This document shows positions 1 through 55,932 of a stretch of DNA of 55,932 bases, one piece after another. The translations under genes and the position numbers were made by a program. How positions within the stretch are numbered: the stretch's first letter is position 1; each line of letters begins with the position of its first letter. Under the pieces are notes generated by a model. It saw only the letters and a program-made list of their open reading frames with translations, made no database searches and was not told where the DNA came from. The DNA lies in assembly GCA_021845665.1 (NCBI GenBank), contig JAJZVO010000025.1:1-55932 (forward strand). Reading direction: 5' to 3'. Source of the stretch: Bacteroidota bacterium. Its GTDB lineage: Bacteria > Bacteroidota > Ignavibacteria > Kryptoniales > JAKASW01.

Positions 1-156
1 AGCGGTACGGATCGGCTCCATGCCGCTTTCGTAAGTCGAAAGTTTTTCCGCGGTCGGCCGGCGGGGGCCAAGTATCTTATTTATGTTGCCCATTACGATG
101 CCTAATACCGCACCAACAGCCAGCATTAGGAAGATTGGGATATAGTTTGTAAGCAT
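1..156 (-). CDS. nuoA: NADH-quinone oxidoreductase subunit A, N-terminal part (runs off the window)
   Basis: Reading the minus strand from the ATG at 156-154 gives about 52 residues before the window ends: a hydrophobic first helix (MLTNYIPIFLMLAVGA) followed by the family loop LGPRRPTAEKLSTYESGMEP. This loop, between the first two membrane helices, is characteristic of NuoA/ND3 of respiratory complex I, where it lies near the quinone site. The position usually written Cys in YECG is Ser here, as in some bacterial NuoA. A weak purine stretch (GAGAACGAGAG) precedes the ATG. The rest of the gene, and probably the other nuo genes, lie outside the window to the left. Confidence 0.85.
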   Translation of the reverse strand, partial: MLTNYIPIFLMLAVGAVLGIVMGNINKILGPRRPTAEKLSTYESGMEPIRTA

Positions 157-368
157 TCTCTCGTTCTCGTTTTAAAAAATCTAAATAACGGAGGGCTAAA
201 AATCAAAGGATTCAGCGGAGGAATATGGAAAACTGGAAGGCCGGAATATTGGAACGCTGGACTTTATGGATTACTGAAATATGTGAATGTCGCCCTTGGC
301 CAAATACTCTTCCCGGCATGCTGTCTCTCTGCGGAGAATTGAGCCGGATCACGTTTTCATTTCGACTT

Positions 369-397
369 TTGAGTTTTGAGAAGATGAAGACTATATT
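369..397 (+). promoter_or_regulatory. Candidate sigma70-type promoter for the EthD-family gene
   Basis: TTGAGT at 369-374 is followed after exactly 17 bases by TATATT at 392-397. That is 4/6 and 5/6 matches to the standard -35 and -10 boxes, and it would place the start near 404 with a leader of about 30 bases before the ATG at 433. The rest of the 157-432 gap between the divergent nuoA and EthD-family genes shows no gene I can support. Prediction only; related bacteria may also use a different promoter consensus. Confidence 0.45.
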
Positions 398-432
398 CGG
401 AATAATTATCAGCTAAATAAGGAGAGTCTGCG

Positions 433-735
433 ATGGTGAAGTTGGTGGCAATCTTCAAGAAACCTGCCGACACATCCACGTTCGAAGATCATTACAGAAA
501 TGTCCACCTCGGTTTGGTGAGAAAAATGCCGGGGCTGAAGAGACTGGAACTTTCAACGGTAACTGGGGCACCCGTATCTACACCGCAGTATTACAGGATG
601 GCAGAAATGTATTTTGACGATCAGACCAGCCTGACTAAAGCAATCATGTCCCGCGAGGGAATGGCGGCTGCGAAAGACCTGATGGGATTTGCAAAAGATG
701 TCGTCCAAATGTTCTACGCAGAGATAAGCGAGTAA
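433..735 (+). CDS. EthD family protein (small dimeric alpha+beta barrel)
   Basis: A 100-residue protein with the EthD-like pattern: an N-terminal strand (VKLVAIFKKPAD), then the conserved DHYRNVHLGLVRKMPGLKR segment containing the HY..VH signature, and a C-terminal strand region. Members are small ferredoxin-like alpha+beta barrels that dimerise. The founding member is needed for ethyl tert-butyl ether degradation, but most homologues have no assigned role and none can be inferred here. The start is supported by AAGGAG at 419-424, nine bases before the ATG. It stands alone between nuoA (divergent) and a permease, so the context does not suggest a pathway. Confidence 0.75.
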   Translation: MVKLVAIFKKPADTSTFEDHYRNVHLGLVRKMPGLKRLELSTVTGAPVSTPQYYRMAEMYFDDQTSLTKAIMSREGMAAAKDLMGFAKDVVQMFYAEISE

Positions 736-892
736 GAGTAAGGGCAGATTGCTTGTCTACTTCGTCAGCTGAAATTGAAACGACATGTAATGAAGAACCG
801 TCGAGAGCCATTGAGCGGATTGAAAACCGTGCTGGCACCAATATCAGTGGGCATTGAATCGATGGAATTAATCGGGCTGCCGGGAGATTCAT

Positions 893-2308
893 TTGGCTGA
901 ACCGAAAGGACTTGTGAGTCGGGACGAAACCAAGGGACTTGCACAGCGCATCGGTCTTCCAACGGCGATTGCCGTAGTGATCGGGAGCGTCATCGGGTCG
1001 GGTATATTTCTTGTGCCACAGAAGATCGCGATGACGCTCGGCGACGCAGGATGGATCATTGCAGTCTGGATTTTCGGCGGGCTTCTTTCTCTCGCGGGAG
1101 CGCTTACCAACGCTGAGGTTGCAGGAATGATTCCGGCCGCGGGAGGACAGTACGTCTATTTCCGCGAGATCTACGGCGACTTCCCTGCTTTTCTGTACGG
1201 CTGGACGACATTCATCGTCTACCAGACCGGCTCGATTGCGGCAATCGCCGTCGCATTTGCGAAATATCTTGGATTCTTCTTCCCCGGATTAAACAAGCTT
1301 CAAATCGATTTCGGACTCTTCGTGATGCCGGAAGTGGGAATAAAGCTCGTGGCAATAGGCGCGATCGCATTCGTCGCGGGCGTCAACTACTTCGGCGTCC
1401 AGTTCGGTGGATTCGTGCAGAGGCTTTTTACGTCGCTAAAAGTGCTTGCAATCGCGGGCATTGTCCTCGCCTGTTTCGTCTTTGGGACTCATACCGGACA
1501 CCTATACACGCCGTTCTTTTCCGGGAAATCCTTCCAAGGCACTTCCCTTCTCAGCGCATTCGGAATCGCCCTTGTCGCGGTTTTGTGGGCGTACGACGGC
1601 TGGAACAGCGTTACCTATCTCTCCGGAGAGGTAAAGGACGCACAGCGTAACATACCGATCGCGCTGGTGGCCGGAACAGCCGTGGTCATCATCATTTACG
1701 TAATAACGAACCTGGCGTACATGTACGTCCTACCGGTCTCCCAGATTGCTCATTCCAAGCTGGTCGCAGCCGATGCAATCTCACTTTTTTTCGGAACCAA
1801 CGGGGCCGCACTCATCGCAATTACCGTTATGTTATCGACGTTCGGAACTGTCAACGCGACCACGATGACGACAGCCCGAGTCTACTTCGCGATGGCGAAG
1901 GACAAACTATTCTTCAAAGGAATTTCCAGAGTCCATCCGAAATACAGAACGCCGCACGTATCACTGATTGTTCAGGGAATATGGGCATCCCTTCTCACAC
2001 TTACGGGGACATACGATCAGCTTTTTACTTATGTGATATTTGCATCCTGGCTCTTCTATGCCCTCGGTGCTTTCGGCATTTTCGTTTTGAGGAAGAAACG
2101 TCCCGATGCCGTCAGACCATACAGGACCATCGGATACCCTGTAGTTCCGATGGCGTTTGTGGTTGTGGCGACATGGTTTGTCTACAATACTATCGTGACA
2201 GATCCCCGTGATTCCCTCTTCGGACTTGGCTTGGTGCTGGTCGGGATTCCGGCATACATTTTCTGGAAGCGGTCAGGGACTCCCAAACCGACCACGGGGG
2301 ACGCTTAG
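893..2308 (+). CDS. APC-superfamily amino acid permease
   Basis: A 471-residue, very hydrophobic protein with about 12 predicted membrane helices. The first helix carries the APC signature GSVIGSGIF (about residues 31-39), the unwound substrate-binding segment of LeuT-fold amino acid transporters. A later stretch, ALVAVLWAYDGWNS, matches the helix-6 region of the LAT/SteT-like branch. It probably exchanges or imports amino acids across the inner membrane; the substrate cannot be read from sequence. The start is TTG at 893: an in-frame TAA at 869-871 leaves little room upstream, and no ATG or GTG lies between that stop and the TTG. The purine run GGGAG lies just before it. Length is normal for the family. 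Confidence 0.88.
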   Translation: MAEPKGLVSRDETKGLAQRIGLPTAIAVVIGSVIGSGIFLVPQKIAMTLGDAGWIIAVWIFGGLLSLAGALTNAEVAGMIPAAGGQYVYFREIYGDFPAFLYGWTTFIVYQTGSIAAIAVAFAKYLGFFFPGLNKLQIDFGLFVMPEVGIKLVAIGAIAFVAGVNYFGVQFGGFVQRLFTSLKVLAIAGIVLACFVFGTHTGHLYTPFFSGKSFQGTSLLSAFGIALVAVLWAYDGWNSVTYLSGEVKDAQRNIPIALVAGTAVVIIIYVITNLAYMYVLPVSQIAHSKLVAADAISLFFGTNGAALIAITVMLSTFGTVNATTMTTARVYFAMAKDKLFFKGISRVHPKYRTPHVSLIVQGIWASLLTLTGTYDQLFTYVIFASWLFYALGAFGIFVLRKKRPDAVRPYRTIGYPVVPMAFVVVATWFVYNTIVTDPRDSLFGLGLVLVGIPAYIFWKRSGTPKPTTGDA

Positions 2309-2455
2309 TACAGTAAACTTGTCTTAGGATTACTTGTCCCGGGAAAGAGTAATTGTTCGATCATAGACGAGAGGAACCACGCCTATTCTATCCGTAATAA
2401 AGAAAAATCCTCCTTCGATTAAACCGATAGAGCACCAAATGTGTCGATTTGATGG

Positions 2456-4042
2456 TTGCGATTGTCTTACATTATCTCGATGGGATTGCGAAGACTCCTT
2501 TATTCGGTGCTGATGCTTGCGGTAGCGTTTGCTCCTCTCCTCGGTTTTGGACAGGAGCTTAGACATCATCACCCGAACAGTTCCGTGTTCAGAGATTACA
2601 GGGCTTCCGATGGTCCGCAGCTGATCAGGCCATCCGGCATAACATACCAGCTTTGGGAAGCACTGATGTTAATGAGACGGGCGAACGGAGGCGACCCCGT
2701 TGCGCAGGAAGAACTTGGCTTCAGGTATTTTCTCGGGAAAGGCTTCCCTGCCGATACTGCAAAGGCGGCATACTGGATCAAGAAAGCTGCCGACCAGAAT
2801 ATGCCGATAGCCCAGTATAACATGGGTGTCTTCCTGAACAACGGATGGGGAATACCCTGGAATCCTTTCAAGGCATATGAAAGGTTCAAATCGGCTGCCG
2901 AGGACAGCCTTCCCGAAGGCGAGTTTGCGTTCGGATTATTTTACACAGACAACCTGGTCGTTCCGAGGAATTGGGCGACAGCGTACAGGTGGCTGAAACT
3001 TGCTGAGGATGCAAAGTACGAGCCGGCGAAAAAGATTATCGATGAGTTCATCCACAGGGGGTTGCTGGTCGGCGCCGACAGTTCGCGGACGAAAGATGCC
3101 GCGCGAGATTCCTCCCCTGGAGTGTCGAACAAGCCGATCGAGCCGCTCTATCTTGATTACGGACCGGATACATCCTCGAACGTAAGTGACCTCACACTTT
3201 TGAACGAAGCTTTCAAGGAAGGGAACGCAAAATTCAGGAAGGCGCTCGGGGTTACGAACGTTTTCGAGAAGGGAACCGGCAGCGATACGACCGCGATCAG
3301 TGTGATCGAGGATGCAGCATCCGTTGGAAGTCCGGAAGCTCTCGCCGTGCTCGGGCGTTGTTACGAGAAAGGCACCGGCGTCCCGCGCGACAGGATCCTC
3401 GCTGCTGAACAATATTTGCGTGCGGCGCGGATGGATTCGCGTCACGGCCTCGCTCTTCTTCTGCGGCTTGTCCGAGAGAAAGGATTTCTCAAGGAAGTGG
3501 AGGAGCGGACAAAAGCAGGAGACTACGATGCCGCGTTCGTTTGGGCAGGGTTGACTGAACTTGGGTTGGATCACCAGTTGCTCGACGAGCAGGCCTTCCA
3601 CCTCCTGGTGACCGCAGCCAACCACGATAATATTCCATCGCTCATAGAGCTCGGGCGATGTTACTACACAGGACAGTGGACTCCGCGTAACCCGGTTCTC
3701 GGCGCGCGGTGCTGGCAGCGAGCCGCTGAAGACGGCAGCAGAGATGCTGAAATAAGACTTGCCGCAGCAGCAGTGGTATCTGACAGCGCGGCTTCCGACT
3801 CTGCGCTCGCGGACACTGTCAGGATATTGTCTAACGGAGTGGGTGACGGCTCGATGATAGCCCAGCTCGCGCTCGGATTCTGTTACGAACATGGCATAGG
3901 GGTTCAGCAGGATACTCCGATGGCCGTCAGGCTTTACAGGGATTGCGCTCAGCGCGGGAGCGAAAGCGCCTACAACGCGCTCCTGGCAATGTACAATAAG
4001 CTCAGACCGAAGGGGAAGGAATTTGACGTCAGCAATGGATAG
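2456..4042 (+). CDS. Secreted Sel1-like repeat protein
   Basis: Up to 528 residues with at least six Sel1-like (TPR-related) repeats in two blocks, one roughly between residues 75 and 200 and the other from about 290 to the end. Each repeat has the ALG.CYEKGTGVPRD..AA..Y..AA pattern. Sel1 repeats form alpha-solenoids that act as protein-interaction scaffolds. The N-terminus from the ATG at 2480 reads as a signal peptide (MGLRRLLYSVLMLAVAFAPL, then LGFGQ), so the product is probably periplasmic or exported. The start is uncertain: TTG at 2456 (528 residues) or ATG at 2480 (520 residues, directly beginning the signal peptide and more likely). Neither has a clear ribosome binding site. No partner is encoded next to it. 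Confidence 0.8.
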   Translation: MRLSYIISMGLRRLLYSVLMLAVAFAPLLGFGQELRHHHPNSSVFRDYRASDGPQLIRPSGITYQLWEALMLMRRANGGDPVAQEELGFRYFLGKGFPADTAKAAYWIKKAADQNMPIAQYNMGVFLNNGWGIPWNPFKAYERFKSAAEDSLPEGEFAFGLFYTDNLVVPRNWATAYRWLKLAEDAKYEPAKKIIDEFIHRGLLVGADSSRTKDAARDSSPGVSNKPIEPLYLDYGPDTSSNVSDLTLLNEAFKEGNAKFRKALGVTNVFEKGTGSDTTAISVIEDAASVGSPEALAVLGRCYEKGTGVPRDRILAAEQYLRAARMDSRHGLALLLRLVREKGFLKEVEERTKAGDYDAAFVWAGLTELGLDHQLLDEQAFHLLVTAANHDNIPSLIELGRCYYTGQWTPRNPVLGARCWQRAAEDGSRDAEIRLAAAAVVSDSAASDSALADTVRILSNGVGDGSMIAQLALGFCYEHGIGVQQDTPMAVRLYRDCAQRGSESAYNALLAMYNKLRPKGKEFDVSNG

Positions 4043-4411
4043 AATTTCCTGACTCTACATCACAAACGGACACGGCTCCTGGCAAATACACAAATTGGCG
4101 ATGGTTTTCCGCCGGTGCCGTAAGCGCGTGTTAGTTATTAAGATCTCGTAAATCTGCGACGACCGTTTCCCGTTCTGCTCCATAGCTCGTCTCCTTTCCT
4201 CTTAATTTAATCCTCTGAATTTCTCGTTTTCCCAACTTCTCATCTTCGTTCTTCTTGTATCCTGCATCGTGCATCTTACCTCAAGTCCCTTCGGCCTCCT
4301 CCATGCCCTTCGTTACTCCGCTCCGGCAGCCTGTCTATCACGTATTCGACATTGAACTTTAAAGACAGGTATCTCTAGAAGCCGAACCGAAAACCCGCTG
4401 CAAAACTATTT

Positions 4412-4516
4412 AACCACAAAGGTCACGAAGAAAGGGCGCAAAGAGCACAAAGAAAGAGCGATAAATGATTAGAGACCTTCGTGTCCTTCGTGAAAAATCT
4501 TCGTGCTCTCGTGGTT
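4412..4516. repeat. Long imperfect inverted repeat of the ACCACAAAG...CACGAAG type
   Basis: The 4043-4535 gap holds no gene I can support. It contains a long imperfect palindrome: the left arm, starting AACCACAAAGGTCACGAAGA at 4412, pairs with the right arm ending CTTCGTGCTCTCGTGGTT at 4516, with about 14 bases in between. Both arms are built from short purine-rich words (CACGAAG, CACAAAG). It lies directly downstream of the stop of the protease-barrel gene, so in its transcript it would form a long imperfect hairpin. It has no U tract, so it is not a classical terminator. Low-complexity repeats of this kind recur in many environmental genomes; function unknown. Confidence 0.6.
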
Positions 4517-4535
4517 GGACTTTTCGGCCGCGTCT

Positions 4536-7500
4536 CTAGAAATCGTACCCGAGTGAGAAGTAGTATCTCGGCGGTGAGAAGCTCTGCAAGTTGAATGCCC
4601 AGGCGATATCGAGCCGGAGTAGAAAGTAGAGGATCACCATTCTAACTCCCACGCCCGTGCCTACCAGGAGATCTCTCGTCTTGAGCCTTCCGCCATTACC
4701 GTAGTCGAAAGCCCGGAACTTCACATACCTGTTGTTCCAGTCCCAGCCCCATGCCGAGCCGACATCCATGAAGGCGGCACCGAACAAAGTCTGGAAGAGC
4801 GGCAGCGGTCCGGCGGATAAAAACCCGAGCATCGGAAACCTCAACTCCATGTTCAGCAAGGCGAAGTTATTCCCGAACCTGGCGTTGTAGTCGTAACCGC
4901 GCATCGGCACAACAGGCGTAAGGAATTGGAGGTCCTCCGCATTTCTGACAGGGATGAAATCGCCGTTGAACCTGATGTTGATCCAGTTCTCAGTCCCCCC
5001 GATGAAGAACTTCTGCGGATTCGAGCCTATCGAAGTTCCGGCGAATACTCTCCACACAAACGTGTATAGGCTGCTGAAGAGTCTCATATAGCTGCGGTAA
5101 TCCACCGTTCCGCTAAGGAAATCGATCCCCTGCGATCCCATCTTCGGCGTTCCATAAAGCGAGAGAATATATTTCGAACCGTTTATCGGAGCGATGTAGC
5201 CGAAAAAAGAATTATCGTGTACGTAGCTGAGCGTCGGCACGATCAAACCTCTTACCTGGTTGGGCTCGTAAGTTTCCATCAGATTTTCCCGCGTCAGGCT
5301 CATCCAGCTCAGCCCGCCTTCGAGCCTGTTGAACCGGTCAAAGGGATAAGCGGCGCTCAGCGAAACAGCTGAGCTCTGGAAGCGATACAGGTCGTAGTAA
5401 CCCGTGTAGGGCGAAGTCAGGTAAAGGAATCGTGCGAAGTGTAAGCCCACGATCGAATAATTGATCCGCGAAGGAAGATAAGTGTAGGCGAAAGCGTAGT
5501 CGCTGTTCTTGAGATCGACCACGAGATCGGTGAGGAGAAATATCTGATGATTGCCCAGCATGTCGCTGAAAGCCATCACGGTGCTTCCCTGCACGCCGAA
5601 CAGAGAATTGTAACCGGCGTTGCCATAGATGATGTCCGGCGAGAAACTGACCTTGTACTTCTGTGCCACGAAGTTCCCGGTGCTGTCGACGTTATCCTTC
5701 ACGTTAAAATTCTCATTGAAGTTCGGAGGCTCAAACAAACTGTCGACATCCGGCCCGCTGCCGCCAAAGACGTAATTGCTCAGGTCAACTTGAATATCCT
5801 TTCCATAAAGGTCTCTCACTTTGGTCGAGTCGGTAGTTCCGGCGGAATCTAAGGTGGCCGCCACAGGTATCGTCTCCAGCAATCGATTCTGCACCAGACC
5901 GTGCCTGCCCCGATTCTGCTTCATGAATACAGTGAGCGGCACGTCTTCGTCGGTTAGCAGGTGGTCGGCGGGAGATTTCAGGACAAAGATGTCGAAGCCG
6001 CCGTTTTCAAGTGAAGAGAATGCCAGCCTGGATCCGTCGCTTGAAATCGAGAATTGAGTTATGCCGCTGAGGGAATTCGTTGCCGGGAGCGCTCTCCCCG
6101 TTTCAAGATTCAAATAATATATGTTGGCCACACCGCACTTGTCCGAAATGTAATAGAGGTGCTTTCCATCGGGGGCGGCCACCGGATAAGACTCTTCCGA
6201 GGAATCAGATTTCGATATCCGGCTTATGATGCCCGACGACACGGAAAGCGAATAGAGACTGCTTCGGCTAAAATCGTGGTTCCAGATCTTGAATTTGTCG
6301 CCCATCTGTCGCCTGTCGAGATACCGGCCGCGGTCGCTGGCAAAGTAAATCGTTTTACCATCGGGCGACCAGCTCGGGTCAGTCTCCGAGAAGATGTCGT
6401 CCGTGAGGTTGACAGTCTTCTTGTTAGATATGTCATATACATAGACGTCCGACTGTGGTCCTTTCTGGCCGATGAATGCCAGCCTTTCGCCGCCCGGCGA
6501 CCAGGCCACTGAGAAGACGCCGGCGAGGCCCGGGAATTCGATCTTTTCCATTCTGTCGGTCTGAACGTCTATCACGAAAATCGCATCGTGAGCTCCGCTC
6601 TTCACCGCGATGGCCACCTTTTTCCCGTCGGGCGACCAGGTAAGCCCGGGAGTCAGGAGGTGAAGTTCTTCGAAATTCTTTGTCGTCTGCCCATCGATGA
6701 GCTTCTTTATGACTTTCCCATTGCCGGCTTTTATCAGGTATATGCTCATGTAATCGTCCCGGTCGGAAATACACGCGATCCTGTCGCCCTGCGGAGAGAT
6801 GGCGGGACTGGTGTTGTAGAAATTGCCGATCTCCTTATGATCGGTCAGCCTCGCCGCAAAATCTTCGGGCCTTTTCCTGGAAGCAATCTCCGGCCAATAA
6901 AGGACCTTCTGCTCGTATGTCCATCTCCTGGATAGTTCTTTGACATTCATGCCGAGAGCGCTCTTGAACCCCTGTTCGACACTTCTCGTCGTCCTTATCC
7001 GGCTCAATATCTCTCCGATCTTCTCGTTGTCGTATTTCTTTGCGATGTAGTACCATACCGACTGGCCTCCCCTGTATGCAAAGTAACCGTTCAGGTCTTC
7101 GATTGGAACCAGGTACTCGTTGACGGTTGCGTCGATCATGAACATGTCGGAGTTCGCGTCCCAACCGAGCGATTCATATTCGGCTAATCCTTCATTAAAC
7201 CACATCGGGATCTGCAATGTAATATTGTTCGCGATAATTGACTGTATCGAGCCTCCATAGAACATGTCGTTGAGGACAGCATGGACAAGTTCATGATGGA
7301 TGACATGGCGCAGGAGCTTGTAGGAGCCTTCAAACGGTACAACGACGCGATTCTTGAAAAGCTCCGTAACGCCGCCGACACCTTCTTCGAGATACTCCGA
7401 GACTACATTTGTCTGCTGCCAATCATTATGGGAATCGTAGATGACGATTGGAATCCGGCTGGTGATGTCGTAATGGAAATGGCCGCTTATAGACGAGTAG

Positions 7501-7694
7501 GCTGTCTCGGCTTCTTGAGCGGCGAATTCGGCGAGGTAATATTCCTGCGGATAGAAATATACATCGAAATGTTTCGATTGGATGAAATACCATTCGAAGT
7601 TGCGGTATTGGACTTTGTTCTTTCCGAATTCATCGACCTGGGCGGAAGCGGTACCCACAAGAAACAGCAAGCCCAATAGCGACAGCCCTTTCAT
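4536..7694 (-). CDS. Outer-membrane fusion: gluzincin-like metalloprotease, TolB-type beta-propeller, Omp85-like barrel
   Basis: 1052 residues from the ATG at 7694-7692, chosen over an in-frame start 30 bases upstream because AGGGAG precedes it at proper spacing and it directly begins a signal peptide (MKGLSLLGLLFLVGTASAQ). Residues about 30-290 resemble peptidase-MA/gluzincin domains, with zinc motif HELVH at 134-138 and a distal NEGLAEY at 167-173. Residues about 290-600 contain at least five PD40/TolB-like blades (WSPDGKKVA, WSPGGERLA, WSPDGKTIYFASD). The last ~400 residues are barrel-like and end in ...YYFSLGYDF, with the C-terminal Phe expected of an Omp85/surface-antigen barrel. Inference: a cell-surface or periplasmic protease tethered to the outer membrane. 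Substrate unknown; the gene is monocistronic. Confidence 0.85.
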   Translation of the reverse strand: MKGLSLLGLLFLVGTASAQVDEFGKNKVQYRNFEWYFIQSKHFDVYFYPQEYYLAEFAAQEAETAYSSISGHFHYDITSRIPIVIYDSHNDWQQTNVVSEYLEEGVGGVTELFKNRVVVPFEGSYKLLRHVIHHELVHAVLNDMFYGGSIQSIIANNITLQIPMWFNEGLAEYESLGWDANSDMFMIDATVNEYLVPIEDLNGYFAYRGGQSVWYYIAKKYDNEKIGEILSRIRTTRSVEQGFKSALGMNVKELSRRWTYEQKVLYWPEIASRKRPEDFAARLTDHKEIGNFYNTSPAISPQGDRIACISDRDDYMSIYLIKAGNGKVIKKLIDGQTTKNFEELHLLTPGLTWSPDGKKVAIAVKSGAHDAIFVIDVQTDRMEKIEFPGLAGVFSVAWSPGGERLAFIGQKGPQSDVYVYDISNKKTVNLTDDIFSETDPSWSPDGKTIYFASDRGRYLDRRQMGDKFKIWNHDFSRSSLYSLSVSSGIISRISKSDSSEESYPVAAPDGKHLYYISDKCGVANIYYLNLETGRALPATNSLSGITQFSISSDGSRLAFSSLENGGFDIFVLKSPADHLLTDEDVPLTVFMKQNRGRHGLVQNRLLETIPVAATLDSAGTTDSTKVRDLYGKDIQVDLSNYVFGGSGPDVDSLFEPPNFNENFNVKDNVDSTGNFVAQKYKVSFSPDIIYGNAGYNSLFGVQGSTVMAFSDMLGNHQIFLLTDLVVDLKNSDYAFAYTYLPSRINYSIVGLHFARFLYLTSPYTGYYDLYRFQSSAVSLSAAYPFDRFNRLEGGLSWMSLTRENLMETYEPNQVRGLIVPTLSYVHDNSFFGYIAPINGSKYILSLYGTPKMGSQGIDFLSGTVDYRSYMRLFSSLYTFVWRVFAGTSIGSNPQKFFIGGTENWINIRFNGDFIPVRNAEDLQFLTPVVPMRGYDYNARFGNNFALLNMELRFPMLGFLSAGPLPLFQTLFGAAFMDVGSAWGWDWNNRYVKFRAFDYGNGGRLKTRDLLVGTGVGVRMVILYFLLRLDIAWAFNLQSFSPPRYYFSLGYDF

Positions 7695-7848
7695 GCACGA
7701 CTCCCTTCGAAAGGAACATACCAACGATCCTGAAGAGATTCAAGGAAAAGTACGAAAGGAAACTGCGACTTGCCCGGAAGGCGAGCGGCAGTTTGGCCGA
7801 AAGCTAACGCGACGCCCGGTTAGGCTTTGATTATACGGGCAGATATCC

Positions 7849-7973
7849 GTTGAGGTTGTCCCCAGAGAGGCACCGATTGAAATCGACGCCTCTCAAAACA
7901 TGGAACCCGTAGATTTTTGTGCTGTCGGTAGCCGTCCGATTCATCGGATGGCTACTTCTCGGACAGCCTCAAC
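7849..7973 (+). repeat. Dispersed element, copy 1 (terminal inverted repeats, MITE-like)
   Basis: A ~125 bp segment bounded by GTTGAGGTTGTCC (7849-7861) and its near inverse GGACAGCCTCAAC (7961-7973). A homologous copy in opposite orientation lies at 54183-54339. Shared blocks read in the same order: CGATTGAA, GCCTCTCAA, TGTGCTGT..G.AGCCGTC, and CGATTCATCGGATG.CTACT. The ends resemble terminal repeats of DDE-type insertion sequences, so a non-autonomous (MITE-like) element is the simplest reading. No clear target duplication is visible. Its right end overlaps the stop of a T9SS gene relic. The reading frame on the plus strand is open throughout. Confidence 0.6.
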
Positions 7974-8137
7974 ATCAACATCTTCTTCGTAGTCATTTGC
8001 TTTCCTGCGACGAGCCGGTAGAAGTGCACGCCGCTCGCAAGGCGTGAACCGTTGAACTGAACCTGATACCTCCCGACGTTCTGCTTTTCGTTTACATCTG
8101 AAGCAGTGAGAGGTTCCCGAAGGCGTTCACGGTCCGG
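7952..8137 (-). pseudogene. Relic of a T9SS C-terminal sorting domain
   Basis: The minus strand ending at the TAG 7954-7952 reads [20 protein letters not shown], then [17 protein letters not shown] and RLSEK. This is the second half of a T9SS sorting domain (compare intact tails at 25727 and 28256). Upstream the frame is lost: [10 protein letters not shown], the expected preceding strand, is in another frame from about 8120. No NYPNPFNP motif, signal peptide or long coding frame remains, so this is the remnant of a secreted-protein gene. The final RLSEK is encoded by the end of the dispersed element at 7849-7973, so that element seems to have landed in or next to the original stop. Confidence 0.65.
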
Positions 8138-8153
8138 ATCGAAAGTTGCTCAA

Positions 8154-8257
8154 TGCGGAAGTCAGGAGGTACGCGGTAAAGGTTCGGAGGGACCCGGCGA
8201 AGGTCCGGAGGGACGCGCTGAAGTCTTAGGGAGACCGGGTGAAGGCTCTGACGGGCT
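8154..8257. repeat. Imperfect 21-nt tandem repeat
   Basis: About five imperfect units of roughly 21 bases, best seen at 8174-8194 and 8195-8215 (consensus CGGYGAAGGTYCGGAGGGAC), with decayed units on both sides. On the minus strand the unit keeps frame and would encode heptapeptides of the form RVPPDLR, RVPPNLY, RVPPDFR, directly preceding the T9SS relic [10 protein letters not shown]. It could be a decayed repeat linker of that lost protein or a non-coding minisatellite. The remaining part of the 7695-8526 gap holds no other gene I can support. Confidence 0.5.
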
Positions 8258-8438
8258 GGGAAAGGGCCGGCGTGGGCCGGTTAATGCCACTTTCCCTTCA
8301 TTTGAAGGGAGCCTGGCACGATTCATAACCATTAATGCGCCAGGAATTGAGATAATTGCGGGAGTTCTCCCTCCTCACAGACGGAAGCAGTCCCCAGCCC
8401 GGCGACGTGAAGAATCCGGCGGTGATGTAGAAACTGCG

Positions 8439-8486
8439 GGTGACCGTCACCACCTTTAGCTTTTCACAGAGCTGGTGACTGTCACC
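8439..8486. repeat. Two direct copies of the palindrome GGTGAC-N-GTCACC
   Basis: GGTGACCGTCACC (8439-8451) and GGTGACTGTCACC (8474-8486) are perfect 6-bp palindromes around one central base, 35 bases apart from start to start. They lie between the stop of the MBL-fold hydrolase gene (8527) and the T9SS relic. They could be paired operator half-sites for the lost gene or members of a palindromic repeat family. No regulator is encoded nearby. Confidence 0.5.
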
Positions 8487-8526
8487 ATCTGCTTGTGCGA
8501 TGGCGAAGGTGAAGTCGACCTTCGGC

Positions 8527-9423
8527 TCAGAACCTGAACTCTTCCCCTTCTCTCGCCGCGCTAAGCTCGAAAGTGTATCTCATCTTCTTCATCTCTTTGC
8601 GGCATTTCGTCAGAACAGTATCGATAGCCTTATCGTCGAGGACCGGATCATAGTGAAACAGGCAGAGCTTCTTCACGCCCGCATCTGCCGCGACACGAAG
8701 CGTATAGAGATAGTGCGAGTGGCCCCATCCGATATGATCGCTGTATTGTTCGGGCGTATATGTCGAGTCGTGGATAAGGACGTCCGCTCCGCGTATGAAA
8801 TCGATGACACGGTCGTTCGGATCGCCCTGGTAATTCTCGAACAGCTTCTGGACGTCCGGTTCTACGTTGGTGAAGAGCCGGGCCGTTTCCCGCGAGTAAG
8901 GCTCGTTATCGCTGATGTAGGCAAGAGACTTACTGCCGGCCGTCACCCTGTAGCCCAGAGTGAAACCGGGATGATTGACGTAAAAGGACTGTACCTCGGC
9001 GCCGAAAACACCCACCGTTCCTTCCTTGACGGGCATGAAATTGATCTGCGCCTGCAACTCGGACAATTTGACCGGGAAATAGATATTGTTCATCTGCTCG
9101 GCAATTATCCTGGAAAGTGATACGCCGCGTGCCTCGGGTCCGATAATTGTTATCTCGTTACCTTCCACGAACGCCGGCTTGAAGAAAGGAAAGCCCTGTA
9201 TGTGGTCCCAGTGCGGGTGCGTGATCAGGATATATGCGCGGATGTTCTTGTTGCTCTTTGCCACTTTGTTGCCGAGATTGCGTATCCCCGTTCCGGCATC
9301 GAGTATGATCAGGCTGCCGTCATCCAGGTGCAACTCAGTACACGAAGTATTCCCGCCGTAGTAGATGGTGGATTTTCCCGGCGTCGCGATGGAGCCACGA
9401 ACGCCCCAGAATTTTACCTTCAT
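8527..9423 (-). CDS. MBL-fold metallohydrolase
   Basis: 298 residues from the ATG at 9423, chosen because AAAGGAG lies five bases upstream; an in-frame start 18 bases earlier would put that site inside the gene. The N-terminus KVKFWGVRGSIATPG and the metal motif HPHWDH (69-74) place it in the metallo-beta-lactamase fold. Further likely ligands are in NHPGFTLGY, SDNEPY and the IGWGHSH segment. The WGVRGS beginning is seen in a branch that includes class-II-like cyclic nucleotide phosphodiesterase relatives, often annotated only as MBL-fold hydrolases. It is probably cytoplasmic; substrate unknown. It is about 150 bases downstream of the gamma-carbonic anhydrase gene, on the same strand. Confidence 0.85.
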   Translation of the reverse strand: MKVKFWGVRGSIATPGKSTIYYGGNTSCTELHLDDGSLIILDAGTGIRNLGNKVAKSNKNIRAYILITHPHWDHIQGFPFFKPAFVEGNEITIIGPEARGVSLSRIIAEQMNNIYFPVKLSELQAQINFMPVKEGTVGVFGAEVQSFYVNHPGFTLGYRVTAGSKSLAYISDNEPYSRETARLFTNVEPDVQKLFENYQGDPNDRVIDFIRGADVLIHDSTYTPEQYSDHIGWGHSHYLYTLRVAADAGVKKLCLFHYDPVLDDKAIDTVLTKCRKEMKKMRYTFELSAAREGEEFRF

Positions 9424-9576
9424 CCGGTCTCCTTTTTTCAAGCGGCGTTTCCGCGAGAGAAATGTTTCTCAGCGTGTTACGCTCTCAAAAATCCTTTGTA
9501 TAAATTTCTCGCCACAGTGTATGAGCAGTTCGGACGGTAAATCCCCGCGCCGACACCGGACTGCGCAAACCGTGGC

Positions 9577-10122
9577 TCACCGCCCCGATTGTTCGCCCGG
9601 TAAAGAAGATCGTCCTTCCTGCCTATAGTTCGATACGTAATCGACATAATGCTGCGCCGACTCTTCGAGCCGTCTCAGCTCTTCGTTCGTGAGCTGCCTG
9701 ACGACTCTCGCGGGGACGCCCGCCGCGAGGCTGCCGGGAGGGACTATGAAGCCTTCCCTCACAAGCGATCCCGCGGCTACGAGACTGTGCTCGCCTATTC
9801 TGCAACCGTCAAGGAGAATTGCTCCCATCCCGATAAGGGAACAATCTTCGACAGTGCAGCCGTGGATAACTGCGGCATGTCCGACAGTCACATTAGAAGC
9901 TATAACAGTCGGGAATTTTTCATGCGTAACGTGAATCACACTGTTATCCTGGACATTCGTCCGGTCTCCTATCCTGATGTAATTCACGTCGCCGCGTACG
10001 ACTGTGTTGAACCAGAGGCTGGAATCTTTGCCGATGATGACGTCGCCTATCACATGGACGCCTTCGGCTACGAAGACGCTCTCGTGCAGCTGAGGTTTCT
10101 TCCCGAGATACTCTAACAACAT
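9577..10122 (-). CDS. Gamma-carbonic anhydrase family protein
   Basis: 181 residues of left-handed beta-helix hexapeptide repeats. The family core is present: WFNTVVRGDVNYIRIGD, then NVQDNSVIHVTH and VGHAAVIHGCTVED, with the three histidines expected to bind metal between subunits of the trimer. Related proteins (YrdA, PaaY, CaiE type) are annotated as gamma-carbonic anhydrase or acyltransferase homologues; activity varies, so the reaction is not certain. The ATG overlaps the stop codon of the upstream DUF3108 gene (TGATG), indicating translational coupling. Length is normal for the family. Confidence 0.88.
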   Translation of the reverse strand: MLLEYLGKKPQLHESVFVAEGVHVIGDVIIGKDSSLWFNTVVRGDVNYIRIGDRTNVQDNSVIHVTHEKFPTVIASNVTVGHAAVIHGCTVEDCSLIGMGAILLDGCRIGEHSLVAAGSLVREGFIVPPGSLAAGVPARVVRQLTNEELRRLEESAQHYVDYVSNYRQEGRSSLPGEQSGR

Positions 10123-11018
10123 CAGTCGTTGCTCCTCGGCGGTATCCAGCCGGCTCGTATGGCATCCTTCAGCTTCACCACAACGCTTCCTAAAATTACG
10201 CTCACGTTCGCCTTCAGGGGAACTTCCGCGGAATCGGCGCTCATCCAGCCTGTGAAGTCACCTGTCACTCCGAAGAAGCCTGTGAAGTTGATGTGCCCCG
10301 ACATCTTGTAAGCCTCCAGCGGGTACTTGAACGCGGTTACTTTGCACTCTTCCTTCTCCTCGTTTATCGTCAGGTCCACGGTGGAACGAACAGTGTCGAC
10401 CACTATAGGAATCGACATAGTAGTCCTGGCACCATCCGCCTTCCTGCTCGCCTCGCGAATGTAGTAGAAGAAACTGACCCCGTCCGTGTAATGCCTGTCA
10501 AGAGGCACTTTCGCGGAATCGACCCGTACTCCGTTCTTCCAGAGAGTCCAGTCGAGTATTTTTCTGCCGAACTCGAATTTGTACGAAGTGAACATAGAAT
10601 CCTTGCCGTCTTTCTGGATGTTGTCTGTGGAAAGGCACATAAAAGTCCTTGCATCCTGGTAGGTATCGTACATCGCGTGAAGATTTACGAACGGTATTCC
10701 ACTGTATGAATTGATGAGTGCACGGACGTGGTAAGCCGGCACGCCATGATATAACGTCTTTCCGAGGACCTCCATCTTCACACTTCCGATTTTGAAGAAA
10801 AGATAACTCGCTTCGAACATAAGTGATTCGCCGCCCTGCATTATGGAATCCTGCGTCGGCCGAGCCCATCCGGAGTTCTGCATGCCGGCAGAGAGACCGT
10901 TGAAGAGTGTGAGGGCGTATACGGCTCTCAGCACGAATAGTGAGAACGCACCGATTGCAAAAACAACGGCCGTCCATTTGAGAATTCGTTTTCTTAGTTT
11001 CTTAGTGTCAACTTTCAT
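10122..11018 (-). CDS. DUF3108 family membrane-anchored protein
   Basis: 298 residues: a short basic N-terminus, a membrane segment at about 15-36 (WTAVVFAIGAFSLFVLRAVY) and a beta-rich extracytoplasmic domain. The ESLMFEASYLFFKIGSVKME start and the later TFMCLSTDNI, FGRKILDWT and YYIREAS segments match the DUF3108 pattern, a beta-barrel-like fold of unknown function often found in Gram-negative envelope proteins. Its stop overlaps the start of the gamma-carbonic anhydrase gene, so the two are probably co-transcribed. Function unassigned. Confidence 0.75.
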   Translation of the reverse strand: MKVDTKKLRKRILKWTAVVFAIGAFSLFVLRAVYALTLFNGLSAGMQNSGWARPTQDSIMQGGESLMFEASYLFFKIGSVKMEVLGKTLYHGVPAYHVRALINSYSGIPFVNLHAMYDTYQDARTFMCLSTDNIQKDGKDSMFTSYKFEFGRKILDWTLWKNGVRVDSAKVPLDRHYTDGVSFFYYIREASRKADGARTTMSIPIVVDTVRSTVDLTINEEKEECKVTAFKYPLEAYKMSGHINFTGFFGVTGDFTGWMSADSAEVPLKANVSVILGSVVVKLKDAIRAGWIPPRSND

Positions 11019-11249
11019 AATCCATTCTCTGAGTTCAATTGAATAATACTGCGGAACAGTAGTGCCCGGGGATCACGAGGCCCGAAGAGTGCTGGATGTA
11101 CATGCTCTATCTCGGAATTGGGTCTTAAGTTGGTCCTCCTCCATCTTCCGGATCCACCTCCAATATTTCCGGGCCACGGATTTCAGTTGTAGGCGCGAGA
11201 AGTTTTCCGCGTGATGGGCTGAGCCATCATCCGACTTATGGATAACCGC

Positions 11250-11278
11250 ATCTCCGCGGAATGCATGCCCGCGGAGAT
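11250..11278 (-). terminator. Strong hairpin after the S41 protease gene
   Basis: ATCTCCGCGG (11250-11259) and CCGCGGAGAT (11269-11278) form a perfect 10-bp stem with a 9-base loop, 13 bases past the protease stop at 11292. There is no U tract on either strand, so it is a possible transcript end or 3' stabilising hairpin, not a proven intrinsic terminator. Nothing else is visible in 11019-11291. Confidence 0.4.
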
Positions 11279-11291
11279 ACAGCTCAAATAT

Positions 11292-12905
11292 CTACTGGAG
11301 CCCTTCTATTCTCTTCGCCTCCGGGAAGAGCGTCAGAGCCTTCTGAAATTGGTTATCAAGAGTCAGCACAACCCTGTACCACCCGTCATTTCCCCAAATG
11401 TTTCTGGCAATCCAGGCCTTCAGGAGCATAGCGACATACTTCGTATTCTTGTCGTAATCTTCACGGGTTATCTTGATTCCCGCTTTTACAGCATGATCGT
11501 ACAATTCATCGAGCATACCGTTTGAAACCTTGAAATCCTTTTCGAAGTTCCCGGAGGAGCCGTATTCTTTGCGCATCTCATCCTGATGCTGGCTTACGTG
11601 ATTATCCACATATTCCAGGAAGATATTCTCCAGCTGGAATTGATATATAAAACTCGGGACCTTCCCCAACTTCACGATATAGTCGGGGGTAATACCGCCG
11701 CCGCCGTAGACCTTCCTCCCGTCGGCTGTTCTGTAAACGGGACGCCCTGAATCGCTTTCGAGGGTATGATAGATGTTCGATCCCGACTTTTCACTGCTGT
11801 CGATTATTTCGGGAGCGTCGTAATATTTTGTCAGACTTTTTCCGTAGGGACGCTGTATGAGTCTGCCGCTCGGAGTGTAGTAACGCGCAATTGTGATCCT
11901 GACGGCAGAACCGTCGTCGAGGCTGAACTGTCTTTGCACCAATCCCTTGCCGAAGGTCGTTTCACCCACGATCAGTCCCCTGTCGAGGTCCTGCATCGCA
12001 CCGGAGACGATTTCGCTCGCGGACGCCGAGCCGCCGTTGACCAAGAGGATGAGCGGAAGTTTCGTATACGCTCCGCCGCTCGAAGTGAAATACTCGTTGG
12101 CTTCGGGGATCCGTCCCTTTGTGTAGACTATCGTCTTTCCTTGTGGAAGGAAATCGCTCGCGACACTTACAGCCTGGTCGAGAAGTCCGCCGGGGTTATC
12201 TCGCAGATCGAGCACGAGTTCTTTCATACCTTCCGACTTGAGCTTTGCGAGCGCATTGGCAAGCTCGCTCCCTGTCGTCTCGGCGAACCGGTTGATATAA
12301 ACATAGCCGACATCCTTATTGAACATGAATGCAGCCGTCACCGAGTAAATAGGAATTTTGTTGCGGATGATCGTGAAATCCATCGGCTTCTCGACGCCTG
12401 CCCTGACCACAGTCACAGTCACCTTGGTTCCCTTCGGACCCCTAAGCTTCTTCTGCACCTCATCGCGCGTGATGCCTATCGCCGATTTACCATTGATTGC
12501 GATTATCTTGTCGCCGGCCTGTATGCCTACCATCTCGCTCGGGCCGCCCGCGATCGGCGAAACCACCAGGAGTGTATCGTTCACTACGTCGTACTCGATG
12601 CCGACGCCGTCAAACGAGCCGCGGAAATCCTCGGATATCTGGCGAACATCCTTCGCCGGGATGTATACCGAGTGCGGATCGAGCTGGCTCAGCATCCCGC
12701 TTATTGCAGCATCGGTAAGCTTCTGAGTATCTACATTGTCTACATAGTACTTGTCGGCGAGGCTCAGTACGTCCTTAAACTTCTCCACCTGCTCGTATAT
12801 GTTGTCGCCGCTGAAGACATTCTGTATCTGTGTGCCGATAAGTATGCCGATTGCCATCAGAAAGACGGCAGCGACTGTTGAAAACTTAGACTTGAACAGC
12901 TTCAT
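11292..12905 (-). CDS. ctpA: S41 family C-terminal processing peptidase
   Basis: 537 residues from the ATG at 12905, with AAAGGA upstream; a GTG one codon earlier is possible. The N-terminal membrane anchor/signal (residues 10-30) is followed by the S41 N-terminal helical region, a PDZ domain at about 95-180 (GVGIEYDVVNDTLLV, GIQAGDKIIAING) and the protease core (ELVLDLRDNPGG). The catalytic serine lies in GGSASASEI (291-299) and the catalytic lysine is K320 in TFGKGLVQ. Ctp proteases sit on the periplasmic side and clip C-termini of envelope proteins. A C-terminal extension of about 150 residues follows, as in other members of this lineage. It is separated from the GH57 gene by 180 bases, so it probably has its own promoter. 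Confidence 0.92.
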   Translation of the reverse strand: MKLFKSKFSTVAAVFLMAIGILIGTQIQNVFSGDNIYEQVEKFKDVLSLADKYYVDNVDTQKLTDAAISGMLSQLDPHSVYIPAKDVRQISEDFRGSFDGVGIEYDVVNDTLLVVSPIAGGPSEMVGIQAGDKIIAINGKSAIGITRDEVQKKLRGPKGTKVTVTVVRAGVEKPMDFTIIRNKIPIYSVTAAFMFNKDVGYVYINRFAETTGSELANALAKLKSEGMKELVLDLRDNPGGLLDQAVSVASDFLPQGKTIVYTKGRIPEANEYFTSSGGAYTKLPLILLVNGGSASASEIVSGAMQDLDRGLIVGETTFGKGLVQRQFSLDDGSAVRITIARYYTPSGRLIQRPYGKSLTKYYDAPEIIDSSEKSGSNIYHTLESDSGRPVYRTADGRKVYGGGGITPDYIVKLGKVPSFIYQFQLENIFLEYVDNHVSQHQDEMRKEYGSSGNFEKDFKVSNGMLDELYDHAVKAGIKITREDYDKNTKYVAMLLKAWIARNIWGNDGWYRVVLTLDNQFQKALTLFPEAKRIEGLQ

Positions 12906-13085
12906 CACTTTTCCTTTCGAGGATTGCTCGTGCCTCTCAAAAATTCAAATCAGGCTCTCGCTTATGGAATCATCGTTACAGGAGGCCGAATCGGTAATCA
13001 GAAGAATATATAATAAGCTCAATTTGACAGCAAGGAATCCAGGACGGCTTTCTGGCAGAGGGGATAATGGACACCCCATACAGTA

Positions 13086-15206
13086 CTACTTGGTTTTGCC
13101 CAGCGTCAATTTGATAGCAAGGTCAAACTTCTCGTCGAGCCGGAATTTCGAATGAAGAAATACCACCGAACTCTGATAGACTCTCTCGAAGCCCGCTTCG
13201 GACAATGACACGGTTTCGATGGGGAATCTCCAGAGAGTGAGAGGCCTGTCGACATCTACAGTGGCCTGGAGTTTCTGCCATTCATCCACTACCGAAACAG
13301 ATGTGACCTCATCACTGGATCCCGTGCTTCGCAGGCGCGGGTCGGACGGCTTGGAGCCGTTGATTTTGTAGTACCTGTCGTAGGCGTCCCCCGCCATAAG
13401 CCCGAAATTCAGCTCGACGCCGAAATCGACTTCTACAGGGCTCGAACCGAGGTTCTCCAAATTGTAGGTGCAAAGGATGGAAGCGGATCCTTCTTTGAGC
13501 TCGAAAGTCTTGGCGACGCGCACAGGGATCTTCTGCGCACTTCCTACACGGCCATCCCTGACGAAGCGGATTACGGCCTTGCCATTCTTCTGGAGAATCT
13601 TCTTATCGTAGTGCCCCTCAACGAAATCACCGAGCTCAGGATACTTTGCCGCCGCGAAATCTTCCAGCGTCGTCTCCCCTATGAAGTGATCGATGAAGGA
13701 TGCACGCCGGTACCAGTCGTAGTTCAGGAGCTTCTCCAATCCCTTTTCCTTCATCGCGACGATGTCATGTATACTGAGGATCTGCTCGGCCCCGGATTCT
13801 GCCTGTGCGACCCGGCGTAATTTCTCATGGTAGCCTTCAGGCCGCCTGCTGACTATGTCCAGGAAATTGAAGGGGACAGGTTTATAATCGAGTTCGAACA
13901 TTGCCGCACCGGTCTCCGGCATGAAGTATGCGTCGAGGGCCTTTGATTCCACGAGGACCTCGTCAGAACCATCCATATCGAAATCTTTCGTCGTCACGGT
14001 AAGCTTCGTCTTGTGTTCAAGCTTGTCGAGCGCGGTCTCGGCCTCGATGAGGCTCTTGTAAACGGGGTAACGAAGGTTGGGAAGGTAAAGTCCGCCGAAG
14101 ACGCCGTGCCAGTATGGGTCGTTGCACTGCGCGGCCCACACTTTGTCCAGCACCTTTTCGACTGCGCCGTCCTTTGCTTTGGTCGCGTGCGCCCGCTCGG
14201 ACAGGCGTATCATCTTCTTATGAATGTTGTTCACTTCGGGATATTTCGCCAGGAAGTTTCTCCAGTATCCTCCACGAACGAACTCCTCATAGTGGTCGAA
14301 GAGGTTCGCTTCTTTAAGCTTGCGCTCAAACTCTTCGTATTTCCTGAACAGCTCTTCCGGAAGGGCCCACTGCAGCATTTCGGCGTAAGACGCATTCTGA
14401 AGGTAGACGCGGCCGATGGGCTTCACCTTCCCGATTACTTCCGAGAAATGCACGATGTTTATCCAATCCGAATTCTCTTCGAGCGCCCTTAGAAAATCGG
14501 GGAGCCAGCCGTCCTCGTAAACATGCTTGTAGGTATGAGGCCAAACTCCGAACTTCTCCCCGTCGTCCGCGTATACCGCTATCCTCGTCCCCTCTTCTGT
14601 TGCGATAGACCTCAAATATTCGATCGTCTTCTCGACCGGTTGGAACGGGATCGTGTATCTCATCGCCTTGCTGATCGGGAAGACATTGAGCATGTTTCCC
14701 TGCTCTTCGGTGACATAATAGCCGAGTAGGTTCTCGTCCTTAAGGCCGACATACTTGAAATGAGTGTCATCGATCGCGACCCATTTGACACCGCTTTCGG
14801 CGATCGGCTTGACTATGTGTTGTTCCCAGACTCTCTCTGCGAGCCACATGCCGGTGGGGGCCTTTCCGAAATTCGTTTCGAGAAACTGGTTCAGCTTTCG
14901 TATCTGGCCCACCTTATCTTTATCCGGGATCACAGCCAGGATGGGTTCATAAAAACCGCCGGTGATCATTTCAACCTGACCCGATTTAACCAGCAATTTC
15001 AGCTCTGTGAATATCTCCGGATGATGCTTCTTAAGCCACTCAAGGAGAAAGCCCGTGTAATGTTGCGAAACCTTTACCTTCGAAAATTTTGCAAGGACAT
15101 CGAGAAACGGTTTGTACGATTTCTGATAAGCTTCCTCCAAAACGTGATCGAAGTTGCCGATCGGCTGGTGGTTGTGAATCCCGAGAACAAGATTAACGGT
15201 TTTCAA
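13086..15206 (-). CDS. GH57 alpha-amylase / 4-alpha-glucanotransferase
   Basis: 706 residues, the usual size for GH57 4-alpha-glucanotransferases and related amylases. The N-terminal barrel has HNHQP (11-15), the nucleophile region WLAERVWE with E124, and YADDGEKFG with the acid/base aspartate at about D215, close in position to E123/D214 of the Thermococcus litoralis enzyme. The C-terminal ~300 residues match the beta-sandwich domains of the family. Likely role: intracellular glycogen/maltodextrin remodelling. The start is TTG at 15206, 18 bases after the lysS stop, with only a weak AGAAAG upstream. It is the last gene of the trpS-to-lysS run and the only carbohydrate enzyme in it. Confidence 0.9.
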   Translation of the reverse strand: MKTVNLVLGIHNHQPIGNFDHVLEEAYQKSYKPFLDVLAKFSKVKVSQHYTGFLLEWLKKHHPEIFTELKLLVKSGQVEMITGGFYEPILAVIPDKDKVGQIRKLNQFLETNFGKAPTGMWLAERVWEQHIVKPIAESGVKWVAIDDTHFKYVGLKDENLLGYYVTEEQGNMLNVFPISKAMRYTIPFQPVEKTIEYLRSIATEEGTRIAVYADDGEKFGVWPHTYKHVYEDGWLPDFLRALEENSDWINIVHFSEVIGKVKPIGRVYLQNASYAEMLQWALPEELFRKYEEFERKLKEANLFDHYEEFVRGGYWRNFLAKYPEVNNIHKKMIRLSERAHATKAKDGAVEKVLDKVWAAQCNDPYWHGVFGGLYLPNLRYPVYKSLIEAETALDKLEHKTKLTVTTKDFDMDGSDEVLVESKALDAYFMPETGAAMFELDYKPVPFNFLDIVSRRPEGYHEKLRRVAQAESGAEQILSIHDIVAMKEKGLEKLLNYDWYRRASFIDHFIGETTLEDFAAAKYPELGDFVEGHYDKKILQKNGKAVIRFVRDGRVGSAQKIPVRVAKTFELKEGSASILCTYNLENLGSSPVEVDFGVELNFGLMAGDAYDRYYKINGSKPSDPRLRSTGSSDEVTSVSVVDEWQKLQATVDVDRPLTLWRFPIETVSLSEAGFERVYQSSVVFLHSKFRLDEKFDLAIKLTLGKTK

Positions 15207-15224
15207 TTGGCGCCGTTCTTTCTG

Positions 15225-16760
15225 CTATTTTTCCGGTTTCATTTGTGGGAAGAAGATGACATCGCGAATGGACTCACGATCGGTCAGCACCATTGTCAAG
15301 CGGTCGATACCGATTCCTAGTCCTGCCGTCGGCGGCATGCCGTATTCGAGAGCCCGGAGGAAATCTTCATCGATCACCATTGCTTCCTCGTCGCCGCGGG
15401 CTTTGAGTTTCGCCTGGTCCTCAAACCTCGACCTTTGATCGAGCGGATCGTTAAGTTCGCTGAACGCGTTTGCCAGCTCATGGCCGTTGCACATCAGCTC
15501 GAACCTCTCAACAAGTCCAGGTTTCGAACGGTGCCGCTTAGCGAGCGGCGACATCTCTATGGGGTAATCCGTTATGAAAGTAGGCTGTATTAACATCGGC
15601 TCTACAAGCCCGGAAAATATCGCATCGATTATCTTTCCAGCGCCCATCGATCTCTCGACTTCCACGCGGTGCTTCTTTGCGATCGCGGCGAGCTCGTCTT
15701 CGGATTTGCCCGCCAGATCCTCACCTGTTATCTCACGGATCGAATCGAGCATCGTGATTCGTTTCCACGGCGGTGTGAAGTCAATTCCATTCTCGCCGAC
15801 CTTTACCCTGGCCCCGCCTGTCACGGTAAGGGCAACTGAGTGAATCATCTTCTCCACGAGATCCATCATCCAATTGTAGTCTTTGTAAGACACATAAAGC
15901 TCGAGCATCGTGAACTCAGGATTGTGGGATTTATCCATCCCCTCATTCCGGAAATCCTTGCTTATCTCGTACACTCCCTCGAACCCGCCCACGATCAGCC
16001 GCTTCAGGTAAAGTTCATCGGAAATCCTCAGGTAGAAGTCGAAGTCCAGCGCGTTGTGGTGCGTGATGAACGGCCTTGCCGCCGCACCGCCGTATATCGG
16101 CTGGAGAACCGGTGTCTCGACTTCAAGATATCCTCTCTCATCGAGGAACCTCCGGACGGAGCCGACTACTTTCGCCCTTTTCACGAAGACTTCTCTTACA
16201 TCGGGGTTGACTACGAGGTCGACGTAACGCTGGCGATACCTGAGCTCCTTGTCGGAGAAAGGATCGTAAACCATCTTGTTGCCCTGCTCGTCGACTTTTT
16301 CCTTCACGACGGGAAGCGGGCGGATCGATTTGGCAAGAAGGTCAAGGCTCTTTGCATGTATCGAGACCTCACCGGTCTTTGTACGGAAGACAATACCTCT
16401 CACTCCGATGATGTCGCCCAGGTCCATTAGCTTGAAATGATCATAAGCCGGCCCGATATCGTCACGCTTCAGGTATAACTGTATCTTTCCTTTCGAATCC
16501 CGTATGTGACAGAACGAGGCTTTCCCCATGCGCCGGAGAGACACGATTCTTCCTGCGACGGAAACTTCCCGCTGGGGCGCGTCATCTTTAAACGTCTGCA
16601 AGATGTCTGTAGAACAGCTGTCGACGTCAAAGCTGTAAGTGTATGGATTGAGGCCGAGTTTCTTTAGCTCCTCGAGCTCGGCGATTCTTCTCTTAGTGAG
16701 TTCGTTTTGTTCCTGCTCAAACGACTCTCTATCTGAAATGTTATCCTGATGCTCGTTCAA
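15225..16760 (-). CDS. lysS: Lysyl-tRNA synthetase, class II
   Basis: 511 residues. An N-terminal helical segment and OB-fold anticodon-binding domain ([16 protein letters not shown]) are followed by the class II catalytic core: motif 2 [20 protein letters not shown] and motif 3 [15 protein letters not shown] near the C-terminus, with the family end IFFPQMKPE. It charges tRNA-Lys with lysine in the cytoplasm. The ATG overlaps the rsmG stop by four bases (ATGA), indicating translational coupling. Full length, no missing motif. Confidence 0.97.
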
Positions 16761-17473
16761 TTCTGACTCCTGGACGGTACTTTCTTATACGTTATCAAAA
16801 CCAACTTCTTTTCCTTGTTGTAGATTTCATCCATGCCCTGGAAGGTCGTGTCGACGACGTCTGCAGAGGCTACAGACTTCATACTTCTCGTGTGCTTCAG
16901 CTCCTCATCAAACGCGCCGCCTTTCAGTACGATCAAAGTCCCAGGGGGAATTGTACCGAAGGAATCTCCACCGGAATCCTTCAGGAAACCGCGCGACCAT
17001 TTCGCGACATCGTCCAGCTTCCCCGCCGCACGACTGATAACATAATCAAAATGTGCCTGAAAATCACCCTTTTTCGAGAGTTCCTCAGCCCTCGCGTTTA
17101 CAGCACGGCTTCTTTGGGTCCCCAATTCCTGCAAAATTCCGGAAAGCGCTGCCGTTTTCTTCATAATGGAGTCGACAAAAGTGAGTTGCATCCCCTTATA
17201 TATGATATGCACAGGAATACCGGGAAGACCTCCTCCAGTGCCCAAATCAACCATGACAGCGTCAGGGATTAGCTTTTTCAGGAAAAGGAAAGATATGGAG
17301 TTGAGAGCGTGGTTGGGATAGAAGTTATCTTCGTCTTTGCGGGATATAAGATTCAACTCCCGGTTGGCGGCTAGGAGAAGCGTGCGGTATTTCTCGAACA
17401 TCGAAGCCTGATCGTCGGAAATCTTCAGCCCGTTCGCGGCACAAATTGAAACGAACCAGTCTACGTCTTTCAT
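16757..17473 (-). CDS. rsmG: 16S rRNA (guanine527-N7)-methyltransferase
   Basis: 238 residues. The GidB/RsmG signature is present: [19 protein letters not shown], then the S-adenosylmethionine site [26 protein letters not shown] and the YVISRAAG segment. The enzyme methylates G527 of 16S rRNA; loss confers low-level streptomycin resistance in other bacteria. It overlaps the pseudouridine synthase gene upstream and lysS downstream by four bases each, inside a tight operon. Complete. Confidence 0.95.
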
Positions 17474-18207
17474 TCCTTGGAAAGTTCTACAAGCTTCCTC
17501 AGGCCAGCGACTTCATTCTTCGTCAGATTTCGCCACTGCCCGCGTTGCAGCCCACGATGCGTCAAACCGGCGTAAGAGTACCGGTCAAGTTGAAGAACAC
17601 GAATTTCAAACGACTCGAAGATTCGCTTTATGAGATGGTGCTTCCCCTCATGTACCGAAATCCCCACCTCCAGCCCGTTACTATCCGGAAGCACATAGAC
17701 ATCGTCGGGCACCGTCACGGAACTGTCGATCATGACTCCTTTTTTAAGCCTGGCGAATTCGCGTTCCTTGAGCGACCTTTCGAGTGTCGCCTTGTATACT
17801 TTAAGTACGAGATGTCTCGGGTGCATCAGGCGGTTCGCGAGCTCACCGTCGTTCGTAAGGAGAAGAGTGCCCGTCGTGTTTCTGTCGAGCCTTCCGACAG
17901 GGTAGACGCGCTCGCGCACCTTGACCACATCCAAGACGCTTCGTCTTCCCTTCTCGTCGCGCGACGTGGTGACGGCATCCTTCGGTTTGTTGAGAAGGAT
18001 GTAAACGAGCCGCGTACCGGTTCTTACTCCTTTGCCGTCGACATCGATCTTGTCCTTGCCGGGAGTGATCTTCGTGCCGAGTTCTTTGACAACTTTGCCG
18101 TTAACCTTAACCCTTCCCGCGGTAATCATCTCGTCCGCTTTGCGGCGCGATGTAACACCCGATGATGAGAGGTATTTGTTTATCCTGACTAATCCCTGTC
18201 CTGACAA
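17470..18207 (-). CDS. rRNA pseudouridine synthase of the RsuA/RluB family
   Basis: 245 residues: an S4 RNA-binding domain (residues about 5-60, RINKYLSSSGVTSRRKADEM) and a pseudouridine synthase domain with the catalytic aspartate D108 in GRLDRNTTGTLLLTNDGE. The combination and LVYILLNKPKD match the RsuA/RluB/RluE/RluF group; RluB (23S rRNA) is most likely from the S4 domain and neighbourhood beside scpAB, but RsuA-type targets cannot be excluded. It starts four bases after the scpB stop and overlaps rsmG by four bases. The scpA-scpB-rluB order is common in bacteria. Confidence 0.92.
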   Translation of the reverse strand: MSGQGLVRINKYLSSSGVTSRRKADEMITAGRVKVNGKVVKELGTKITPGKDKIDVDGKGVRTGTRLVYILLNKPKDAVTTSRDEKGRRSVLDVVKVRERVYPVGRLDRNTTGTLLLTNDGELANRLMHPRHLVLKVYKATLERSLKEREFARLKKGVMIDSSVTVPDDVYVLPDSNGLEVGISVHEGKHHLIKRIFESFEIRVLQLDRYSYAGLTHRGLQRGQWRNLTKNEVAGLRKLVELSKE

Positions 18208-18211
18208 TTGG

Positions 18212-20497
18212 CTATTCCGCTCCGTTCTCAGAAGGCGCCTCCGGAATTATGTTGCCGCCTGAGGCCGGCTCCATAGAAGATGAATCTCCGAGGGCCGTGA
18301 TTTCAAGCTGTATCGATTCCTCCGCGCCTTTGCTCTTTATCTCTTTTATGATTTCTTCTATCTCACGCAGCTTCGGAAGATCATCGAGGCTCTTGAGCGC
18401 GAAGACCTTCATGAACTTCTGCGTCGTACCATAAAGAAGAGGACGACCGACGGTCTCCGCTCTTCCGACTACGGTCACGAGTTCCTTCTCGAGGAGATTG
18501 TGGAGGACGTAGTCTACGTTCACTCCGCGTATCGATTCGATCTCCGGCTTCGTGATGGGCTGCTTGTACGCGATGATGGCGACGGTTTCGAGAGCGGAAT
18601 TGGACAGCCTCCTCTTGGATCTCTCCTTGAATAGGTTGGACACCCACTGTGCCATCTCCTTGCGCGTCGCGTACTGGTATCCGTTCGCGATCTCGACAAT
18701 ATGGAAGCCCGTGCCGTCAGCTTCATATTTGGCGTTCAGCGCATTCACCCGCGACGTTATCATGTCGGGGTTCACGCGCCCAAAAGTGTGGGCGGCGTCG
18801 AGTACCGACTTGATAGTCGAGACAGGGAGCGGCTCATCCGAGGCAAATATAATTGACTCGATGATGTGCGCCAGGTCGTCGACTACTTCCTCTCTCACCT
18901 CCGGTTCCTCGTCACCGCCGGTTTCTTCACCTGAAACAATTCCTTCCCCATCCACGGCTGCCGGTACCGCGAGTTCAGGCGCAGGCACTTCCTGCTCGAT
19001 TCGATCCTCCTGCCCTGCATTCTCTTCTATTGGAAGAGGTTCTTCAGCAACTTCCTTAGCATCCTCGGTTACTGTCAGGTCGCTGGCTTCGACTGCGTGC
19101 ATATCCTGTCCGATTTGCTCTTGCTGTTCAACGTTCTCTTCGATTGGGGGAGGCTCTTCCGGTTCCTCGTTGACATTCTCAGGTGCCAACAGCTCTTCAG
19201 CCTCCACAGGGACGGCGGATTCTTGACCGGCAACTGCCTCCACCGGCTCAGCTTGTCCGGCAGGCTCTTCCGGCGCCGGAGTCTTTTCTTCCGGTGTCAC
19301 TTCTTCCTCTGTCCCGGTTGCCGGAGTCTCTTCCGCCGATTCCGGGTTATCTGCCGGCGGGACTCCGTTCCCAATATTTTCCTTACCGGCCGGTTCAGCA
19401 TTTTCAGACACCTCTTCCGATAGCTCCTCATCACAGAGTGATTCGGTTGCCAAGGCCCCCGGGGTGACAACGGCGGGAGGAATGGCCATTCCTGGAATCG
19501 AGCTAACCGGTTCGAGCGGCACTTCTGCGGGCTCCGACGCTTCTTCGGCAACCGAGGATTCAACATCTTGAGCTGCAGGAAGTTCTTCGCCAAGTGTTCC
19601 GGAGACAATTTCTCCCGGAAATTCCTCATGATCTTCTTCCGCATTCAATGTTACTGCGGCATCTTTTTTCTCAGCACCTGCGGGCTCGGCCTTCTGATCC
19701 CGCGCAGAGTGTTCCGCATTTGCAAGTGCCTCACTTTCGTCAGCTTCACCGGCATGCATTCCCGTCGTGTCTAAGCCGGAAGCGACGGCGTCTTGTTCAA
19801 CCTCAGAAGTCCGGATAATCTCCGCGGCTTCCTCGTCGGCTTTCGCATCGGCGGGCAGAGCTTCCTCAGACCGTTTTTCTATCCCCGACTCTTCATGCGA
19901 TTCGTCGGCTTCCGACGCCACGTCCTGCGGCAGACTTACCGGGGTTTCTTCCGCCGGAGTCTCCCGTTCTGCTTCCAGACCAGCAGGAGTCGATTCAATC
20001 TGTGTTCCTTCGATAGTTACATTTTCACCGGCCGCTTCGGAAAGCGGCTTGGCCGGAGTCACTGCTTCTGCTTCTTCGGACGTGGTACAAGTCTTTTCAG
20101 CGGACTCAGGCGAGGGAACTTCGCGAATGGGAATCGTGGGAGCTTCCTCTTCTTTCGCTCTACCCGATAAGGCGGGCGTTGAGGCTTCAGGCAGGTGATC
20201 ACGCTCAACGTGCAGATGCTCCATGTTATTCGAGGTTGGACTGGTTGCCTCGTTATGGATTTCAACGTCGCGCTCTTCTTTGCCCGCAGGCGCGGGCGAT
20301 TGCTCCGGTGTTACCAAAGAAGCTGGAACACCCTTTTCCTCCTGAGTCTTCTCAACATCACGAGCCGGGAAATGGAGCTCCGCCACGCGCGGCATATTGC
20401 CTGCTGCCGGATGGTTCCCGACACTTTTCGTATCCGGCGCCTTATCCTGTTCGATGCCTTCATTTCGATTGGGGAACTCAGTATCCTTCTCGGACAT
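18212..20497 (-). CDS. scpB: Segregation and condensation protein B with a ~537-residue acidic N-terminal extension
   Basis: 761 residues from the ATG at 20497, which has GGGGAGGAGG immediately upstream; the start lies 20 bases inside the end of scpA. Only the last ~224 residues are ScpB: two winged-helix domains from VVDDLAHIIESIIFASDEPL to SLDDLPKLREIEEII, including SALETVAIIAYKQPIT and ETVGRPLLYGTT. ScpB dimers bind the ScpA kleisin of the SMC condensin. ScpB proteins are normally about 180-280 residues. The preceding ~537 residues are low-complexity, rich in Glu, Ala, Pro, Ser, Val and Thr, strongly acidic, almost without Trp/Tyr/Cys, and built of loose repeats (PxxxEExA). The extension is probably disordered; its role is unknown. 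Confidence 0.93.
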   Translation of the reverse strand: MSEKDTEFPNRNEGIEQDKAPDTKSVGNHPAAGNMPRVAELHFPARDVEKTQEEKGVPASLVTPEQSPAPAGKEERDVEIHNEATSPTSNNMEHLHVERDHLPEASTPALSGRAKEEEAPTIPIREVPSPESAEKTCTTSEEAEAVTPAKPLSEAAGENVTIEGTQIESTPAGLEAERETPAEETPVSLPQDVASEADESHEESGIEKRSEEALPADAKADEEAAEIIRTSEVEQDAVASGLDTTGMHAGEADESEALANAEHSARDQKAEPAGAEKKDAAVTLNAEEDHEEFPGEIVSGTLGEELPAAQDVESSVAEEASEPAEVPLEPVSSIPGMAIPPAVVTPGALATESLCDEELSEEVSENAEPAGKENIGNGVPPADNPESAEETPATGTEEEVTPEEKTPAPEEPAGQAEPVEAVAGQESAVPVEAEELLAPENVNEEPEEPPPIEENVEQQEQIGQDMHAVEASDLTVTEDAKEVAEEPLPIEENAGQEDRIEQEVPAPELAVPAAVDGEGIVSGEETGGDEEPEVREEVVDDLAHIIESIIFASDEPLPVSTIKSVLDAAHTFGRVNPDMITSRVNALNAKYEADGTGFHIVEIANGYQYATRKEMAQWVSNLFKERSKRRLSNSALETVAIIAYKQPITKPEIESIRGVNVDYVLHNLLEKELVTVVGRAETVGRPLLYGTTQKFMKVFALKSLDDLPKLREIEEIIKEIKSKGAEESIQLEITALGDSSSMEPASGGNIIPEAPSENGAE

Positions 20498-21248
20498 TGT
20501 CCTCCTCCCCGAAGGCAGCTTCGGATACAGCATCATATTTAGTAATAATAAAATCATTAAATCCGCCTCTCGTCTGTACGCGCAGGATGTTCCTCTTAAT
20601 CAATTCGAGGAGTGCAATGAAGGTCACCACCAGCCTGATCCGTTCGTGTATGCCGACCGCGATCTCGAGGAAATGGAGGGTCGGCTTCTCCTCCACCGCT
20701 GCCACGAGGAAGTCGATCTGTTCCTCGATCGTCACATTAAGTCTATGGATGTTGTGATAAGGAGTGGCCTCGAGCCTGTCCATCGCATGTTTGAATGCGG
20801 TCACGAGGTCGATAAGAGTGGCATTCTTGAGCTCCTCGTCTTCGGGAGAGACGAACTCCCTTTCATCTTGTTTGAAAAGCGTTCGGTAGAAAAGCTTGCT
20901 CCCCTCTTCCTCCATGTAACCGAAATTGCGGGAAGCTTCCTTGAAGCGCGCGTATTCCGCGAGCCTGTCGGCGAGTTCCTTCCGCGGGTCCTCCTCGATC
21001 AGGTCTTCGATGCCCTCCTCGTGCGGAAGAAGCATCCGGACCTTGATCTGCATGAGTGTGGCGGCCATCACGATGAACTCGCCCGCTATCTCCAGGTCGA
21101 GCATCCTTATATAGTGGACGTAGTCGAGAAATTCCTGCGTGATTCTCGCAATCGGTATGTCATAAATATCAAGCTGGTCGCGCTTGATAAAGAAGAGGAG
21201 AAGGTCCAACGGGCCTTCAAAATCGTTGAGCTTTACCCTGTACGTCAT
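20478..21248 (-). CDS. scpA: Segregation and condensation protein A (kleisin)
   Basis: 256 residues with the ScpA pattern: an N-terminal FEGPLDLLLFFIKRDQLDIYDIPI helix that binds the SMC neck, the EFIVMAATLMQIKVRMLLP segment, an acidic linker, and a C-terminal winged helix (LVVTFIALLELIKRNILRV). ScpA bridges the SMC heads and binds an ScpB dimer, forming condensin for chromosome segregation. It overlaps trpS by four bases at its start and scpB by 20 bases at its end. No smc gene lies in the window. Complete and of normal length. Confidence 0.95.
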   Translation of the reverse strand: MTYRVKLNDFEGPLDLLLFFIKRDQLDIYDIPIARITQEFLDYVHYIRMLDLEIAGEFIVMAATLMQIKVRMLLPHEEGIEDLIEEDPRKELADRLAEYARFKEASRNFGYMEEEGSKLFYRTLFKQDEREFVSPEDEELKNATLIDLVTAFKHAMDRLEATPYHNIHRLNVTIEEQIDFLVAAVEEKPTLHFLEIAVGIHERIRLVVTFIALLELIKRNILRVQTRGGFNDFIITKYDAVSEAAFGEEDNVREGY

Positions 21249-22231
21249 CCCATCTTCATCGCTTTATGCACGTCGTTCATCGTCTTACCGGCGACCTCGC
21301 GTGCGTTCTCTTCACCTGCTTTCAGAATGCTCTCCAGTTTTTCAGGATTGTTCTCGTAATTCTTTCGCCGCTCCCTGAATGGATCGAGGAAGATATTTAT
21401 CCTTTCCGCCGCCCTCATCTTGCAATCGACGCAGCCAAGCTGCCCGCTTTCACAGCCGGTTCTTATCTCCTGTTCCTCAGATGCGTTGAACTTCTTATGA
21501 TAGGTGAAGACAAGACAGATGTCAGGCCTTCCCGGATCTCCCTTCCTTATCTTCTTTGGATCGGTGATCGCCTTCTTCATTTTCTTCTTGACCTCTTCCG
21601 GCTCATCGGAAAGGAGTATGGCATTGTTGAGCGACTTGCTCATCTTCTTTCCGTCGAGACCGGGAAGACGCGCGAACTTCGTCAGCTTGGCCGCCGGCTC
21701 GGGGAAAACTTCGCCGTACTGCCTGTTGAAGTCTCTCGCGATCTCTCGTGTGATCTCGACGTGCGATAGCTGGTCTTCGCCGACTGGAACCACCTCACCT
21801 TTATATAACAGGATGTCTGCCGCCTGAAGGACCGGATATCCCAGATAGCCGTAACTTATCGGGCCGAGCTCAAGGTCGCGGACCTGCTCTTTCAGTGTGG
21901 GATTCCTCTCAAGTCGCGCAGTGGTAATGAGCATCGAGAAGAGTAAATGGAGCTCGGTATGTTCTTTAATTTGCGACTGCCTGAATATCGGACTGTGTTC
22001 CGGCTCTATTCCTGCGGACAGCCAGTCAAGGACCATCTCGAGCGAATACTCATGGATGCGGGAAGTATCCAGGTTGGTCGTGATCGCGTGATAGTCGGCA
22101 ATGAGGTGGTAATTCGAATAGCCCCCCTCGTTCTGGAGCGCGACCCAGTTTTCGAGTGCGCCTGCCCAGTGTCCGAGATGCAACTTCCCCGTTGGGCGCA
22201 TCCCACTTAGAATAATTTTCTTATTAGGCAT
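21245..22231 (-). CDS. trpS: Tryptophanyl-tRNA synthetase
   Basis: 328 residues, class I synthetase. Signature 1 is HLGHW (18-22), signature 2 is KMSKS (196-200), and the tryptophan-binding and adenylate regions LGYPVLQAADILLYKG and VPVGEDQLSH are present. It charges tRNA-Trp in the cytoplasm. CESGQLGCVDCK near residue 270 is typical of the bacterial enzyme. The upstream ribosome site is weak (TTAGG). It is coupled to scpA by an ATGA overlap and follows the HNH gene by 25 bases. Confidence 0.97.
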   Translation of the reverse strand: MPNKKIILSGMRPTGKLHLGHWAGALENWVALQNEGGYSNYHLIADYHAITTNLDTSRIHEYSLEMVLDWLSAGIEPEHSPIFRQSQIKEHTELHLLFSMLITTARLERNPTLKEQVRDLELGPISYGYLGYPVLQAADILLYKGEVVPVGEDQLSHVEITREIARDFNRQYGEVFPEPAAKLTKFARLPGLDGKKMSKSLNNAILLSDEPEEVKKKMKKAITDPKKIRKGDPGRPDICLVFTYHKKFNASEEQEIRTGCESGQLGCVDCKMRAAERINIFLDPFRERRKNYENNPEKLESILKAGEENAREVAGKTMNDVHKAMKMG

Positions 22232-22256
22232 TGTGTGCCTAATTTACGAAAATTTT

Positions 22257-22691
22257 CTACTTCATAAAAAGATAAGGCTTCCACTTCTCGTCGATTCTTC
22301 CGACGAAATGTCTGATGAAAGCCACATGGTTCGGCCTGCGAGGAATTGAGAGTAGATGCATCCCTGCTTCTTCAGGCGTGCGATCCCCTTTCTTGTTATT
22401 GCACTTCATGCAGGCGCACACAAGATTCTCCCATGTATCTTCCCCGCCCCGTGTTCTCGGGATAACGTGATCGACCGTCAGCATTGAGTCGCTCTTGCCA
22501 CAGTACTGACACTTGTTTCCGTCCCGGCGGAGAATGTTCTTCCTCGATAATATCACCCGTTTATGAGGAATCCTGTAGTAGACCGACAGTCTCAAGATAC
22601 TCGGCATCGGTAACGAAGTAGAGACCGAGCGCAACATCATGCCGTCGTACCTTTCGATCAACTCCGCCTTTCCAAGATAAAGGAGGATCAC
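22257..22691 (-). CDS. HNH endonuclease family protein (5' end unresolved)
   Basis: The region from the GTG at 22691 encodes 144 residues with a complete HNH nuclease domain: CQYCGK, VDHVIPRTRGGED and NLVCACMKCNNKKG, i.e. the ββα-metal core plus zinc cysteines. Homologues with this layout usually begin further upstream, and here the same frame continues unbroken before 22691 with the expected residues (KVLLLNQNYEPLTICSWKKA) back to a TGA at 22820-22818. That extension has no ATG, GTG or TTG; only CTG (22799) or ATT (22784) could start it. So either a rare start codon is used or a frameshift separates the gene from its start. Role unknown; such genes are common housekeeping neighbours, not obvious mobile elements. 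Confidence 0.8.
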   Translation of the reverse strand: MILLYLGKAELIERYDGMMLRSVSTSLPMPSILRLSVYYRIPHKRVILSRKNILRRDGNKCQYCGKSDSMLTVDHVIPRTRGGEDTWENLVCACMKCNNKKGDRTPEEAGMHLLSIPRRPNHVAFIRHFVGRIDEKWKPYLFMK

Positions 22692-22826
22692 CGCTTTCTT
22701 CCAACTGCAGATCGTTAGCGGTTCGTAGTTCTGATTTAGAAGTAAGACCTTTCCGTAGACCCTATCGTGACTCTCTAAAGCAATTTCATTCTCATACAGA
22801 CTGAAGACGACTTCACCTCACTTTCG

Positions 22827-23870
22827 TTAGACAATTCTGCAAGCACCTACAAAAGCTGATGATAATTTACCGCTGAAATTCTTCCTCTTCCGGTCGAAGC
22901 TGTTGATGCGCACAAATCCGGAAGAATGTATGAATTCCTTGTTTTTGCCGGTGTAAATCGCAACATGGTTAATTTTATGGCCATTCGATGAAAAAAACAA
23001 TAAATCACCCGCTCTCAGCTTGCCGATCCGGTTACCGAGATGTTCTCCAACACCAAATTGCATGTCCGCATCCCGAGGCAAGCTGATACCATTCAACCTG
23101 TAGACAGTCTGGACGAACCCGGAACAGTCGAAACCTTTAGGACTCCTCCCACCCCAAACGTACGACACTCCGAGGTAACTTCTCGCGGTCTCAAGCATAC
23201 TCTTGACGGAGAATTCTTCACGCACGATGGAAACACTTGTTGATGATTTCTCAACCCACGCGACGATGCCATCCGGCAACCTGACAGACAGGAAGCGGCC
23301 TCTTTGTCCAACGACTCGCAGCGGCGAGGCGTGAACCGCTTCACGTATGATATCAGCCTGCGGTGACGGCTTCACACGAAGGGGGACGACACTTCCGTCG
23401 ACATGAACCTTCGGCAGAAATTGATAGTCATAAAACGCATCGTCATCCATGAGTGTAGCCTGATCAGAAGAGATCCAACCGATATAGCCATCTGCATGAA
23501 GTCTGACTCTCACCCATCCGCCATCGACCTGGAGAGTGTCGAATGTTTCGCCGTAGAGAATTTGCGTGATCTGTTCGCTTGCTGAAGCAGCGGATCTCCT
23601 GACAGGCGCGACGCCGACATGGCAGACGCCCTTGGTCTGGGAACCGACACTCTTATCGGGAAGGAAAACGATCTTGATCCTGAAACGAGAGGATGAGCTT
23701 TCATAGACGTGCGACGCGTGCATCGCGTTCGCGAGCGAATCGGTGAAGATATATATATAGTCTTTTGTTGGTATGAAATCGAGGACAGAATAGCGCACAT
23801 CCACATCGAGAGATTTTCTGAGTCTCTCTTCAAAAAGCTCGTGCGAGTTCCATTTGCCATCCTTAAGCAT
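22827..23870 (-). CDS. SH3-domain NlpC/P60 cell-wall peptidase
   Basis: 347 residues. Two SH3-like modules (about 83-140 and 150-212; GWVRVRLHADGYIGWI and RFLSVRLPDGIVAWV) precede an NlpC/P60 domain with catalytic C249 in GFDCSGFV, H302 in KINHVAIYTG and a third polar residue at about H315 (FIHSSG). These enzymes cleave gamma-D-glutamyl-diaminopimelate bonds in peptidoglycan stem peptides. No signal peptide is visible in the first 60 residues, which is odd for an enzyme of this kind. The ATG at 23870 follows an in-frame TAA closely, so a longer start is impossible. TAAGGA abuts the ATG with no spacing. Confidence 0.9.
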   Translation of the reverse strand: MLKDGKWNSHELFEERLRKSLDVDVRYSVLDFIPTKDYIYIFTDSLANAMHASHVYESSSSRFRIKIVFLPDKSVGSQTKGVCHVGVAPVRRSAASASEQITQILYGETFDTLQVDGGWVRVRLHADGYIGWISSDQATLMDDDAFYDYQFLPKVHVDGSVVPLRVKPSPQADIIREAVHASPLRVVGQRGRFLSVRLPDGIVAWVEKSSTSVSIVREEFSVKSMLETARSYLGVSYVWGGRSPKGFDCSGFVQTVYRLNGISLPRDADMQFGVGEHLGNRIGKLRAGDLLFFSSNGHKINHVAIYTGKNKEFIHSSGFVRINSFDRKRKNFSGKLSSAFVGACRIV

Positions 23871-23940
23871 TCCTTAAAAATATACAGAACAGGGATCCTC
23901 CATTCAACGAGCATGGGCGACGTGTCAAGCTAACTGAATC

Positions 23941-23969
23941 TTGACAACGGAAAAGGTCCTCCGCATATT
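23941..23969 (+). promoter_or_regulatory. Candidate sigma70-type promoter for the FG-GAP T9SS gene
   Basis: A perfect -35 box TTGACA (23941-23946) is separated by 17 bases from CATATT (23964-23969, 4/6 to TATAAT). It would give a leader of about 155 bases before the ATG at 24129. It lies in the divergent gap between the NlpC/P60 gene and the T9SS gene. Within the leader, GGGAGT/ACTCCC (about 24011-24029) can form a small hairpin. Prediction only. Confidence 0.4.
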
Positions 23970-24128
23970 TCAACCAAGTTGCAGGTAACGGAGGGAGAAG
24001 ACAAGGCATAGGGAGTCCCAAAAACTCCCGCGTGGGAACGGGAATGAATGAGAAACCGTATACACAAGAACGCGTTTAATGAAAAGAGATTAGCACCAAC
24101 GAGGGGCTAGGAAGGAAAGGAGTGCTTC

Positions 24129-25727
24129 ATGAAAAGCATCACAGTTTCCTTATTCATAGCAATTACACTCATGCAGGCATGGCCAACAATGGCTCAGCAG
24201 CCTACACTTCTCAAACCCATACTCGAAGTCGAGTCCCATCATGCCGGCTGGCAATTGGGACGTTACGTAGCAGGAGTTGGTGATTTGAACAAGGACGGCT
24301 ATGCCGATGTAGCTGTAAGTGCACCGGGTATATACAAGACTTTCATTTACTATGGCGGCAAGACTATGAGCCAGACCCCGTCGGTGACACTTAAAGGCGG
24401 AGGTCCCGTAGTCTCAGGAGACTTTCTGGGGAACGGGTGGATAGATCTCGCCATAGATATACCATTTCACGACAGTGTTCTGGTTTATTACAACGGTCCG
24501 AATGGCCTGGACACGATACCTGACGTTGTACTCACGATGAATTCAGACTACTTCGGAAATGTGATGACTACCGGCGATTTCTTTGGGAATGGTTATACGG
24601 ATATTGCAATCGGCACCCTCGATGAGAATGAGCCGTCAAACAAAGAGATTTTCGGGAGGGGCAGGATTTTTATCTACGGCGACGGCCCATTCGAAAACCT
24701 CATGCCCCTTGATACTATAAGCGGAGATACTGAAAATGCAGGACTAGGTAGCGACTTAACATCTGGGGATGTATACAATAACGGAGAAGACGCCCTCATC
24801 GCGTTGGGGTACAACCAGCTCATGGCTAACGAATCCGATCAATATTATTATATCCAGGTTTTTGTCAATAATGCGGGGCACTTGAGGAGCGCGCTCAATA
24901 TTGACTCACGTAATATACCTGGAGGATTTGGTGGAGTCGGGGGAGGTGGTGACATCGCCTGCTTTGATGCAGATGGGGACGGAATACCGGACATACTTGT
25001 TAGCGGTATATGCATTTTCAAAGGTGGCTCGACAATAGATACTTTACCAAGCTATCGTGTTGGTCCGCCGAGGGGAGATACCTCCAGCTATGGTACTTAT
25101 CCATGGGTAGGCGGTGGGGGGGATTATAATGGAGATGGAATACCGGACATACTTCTTGCCTCTGAGCGTGGAGTATACGGAACGACCAGCGGAGTATTCG
25201 TAATGCTCGATGGAAGGGGCCATCCGGTGCAATTCAAGGCATATAGGATATATGCGGATAGCGGAGATGGGCTTATGAATCTCTCAGGAAATCCGGCTAA
25301 TGCAGGCGACGTAAACGGAGGCGGCGTGGACGATATCATAATTGGAAACGGAGGCTGGCCTTATCCTGCTTACAATGGCTTCTTTGGAATCTATTCTGGA
25401 GACACATCACTCGTTGCAGGGGTGAAGGAACATCCTGCACCACCTGAACAGTTCATTCTGAACCAAAACTATCCTAACCCATTCAACCCGTCAACCGTAA
25501 TCAGCTATCAGCTTTCAACGGTCAGTCATGTTACTCTGAAGATTTATGACGCACTCGGAAGAGAGGTGAAGACGTTAATCAACGATGAAGAGGAATCGCC
25601 TGGAACTCACAGCGTTGTCTGGAACGGGACAGACCGTCAAGGCGACTGCGTGAGCTCGGGTGTCTATTTCTACCAGTTAACTACGGATGAAGGCACACAG
25701 ACGAAGAAGGCTGTGTACCTGAAGTAA
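24129..25727 (+). CDS. Secreted FG-GAP repeat protein with T9SS sorting domain
   Basis: 532 residues. A signal peptide (MKSITVSLFIAITLMQAW, then PTMAQ) is followed by at least five FG-GAP/VCBS-like repeats with calcium-loop motifs such as DLNKDGYADVAV, DADGDGIPDILV and DYNGDGIPDILL, an integrin-like beta-propeller, to about residue 435. The C-terminal ~90 residues are a T9SS sorting domain: NYPNPFNPSTVISYQL, VTLKIYDALGREVKTL, SSGVYFYQLTTDEG and KKAVYLK. The product is expected to cross the outer membrane by T9SS and stay on the surface or be released. AAGGAAAGGAG precedes the ATG. It is the only intact T9SS cargo gene in the window. Ligand unknown. Confidence 0.88.
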   Translation: MKSITVSLFIAITLMQAWPTMAQQPTLLKPILEVESHHAGWQLGRYVAGVGDLNKDGYADVAVSAPGIYKTFIYYGGKTMSQTPSVTLKGGGPVVSGDFLGNGWIDLAIDIPFHDSVLVYYNGPNGLDTIPDVVLTMNSDYFGNVMTTGDFFGNGYTDIAIGTLDENEPSNKEIFGRGRIFIYGDGPFENLMPLDTISGDTENAGLGSDLTSGDVYNNGEDALIALGYNQLMANESDQYYYIQVFVNNAGHLRSALNIDSRNIPGGFGGVGGGGDIACFDADGDGIPDILVSGICIFKGGSTIDTLPSYRVGPPRGDTSSYGTYPWVGGGGDYNGDGIPDILLASERGVYGTTSGVFVMLDGRGHPVQFKAYRIYADSGDGLMNLSGNPANAGDVNGGGVDDIIIGNGGWPYPAYNGFFGIYSGDTSLVAGVKEHPAPPEQFILNQNYPNPFNPSTVISYQLSTVSHVTLKIYDALGREVKTLINDEEESPGTHSVVWNGTDRQGDCVSSGVYFYQLTTDEGTQTKKAVYLK

Positions 25728-25733
25728 ACAAGC

Positions 25734-25759
25734 CGTCCCCAAGCGGGAGCTTGGGGACG
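25734..25759. repeat. Perfect hairpin, CCAAGC-GGGA-GCTTGG type
   Basis: CGTCCCCAAGC (25734-25744) and GCTTGGGGACG (25749-25759) form an 11-bp perfect stem with a GGGA loop, six bases past the stop of the FG-GAP gene. No U tract follows, so it is not a standard terminator. A related hairpin lies 70 bases downstream; both contain CCAAG...CTTGG, suggesting a repeated palindromic family. Confidence 0.6.
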
Positions 25760-25802
25760 AGAGGAAGCACGAGATAGACCGCATGGGTAACGTAAGAACA
25801 AA

Positions 25803-25828
25803 GGTTGCCAAGTCGGACCTTGGCAACC
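25803..25828. repeat. Perfect hairpin, GCCAAG-TCGGAC-CTTGGC type
   Basis: GGTTGCCAAG (25803-25812) and CTTGGCAACC (25819-25828) form a 10-bp stem with a TCGGAC loop. It sits 21 bases before the ATG of the next T9SS gene and just ahead of its GGAGG site. It shares the CCAAG/CTTGG core with the hairpin at 25734-25759. Confidence 0.6.
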
Positions 25829-25849
25829 ATGGAAAATGGAGGATGAAGA

Positions 25850-27436
25850 ATGAAAAAGCTGTTACTTGCTGTATTGGTGGTGCTCTACGGAAACGCATTT
25901 GGCCAGCAGTTTCCTATAAGCGCAGCAAACATGTTTTCTTATTCAGGCGGCCCGAGTCCGTCCCTTGAGATAAGCACTACTCCCGGAATGATGAAGAGCG
26001 CAAACTTCAACTGGGGAATCGCAGGTGTCCCCGATAACAATCCATCGATGGTGGAAAGCTTACTCCAAGCGGCCGCAAACAACGGTATCAAGCTGATACT
26101 TGAAGGTGCTCTCCCGGACTACGCATGGGCAGAGAGATTATTTTTCGAAGGGAATCAAACTTATTTTTATACTGCAGTAGGTAATCATTTTGCTGATGGC
26201 GGTTCTACTCAACCTAGAAATGACCAGTACTACAACCAGGAAAATTTGGAGGCGACTGTCCTAAATGGTTACATGGTTGATAGCGTAAAGTATGACCCTG
26301 TGGATCCCTGGGTTCTTGGAGCATCTTACAAAGCTTATTTTCGGCTCAAGGTAATACGATCCGGCACCATATTACCATCTCAGCCGATAGCAAGTATCGA
26401 GATATGGGACACGCAAAACAATCCGAATACTGAAGTAACAAGCAGGGTGCTCTATGACTCCTCTTTCGCCTCGGATAATACATACTATGACTTTGAATTG
26501 GATTTCACGCCGCCGTCGCATTCGAATGGTTCTTCGAGCTCGTCTCTTAACACTGTGAGCTCCGTAGCGCAGCCTGAGGTAAGCTCGACGGAAAGCAGGC
26601 AGATCGCATCACAGCAGAGCTTTCCTGATGGAATAGATTTGCGAGTATGGTGGTTCGGAAATCCAGTAAACGCAACTGCGAGCCTGTTCCTCGACGACAT
26701 CAGGGTCGATGGCACTGACGGCAAATCGGACTTCACCGTGGATTCCCTTTTCGACGGCGACTACAACAGCATAATCAAAGGCACGGCAGCGGAATTTGAT
26801 ACTTATCAGGCTCTCGGAAGGTATTATCTGAAAGACGAACCATACATTTCGCAGTACTTAGCTTATGACTATATGAACAATGTGCTCGATTCTGTTCCGG
26901 TCAGCCATGCCAACGGTGACGGCCTCGGCTACACCCAGAAGGATGAAAACGGCCATTTGCACTACTGGAACTGGTCCGGGGATCCTTACAAACGCTACCT
27001 GCGTGAGGCTGATCCTTACGAGTTAGCTGCCGAAGTGAACAGGTTCCTGGTCCAGAATGGCATACCTGATCTACAGCCCGGAACGGTGGGTTATACATCA
27101 ATGGCTCAGAACGAGATCCAGATTGAAGAAGACAGATTTGATTCCGCCCAAGCCGACTGTTACATGTCGCAGTCGGGCACCTGGCGTGCTCATATTAATT
27201 CAAGCAGTTGGAACAATGTCACGAGGGAGCCTCATTTTGATGAGATACGTGCCCAGGTCTATTCTGCACTCGCACATGGTGCAAAGGGGATAGATTATTT
27301 CCTTTACTTGACAGATGTTAACGATGGTGCAATAGGTCTGGTCGATCCTAGCCTTAACGAGATTAACGCAAGCTCCACTTACGAGCAAGGGGCCCTTGGC
27401 TATTCTTATGGTGAGAACAAATGGGAATGTCTATGA
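25850..27436 (+). CDS. Secreted barrel-type protein, N-terminal part of a frameshifted T9SS gene
   Basis: 528 residues to the TGA at 27434-27436. Signal peptide MKKLLLAVLVVLYGNAFGQ; GGAGG precedes the ATG. The next ~100 residues (NNGIKLILEGALPDYAWAE) look like the start of a TIM-barrel. A beta-rich carbohydrate-binding-like insert follows at about 130-290, then barrel-like text (QALGRYYLKDEPYISQYLAY, QVYSALAHGAKGIDYFLYL), the latter resembling glycoside-hydrolase barrels. I do not recognise a named family. The frame ends without a sorting domain. The missing C-terminus is in another frame at 27396-28256, and removing one A from the AAA near 27419-27421 would join them (GENNGNVYDGIVAVGG), giving about 800 residues. 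Confidence 0.7.
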   Translation: MKKLLLAVLVVLYGNAFGQQFPISAANMFSYSGGPSPSLEISTTPGMMKSANFNWGIAGVPDNNPSMVESLLQAAANNGIKLILEGALPDYAWAERLFFEGNQTYFYTAVGNHFADGGSTQPRNDQYYNQENLEATVLNGYMVDSVKYDPVDPWVLGASYKAYFRLKVIRSGTILPSQPIASIEIWDTQNNPNTEVTSRVLYDSSFASDNTYYDFELDFTPPSHSNGSSSSSLNTVSSVAQPEVSSTESRQIASQQSFPDGIDLRVWWFGNPVNATASLFLDDIRVDGTDGKSDFTVDSLFDGDYNSIIKGTAAEFDTYQALGRYYLKDEPYISQYLAYDYMNNVLDSVPVSHANGDGLGYTQKDENGHLHYWNWSGDPYKRYLREADPYELAAEVNRFLVQNGIPDLQPGTVGYTSMAQNEIQIEEDRFDSAQADCYMSQSGTWRAHINSSSWNNVTREPHFDEIRAQVYSALAHGAKGIDYFLYLTDVNDGAIGLVDPSLNEINASSTYEQGALGYSYGENKWECL

Positions 27437-28256
27437 TGGAATAGTTGCCGTCGGCGGCTCGAACGATAACTGCCATTGGAATACTATTTACAAATATGCC
27501 GGTTCAAGCGGAATGAATTACTTCATTTCTTTTGTGAAGAGGCACCCTGATGATGCGGCAGGCTACGTACAACTTTACGGGTGCACAAACGATACTACGC
27601 TCCCTACTATATTTGGTATTTTCAAGGCGTTGCCGTCGAAGGCATCTCCGATAGAAAGACTACTCCTTTCCAATCTCTATCAGATGGAAGATGATCCCAA
27701 TGTTGCTATGGCTGTCGACGACAGCATCATAGCCGATTACCCAAACAATCCGATCGCTGTCAGAGCCGAGCTTTCCAATATGCTGATCGACCTCCTGGAT
27801 AACGACGATGTCTCGGGAGCAAGGACGGTTCTTCAAAATATCAAGGGTCAAGCTCAGTTGATAAATCCGATCGAATTACGGGATGATGAGGCAATGTTTG
27901 CCCTAAACAGGAATGGCTCAACTTTGAAGACCCGAAACGAACCGGCTATGTCTTCAATGTATAAAGTCTTGACGGTTGCGCCGAATCTGCCGAAGACGTA
28001 CGGACTTCTGCAGAATTACCCGAACCCGTTTAACCCTACAACGACTATCGACTACCAGCTTCCTAGAGATTCACATGTGACGATCAGAGTCTATGATATC
28101 CTTGGGCAGTCGGTTGCGACTCTTGTGAATAGCGAAGAGTCGGCAGGTTATCATCGTGCCGTGTTCAACGGCTCCAGGTATGCGAGCGGCATATATTTCT
28201 ATAGAATGATAACGCCTTCGTATTCGAAAGTTCAGAAGATGCTCCTCCTTAAGTAA
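27396..28256 (+). pseudogene. C-terminal part of the same T9SS gene (out of frame)
   Basis: The frame has no signal peptide and no ribosome binding site, and begins mid-domain. From about 27420 it reads NGNVYDGIVAVGGSNDNCHW, then a helical stretch of about 110 residues (IERLLLSNLYQMEDDPNVAM onwards) and a full T9SS sorting domain: NYPNPFNPTTTIDYQLP, VTIRVYDILGQSVATLV, GSRYASGIYFYRM and VQKMLLLK. It overlaps the preceding reading frame by 41 bases. Most likely it is the tail of the secreted protein that begins at 25850. It is either a real frameshift mutation or a base error in an A run. It could be translated only by frameshifting. Confidence 0.7.
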
Positions 28257-28293
28257 ATCCCATCTTCAGGGAACTTTAGCTTTCTCTTTTTCG

Positions 28294-28330
28294 ATCGTAA
28301 GCCCGAACAGTCTTGATTCGGGCTTACGAT
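28294..28330. terminator. Perfect 14-bp hairpin after the T9SS locus
   Basis: ATCGTAAGCCCGAA (28294-28307) and TTCGGGCTTACGAT (28317-28330) form a perfect 14-bp stem with a 9-base loop, about 40 bases past the T9SS stop and 130 bases before etfB. It is a good transcript-end structure, but no U tract follows on the plus strand, so Rho-independent activity is not certain. Confidence 0.5.
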
Positions 28331-28461
28331 CCCACGTCGTTCAACCGGCATGCTGCACCATTCGTTAGCCCGTGCCAGATGTTCCCATTCTTCCCTTGAA
28401 GTTCTACGCCTCCCGCCATAACTTTTTCTACACTTACCACAAAATCCGAAAGAGGTGACAA

Positions 28462-29214
28462 ATGAAACTCTTCGTTTGTGTCAACCAGGTCCCGGATACA
28501 GAAACCAAAGTCAAAGTCGGTCAGGATGGCAAAACCATCGATCGCTCCGAGATCAACCTTATTCTCAATCCGTACGATGAATTCGCGGTAGAAGCCGCGC
28601 TCCAGTTAAAAGACAAGTTCGGCGGCGAAGTCACTTATGTTTCAGCAGGAAACGATTTCCACAAGGAAGTAATCAGAAAAGCTCTCGCGATGGGGGGTGA
28701 CAAGGGTATTCACATAAAGACAGACAACACCGGCGATTCATATTCCGTAGCGTCGATGCTCGCCGCCGCGCTAAAAGACGCCGGCGCAGATATCATCTTT
28801 TTCGGAAAGCAGTCCATCGACTACGACGATTCGGCTGTCGGGACGATGGTCGCCGAGATGCTCGGCCTGCCGTCGGCCTCGGTCGTCGTTAAGCTCAATG
28901 TAGATGAAGGTGCAAAGAAGGTAGTTTGTGAAAGAGAAATAGAAGGAGGAAAAGAAACCGTAGAACTCACCCTCCCCTGCGTGATAAGCGCGCAAAAAGG
29001 TTTGAATGAGCCGCGATATCCTTCTCTCAAAGGAATAATGGCGGCGAAGTCAAAGCCGATTCAGGAGGTCGCACCACCCGCTGCTCAATCGCTTACAGAA
29101 GTTACCGCGATGAGAAAGCCGGCTCCAAAACAGCCGGGCAAAATCCTCGGGACCGACAAGTCCGCAGTCCCGGAACTTATCAGGCTACTTCACGAAGAAG
29201 CTAAAATCTTTTAG
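28462..29214 (+). CDS. etfB: Electron transfer flavoprotein, beta subunit
   Basis: 250 residues with the EtfB pattern: KLFVCVNQVPDTETKVK at the N-terminus, NPYDEFAVEAALQLKD, the ADIIFFGKQSIDYDDSAVG segment contacting the nucleotide, and LPCVISAQKGLNEPRYPSLK, the recognition-loop region. With EtfA it forms a soluble FAD/AMP heterodimer that carries electrons from acyl-CoA and other dehydrogenases. AGAGGTG precedes the ATG. It is 15 bases upstream of etfA. No dehydrogenase or ETF:quinone oxidoreductase gene is next to it. Confidence 0.95.
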   Translation: MKLFVCVNQVPDTETKVKVGQDGKTIDRSEINLILNPYDEFAVEAALQLKDKFGGEVTYVSAGNDFHKEVIRKALAMGGDKGIHIKTDNTGDSYSVASMLAAALKDAGADIIFFGKQSIDYDDSAVGTMVAEMLGLPSASVVVKLNVDEGAKKVVCEREIEGGKETVELTLPCVISAQKGLNEPRYPSLKGIMAAKSKPIQEVAPPAAQSLTEVTAMRKPAPKQPGKILGTDKSAVPELIRLLHEEAKIF

Positions 29215-29229
29215 AAAGGGGACATTCAG

Positions 29230-30225
29230 ATGAAGATCGTAGCATTTGCGGAATCGACGCACGATGAAAAGGCGGGCGTGAAGTTCAAGAAGGTTGCCTT
29301 TGAAGCGGCGCATGCCGCGTCAAAGCTCGCGGCTGAACTCGGCGGCGAAGCTGTAGGTCTGGTTGTCGGAAAAGGTGTCGGAGAAATCGCTCCAGGACTC
29401 GGCGGATACGGAGTGGAGAACGCATACGTCGTTGAAGACGATAGGTTGGGGATGTACTCGACTACTGCATACGCGAAAGTCATCGCCGCCGCAGTGGAAT
29501 CGCTATCGGCGGAGATAGTGATTCTTCCGGCAAGCGCCATGGGAAAGGATCTCGCTCCAAGAGTCGCCGCAAGACTCAAGGCGGGACTCGCGGCGGATTG
29601 CATCGCTCTCAAAGGAGATGGTGGGAACTTAATCGCCACGCGGCCTGTATATGCCGGGAAAGCACAGATCGACGTCAGAATTATCTCGCAGAAGAAAGTT
29701 ATAACGATCAGGCCGAACGTGTTCAGTCCCGGGGCTGCAGACGGCAAGCCTGCTTCGGTGGAGAAACTGACCGTAGAGCTTCAGGAAGCCGATTTCGCGT
29801 CGCGTGTAACGAAGGTTTCAATTGCAAAGGCCGGGCGGCCCGACCTCACCGAAGCGGACATAATTGTTTCCGGTGGAAGAGGGCTCGGAGGGCCTGAGAA
29901 TTTCAAGATGGTAGAGGAGCTAGCGGACATTCTGGGTGCGGCGGTCGGCGCGTCGAGGGCGGCAGTCGACGCCGGATGGAGACCGCACGACGACCAGGTC
30001 GGACAAACGGGAAAGACCGTGTCACCGTCTCTCTATATCGCCGTTGCGATCTCAGGCGCAATTCAGCACATTGCAGGCATGTCATCGTCGAAGCATATCG
30101 TCGCAATTAACAAGGATAAGGACGCGCCGATTTTCCAGGTAGCGGACTACGGAATCGTTGGAGATGCATTTGAAGTGATCCCGGAGATGTCAGCGGAACT
30201 GAGAAAGGTACTTGGAAAAGACTGA
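29230..30225 (+). CDS. etfA: Electron transfer flavoprotein, alpha subunit
   Basis: 331 residues. The C-terminal FAD-binding domain is intact: IIVSGGRGLGGPENF, GASRAAVDAGWRPHDDQVGQTGKTVSP, and AISGAIQHIAGMSSSKHIVAINKDKDAPIF. The N-terminal domain is of the usual size. It pairs with EtfB to bind FAD and pass electrons toward the quinone pool or an electron-bifurcating partner. AAAGGGG precedes the ATG. The order etfB-etfA is standard. Confidence 0.96.
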   Translation: MKIVAFAESTHDEKAGVKFKKVAFEAAHAASKLAAELGGEAVGLVVGKGVGEIAPGLGGYGVENAYVVEDDRLGMYSTTAYAKVIAAAVESLSAEIVILPASAMGKDLAPRVAARLKAGLAADCIALKGDGGNLIATRPVYAGKAQIDVRIISQKKVITIRPNVFSPGAADGKPASVEKLTVELQEADFASRVTKVSIAKAGRPDLTEADIIVSGGRGLGGPENFKMVEELADILGAAVGASRAAVDAGWRPHDDQVGQTGKTVSPSLYIAVAISGAIQHIAGMSSSKHIVAINKDKDAPIFQVADYGIVGDAFEVIPEMSAELRKVLGKD

Positions 30226-30264
30226 ACGATTCCACAAATTGACGATGAGTAAGGAGAATTTTAT

Positions 30265-30870
30265 TTGGACAAGGTTATGGTAGATATCCTCGGGCTCTCG
30301 CCAAGTCCATCGAGCCCGGGCGCATACGCCCTGATATTGAAAGAGACAGAAGGAGAGAGAAGGCTCCCGATAATAATCGGACAGTTCGAAGCCCAGGCGA
30401 TTGCGCTGGAACTAGAGGGTATCAAGCCTCCGAGGCCTCTCACGCATGACCTCGTGAAGAACGTTCTCGATTCGCTCGGCAACGTGCTTTCCGACGTGTT
30501 GATAAGCGAGCTCCGCGACGGTACGTTCTATGCGCGGCTCAACGTTGAAGGGAATTCTCTAAGTCACGAAATAGATGCAAGACCAAGCGATGCGATTGCG
30601 ATCGCTATCAGGTTCGGCGCCCCGATCTATGTCGCGGAGACGGTAATGGAAGAAGCTGCGGCCACTCCGGAAAGTCCCGAAGAGACCGACAGTGAAGTCG
30701 AATCCAAATCCGAGAGACCGAAGAAGAACCGGGAGCGCTCACCTGCTTACACAAAAGAAGCCAAGATGGAACAGCTTCAAAAGGAACTCACAGACGCGAT
30801 AAGCCGGGAAGACTACGAGAGAGCCGCGAAACTCCGCGACGAGATAAGGCGGCTACAGTTAGGCGACTGA
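30265..30870 (+). CDS. Bifunctional nuclease (BFN) domain protein with a C-terminal UVR motif
   Basis: 201 residues. Residues 1-130 form a BFN/DUF151 domain (VDILGLSPSPSSPGAYALIL, RRLPIIIGQFEAQAIAL, EIDARPSDAIAIAIRF). A charged linker of about 40 residues follows, then a UVR motif at the end (KELTDAISREDYERAAKLRDE), as in UvrB/UvrC and several chaperone-associated proteins. BFN-UVR fusions are known in Bacteroidota and relatives; a plant homologue has nuclease activity, but the bacterial role is not established. The start is TTG at 30265 with AAGGAG nine bases upstream. It follows etfA by 39 bases. Confidence 0.88.
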   Translation: MDKVMVDILGLSPSPSSPGAYALILKETEGERRLPIIIGQFEAQAIALELEGIKPPRPLTHDLVKNVLDSLGNVLSDVLISELRDGTFYARLNVEGNSLSHEIDARPSDAIAIAIRFGAPIYVAETVMEEAAATPESPEETDSEVESKSERPKKNRERSPAYTKEAKMEQLQKELTDAISREDYERAAKLRDEIRRLQLGD

Positions 30871-30895
30871 CCGGCGCAAAAGCACGGAGGCCTGA

Positions 30896-31651
30896 ATGAA
30901 ATACTTACTACTGGCTTTTGCGGCGATTTCTATTGCCGCGTTTTCTTCACCCGCTCTCCAGGACATGCTCAAACAAAGCGACGAGCTGTTCAACAAATTC
31001 GACAACGAGGGTGCTCTCCAAGTACTCCTGAAGGCGGATACCAGCTTTCCACATGATGCCGATGTGCTATGGAGGCTCGCCCGCGTCGAGACGCATATCG
31101 CGGACCATATGCCGCGTGCGACCGACGCTGAAAAAAATGCAGAGCTTAAAGTGTACCAGCTCGCGTTCGACTACGCCGACAGCGCCGTCAAGTCGGATCC
31201 AAAAAATTCGATGGCGTACACATACAGGGCGGTTGCCGGCGGGAAAATAGCCCTTTTCAAAGGGGTCTTCAGCGTCGGCTCGATCGTGAAGCAGGTCAGG
31301 AACGATTGTGAAAGCGCGATTGCGCTCGACCCGGATAATGCCATCGCCTACTATGTCCTCGGTAGGACTCACGCCAAGCTCTCCGAAAAGCCACTCATGT
31401 TCCGCTGGCCGCTCGGACTTGCGTGGGGAAACCTCGGCGATGCAATCAAGTTCTACAAAAAGGCTGTTTCGCTCGATCCCAACTTCGTCATGTTTCGGCT
31501 CGACCTTGCGAAGGCTTACATCAGGGACAATGAGGATGAAAAGGCGAAGGAGCAGCTTGCCGTTATACCTTCCTTACCGAAGCGTGACGAAGACGATGAT
31601 TCCTTAAAGGCCGAAGCGTCCACTCTACTTGCGCATTTGGAGAAGAAATAG
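30896..31651 (+). CDS. Secreted TPR-repeat protein
   Basis: 251 residues. A signal peptide (MKYLLLAFAAISIAAFSSP) is followed by three to four TPR-like helical pairs, e.g. YADSAVKSDPKNSMAYTYRA, CESAIALDPDNAIAYYVLGR and FYKKAVSLDPNFVMFRLDLA. The SEKPLMFRWPLGLAWGNL segment resembles the regulator-of-microtubule-dynamics-like TPR group found in bacteria. It probably acts as a periplasmic protein-binding scaffold. CGGAGG precedes the ATG. It is the last gene of the etf cluster and converges on the DUF2851 gene, three bases apart. Confidence 0.8.
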   Translation: MKYLLLAFAAISIAAFSSPALQDMLKQSDELFNKFDNEGALQVLLKADTSFPHDADVLWRLARVETHIADHMPRATDAEKNAELKVYQLAFDYADSAVKSDPKNSMAYTYRAVAGGKIALFKGVFSVGSIVKQVRNDCESAIALDPDNAIAYYVLGRTHAKLSEKPLMFRWPLGLAWGNLGDAIKFYKKAVSLDPNFVMFRLDLAKAYIRDNEDEKAKEQLAVIPSLPKRDEDDDSLKAEASTLLAHLEKK

Positions 31652-31654
31652 CTT

Positions 31655-33130
31655 TTAAGCGGCAGGCTTTCTGCGAAGGGCTTTCCAGATGTTGCATCTC
31701 TCGCAGCGTCCCTCTGAACATAAGTTCCGGTAAAGCTGGATCGCCCCCTGTTGTGCCTGCACCGAATCGAGAATATTGTCGCCGCCGAACAGATTCTCCT
31801 TTATGATGAGAGTCACGGCGTTATCGGCTACTGGCGGGTGGCTTTCGTAGACGGCCCTGGCTCTTTCGCTCAGCGGCAGATCGCCGAATACCTGGCCCCG
31901 GAGGTAAGTCAGCGGAAGGATAGTGTTGATTATGATTTCCTCGGCCCGTCCCAGACCTATAAGCATCCTGATATCGACCGTAGCGAGAGTGCCGAAGATG
32001 AAGTGCCTCGACCAATAATCCCTGGCGGGTATTACTAGTTTCTTTCTCCAAACTTCGGCGAAATCGGAATTCCTATCATCAAAAGCCTCTCTCATGGTAT
32101 CGCCGCACGTGTGTTCAATCAACCACCCCGAGACGAGCCGCCCGGCGCCGGCGATGCGTATCGTCGGGAAGTTCTGCGGCCTTAGCTTGAAGAAGAGCCA
32201 TTCGGAACTATCGACGAATTCCCTCCTATAATTTCTCCTTATGCTCTGCCACACGGCGTCCAGCTTCGCGCAATATTCGATAGAGTCGCCGTCGAAATCC
32301 ACCCTCGCCTTCGGCAGCAGCCCGGCGACGCCGAAGAGAATCGCATCGGCTCTCAGCTCCTCAATGCCACTATTTTGCCTGAGGAAATCCAATGCCGCAT
32401 TACGGGCCAGCTTGCGGAACGGAGCGGTGTTCTTGCTGTACCCTAGTCCCTCCAGTATGCCTTCATAAAGGAGCTGATCCCAGTAACTTTCGGTCCTCAG
32501 TTCTGCCCCATCATATTTTCTGTGTTCTATCCTGAGATCTGCAAAATCCCTGAAGTACGCCTGCTTTGCCTCAAACACAACCGGCCTGTTCTCATCGATG
32601 ATATCCTTCAGCCTCTCTTCGAATCTGCCGGCCTTGTGAATGAAGCGCTTCGCCCCCATGTGCCTGAGAAAATCGAGCTTGACGCTCGCGGACAACTTGG
32701 GATTCTCGCCACTGCAGCGGAGTGAGACGAGCCGGTCTTCGAATTCGATGCCGGAAAGAAAGCCTTCCGCGTCCGCCGAAAGAAACCCGGACAGTTCGAC
32801 CGTCTCTACCTTCCTTCCGGCCTGCGTAACGCACCCTGAACTATCATCATATTCGACTACCACATGAAGAATCACGGAGTTGTAGTTGCGGTCTGTGTGA
32901 TGGTTGTGTGCATACCAATCGGAACTGACGCGGTGAAGCTCGATATCACCGCGGTATGTGATGCCGTTGATTTTTATGAGGGAATTCCTGAAATCAGGCC
33001 CCGTATCCGAATTGGAGTCACCTGTCCGGATAATCTCAGCCTTTTTTCCGGACACGGTCTTCAGGTGCGAATCGAATTTCCGATTCCGGAAAAGCTCCTT
33101 AAGCTGGAACTCGGAAAAGCACCGTGACAT
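31655..33130 (-). CDS. DUF2851 family protein
   Basis: 491 residues matching the Bacteroidota/Chlorobi-associated DUF2851 family: an N-terminal TGDSNSDTGPDFRNSLIKI, then RGDIELHRVSSDWYAHNHH, DRNYNSVILHVV and a long helical middle. It ends in a small cysteine cluster (CSEGRCERCNIW). The N-terminal part has a restriction-nuclease-like look (GDIELH... with conserved acidic residues), but activity is not established. It is the last gene of the purN-to-pyrF cluster, 25 bases after pyrF. Function unassigned. Confidence 0.82.
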   Translation of the reverse strand: MSRCFSEFQLKELFRNRKFDSHLKTVSGKKAEIIRTGDSNSDTGPDFRNSLIKINGITYRGDIELHRVSSDWYAHNHHTDRNYNSVILHVVVEYDDSSGCVTQAGRKVETVELSGFLSADAEGFLSGIEFEDRLVSLRCSGENPKLSASVKLDFLRHMGAKRFIHKAGRFEERLKDIIDENRPVVFEAKQAYFRDFADLRIEHRKYDGAELRTESYWDQLLYEGILEGLGYSKNTAPFRKLARNAALDFLRQNSGIEELRADAILFGVAGLLPKARVDFDGDSIEYCAKLDAVWQSIRRNYRREFVDSSEWLFFKLRPQNFPTIRIAGAGRLVSGWLIEHTCGDTMREAFDDRNSDFAEVWRKKLVIPARDYWSRHFIFGTLATVDIRMLIGLGRAEEIIINTILPLTYLRGQVFGDLPLSERARAVYESHPPVADNAVTLIIKENLFGGDNILDSVQAQQGAIQLYRNLCSEGRCERCNIWKALRRKPAA

Positions 33131-33155
33131 CTTGATACTTTTTCTGGAACGGTCC

Positions 33156-33950
33156 TTATTTTTTCAGCAGAGCATTGTAGTAGAACGCTTTTCCCCTGAC
33201 TTTGTCGGCGAATTTCTCATCGGAACCGGAGAAGATGATATCCCGGCTTACGTTTACGATCACCGGCGCGCCGCCGGTAGCAACCGCTTCGGCAACGGCC
33301 TCGACCGATCCTCCCTGTGCCCCAATGCCCGGGACAAGAAGTGGAATGTTCTTGTATCCGGATCTTATAGCCAGTAGCTGGTCACGCTGCGTAGCACCGA
33401 CTACCGCACCGATATTGCCTTTCGTGTTCCATTCGGAAAGTTTCGCGAGCACGATCTCGTAGAACTTTTTTCCCCCGAAATCAAGAAGCTGGAAGTCCTG
33501 CGCACCGCGATTGGAAGTGACTGCAAGCGCGAAGATATCCTTTCCCTTATAATTGAGAAATGGTTCCAGCGAATCGTATCCCATATAGGGGTTCACCGTC
33601 GCGGCGTCTACCTCGAAGTAACCAAAGAATGTCTGCGCATATTGCTTCGCGCTGTTGCCGACGTCGCTGCGCTTGCAGTCCGCTATCACATAGATATCGT
33701 CCGGTATCCGGGCGATAGTCTCGCCGAACGTCGACCAGCCGTTCTCGCCAAGCGATTCGTAGAAGGCGGTGTTGAGTTTATAGGCGCACGCAATGTCGCT
33801 AGTGGCCTCGATTATTCTCGTGTTGAACTCGAGGACGGCATCTTCATACTCCGAGAGGAATTCAGGGAGTTTCTCAACTGCGGGATCGAGCCCGATGCAG
33901 AGGTTGCTGTCGCGTTTCCTTATCGAAGCGGTAAGTTTGTCGAAGCTCAT
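33156..33950 (-). CDS. pyrF: Orotidine 5'-phosphate decarboxylase, type 2
   Basis: 264 residues. The longer (type 2) PyrF is recognised by CIGLDPAVEKLPEFL at the start, the catalytic ADCKRSDVGNSA motif (Lys and Asp of the D-K-D array), TVNPYMGYDSLEPF and VPGIGAQGGSVE near the phosphate site. It converts OMP to UMP, the last step of de novo pyrimidine synthesis. It overlaps dcd by four bases. No other pyr genes are in the window. Confidence 0.95.
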   Translation of the reverse strand: MSFDKLTASIRKRDSNLCIGLDPAVEKLPEFLSEYEDAVLEFNTRIIEATSDIACAYKLNTAFYESLGENGWSTFGETIARIPDDIYVIADCKRSDVGNSAKQYAQTFFGYFEVDAATVNPYMGYDSLEPFLNYKGKDIFALAVTSNRGAQDFQLLDFGGKKFYEIVLAKLSEWNTKGNIGAVVGATQRDQLLAIRSGYKNIPLLVPGIGAQGGSVEAVAEAVATGGAPVIVNVSRDIIFSGSDEKFADKVRGKAFYYNALLKK

Positions 33951-34507
33951 TTAGAACCTGCGAGTTTTGAGTCGAAATTCTTCCACATCATTGATTCAAC
34001 CGGGCGCCTGGTCTTCTTGTTGTACTTTGCGCTTCCTTTCCTGTTGTAAGGGACGAGCACTTCGCCGCTGACTTCGAAATAGATCAGCTGACCGATTGGC
34101 ATTCCCGGGTATATCTTGACCGGCTGCTTGACGCTGATTTCGAGTGTCCAGGTATTGCAATATCCGACGTCCCCTTTCCCGGCAGTGGAGTGAATGTCGA
34201 TTCCAAGCCTTCCGATGCTCGATTTGCCTTCGAGAAACGGGACGCACGTGTGAGTTTCAGTGTACTCCTGGGTGACCGCGAGATAGAGCCTCCCCGGAAG
34301 GAGAAGAAATCCGTCGTCGTCGTGCATCTTGAAGAGAGTGATCTCGTTATGCTTCCTCGCATCGAGGATGTCTTCCTTGTATATCGCAAGCGTGTCGGCA
34401 AGATGGACGTCGTATGAATTCGACCCGAGATATTTCCTGTCGAACGGATCGATTACTATATTTCCAGATTCTATTTCTTCGAGAATGCGTTTATCGGTAA
34501 GAATCAT
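33947..34507 (-). CDS. dcd: dCTP deaminase
   Basis: 186 residues, the usual Dcd length. Motifs: LGSNSYDVHLADTLAIY, LEGKSSIGRLGIDIHSTAGKGD and the catalytic-glutamate segment TWTLEISV, with a C-terminal tail of the Dcd type. The enzyme deaminates dCTP to dUTP for dTMP synthesis. A bifunctional dCTP deaminase/dUTPase cannot be excluded from sequence alone. It starts three bases past the rodA stop and overlaps pyrF by four, so these nucleotide genes are coupled to the rod-shape genes. Confidence 0.93.
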   Translation of the reverse strand: MILTDKRILEEIESGNIVIDPFDRKYLGSNSYDVHLADTLAIYKEDILDARKHNEITLFKMHDDDGFLLLPGRLYLAVTQEYTETHTCVPFLEGKSSIGRLGIDIHSTAGKGDVGYCNTWTLEISVKQPVKIYPGMPIGQLIYFEVSGEVLVPYNRKGSAKYNKKTRRPVESMMWKNFDSKLAGSK

Positions 34508-34510
34508 TCG

Positions 34511-35731
34511 CTAGTGTTCCTTCCTGTGTGCATAGAAATTTAGAAGAATCCCGACCATCATCCAATCAGCTAAGATGGAAGATCCCCCGTAGCTGATGAA
34601 GGGCAGAGGGATACCGACAATCGGGGCGAGGTTGATGTTCATCCCGATATTGATGAAGACGTGGAAGAGCAGGACCGATGTAATGCCGATCGCCGACAAG
34701 GAGGCAAATTTCGTCTTGACGAGCTCTGCTATGCGTATGCCCCGGAAGAAAAGTGCGCCGAACGCCAGCAGCGTCACTGCGGCCCCGACGAAACCGAACT
34801 CTTCTCCGATGACGGTAAAAATGAAGTCGGTCCACCTTGCCGGGACGAATCGAAGCTGCGTTTGGGCACCGCGCAAGTATCCCTTGCCGAAGAGTCCGCC
34901 GCTTCCGATCGCGACTCTGGCCTGCAGCGCATTGTACCCGGCTCCCTGCGGATCGAGGTTGGGGTTAAGGAAAATCTGAATGCGCTTCTGCTGATGAGGC
35001 GCCAGGATCTTCTTATAGAAATACTCCATGAACAAGCCGAACGAGACAGCCACGAAGCTCAGCGTGATGGCGAAAAGCTTCTTCCTGCTGAGCAGGAAGA
35101 ACAGCACGCCGAAGGCAATGACGGTGATTATGAGAACCGCGGTCCCTGTGAATTCTGCGACCACAATAGCGAGAGGCGCCACGAGCGCGACGACGACAAT
35201 CGGAGGAAGCCCGGCCCAGAATAGTATCGGAAAAAAGATTGCGGTGTAGACTATCGTCGTACCGAGGTCTGGTTGAAGCATGGTTAGGAGCATCGGGAGC
35301 CCGACGATCCCCGCCGATATCATGATCACCTGCCACTGCGGCCTCTCAGTACCCTTGTCCGACAGGTATTTGGAGAGCGTGAGTATCGTGGCAACTTTGG
35401 CCAGCTCCGAAGGCTGCCCTCCCACACCGAAAATTCCCAGCCAGCTGGTGTGGCTTGCAACTCTCTTTCCGGCCACCAGGACGAACATCAGAAGAAGGAT
35501 TGTTACCGCATAGAAAAAGTAGGCGCTGTTCTCGACGAACCGATTGGAAGAGAGCATTATGCTGAAGGCGACTACTATTCCAAGCGACTGCCATAGCAAG
35601 TCCTTGTAGAAGAAATCGTGCATGCCGGAATTATAGGTAGCGCTGTTGACTGCGAGGAGACCTATTCCCCCAAGTATGAGGGCGAGGAAGAAAGTCTTAT
35701 AATCGAAAGACTCCTTGAAGAAATCGAACAC
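34511..35731 (-). CDS. rodA: Rod-shape glycosyltransferase RodA (SEDS family)
   Basis: 406 residues with about ten membrane helices. SEDS signatures are present: GGQPSELAKVATILTLSKYL, MLQPDLGTTIVYTAIFF, RVAIGSGGLFGKGYLRGAQTQ and the terminal GIPLPFISYGGSSILADWM. RodA polymerises lipid II glycan strands in the elongasome with PBP2, whose gene lies immediately upstream (24-base gap). Complete. Confidence 0.96.
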   Translation of the reverse strand: MFDFFKESFDYKTFFLALILGGIGLLAVNSATYNSGMHDFFYKDLLWQSLGIVVAFSIMLSSNRFVENSAYFFYAVTILLLMFVLVAGKRVASHTSWLGIFGVGGQPSELAKVATILTLSKYLSDKGTERPQWQVIMISAGIVGLPMLLTMLQPDLGTTIVYTAIFFPILFWAGLPPIVVVALVAPLAIVVAEFTGTAVLIITVIAFGVLFFLLSRKKLFAITLSFVAVSFGLFMEYFYKKILAPHQQKRIQIFLNPNLDPQGAGYNALQARVAIGSGGLFGKGYLRGAQTQLRFVPARWTDFIFTVIGEEFGFVGAAVTLLAFGALFFRGIRIAELVKTKFASLSAIGITSVLLFHVFINIGMNINLAPIVGIPLPFISYGGSSILADWMMVGILLNFYAHRKEH

Positions 35732-35755
35732 TACTGTAACCGCCTCGCTCTCTTT

Positions 35756-37606
35756 TCACTCATAGCTTGGGTGCGAACTACGGCGAACGTCGTGCATGTA
35801 CTTGCCTGCGACTATGCCTTCGGGGACAGGCGCGGACTTGATGCCGATCTTGTCAAGATAGTACGCTATCAGTTTCTTGGCCATGGGAGCGCATATCGAG
35901 CCGCCGTATCCAGCATTTTCAACCATGATGGCGATCGCTATCTTCGGATGCTCGAAAGGCGCAAATGCCACGAACCAGGCGTCGGCTTTGCCTCTAGGGT
36001 TCTGAGCGGTTCCGGTTTTTCCCGCGATTGCGAACTGCGGCATCTCGGCAGCGCGTCCGGTTCCGCGCGGGCCGTTCACGACAAGATACATCCCCTCTCT
36101 TACTTTATCGAAAACCTCCCGGCTTATCGGGATTGTCCGCTCGCTATATTGAGTATAAAAAAACTTCCCCGTCCTGACATCTTTGATGTAATTCACGAGA
36201 TGCGGCTGATAATAATGTCCGTAATTCGCGATAGACATGGTATACGCTGCCATCTGTAGAGGTGTCGCACTGACCTCTCCCTGTCCGATCGCCAGACTCA
36301 GCAAGTACCCGTTCGTCCATTTATCTTTTCCAAATACCTTATCGAAATAGGCTCTCGACGGAAGTACGCCCGCGCTTTCATTTGTAAGGTCGATTCCGGT
36401 CTTCTGCCCGAATCCGAAAAGCTTCCCGAACTCGGTCCACCTATCGAAGCCCACTTTCAGCATAAGGTTGTAGTAGAAAATGTTGCAGGAGACTTCCAAT
36501 CCCTGGATGATGTTTACCACGCCGTGTGCTTCCCCGTTGTTACAGTGGAACAGTCTGCCGCCGTAAAGCATCGAGCCTTTGCAGTCGATAGTCCAGTTGG
36601 TGTTCGCGACGTCATCCTGGAGCGCGGCGCTCGCCAAGACCATCTTAAAGGTCGATCCTGGAGGGAGTGCCGCCATGGTCGAGCGGTTGAACAAAGGCTT
36701 GTCGGGATTATTGATCAGCGTTTTCCATTGCGTGTCCGACGTGTATCCCGAAAACACCTCCGGGTCAAAATCGGGCGCGCTGGTCATCGCGAGTACCCCC
36801 CCGTTGTCTGGATCAAGTGCGACTACGGCGCCGCGCCTACCGGTCATGAGCGACTCGGCCATTGCCTGCAGACCTTCGTCGACACACAGGTACAGATCCG
36901 AGCCGTCCTGGGGAGGGATGTCGAGCTTTCCGTCATCGAACGGACCCATCACCTTGCCGACTGCGTTGACGGCGAGATACTTGTACCCCTTCTGTCCCCG
37001 GAGGATAGTTTCATAGCTCGCCTCGAGCCCGGTGTAACCGACGATATCTCCCGGCTTGTAATAATCGCCCAATGTAGCGAGCTGACCCTCGGATATCTCC
37101 TTTGTGAAGCCGAGTATGTGAGCGGCGCGGGCCTTCCCTACGTAGACACGTTTTGGCTCTGTGTCGAAGTAGACTCCCCTGAAGTCGTCCAGGTGTTCCT
37201 CGATGGCGTACAGAGCCGCCGGAGAGATGTCACGTTTCACACGGACCGGGAAATACGGCGAGATCGTCTCTCCGACTTTCATCTGACGCTCGATATCGGC
37301 GGTATCTATCTTTAGAAGCGCGGCCAACGCGGGAACCTGACCTCCATTAAAATCGGCCGGGATAACGGAAACTTCGTAGGCAGGATCGTTCTCGACCATC
37401 ACCTTTCCATTGCGGTCGAGAATTTCTCCGCGGAGAGGCTGTTGGACGAAGACTCGTGTAGTTATGTCTTCCGATTTCTTGCCGTAAACGACTTCATTCA
37501 CAAGTTGCATGTCGCCGAGCTTCGCCGCTATGGCGAAGAGAGCGATCAAGATTCCCCCTCTCATTATAAACGATCTGGCACGGGAGCCGAAATCAGACTC
37601 AAACAT
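35756..37606 (-). CDS. mrdA: Penicillin-binding protein 2 (elongasome transpeptidase)
   Basis: 616 residues: an N-terminal membrane helix (about 14-30), a dimerisation/pedestal domain (residues about 40-240) and the transpeptidase domain with the active-site serine S318 in PPGSTFKMV, SCNIFYYNL as the S-x-N motif, and AGKTGTAQNP as KTG. It cross-links new peptidoglycan with RodA on the periplasmic face of the inner membrane. The start overlaps the mreD stop by eight bases. Complete. Confidence 0.96.
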   Translation of the reverse strand: MFESDFGSRARSFIMRGGILIALFAIAAKLGDMQLVNEVVYGKKSEDITTRVFVQQPLRGEILDRNGKVMVENDPAYEVSVIPADFNGGQVPALAALLKIDTADIERQMKVGETISPYFPVRVKRDISPAALYAIEEHLDDFRGVYFDTEPKRVYVGKARAAHILGFTKEISEGQLATLGDYYKPGDIVGYTGLEASYETILRGQKGYKYLAVNAVGKVMGPFDDGKLDIPPQDGSDLYLCVDEGLQAMAESLMTGRRGAVVALDPDNGGVLAMTSAPDFDPEVFSGYTSDTQWKTLINNPDKPLFNRSTMAALPPGSTFKMVLASAALQDDVANTNWTIDCKGSMLYGGRLFHCNNGEAHGVVNIIQGLEVSCNIFYYNLMLKVGFDRWTEFGKLFGFGQKTGIDLTNESAGVLPSRAYFDKVFGKDKWTNGYLLSLAIGQGEVSATPLQMAAYTMSIANYGHYYQPHLVNYIKDVRTGKFFYTQYSERTIPISREVFDKVREGMYLVVNGPRGTGRAAEMPQFAIAGKTGTAQNPRGKADAWFVAFAPFEHPKIAIAIMVENAGYGGSICAPMAKKLIAYYLDKIGIKSAPVPEGIVAGKYMHDVRRSSHPSYE

Positions 37607-38087
37607 ATCTACTCTTTCTCCCGTTCACGAAGACTACGATCATGGCAAACACTGTCGTATAGACTGTTGTTCCTACGGTGAATTTCAAGAATACATAGAA
37701 GTAATTCAATTCGCCCGAAGCGATGATCGGAAGGGCTGCAAGCTGTGTCACGGCAAGTGTGATTGCCGAAATCCATGCGAAGTTGAAATTCTTGGCGGCA
37801 AGCTCCACATCGCTTTCCTTGAAGAAGAAGCCGGCAACAAATCCCGCAATGACTCCCATTAACGAAGAGTAGCCGATGAAATGGGTCACGAGAAGATCGT
37901 TCAGGAATCCGATCAAGAAGCCGCTTCCCATTCCGAAGAGTTGCCCTTCCCTTAGCGAGAGATACACGGCAACGAGTATAATAAGCTGTGGAGAAATCGA
38001 ATCCACCGACGCGTAGTTGTCCAGGAATTTCTGCAGCAGGATAGCCGCAATGGAAAGAGCGATATAACCCAACAGACGCTTCGTCAT
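37599..38087 (-). CDS. mreD: Rod-shape-determining protein MreD
   Basis: 162 residues with five predicted membrane helices and little conserved sequence, as usual for MreD: LSIAAILLQKFL, the QLIILVAVYLSLREGQLFGMGSGFLIGFLNDLL region and a hydrophobic C-terminal half. Identity rests on the topology and position between mreC and mrdA. It belongs to the inner-membrane MreBCD complex. It overlaps mreC by four bases. Confidence 0.92.
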   Translation of the reverse strand: MTKRLLGYIALSIAAILLQKFLDNYASVDSISPQLIILVAVYLSLREGQLFGMGSGFLIGFLNDLLVTHFIGYSSLMGVIAGFVAGFFFKESDVELAAKNFNFAWISAITLAVTQLAALPIIASGELNYFYVFLKFTVGTTVYTTVFAMIVVFVNGRKSRYV

Positions 38088-38923
38088 CTGGTCTTTTTCA
38101 ACTGCTCCTTCTCGAGCGCGACCGCCTCTGCCGGGCGAGAGTATTTCATAACGAATGCGGTGGTGATCGCCGTATAGTCCACGGCCGGCTGGATGTCGAT
38201 TTTCTTAAATATGTCACCCGGCTCGTTTTTAGCCTCGGTCACCATACCGATAGGGATTCCGGGGGGAACGAGCGTGCTCAGCGAAGAGGTTTCGACGATA
38301 TCTCCCGGCTGTACCGGGTACCTTCTCGAAACGTTTTTCATGGCGAGCTCTCCGAAGCTCCCGGAGACGACGAGGCCGTCGGCAGAAGTGTTAACAAACT
38401 TGGCAGCCACCCTGCTGTCCACATCGAGTAGCGTTCTCACGAGAGAGAAGTCTTCGCTGACCGCAGAAACGATCCCGACGAGACCGGTACCTGAGACAAC
38501 CGGGTCGCCCACTCCGACACCGTTCCTTTCACCTATGTCAAGAGTAATAAAATACCTTCCCCCCTCTGCCGACCTGCCGACAACGTCCCCGGGAACGAGA
38601 GGGTAAGACGATTGCTGCCGCAAGTTAAGCATTTCCCGGAGTTGACGGTTCTCCTCCATGGCGCCCCTTATCCTGGCGATCCGGTCGATAAGGCGCGCGT
38701 TCTCCAACTGAAGTTTCTTTACCTCTGAAGGGAGGGAAAAATAAGCGAGTACCCCGTTGACACCCGCCTCGAGATAGGAAGTCGTAACCAGCCCGACGAC
38801 CTGCAAACCTCTCGTATGACTATTGTTGTTTGTGGAAATCAGGAACAATGACAGGGAAATTAGGAGGGCAAAAATTATGTAATTCTTCGCCAGCCCAAAA
38901 AATTCAGCTAACCACTTATACAT
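38084..38923 (-). CDS. mreC: Rod-shape-determining protein MreC
   Basis: 279 residues: an N-terminal membrane helix (about 14-30), a coiled coil (about 65-100, KKLQLENARLIDRIARIRGA and onward) and the periplasmic beta-domains with SYPLVPGDVVGRS, ITLDIGERNGVGVGDPVV and GLVGIVSAVSEDFSLVRTLLD. MreC polymerises in the periplasm and activates PBP2/RodA. It is 12 bases downstream of mreB and overlaps mreD by four. Confidence 0.95.
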   Translation of the reverse strand: MYKWLAEFFGLAKNYIIFALLISLSLFLISTNNNSHTRGLQVVGLVTTSYLEAGVNGVLAYFSLPSEVKKLQLENARLIDRIARIRGAMEENRQLREMLNLRQQSSYPLVPGDVVGRSAEGGRYFITLDIGERNGVGVGDPVVSGTGLVGIVSAVSEDFSLVRTLLDVDSRVAAKFVNTSADGLVVSGSFGELAMKNVSRRYPVQPGDIVETSSLSTLVPPGIPIGMVTEAKNEPGDIFKKIDIQPAVDYTAITTAFVMKYSRPAEAVALEKEQLKKTR

Positions 38924-38935
38924 TCCTCAAGACCA

Positions 38936-39961
38936 TCAATAACGTCTGCTCTTTATCAGGACCTTATTGTATTCCGTGATCTTGTCGAGGACTTTGCCGA
39001 CACCTCGAACGACAGCGGTCAACGGATCTTCAGCGACATGGACAGGAAGGTTCGTTTCCATTCTGATTCTCTCATCGAGACCCTTCAGAAGGGCGCCTCC
39101 GCCGGAGAGCATGATCCCACGGTCGAGAATATCCGCAGAGAGTTCGGGCGGGGTCCGTTCGAGCGAGATCTTCACCGCGTCGACGATGGCGCCGACCGGT
39201 TCGTTAAGTGCCTCGCGGATTTCAGCCGAGCTGACTTCCGTTGTCTTGGGAATTCCCGCGACAAGGTCTCGCCCCTTCACCTGGATGGTGATTTCTTCTT
39301 TCAAAGGCATGGCGGAGCCCACTTCACATTTTATCGCTTCTGCCGTGCGTTCGCCGATGAGTATGTTATGGTTCTTCTTGAAAAACTGTATGATGGCATT
39401 ATTCATCTCGTCGCCGGCGATACGGATGGACTCCTCATTGACGATGCCGGACAGCGCAATGACGGCGATCTCGGTCGTGCCGCCGCCGATATCGATGACC
39501 ATATTGCCGACAGGTGCATCCACATCCAGCCCGATGCCGATGGCGGCAGCCATAGGTTCGGCTATCAAGTGGACTTCCTTTGCGCCTGCATGTTCGGACG
39601 CATCGCGTACAGCACGCTTCTCAACTTCGGTAATCCCGCTCGGTACGCTTATCACGATTCTTCGGCTCGGGATCATGCCGGCGTGGACCTTTTTTATGAA
39701 AGCCCTCAGCATACCTTCGGCTATCTCGAAGTCCGCTATCACACCGTCGCGCATCGGGCGGATAACCTGTATATCCCTGTGCGTTCTTCCCAGCATCTCC
39801 CTGGCCTCATGGCCGATAGCCACGATCCTTTTCGTGTTCTTGTCAAAAGCCACGATCGACGGTTCCCTCAGGACAACCCCCTTGTTGCGCATCCAGATAA
39901 GCGTGTTGGCGGTGCCGAGGTCGATTGCCAGGTCGTTGGATAAAATTCCGAAAAATCCCAT
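38936..39961 (-). CDS. mreB: Rod-shape-determining protein MreB (bacterial actin)
   Basis: 341 residues with all actin-fold nucleotide motifs: LAIDLGTANTLIW (phosphate 1), the DIGGGTTEIAVI loop (phosphate 2), AGDEMNNAI (connect) and MLSGGGALLKGLDERI (adenosine). It forms membrane-associated filaments that direct cell-wall elongation, so a rod-shaped cell is expected. Preceded by GGAGGAAGG. It starts 33 bases after purH. Confidence 0.97.
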   Translation of the reverse strand: MGFFGILSNDLAIDLGTANTLIWMRNKGVVLREPSIVAFDKNTKRIVAIGHEAREMLGRTHRDIQVIRPMRDGVIADFEIAEGMLRAFIKKVHAGMIPSRRIVISVPSGITEVEKRAVRDASEHAGAKEVHLIAEPMAAAIGIGLDVDAPVGNMVIDIGGGTTEIAVIALSGIVNEESIRIAGDEMNNAIIQFFKKNHNILIGERTAEAIKCEVGSAMPLKEEITIQVKGRDLVAGIPKTTEVSSAEIREALNEPVGAIVDAVKISLERTPPELSADILDRGIMLSGGGALLKGLDERIRMETNLPVHVAEDPLTAVVRGVGKVLDKITEYNKVLIKSRRY

Positions 39962-39994
39962 AGGTGTGCTTCCTTCCTCCGTCGGGACGAGCTT

Positions 39995-41521
39995 TTAGTG
40001 TTTAAAGTGTCTGATTCCCGTGAAAACCATCGAGATGTTCAGCCTGTTTGCGGCCTCAATAGAGTCCGCGTCTCTGACCGACCCTCCCGGCTGTATGATG
40101 GAAGTCGCTCCGGCCGCGGCGATTTCCTCGACGTTGTCAGAGAAAGGGAAGAAGGCGTCGGAAGCAGCTACGCTTCCCTTCAGGCTGAGAGCAGCCTCTG
40201 CAGCCTTCATCCTGGCAATCTTTACCGAGTCAACCCGGGACATTTGTCCGGCGCCCGAACCCAGCGTCATGCGATCTTTTGCGAACACTATCGCATTTGA
40301 TTTCACGTGCTTGCAAACAGCGTAGGCGAACCGCATATCCGCAAGCTCGGCCTCAGTCGGCTTTCTGTTCGTCACAACTTTCAGCTCTTTCTCATCCATC
40401 ACGACACCGTCGACGGTCTGAGCCAGCACTCCACCGCATGAAGAACGTACTGAGACATCGTTCGGGAGAGCTCTCCGTCTGATGATGAGTCTTCGGTCTT
40501 TCTTCTTCTTCAAAATCTCGAGCGCCTCCGTAGAGTATTCGGGTGCAATCAAGACCTCGAGAAAGATCTCGTTCAGCTGAGCGGCCAGCGGTGCATCTAT
40601 TTTTCCATTGACAGCCACGATGCCGCCGAACGCACTCTTCGAGTCGGTCTTCAGCGCTCTCGTATAGGCTTCCTGTATACTGGACGCGACGGCAGCGCCG
40701 CATGGATTGGTGTGTTTGATAATGATGGCCGCGGGTTCGTTAAACTCCTGGAGTAGACGCTGGGCGGCATCCACATCGACAAGATTGTTATACGAAAGCT
40801 CTTTGCCGTGAATCTTCTCGAAGTATTTCTCAAAATCTCCGTAGAAGCCCGCAGACTGGTGCGGGTTTTCCCCGTAGCGCATTTCCATGCTTTTGCGGCC
40901 TGCAAACATCAGGCTGTCGCGAAGCGGTTCTCCCCCCGCGAATGTCTCACTGAAGAATTTCGAGATGGCCACATCATACAGGGCAACTTTTTCGAATGCA
41001 GCGGCAGCAAGCCTTCCGAGGAGAGGCTTTCCAAGCTCACCGCTTCGACCGATCTCGGTTTCTATCTCGGAGTACTGCGAGGGGTCCACAACAACCGCGC
41101 ATCCATCGAAATTTTTTGCAGCCGCGCGTATCAGCGATGGTCCGCCGATGTCGATGTTTTCGACAATCTCATCAAGCCCCGCCCCCGAGGCGACGGTCTC
41201 TTCGAAGCGGTAAAGGTTGACCACAACCATATCGAACATCGAGAGCTTCAGATTCTCGAGCTGATCCAGGTGTTCCTTCACATCCCTTTTGGCAAGTATC
41301 CCGGCAAAGATCGCGGGATGAAGTGTCTTCACCCGGCCGTCGAGAATCTCAGGAAAGTTAGTAACGTCGCTGATGCTCCTGGCAGGAACGCCCCCGTTTT
41401 GAAGAGCTTTGAGAGTCCCGCCGGTGCTAAAAATCTCCGCGCCCGACTTGGTCAAAAACCTGGAAAAGTCCACCACCCCCGTCTTATTTGTTACACTGAT
41501 GAGCACTCTTTTTATTTTCAC
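39995..41521 (-). CDS. purH: Bifunctional AICAR formyltransferase / IMP cyclohydrolase
   Basis: 508 residues. The N-terminal MGS-like IMP cyclohydrolase domain (LISVTNKTGVVDF, IFSTGGTLKAL, GRVKTLHPAIFAG) is followed by the AICAR transformylase domain with RYGENPHQSAGFY, IIKHTNPCGAAV, SAFGGIVAVNG and the C-terminal FPFSDNVEEIAAAGATSIIQPGGSVRD. It carries out the last two steps of IMP synthesis. The ATG overlaps the purN stop by four bases, a classic pairing. Confidence 0.97.
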   Translation of the reverse strand: MKIKRVLISVTNKTGVVDFSRFLTKSGAEIFSTGGTLKALQNGGVPARSISDVTNFPEILDGRVKTLHPAIFAGILAKRDVKEHLDQLENLKLSMFDMVVVNLYRFEETVASGAGLDEIVENIDIGGPSLIRAAAKNFDGCAVVVDPSQYSEIETEIGRSGELGKPLLGRLAAAAFEKVALYDVAISKFFSETFAGGEPLRDSLMFAGRKSMEMRYGENPHQSAGFYGDFEKYFEKIHGKELSYNNLVDVDAAQRLLQEFNEPAAIIIKHTNPCGAAVASSIQEAYTRALKTDSKSAFGGIVAVNGKIDAPLAAQLNEIFLEVLIAPEYSTEALEILKKKKDRRLIIRRRALPNDVSVRSSCGGVLAQTVDGVVMDEKELKVVTNRKPTEAELADMRFAYAVCKHVKSNAIVFAKDRMTLGSGAGQMSRVDSVKIARMKAAEAALSLKGSVAASDAFFPFSDNVEEIAAAGATSIIQPGGSVRDADSIEAANRLNISMVFTGIRHFKH

Positions 41522-42150
41522 GTCTTGCTGGATACCTCCCTTGAAAGGATAACCCGTCTCCCCTCAATTATGACCTCGTTGTTTTCAAATAGTTTTATCG
41601 CTTCGGGCAGGAGCTCGTATTCGAGTTTATGAATCTTCGAAGCCAGACTTTCAGGTGTATCGTCTCCGTATACAGGCACGCATTTCTGCAACACTACCGC
41701 ACCGTGATCATATTCCGTATCGACGATGTGTACCGTCGCGCCGCTGACCTTGCATCCATATTCGATGACGGCCCGATGCACCTTCATCCCATACATACCC
41801 TTTCCCCCGAACGAAGGGAGGAGGGCCGGATGCACATTGACGATCCGGTTAGCATATTTCTTTACAACAATGTCCGGGACTTTTTTGAGAAAACCCGCCA
41901 GCACAATAAAGTCCGCTTCCGAGTCGCTCAATACTTCGAGCAGCGCGTTGCCGAACTCCAGTTCATCGGCAAAGTCATGCGGGTCGGCAACTTTCGTTCG
42001 GATCCCTTCTCGTTCGGAATTATCAATGGCTTCACAATCGCGATCAGAAATCACGAGTCTGACTTCAGAGCGGAGAAAACCATCCCTATTTCTCTTTATG
42101 ATATTAAGAAGGTTTGTGCCTTTTCCGGACACAAATACCGCGAGTTTCAT
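41518..42150 (-). CDS. purN: Phosphoribosylglycinamide formyltransferase
   Basis: 210 residues from the ATG at 42150, where the family N-terminus MKLAVFVSGKGTNLLNII begins; a TTG 36 bases upstream would only add a non-conserved tail. Active-site residues are in IVNVHPALLPSFGGKGMYG (Asn, His) and TVHIVDTEYDHG (Asp). It formylates GAR using 10-formyl-THF in purine synthesis. It is the first gene of the ten-gene minus-strand cluster. No clear ribosome site precedes the ATG. Confidence 0.93.
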   Translation of the reverse strand: MKLAVFVSGKGTNLLNIIKRNRDGFLRSEVRLVISDRDCEAIDNSEREGIRTKVADPHDFADELEFGNALLEVLSDSEADFIVLAGFLKKVPDIVVKKYANRIVNVHPALLPSFGGKGMYGMKVHRAVIEYGCKVSGATVHIVDTEYDHGAVVLQKCVPVYGDDTPESLASKIHKLEYELLPEAIKLFENNEVIIEGRRVILSREVSSKT

Positions 42151-42575
42151 TCGTGAAAAAATACGATTCGAAGGGACAAATAGCAATTGTTATCTTGCTG
42201 AAATCGCCGGTTTTGTTGAAGTTACGAGGCATCCGCTAACAAAACATGTGCAGCTAAAAGAGACTCCCCCCACTTACATTCGAATTCGGACTGGAGTGCG
42301 CCGTGCATCCGAGAGAAAGTCGCTCACGAATCCGGCCCAGATCGTAAGGGAAGAGATCGCCGTCCAATTAAGCCTGTGAGAGTGAAACTCAATCAGGATC
42401 CGAACGGCGTTCATTATCAAGTACAGACGATCCAGATACTCACGGCATCAGCTACGTTGAAATTTCGCGTCGGTCGAAGTATATTTTCAAAACGAACGGC
42501 CTTCCCGTTCTTCACCAATAAGTCACTAGTTCCCATTCAAACGAAAAGTCGGACAGTTTGTCCAGTTTTACTTAG
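42151..42575. other. 425-bp divergent intergenic region
   Basis: It separates purN (minus) from the ybbR-like gene (plus) and must hold the promoters of both, but I cannot assign a clear pair of boxes. No gene is supported. A small palindrome, GGACA-GTT-TGTCC (42551-42563), ends 12 bases before the ybbR ATG and would place a hairpin near its ribosome site. Confidence 0.4.
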
Positions 42576-43490
42576 ATGGAGAAAAAATCACACGCAATCA
42601 TAGCCTCGGTCATTCTTTCGATACTCGTGTGGCTTTCGGTGTCGATGAACAACCAGTATTCCGTAACGGTGCGAATTCCATTTAAGGTAAGCAACATTCC
42701 CGCAGGGCTTTCGCTGGCGGGGCCCATCCCAAATTACGTTTCGGTCAGGATTCGAGGAACGGGTTGGCAGGTGGCATCATCGTACCTTTCAACGACGGCG
42801 AGCGTAAACTTCGACGCGTCGACGCTGACAAGAAATGGAGTGATTCTTACCAGCCGCGATCTCAGTTACTCCATGGATATCGGCTCGGCGGCACAGGTGC
42901 TTAGCATCGATCCGGATTCGGTTGTTGTCAGCCTCGACTCCACTATCACGAAGAAGGTGCCGATATATGCAGCGGTAGACGTAAGGCCGCGCGACGGGTT
43001 TATGACTGTCGGCACCCCGCAGGTGACTCCGGATTCCGTCACGTTAACCGGAGCGCGAAGACTACTTCGCGAAATAGATGTGTGGGAAACGCAGCCGCGG
43101 GAGTTCAAGAGACCCATCAACACGATCCACGTAACACTTCCTCTTTCCGATACGCTGTCAGGGATCGTCCAGGTTGGAGCACGGCAGGCTAGAGTCAGAG
43201 TCGACGTCGAGCAGGTTGCGGATAACACGTATCATGATGTGCCGGTAAGCGTCGAAGGCAACACCGATTCGGTGAACGTACTTCTCCTTCCGCCAACGGT
43301 CGACATAACTGTGCGCGGAGGTATAAACGAGATGGCAAACGTTACGCCGGATTCGTTCAATGTCACGGTGGACTTCCGCCGGATATACCGATCGGGAAGA
43401 ATTTTCTTCCGTCCGACGGTAGAAGCCCCGGCGCAGCTGCAGGTCATTAGTCTCACGCCTGACAGCGTCGAATGCATTATCAGGAAGTGA
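42576..43490 (+). CDS. YbbR-like domain protein
   Basis: 304 residues. One N-terminal membrane helix (HAIIASVILSILVWLSVSM) is followed by about three YbbR-like beta domains, each with the ...VSVRIRGTGWQV / PDSVTLTGARRLL / VDITVRGGINEM pattern and the spaced V.P.SV motif. YbbR (CdaR) proteins are extracytoplasmic, and in Firmicutes CdaR regulates the diadenylate cyclase CdaA. No cyclase gene is next to it here, so that role is only inferred from the family. The ATG has no clear ribosome site. It is followed by hisG 60 bases downstream. Confidence 0.85.
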   Translation: MEKKSHAIIASVILSILVWLSVSMNNQYSVTVRIPFKVSNIPAGLSLAGPIPNYVSVRIRGTGWQVASSYLSTTASVNFDASTLTRNGVILTSRDLSYSMDIGSAAQVLSIDPDSVVVSLDSTITKKVPIYAAVDVRPRDGFMTVGTPQVTPDSVTLTGARRLLREIDVWETQPREFKRPINTIHVTLPLSDTLSGIVQVGARQARVRVDVEQVADNTYHDVPVSVEGNTDSVNVLLLPPTVDITVRGGINEMANVTPDSFNVTVDFRRIYRSGRIFFRPTVEAPAQLQVISLTPDSVECIIRK

Positions 43491-43550
43491 CGAAACCGAT
43501 TTTACATCACCGAATTTTCAAGAAAAGAATTCATTCAGGAGCAGCATTAG

Positions 43551-44432
43551 ATGTCCAACGATAGAATATTGAAACTCGGGTTGCCGAAAGGGAGCCTGCA
43601 GGAGTCGACATTTTCACTTTTTCAAAAGGCAGGTTACGGCATATCGGTATCGTCGAGGAGTTACTTCCCAAGTGCGGAGGACGACGAGCTCAAGATAATG
43701 CTCGTCAGGGCCCAGGAGATGTCCAGATATGTAGAGCTGGGTACTTTCGACGCCGGACTGACCGGCAAAGACTGGATCATCGAAACCAACAGCGATGTGA
43801 CTGAGGTAGCGGAGTTGATCTACGCCAAACAGAGCATGCGTCCTGTCAGATGGGTGCTCGCAGTCCAGGAAGACTCGCCATTTAAAACCGTGAAGGACCT
43901 GCACGGCAAACGGATATCAACAGAAGTCGTCAACATTACGAAGCAATACCTCAAGAAGCACGGCGTGGAGGCGTCCGTCGAATTTTCGTGGGGAGCCACC
44001 GAGGTGAAAGTGCCCGAGCTGGCGGACGCCATCGTCGAAGTGACTGAGACAGGCAGTTCGCTCCGCGCGAATCACCTCAGGATAATCGAGACGGTACTCG
44101 AGTCATCAACAAGATTCATCGCGAACAAAGATGCGTACAAAGATCCATGGAAGAGGGAGAAGATCGAGACTATCTCGCTTCTTTTGAAGGGCGCAATTGC
44201 AGCTGAAGGAAAAGTCGGATTGAAAATGAATATTAAGAAGTCCGACCTTCCCAAGATCATCGGGATCATACCTGCTCTTAGGAAACCGACGGTATCGCCG
44301 CTATACGACGACGAGTGGGTGGCAATCGAAACGATAATCGACGAAAAGGTTGTCAGGATAATAGTGCCTGAACTGAAGCGCAACGGCGCGGAAGGGATCA
44401 TCGAGTACCCTCTCAACAAGATTGTGCCGTGA
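43551..44432 (+). CDS. hisG: ATP phosphoribosyltransferase, long form
   Basis: 293 residues, the long HisG with a C-terminal regulatory domain (HisG_C, about 215-290: [20 protein letters not shown]). Catalytic region motifs: [14 protein letters not shown], the PRPP loop [16 protein letters not shown] and GLTGKDWI. It performs the first step of histidine synthesis; the long form works without HisZ and is feedback-inhibited by histidine. No other his genes are nearby. AGGAGC precedes the ATG. Confidence 0.95.
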
Positions 44433-44611
44433 AGACGGACTAGTGGAATCATGGAGCGATCGACTGTTGGATTAATGGATTGGTGGAAATTAATACCAAT
44501 CACGCATGTTGAGTGAGAGATGTAAATTGGAGCAGTCTTCGCCTGCAACGCCGACCGACGTCTTGCAACGCCAAACGATTCGGCGTTAAATTGTAGCACA
44601 ACGAAATAATC

Positions 44612-45622
44612 ATGAAGATAAAATTCGGCAAATATGAACTCGATAACCCCGTTGCGCTGGCGCCGATGGAGGATGTCACCGACCTCGGCTTCCGGCTGAT
44701 ATGCAAGGAGTTCGGGGCGGACATAGTCTATACCGAGTTCATCAGCTCGGAGGGGCTCATCCGCTCCGCGAGAAAGAGTACTCAGAAGCTCGTCATAAGC
44801 GACAAGGAACGGCCGGTAGGCATCCAGATTTTCGGAGGCGATCCGGCGGTAATGGCCGAGGCCGCAAAGATGGCGGAGGAAGCCGGACCGGATATCATAG
44901 ACATCAACGCCGGCTGTTGGGTGCCCAAGGTGGCACAGCGTGGAGCGGGAGCGGGGCTACTCAAAGATCTTTCCCAGATGCGGGCGATAATACACGCGGT
45001 CAGGAGCGCGGTGTCGGTACCGGTGACGCTGAAGACACGACTCGGCTGGGATTCCAATTCCATCACCATCGCTGAAGTCGCGAAGATATGTGCGGACGAA
45101 GGGCTCTCCGCCCTTACCATCCACGCGCGGACGAGGGCGCAGCATCATGACGGCGACGCAGACTGGGACTGGATAAGACGGGTGAAAGAAACTGCGGAGC
45201 TTCCGATAATCGGGAACGGCGACATACGAACGGGTCAGGACGCGCTTGATATGTTCGTGCAGACAAAATGCGACGGGGTTATGGTGGCGAGAGGCGCGAT
45301 AACGAACCCGTGGATTTTCAGGGATATCAAGGCGCTGCTCAAAGACGGCACACTCCCTTCGACACAAAACCTCCAGGAAAGGGCCGACACCTGTCTTCGT
45401 CATCTGGAGATGGAAATCGAGTTGAAAGGCGAAAGACGAGCGCTGATGGAATTCAGGAAGTACTATCATGGATACTTCCACAGCATTAGAAACGGATCGG
45501 CACTCAGATCGGCGCTTGTGAGGCTTGAAACTCTCGACGAAGTGAGGGAGGCCATAAGCGAATTCGTGGACAGCTCATCCAGTCAGCTCGCAGCCGCGAC
45601 CGAGACACTCACGGACGCTTAA
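44612..45622 (+). CDS. dus: tRNA-dihydrouridine synthase (DusB-like)
   Basis: 336 residues, FMN-dependent TIM barrel: LAPMEDVTDLGFRLIC at the N-terminus, VGIQIFGGDPAVMAEAA, the catalytic cysteine C102 in DINAGCWVPKV, and HARTRAQHHDGDADW and IGNGDIRTGQDALDM for FMN and substrate. Family members reduce uridines in the tRNA D-loop. The residue after the catalytic Cys, usually Pro (GCP), is Trp. It is separated from hisG by 180 bases containing short ATTGGTGGA-like words and no gene. Confidence 0.93.
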   Translation: MKIKFGKYELDNPVALAPMEDVTDLGFRLICKEFGADIVYTEFISSEGLIRSARKSTQKLVISDKERPVGIQIFGGDPAVMAEAAKMAEEAGPDIIDINAGCWVPKVAQRGAGAGLLKDLSQMRAIIHAVRSAVSVPVTLKTRLGWDSNSITIAEVAKICADEGLSALTIHARTRAQHHDGDADWDWIRRVKETAELPIIGNGDIRTGQDALDMFVQTKCDGVMVARGAITNPWIFRDIKALLKDGTLPSTQNLQERADTCLRHLEMEIELKGERRALMEFRKYYHGYFHSIRNGSALRSALVRLETLDEVREAISEFVDSSSSQLAAATETLTDA

Positions 45623-45837
45623 GCCCGCCTCGGACCCCGGTTGTCCTGAGCGCGAATATCCTTTTGTTTAAAACCTAAGCAGAACCTTCCCCCTTCGCTG
45701 CCCCAAAGAAGTCCCAGTAGTATTGCGCTCGTATTGCGCCGGTATAAAGAGGTGGAGCTGCTTTGCGCCATACCAACATTCGACAGCAGAGACGAGCCGG
45801 TGAGACACTCGAAGACCGTCGTTATGAAAGTATAGAA

Positions 45838-45870
45838 GCAAAGGGCTCGATACATATCAAGCCCTTTGCT
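45838..45870 (-). terminator. Intrinsic terminator candidate after the decayed T9SS gene
   Basis: AAAGGGCT (45841-45848) and AGCCCTTT (45861-45868) form an 8-bp stem with a 12-base loop; read on the minus strand the stem is followed by TTTTGCTTC. It lies about 30 bases past the T9SS stop at 45899. The rest of the 45623-45898 gap shows no gene. Confidence 0.5.
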
Positions 45871-45898
45871 CGCAAATATTTTGGGACCATTGATGTGG

Positions 45899-46711
45899 TT
45901 ATTTGAGCAGAAGCATCTTCTTCAAGGAAATGAACTTCCTGCCGTCTGCACCAATCGCCAGGATCCTGTAGAAATAGACTCCACTGGCATAACGTGAGCC
46001 ATCAAATCTCACGCTGTACAAACCCGCATGCTGACTTTCATCCACCAGTGTCGCTACTTCTCTTCCGAGGATGTCATAAATCTCCAACGTTACATGACCG
46101 GCGTTCGGAAGATCGTAACCGATGGTAGTTGTCGGGTTGAAAGGATTCGGATAGTTTTGCATTAGAGCGTACACCCTCGGTATTCCACCGGGCATATCGA
46201 TTCCTAAAATACCTTCTCCGGTGATGAAACGTACGGGTGCTGGGTACGGGCTGATTCCTGCAGTATCGATAGCGCCTACGTGCCAGAAGTAAGTCGTTTT
46301 CACTTCGAGTGTATCCGAGATTTGCACACTCGTGTCTGGCAACGTGGTGTCAACAACGACGCTGGCGAACGTGCTGTCGGAAGCTATTTGAAGTCTGTAC
46401 TTCGTCGCGTAGGTGGAAGGATTCCATGTAAATGTAGGACGCCTTGCGACTCCCGTGCGAAGTGCAGTCGAAGCAAGCGTTGGAGTAAGAGGGATCGAAA
46501 TGATTGTTGTGAATGAGTCCGTCGTCGTAAATGAGCCTCCCCCTGCGGCATTGTAGGCCATGACACGCCAATAATACTTCATGAGATTTTGGAGAGATAT
46601 CACGGCGAAAGAAGTGTCTCTAGTTGTGTCGCTCACAACTACCAAAGGAGAAAAAGAAGGGACTGTTGATATTTCACATATGTATCCCGTGTCAGCGGAC
46701 ACGGGATACAT
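45899..46711 (-). pseudogene. Decayed T9SS cargo gene, C-terminal part (fibronectin III + sorting domain)
   Basis: The 270-residue frame starts inside a fibronectin-III-like domain (SFAVISLQNLMKYYWRVMAY), has a second one (FTWNPSTYATKYRLQIASDS) and ends in a T9SS sorting domain (NYPNPFNPTTTIGYDLP, GSRYASGVYFYRIL, KKMLLLK). No signal peptide or ribosome site precedes it; its apparent ATG lies in a perfect palindrome. Upstream in the same frame the domain continues (LLFPSDNAQSVRADTLTLN) to about 46785. There a frameshift connects it to SAPILVAPGNYAINQTPNL in another frame, which in turn follows two in-frame TAA codons after 46866. It is therefore the 3' end of the broken gene 45899-48157. Confidence 0.75.
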
Positions 46712-46713
46712 AT
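46678..46713. repeat. Perfect 16-bp palindrome inside the decayed T9SS gene
   Basis: ATATGTATCCCGTGTC (46678-46693) and its exact inverse GACACGGGATACATAT (46698-46713) enclose a four-base AGCG loop. It lies within codons of a fibronectin-III-like domain (the TLNMYPVSADTGYICE segment), so it looks like a REP-type palindrome inserted in, or evolved from, coding sequence. Confidence 0.7.
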
Positions 46714-46865
46714 TTAGTGTAAGCGTATCCGCGCGAACGCTTTGTGCATTGTCCGAAGGGAAGAGTAAGATTTGGTGTCTGGTTTATTGCATAGTTACCG
46801 GGTGCAACAAGTATTGGAGCCGAGGGCAGAGCAGGAAGAGAATTGCGGAATTAGACATTGTCGAT

Positions 46866-47423
46866 TTAAATGTCTCCTGACCAGATTGGGGTCGAATCAT
46901 TAAAGTTTCCGATTTGGAATCCGGTCTGTGCGATGACTCCGTGTAGAAGGTCAAAAAGCGGATCGACGGCATAAACCGACTCAAGTGGTATAGACAACGG
47001 GATCCAAACATCTTTAGGAATATCATTGGCATTGAATTGAGTTCCCTTCCATTGCCAATTTATGTCATCCATGGCGAATAGCTGAATTCTGAGATTTGGA
47101 ATGTTTTCAGTGTCAGGAAGGTAAATCCAAAAAGTGATGTATTTTGCTCCTCCGGTACTTAGCTGGGCATCTCCTGGAGTGTTAAAGCCATAGTTTATCT
47201 GGCAATATCCCGATGTACCATGAGTGAAGTTAAGGTGGACTTCCATTACTCCAGCACTATTGCCGCTGGGATCGTGGACTTGTTTGAGTGAATCCGCCGC
47301 ATTGGTCCCTTGAAAGCCATTTGTTCCCGGAAGGACATTTACAAACAGCCCCAGATCGACCGACCGATCGAAGTTCTCAATCGTAAATACTGAATCGAAT
47401 GATGTGAACATAAAATCAGACAT
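46866..47423 (-). pseudogene. Decayed T9SS cargo gene, middle part (jelly-roll-like domain)
   Basis: About 185 residues in frame with the N-terminal part: only the TAG at 47483-47481 separates them, and the bases between (VAGTNLLAGTFGSVPWERP) are open and continue the propeller. The segment (FTSFDSVFTIENFDRSVDLG, AKYITFWIYLPDTENIPNLR, FQIGNFNDSTPIWSGD) resembles a beta-sandwich carbohydrate-binding domain, but I cannot name a family. After ...WSGDI a TAA (46868-46866) interrupts, followed in the same frame by IDNV, another TAA (46853-46851), then FRNSLPALPSAPILVAPG, i.e. the linker to the fibronectin domains. Confidence 0.7.
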
Positions 47424-47480
47424 CGGTCGTTCCCAAGGTACAGAGCCGAAGGTACCTGCTAATAAATTTGTCCCAGCGAC

Positions 47481-48157
47481 CTAGAGGGAATGTACATCCG
47501 AATTAATCAATGCTGTGTTAGCCCCTGTCCATGTAGAGCCGTAATCCGTCGATACTGAGATTCCACTATTTGTTCCCGCAAAGAGCATCGTTCCGCTTCT
47601 TGCCAGAGTGTATATGCTATCGGCAGTTAAGCCGTTATTGACGGCAGTCCAGCTGGTTCCATTATCCGTAGACAAATAGATCCCATTGTCGGTCCCAGCG
47701 AAAAGGTTGCTTCCCAGTGCTGTGAGCGCCTGCACATTTAAGCTACCGAGCGAAAAATCGTCAGCCGTCCACGATTTACCGCTGTCTGAGGAGAGATAAA
47801 CCCCACTGCCGTTCAATGCAAGTGCCTGTACATCGGGTGTGGCAAGCCCGGTGCTTTCTGACGTCCACGTAATGCCATTATCTGTAGAAACGTAAACGCC
47901 GTTTGATGTTCCGGCGAATGTGCCCGAGGCGGTTGAAGCAAATGAGTGGACCCAGGGGCCGTTAAGCTTTGTAGCCGTCCAATTCACTCCGTTGGTTGTC
48001 GATGCAAAAGTTCCGTTTGATGTCCCTGCAAGAATGTTTCCACCGCTGACCTGAAGAGCGATAATAATGCCGCCATTGTCTCCAGTAGGCACCCATTGTG
48101 CATAAGAAGCGAATGGTGACACCAGGAGTACGCCAGCGACGAAAACCGAATCACCAT
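47481..48157 (-). pseudogene. Decayed T9SS cargo gene, N-terminal part (BNR/Ycf48-like propeller)
   Basis: From 48122 the frame encodes about five propeller repeats of the type NGVYVSTDNGITWTSE, NGIYLSTDNGTSWTAV, SGISVSTDYGSTWTGA, as in BNR/sortilin/Ycf48-like proteins, ending at TAG 47483-47481. Upstream in the same frame is a signal-peptide core (VFVAGVLLVSPFASYAQW). The ATG that should begin it (48157, MVIR) is one base out of frame, so the start is also damaged. With the stops and frameshift downstream, the gene 48157-45899 carries at least five lesions and is not functional as annotated. Confidence 0.75.
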
Positions 48158-48182
48158 GATCGAATATGCCGCTCGTGCCCGA

Positions 48183-48698
48183 CTACCCTCGGAGCATCAG
48201 ATCGCAGTACGACTCGTTTATTTCCCTGACGACAAACGGCCCAGCATATCCCTTCAGCCTATCAAGCAGGGCGGCATCGGCTTTCCGACCCGCCTCCGTC
48301 GCTTCGGCAGACACGACTTCAAATTCCAGGAACCTCCCCAACCCGACGACCTCATCGAGATGAAGCCTTGCATTCCGAAGCATAAGAAGGAGCCGCTTCT
48401 TTTCAACGACAACCTTCACTCCCAACGAGCCGGAAAGGAACTCCTTGAGCGACAGGTCTTCGACCGGGAATATGCTGTAATTGCTTTCCATGCCCGAAGA
48501 GGAAGACTCATTCCTTCTGTAGAAGATTAGTTCCGGCTTCTTCTCTTCCGTCTCCCTCAACTTCAGGCGTCCTTCGATCACGTTGAAATAGGTGTCGCGC
48601 TGGTTTAGTGTAGCGACGTACCTCGCACCGTTTTCAATGAATGCCCTTTGAAGCTCCTCCTGCTCTCTGACTTCGGCTTTGAATTCCAGGTTTCTCAA
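48183..48698 (-). CDS. CYTH domain protein (class IV adenylate cyclase-like)
   Basis: 171 residues from the TTG at 48698 (LRNLEFKAEV); the frame stays open to a TTG at 48776, but the added residues are not family-like and the normal CYTH length is 170-190. The N-terminal ExExK-type motif (LEFKAEV), paired basic/acidic strands (DTYFNVIEGRLKLRE, LIFYRR) and LHLDEVVGLGRFLEFEVV form the tunnel lining of CYTH enzymes, which act on triphosphates (thiamine triphosphate, ATP to cAMP or tripolyphosphate). Substrate cannot be predicted. It lies 170 bases downstream of greA on the same strand. Confidence 0.8.
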   Translation of the reverse strand: MRNLEFKAEVREQEELQRAFIENGARYVATLNQRDTYFNVIEGRLKLRETEEKKPELIFYRRNESSSSGMESNYSIFPVEDLSLKEFLSGSLGVKVVVEKKRLLLMLRNARLHLDEVVGLGRFLEFEVVSAEATEAGRKADAALLDRLKGYAGPFVVREINESYCDLMLRG

Positions 48699-48871
48699 TT
48701 CAGGCTCTCGTTCCGAGAAACGGAGATGCGGTTGGATCCCATAGCGGGAGTCGATCTTCTTGATAAAACCTAACAAGCTTCATTGCTTCAATTTGACCGA
48801 GGTAATAGTTCAGTATTTTTTCCAGGCCGCGGGGCGGGGATGGTTCCAAATCCATCGCGGCATCCGGATGG

Positions 48872-49348
48872 TTATCTGCTGATCTCGAGTATTTTGTATT
48901 GCTTCACTCCGGCGGGGACTCTCACGCTGACGACTTCGCCCACCTCTTTTCCCAGAAGACTTTTGCCGATCGGCGAGTCGGTGGAGATTTTTCCCTTCAC
49001 GATATCCGCTTCTTCCGTGGATACGAGCTGGTACTCTATTTTCTTGTTGGCGAGCATGTCCAGCAGCTGGACCTTGCTGAATATGTACACCTTGTCGGTC
49101 CGGACTTCGGTAGGGTCAATCACTCGCGTTCTTGTGAGAGTCTGTTCGAGCTGCGCGATACGAAGCTCAAGCATTTGCATTTCTTCCTTGGCGGCATCGT
49201 ACTCGGAATTTTCCGACAGGTCGCCATGGGCTCTCGCCTCCGCGATTTTGCGTGCGGCCTCCTGCCTCCCATTTGTCTTCATGTCCTTAAGCTGAGCTTC
49301 CAGCTCCGCCAATTTTTCTCTTGTCAAATAGACAAAGTTATTTGACAT
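48872..49348 (-). CDS. greA: Transcription elongation factor GreA
   Basis: 158 residues, standard length. The N-terminal coiled coil (YLTREKLAELEAQLKDM, EARAHGDLSENSEYDAAKE) carries the acidic tip that reaches into the RNA polymerase channel; the C-terminal FKBP-like domain has ISTDSPIGKSLLGKEVGEVV. It rescues backtracked polymerase by stimulating transcript cleavage. AGGAGG lies seven bases before the ATG. Its leader contains a strong terminator-like hairpin. Confidence 0.96.
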   Translation of the reverse strand: MSNNFVYLTREKLAELEAQLKDMKTNGRQEAARKIAEARAHGDLSENSEYDAAKEEMQMLELRIAQLEQTLTRTRVIDPTEVRTDKVYIFSKVQLLDMLANKKIEYQLVSTEEADIVKGKISTDSPIGKSLLGKEVGEVVSVRVPAGVKQYKILEISR

Positions 49349-49377
49349 GGAAACCTCCTAGCTACTTTCTGGTCATT

Positions 49378-49418
49378 AAAACGCAAAAGCCTTCGCGCGC
49401 AGAGCTTGTGGCGAAGGC
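49378..49418 (-). terminator. Intrinsic terminator in the greA leader / after ribBA
   Basis: On the minus strand GCCTTCGC (49418-49411) pairs with GCGAAGGC (49396-49389), followed by TTTTGCGTTTT (49388-49378). It lies 105 bases past the ribBA stop and only 30 bases before the greA ATG. It may end the tgt-yajC-ribBA transcript. Because almost no room for a promoter remains downstream, it may instead attenuate greA. A second short stem, CCCGG-GTTG-CCGGG (49429-49442), lies upstream of it. Confidence 0.65.
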
Positions 49419-49459
49419 ATGCCGCATTCCCCGGCAACCCGGGAGAGAACAGCTTCGTT

Positions 49460-49467
49460 CAAAGATA
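49460..49467 (-). promoter_or_regulatory. Possible greA promoter element
   Basis: TATCTTTG on the minus strand (49467-49460) fits the TAnnTTTG -7 box of Bacteroidota. It lies upstream of the terminator hairpin and would give a leader of about 105 bases. The partner TTTG at -33 is not seen, so this is weak. Confidence 0.2.
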
Positions 49468-49523
49468 ACAAATTAGTTCAACTCGTGGTATACTCTTTTT
49501 CAAAAAAAGATCGCCGCAGTGGG

Positions 49524-50750
49524 TTATTGACAGATGTTCTCGTCTTCCGAGTCGAGTATGAGATGCCCCATCTTGTCCCGTTTGGTCTCGAGGTACTTAT
49601 GATTGACGGCATTGGGCTCAATCTCGATCGGGATCCTTTCGACTACTTCGAGTCCGTACCCTTCCAGGCCGACAATTTTCTTGGGGTTGTTCGTCATCAG
49701 CCTCATCTTCATTATGCCCAGGTCGACGAGAATCTGCGCACCTATGCCGTAGTCGCGAAGATCAGCTTTGAAACCAAGTTTCTCATTTGCTTCAACCGTA
49801 TCGTTTCCGTCATCCTGAAGCCTGTAGGCTTTTATTTTGTTGACGAGGCCGATACCCCGCCCTTCCTGACGCATATACAGGATCACGCCACTCCCTTCCT
49901 TCTCGACCATTTCCATGGCACGATGGAGTTGCTCTCCGCAGTCACATCTGGCGGATCCGAAAACGTCACCGGTAAGGCACTCGGAGTGCACGCGAACAAG
50001 GACAGGTTCGTCACTCTTAATTTCACCTTTCACAAGCGCGAGGTGTTCTTTCTTATCGATGATCCCCTGGTAGAGGTGAAGCTGAAAACTGCCGTATCTG
50101 GTGGGAAGTCTCGTGGTGACAACCTTCTGTACCATTTTCTCGCGCATCGTCCTGTAATGGATGAGGTCCTCGATGGTGACGACATGGAGACCGAATTCCC
50201 GGGCAATTTTCATCAGCTGTGGGACTCTGGACATCGTACCATCATCGTTCATTATCTCGCAAAGTACCCCGGCAGGATAAAGCCCGGCAAGCCTGGCGAG
50301 ATCTATGGCTGCTTCGGTGTGTCCTGAACGCCTCAGGACTCCCTCTTCCATGCCGCGAAGCGGGAAGATGTGCCCCGGCCTTCCGAGATCGGAAGGCCGC
50401 GTCTTAGGCGAAACGAGTGAAAGGACAGTTTTCGCCCTGTCTGCCGCAGATACGCCTGTCGTGGTTCCGTTCAGTACGTCAACGCTTACCGTAAAAGCCG
50501 TCTGGTGAAGTGATGTGTTTTCATCCACCATCGGGTCGAGCTTCAGTTCATTAGTTCGTTCAGGAAGGAGGGCCACACAAATCAGCCCTCTGCCATACCT
50601 AGCGAGAAAATTAACCGACTGCGGGGTCGCCTTCTCCGCCGCGAGGACGAAATCACCTTCGTTCTCACGGTCTTCATCATCGACGACAATAACTATCCTT
50701 CCTTCTCGAATATCCGCTATCGCAGATTCGATACTGTCAAAATCGGACAT
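49524..50750 (-). CDS. ribBA: Bifunctional DHBP synthase / GTP cyclohydrolase II
   Basis: 408 residues. The N-terminal RibB domain has [12 protein letters not shown] and [10 protein letters not shown] (metal and ribulose-5-phosphate binding); the C-terminal RibA domain has the zinc cysteines [28 protein letters not shown] and [10 protein letters not shown]. It produces both precursors of riboflavin: 3,4-dihydroxy-2-butanone 4-phosphate from ribulose 5-phosphate and the pyrimidine from GTP. It follows yajC by four bases; no FMN riboswitch is visible. Complete. Confidence 0.96.
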
Positions 50751-50754
50751 CTCT

Positions 50755-52223
<1,469 letters not shown>

Positions 52224-52432
52224 TTAAGTCCATATTTGACATTGGTGTCTTTGTCTAAGTTCGTTAGTCTCGACAGGTATGCAATCCGCTTACATGAGAC
52301 TCACGACGACTATGAACACGATATCACCGTAGAAAGAGACAACCAGTAAATCGGGTTGCTGCTGAGCCGGTCTTTTCGACGGCAGCATGCTCATGTCGTG
52401 TCAGAGTACCGCTTATCAGCAGAAGGTTCCGG

Positions 52433-52816
52433 TCAGATGAGACTTGCTATTGCCGACTCTCTGATATTCAGTAGCATTTCAACCGGGAAAGGAATGGTAG
52501 TCGAATAGTAATAGATTACCAGCCGCCCTGTACTCCCAATTGTCTTGAAGATAAGTTCATTTCCTTCAGCACGCACGATACGTATCTTGTCGGCTCCCTG
52601 GTAGACAATGAACCTCCCGCGGACACGAGCAAACGGGACAGGGAGTCCAAGTTTGTTGATGAGAGTCGCTTTGATGATTACCGGCGAAGTGCTCGACGCG
52701 AAGATTTCTTCCGGACTGCTCTTCATCGAGAGGCTTGCCGGGACAAAGACCACTTTGTAACATACAATCGCCAGGAGGACGACGAGCGAGAAAGCCAGAA
52801 CCGATTTCCAATTCAT
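52433..52816 (-). CDS. Small membrane-anchored protein, function unknown
   Basis: 127 residues. One N-terminal membrane helix or uncleaved signal (MNWKSVLAFSLVVLLAIVCY) is followed by a beta-rich domain with IIKATLINKLGLPVPFARVR, which resembles the A/B strands of an Ig-like/invasin-type fold. I recognise no family. It overlaps the amidohydrolase gene by four bases (ATGA), so the two are translated together and may be functionally linked. The 52209-52432 gap downstream holds nothing I can identify. Confidence 0.6.
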   Translation of the reverse strand: MNWKSVLAFSLVVLLAIVCYKVVFVPASLSMKSSPEEIFASSTSPVIIKATLINKLGLPVPFARVRGRFIVYQGADKIRIVRAEGNELIFKTIGSTGRLVIYYYSTTIPFPVEMLLNIRESAIASLI

Positions 52817-54003
52817 AAGTTCACCTTAATTGTCTTACCTTGAGCGTCGGCGGCGAGATATTCCAGGACCTCATCGCCCCTGCCGTCGAAAGGCACGTAG
52901 ACGAGCGCCGCCGCCGTCCCGGGAGAGATACTTCCGAATGTGCTCGCGATTCCGAGAAACTGAGCGGCATCGTATGTGGCCGAGCGAAAGACCTGCTCAG
53001 GAGTTACGACGCTATGGAATTCAGAGTAGAAGGCTGCAATCTCAGAGAACATGTCCAGATCGGGGGAGCTTGCCCGGCTATCGGTCCCGATCAGGACCCT
53101 TAGCCGCTTTTGAAAGAAATTCTCCACAGCGGGCACATGGCCCGACAATTCGCGATTACTTCTGACGCAGACGGCGACGGCGCTTCCGCGCTTGCTCATT
53201 AAATCCAAATCTTTTTCATTCGTGAATACACAGTGCACGCAAAGAGTCCTGTTATCCAGCAATCCGAGCGAGTCGACGTATTCGACGGGCGACATGCCCG
53301 CCGGGTTGAATTGCCACTTCCCGACTCTCTGATTGAGAAGATCAGTCATCCTGCCTGTACCTGACATAACGAATTCGAGTTCATCTGAAGTTTCCGAAAG
53401 ATGGATCGAAGTTACGCTTCCCCGGAGATTGTTGTATAATTTTATGCTCTTCATCAGCGACGGAGAGACGGAATAAGGTGAATGCACGGCAAGAGCGGTC
53501 CGAACATGGCTTTCAACGGAGGCAACCTCGCTCGCCCCCGCGAAGATCTTCCCGGACGAAGACTCGTTTATGCCGATTTGTTCGAACGCGAAGATCTGAT
53601 TGTCGCCGAGCGACCTGTTCAAATCGAAGTCATTGCCGACGTTGACAAAAAATCCCGTTCCACTTTCTTCAGCCTCCCTCTTCGCCCGGTGGCAATCTGG
53701 TCCGACATCGACCGACATCATCGAAAGCCTGGCGTTAACGAGCTTAATCACCCAGTCGACGAAATCGGAATGCTGGAACTGGGTATCCCTGAACGAGGAA
53801 AGCTCAAGGTGAGTATGAGCATTTATCAGGGCAGGACAGATGATCCCGTCAAACTCACGGACGTCTCCATTCTCTGCATTCTTCACCATGTCGCTGAAAT
53901 TTCCGACATCGGTGATTATCCCGTTATCCACGACAACGCCCATGTCGCTATTTATACCGCGGAGGCTGTCGACGACGAATCTCCCGCGAAGGATTGCTCT
54001 CAC
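52813..54003 (-). CDS. Amidohydrolase-superfamily metal-dependent hydrolase
   Basis: 396 residues of the subtype I/III-like amidohydrolase fold: a composite beta-sandwich flanking a TIM barrel. Metal ligands: HTHLE in CPALINAHTHLELSSF, the VHSPYSVSP histidine, IHLSETSDE (HxxE), VHCVF and the aspartate in IGTDSRASSPDLD. This pattern fits the cytosine/S-adenosylhomocysteine/aminofutalosine deaminase group; the exact substrate is not readable. A menaquinone-related aminofutalosine deaminase is one possibility, but no mqn genes are in the window. It is coupled to the small membrane protein that follows. Confidence 0.82.
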   Translation of the reverse strand: MRAILRGRFVVDSLRGINSDMGVVVDNGIITDVGNFSDMVKNAENGDVREFDGIICPALINAHTHLELSSFRDTQFQHSDFVDWVIKLVNARLSMMSVDVGPDCHRAKREAEESGTGFFVNVGNDFDLNRSLGDNQIFAFEQIGINESSSGKIFAGASEVASVESHVRTALAVHSPYSVSPSLMKSIKLYNNLRGSVTSIHLSETSDELEFVMSGTGRMTDLLNQRVGKWQFNPAGMSPVEYVDSLGLLDNRTLCVHCVFTNEKDLDLMSKRGSAVAVCVRSNRELSGHVPAVENFFQKRLRVLIGTDSRASSPDLDMFSEIAAFYSEFHSVVTPEQVFRSATYDAAQFLGIASTFGSISPGTAAALVYVPFDGRGDEVLEYLAADAQGKTIKVNL

Positions 54004-54182
54004 TCATCGAATATATATAAGAATCTACAAAGATTCGGTGCCTGCCGCACCTACTGACGGTGAGCCGATTCCGAATATGCATACGTGCGGAGGTTCAACA
54101 GAGATGAAGTTGGAGGGTGTTCGAAGCTTTCTGATTCCCGTAAGGGACGGAATATCTCCAAACAAATGTAGAGCGCAGGATA

Positions 54183-54339
54183 GAGGATGTCCCAGAAGTA
54201 GTCATCCGATGAATCGTCCGAATGGACCGCTCCGCGAGACGGCTGCTAACAGCACATCGCGATAACTTGGACCCATCTTGCCGGGAAGTGTCTTGAGAGG
54301 CTCCAACTTCAATCGATGTAACTTTTGGGACAGCCTCAA
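54183..54339 (-). repeat. Dispersed element, copy 2 (terminal inverted repeats, MITE-like)
   Basis: Bounded on the minus strand by TTGAGGCTGTCCCAAAAGT (54339-54321) and near-inverse CTTCTGGGACATCCTC (54198-54183). It is homologous to 7849-7973, with conserved blocks in the same order and about 32 extra bases in two insertions of roughly 15 and 21 (multiples of three). The minus strand has an open frame of 97 codons (54388-54095) running through it (VPKVTSIEVGASQ, SRCAVSSR, TIHRMTTSGTSS), alignable to the copy-1 frame. Otherwise 54004-54729 shows no gene. Confidence 0.6.
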
Positions 54340-54729
54340 TATTAGAAGACGCGGGAAATCGAACCGTATTTTTCATAGAGCGTTGCATGACATCGAACAG
54401 GCTAGCCCCGATAAACCCTTCGTTCTATCTTCATCCTTTCGATTCCATGCTCCTTCTGTGTAGCCGGTGTGCAACGGCCGGAAGATACCGGATACAGGGT
54501 GTTCCTGAATGTTTTATTTCATTTCCATTATCCTTAGATTGGCTGACGAAGAAGCGGAGTCGTCAGAAATCTCCGGAACAAGGCAACGATTACCGTCCAA
54601 GGTGCTGCTTTGACGGTGATACGGAGACGACGGGGACCGCTTTCCAACCGCGCCGGGTCGAATCGCCAGGTATTTCACAGCCGGTCCGACTGAGGGCGCT
54701 CGATCACGCAAAAAGGGAGAAGCAAGCAG

Positions 54730-55917
54730 ATGCATCTTGGCGTAATTGATATCAGCATCATCATAGTGTATTTCGTGGGGGTTGTACTGTTGGGGATACT
54801 CGTCACAAAGAGGGCTTCTAAAAATATCCAGAACTACTTTTTAGGTGGGAACCAGCTACCATGGTGGGCACTTGGTGTCTCGAACGCATCGGGGATGTTC
54901 GACGTGGCCGGTACAATGCTCCTGGTTTACTGGCTCGCGGTGTACGGGATGAAAAGCATGTGGCTTCCATGGCTGTGGCCGGTGTTCAACCAGATTTTTC
55001 TGATGGTGTACATGTCGGCATGGCTGAGACGGTCAAACGTCATGACGGGCGCCGAATGGATCAAGACCCGGTTCGGAACGGAGAAGGGAGGTAATCTTTC
55101 TCATATCATCGTGGTTATATTCGCGCTGATAGGAGTCATCGGATTCCTATCATACGGATTCAAAGGTATAGGCGAGTTCGCAGTAGCGTTCTTCCCTGCT
55201 CTTGTTACGAACCCGGCGACACTCGCCAGGTATCCCGACATAAACGCAAATCTCTACGGCCTAATCATTATGGCGATAACCACGATCTACGTTGTGAAGG
55301 GAGGCATGTTCAGCGTCGTGATAACCGAAGTGCTCCAATATCTCATATTGACGATCTCTTCGATCGCAATAGGGATAATCGCGATGGCATACGTCTCGCC
55401 GGCAGCGATCCAGGCGGTACTCCCTCACGGCTGGGCCAACATGTTCTTCGGATGGAATTTACATATGGACTGGTCGACTATCACGTCTGCCGCATCGTCG
55501 AAGGTAACCGAGTTCGGCAAATGGATTGCGACGGACGGATATTCCATGTTCGGGTTGTTCTTCATAATGATGCTTTTCAAAGGGATATTCATCTCAGCCG
55601 CAGGTCCGGCGCCCAATTACGACATGCAGCGCGTCCTTTCGACTAAAAACCCGGTTGAAGCGGCGAAGATGAGTTCGCTGGTCAACATCGTCCTGAACCC
55701 TGCGCGTTACCTCATGGTGGCAGGTCTGACTGTTCTGGCACTGACGAATTTCAACTCACTTTACAGCGGCTCGATAGCCACGCCCAACTTCGAGACTATA
55801 CTTCCCGAAGTGCTCGCCCATTACATACCGGTCGGACTTCTCGGTTTCCTGATGGCCGGCCTGATAGCTGCGTTCATGAGCAATTTTGCAGCGACGGTGA
55901 ACGCCGCTCCTGCATAA
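54730..55917 (+). CDS. Sodium:solute symporter (SSS family), interrupted or truncated near the window end
   Basis: 395 residues with about ten membrane helices. The SSS fold is clear: YFLGGNQLPWWALGVSNASG in helix 1-2, AWLRRSNVMTGAEWIKTRFG, YVVKGGMFSVVITEVLQYLIL and GLIAAFMSNFAATVNAAPA, the last being the sodium-site helix 8 region. Full SSS proteins have 480-600 residues and 13 or more helices, and in them APA is usually followed by Y/IV; here TAA (55915-55917) stands at that point, with ATC GTG following in frame. So this is an N-terminal part, either a nonsense mutation or a sequence error; the gene continues outside the window. AGGGAG precedes the ATG. Substrate unknown. Confidence 0.82.
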   Translation: MHLGVIDISIIIVYFVGVVLLGILVTKRASKNIQNYFLGGNQLPWWALGVSNASGMFDVAGTMLLVYWLAVYGMKSMWLPWLWPVFNQIFLMVYMSAWLRRSNVMTGAEWIKTRFGTEKGGNLSHIIVVIFALIGVIGFLSYGFKGIGEFAVAFFPALVTNPATLARYPDINANLYGLIIMAITTIYVVKGGMFSVVITEVLQYLILTISSIAIGIIAMAYVSPAAIQAVLPHGWANMFFGWNLHMDWSTITSAASSKVTEFGKWIATDGYSMFGLFFIMMLFKGIFISAAGPAPNYDMQRVLSTKNPVEAAKMSSLVNIVLNPARYLMVAGLTVLALTNFNSLYSGSIATPNFETILPEVLAHYIPVGLLGFLMAGLIAAFMSNFAATVNAAPA

Positions 55918-55932
55918 ATCGTGCGTGTCCTT

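Follow-up and report, generated by a model that had tools for sequence, protein, structure and literature searches.

A long acidic N-terminal extension on the condensin subunit ScpB of a Bacteroidota bacterium, a putative charge-selected disordered docking arm

The scpB gene found in the window (the whole stretch of 55,932 nucleotides that was analysed, contig JAJZVO010000025.1 of a Bacteroidota bacterium) encodes a condensin subunit with a 537-residue acidic, low-complexity extension in front of its winged-helix core. Within the genus, this extension turns over fast in sequence and length while keeping a strong net negative charge that neither drift nor solubility alone would preserve, so that selection seems to act on it. 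The best explanation overall, which we favour tentatively, is that the extension is a charge-selected disordered docking arm on SMC-ScpAB. The locus comprises:

18212..20497, minus strand: scpB, whole coding sequence including the stop codon, 761 aa
18887..20497, minus strand: N-terminal acidic low-complexity extension of scpB, codons 1-537, recognised by composition and kept in 12/12 complete genus orthologues
18368..18865, minus strand: SMC_ScpB winged-helix core (PF04079, E 1.1e-54)
20501..20506, minus strand: AGGAGG, ribosome-binding site ahead of the ATG at 20497
20478..21248, minus strand: scpA, 256 aa (PF02616), with a 20-nt overlap with scpB (20478-20497)

The scpB frame is open from the ATG at 20497 to the stop at 18212. 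In the product, the Pfam SMC_ScpB match is restricted to residues 545-710, where it covers the full-length domain (positions 2-160 of 160), and the TIGR00281 score was 135 bits against a cut-off of 89.2. This bore out the initial annotation of a ScpB with an acidic low-complexity N-terminal extension of ~537 residues, although the span it had given to the extension (18884-20497) was one codon too long, the true one being 18887-20497. Its view that ScpB is normally under 300 residues proved unfit for these relatives, with ScpB lengths of 204-772 aa in the class.

The proposed start, said to be supported by a ribosome-binding site and by overlap with scpA, has both elements in place. In the genus set (13 genomes, 12 with a complete scpB, that of G005 being cut by the contig end), AGGAGG precedes the ATG in 9/12 orthologues (exceptions G002, G007 and G008), and an scpA overlap of 17-29 nt was found at all 12 chosen ATGs. 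A conserved internal start close to the core was not found in the 12 complete orthologues. The remaining two same-strand frames across the extension contain 13 and 42 stops. Based on the open frame and on the constraint described below, we infer that the extension is translated.

The 537 residues of the extension include 26% D+E and 5.6% K+R, giving a net charge of -0.209 per residue, with three aromatics (0.6%), two Cys and 16.9% ILMFVWYC. By composition the extension is apparently disordered, in agreement with its earlier description as a translated, disordered polyanion attached to a condensin subunit. AlphaFold models from two ten-row alignments had a mean pLDDT of 39.0 and 39.4 and were poor throughout, including the core. 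To judge how rare such a stretch is, we have sampled 642 kb (13.8% of the genome) as 40 stretches plus the window, the latter included by design, so that the result describes rarity and carries no p-value. Of the 521 crude ORFs (100 aa or longer) in this sample, scpB alone contained an acidic low-hydrophobic stretch reaching 100 aa (511 aa). The runner-up, with 96 residues, is the acidic linker of an ORF at 30265-30870 of the window (plus strand), which resembles a bifunctional-nuclease protein of the DUF151 type with a UVR-like end. A second copy of the extension was searched for elsewhere in the genome and not found. Self-BLAST (E 1e-3) detected no internal protein repeats in the three longest extensions of the genus, and TRF reported two tiny DNA repeats and nothing more.

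All 12 complete ScpBs of the genus have an acidic N-terminal extension, with a net charge of -0.14 to -0.28 per residue and lengths of 99, 114, 115, 128, 129, 138, 210, 244, 290, 510, 537 and 548 residues. The absence of the acidic region from orthologues, named earlier as counter-evidence, was observed in the sister family f2 (6/6 ScpBs found) but in none of the 12 complete genus orthologues. The three long forms, from the window's genome (G000), G012 and G003, are grouped as a clade with support of 98/97 in the core tree. Their cores are 96% identical (dN 0.016-0.023, dN/dS 0.024-0.043), whereas their extensions have an identity of 0.39-0.42, with dN of 0.46-0.51 and dN/dS of 0.33-0.55, values that are rough owing to the low-complexity alignment. 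The net charge of the whole extension was nevertheless -0.209, -0.210 and -0.218 per residue in the three proteins, as anticipated by the suggestion that composition, rather than sequence, would be conserved.

The window's genome encodes an SMC of 1181 aa (977.8 bits) and a ParB. SMC is of normal length in 12/13 genus genomes, G005 having a 634-aa frame that matches positions 552-1180. Thus, the SMC-ScpAB machine looks intact. Compensating basic charge was not found in ScpA, which is mildly acidic in the genus and in the sister family. Three genus genomes have an additional weak SMC_ScpB-like match (E about 1e-6) away from the main scpB, in frames of 408-421 aa (G002:C68, G004:C4 and G011:C83).

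We have then compared ScpB tails across the class, where 61 genomes were searched and 57 ScpBs had definable ends; G005 (contig edge), G019 and G056 (no ScpB match) and G029 (boundary motif not found) were dropped from the tables. The usual tail site in these relatives is the C-terminus: C-terminal tails of 10-358 residues are net negative in 57/57 members. N-terminal extensions of at least 40 residues were present in 17/57, comprising 12/12 members of the window's family f1 and 5/5 of family f3, and in none of the other 40 class ScpBs, sister family f2 (6/6) included. The core tree separates f1 from f3, which suggests two gains, the deep branches of this tree being weakly supported. The C-terminal stretch was also net negative in 40/40 further ScpBs of the phylum, a set in which the tail boundary is rough for L148, L171 and L172 (fallback or wrong motif match) and N-terminal extensions were left uncounted because starts were unresolved. 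Hence, the acidic ScpB tail is general here, and what is new locally is its place at the N-terminus and its great length. In family f3 (L054, L058, L060, L066 and L074), acidic tails occur at both ends of ScpB (46-150 residues N-terminally and 159-358 C-terminally), some of them visibly repetitive. A ScpB match was missing in 71 of 395 phylum genomes, many of which are complete genomes from family f35.

The selection of charge was addressed with simulations. In the variable part of the extension, ~66% of aligned residues differ among the long forms, with a net charge per residue of -0.225 in G000 and of -0.230 and -0.245 in G012 and G003. Simulated drift to about 59% difference brought the net charge to about -0.06, and to about -0.04 when hydrophobic gains were forbidden (solubility only). 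The lowest single run among all drift simulations reached -0.12, and the outcome was the same at base compositions from 45% to 57% GC. Neutral and solubility-only evolution would thus lose the charge that the real tails keep, suggestive of selection for net negative charge. As a caveat, renewal of acidic stretches by duplication could also keep the charge, but self-comparison found no repeats.

Among the three long forms, three segments were called above the 99% level of shuffled columns:

20348..20488, minus strand: conserved segment 1, codons 4-50, 29/47 columns invariant in the three long forms
19451..19522, minus strand: conserved segment 2, codons 326-349, containing IPPAVVTPGAL, 15/24 columns invariant
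18887..18955, minus strand: conserved junction, codons 515-537, 16/23 columns invariant

The pN/pS was 0.28 for codons 8-50 and 0.26 for codons 326-349, against 0.61-0.66 in the rest of the extension, which makes protein-level constraint on both segments likely. Both are known from three close relatives only, and segment 2 is confined to the three long forms (3/26 genomes). At the junction, synonymous and replacement change were equally low (0.112 and 0.129), and we have therefore dropped it as proof of protein constraint; its conservation may reflect recent shared ancestry. The junction pS among the long forms, 0.11 against 0.42 in the core, is possibly a trace of recombination or of DNA-level constraint. 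An LDGLEEIV-type peptide lies 23-24 residues ahead of the core in 7/12 genus members; the long forms, G001 and G011 lack it. The motif was found in 0/20000 shuffled extensions and in 0/521 ORFs of the genome sample. The N-terminal conservation of MSEQDQNSPE in the shorter relatives was discounted, as it sits in the scpA overlap.

The acidic C-terminal tail of the ScpBs in families f4, f6 and f17 is closed by a conserved peptide, basic and amphipathic, with the approximate pattern WKxWKxKIxxFIKKLFG. A profile search identified this tip in 43/294 class genomes (a share of class genomes, not of those in the three families) at E 5.4e-6 or better, all of them in f4, f6 and f17; two more genomes matched at 0.004-0.007 only. 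The tip was at the exact C-terminus in 30/30 loci read (L177-L206), with a net charge of +4 to +8. The ScpB core motif was recognised in 28 of these, the other two being a contig-edge fragment and the ScpB already known from G051, which the pattern overlooked. The spacer before the tip, 141-345 residues long, was net negative in 29/29 loci having one. MinD and FtsA carry membrane-targeting C-terminal helices, and by analogy the tip looks like such a helix. No match to it was found in the window's genome or in its 12 genus relatives.

This architecture shows that an acidic ScpB tail can space a conserved terminal peptide from the core, and it hints that spacing short binding peptides is what these tails do. 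A wider reading, which we regard as doubtful, is that ScpB in the class is a hub of fast-evolving, charge-selected acidic arms acting as spacers for anchor peptides; the arm would tether condensin to the membrane by an amphipathic helix in f4, f6 and f17, and would have moved to the N-terminus, with other docking peptides, in the window's genus. The initial view of a polyanionic tail was right about the acidic N-terminal tail, but it had missed the C-terminal norm, the two apparently constrained segments and the amphipathic tip.

Other explanations have to be weighed against a docking arm. The tail could be a DNA mimic that would fold back on basic surfaces of the SMC head or kleisin and compete with DNA, in a form of autoinhibition. 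Such a role would fit the strong, selected negative charge as well as a docking arm does, and two systems offer precedents. The acidic C-terminal domain of Hfq is disordered and has a defined acidic tip that competes with nucleic acid, a tested mechanism (PMC5606850); the window's ScpB would resemble it as a nucleic-acid-handling protein with a disordered acidic appendage, low in hydrophobic residues and apparently selected for charge, here placed N-terminally and predicted to be disordered from composition. In condensin I, the N-terminal tail of CAP-H is regulated by phosphorylation and restrains loading, its deletion speeding the process (PMC9797191); it is likewise an N-terminal tail on a non-SMC subunit, CAP-H being a eukaryotic kleisin and the protein described here a ScpB. 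Against mimicry, the overall charge of ScpA, which is mildly acidic, points to no basic surface for the tail to pair with, the extension keeps neither a charge block nor an acidic tip at a fixed position, and its length varies fivefold in the genus. We consider this model unlikely.

We deem it similarly improbable that the extension is tolerated filler, grown by chance and harmless, with an acidity that serves solubility only. Its rapid turnover in sequence and length and the pN/pS of the variable parts would agree with this; yet the solubility-only simulation ended far from the -0.23 of the real tails, two segments have a low pN/pS, and acidic ScpB tails recur class-wide despite the rarity of such stretches in the genome sample. 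Finally, translation might begin near the core, or the locus might be a chimeric MAG artefact. A GTG lies four codons upstream of the core in the three long forms, but the other nine orthologues do not share it, and a start there would leave a 500-codon open frame with protein-level constraint. Without selection, some 15 in-frame stops should have arisen in this frame between the long forms. The same architecture also recurs in separately binned MAGs, and an error of either kind is highly improbable.

Concerning the docking arm itself, its structural part is very probable on sequence grounds: a disordered, self-repelling polyanionic arm at the head end of SMC-ScpAB. For its function, we propose a mechanism that we hold to be possible, with some reserve. 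Like charge would keep the arm extended and clear of DNA, so that it would work as a spacer and as a bumper, both electrostatic and steric. Residues 8-50 and 326-349, and the LDGLEEIV peptide where present, would be the peptides through which the arm docks onto SMC, ScpA, a segregation factor or another partner. In this way, the arm could limit unproductive contacts and tune where and when the SMC-ScpAB complex loads.

Compared with the known ScpB/KITE subunit of SMC-ScpAB (PF04079; 1t6s, 3w6j, 4i98), the window protein has the same winged-helix core, an adjacent scpA, and SMC and ParB in the genome, and it adds the 537-residue extension; matched chains of the PDB relatives of the core (also 2z99 and 6juv) are 162-219 residues long. 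Long-form ScpB is already named in NCBIfam: NF001106 (ScpB, long form) is a curated family whose 377-position model has the core at its C-terminal end. The window protein scored 102.7 bits with it, below the cut-off of 300, and aligned over the core only. Among the titles and abstract openings of the open-licence literature, we found no paper on acidic ScpB extensions or on a ScpB amphipathic helix.

The usual picture of a bacterial SMC complex is that of a minimal machine with three subunits. If the proposed reading is true, a charge-selected disordered ScpB arm, re-evolved on different ends of the protein, would make the prokaryotic condensin tail-regulated, as the eukaryotic condensin is. 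The series of extensions from 99 to 548 residues within a single genus provides natural material for testing such regulation.
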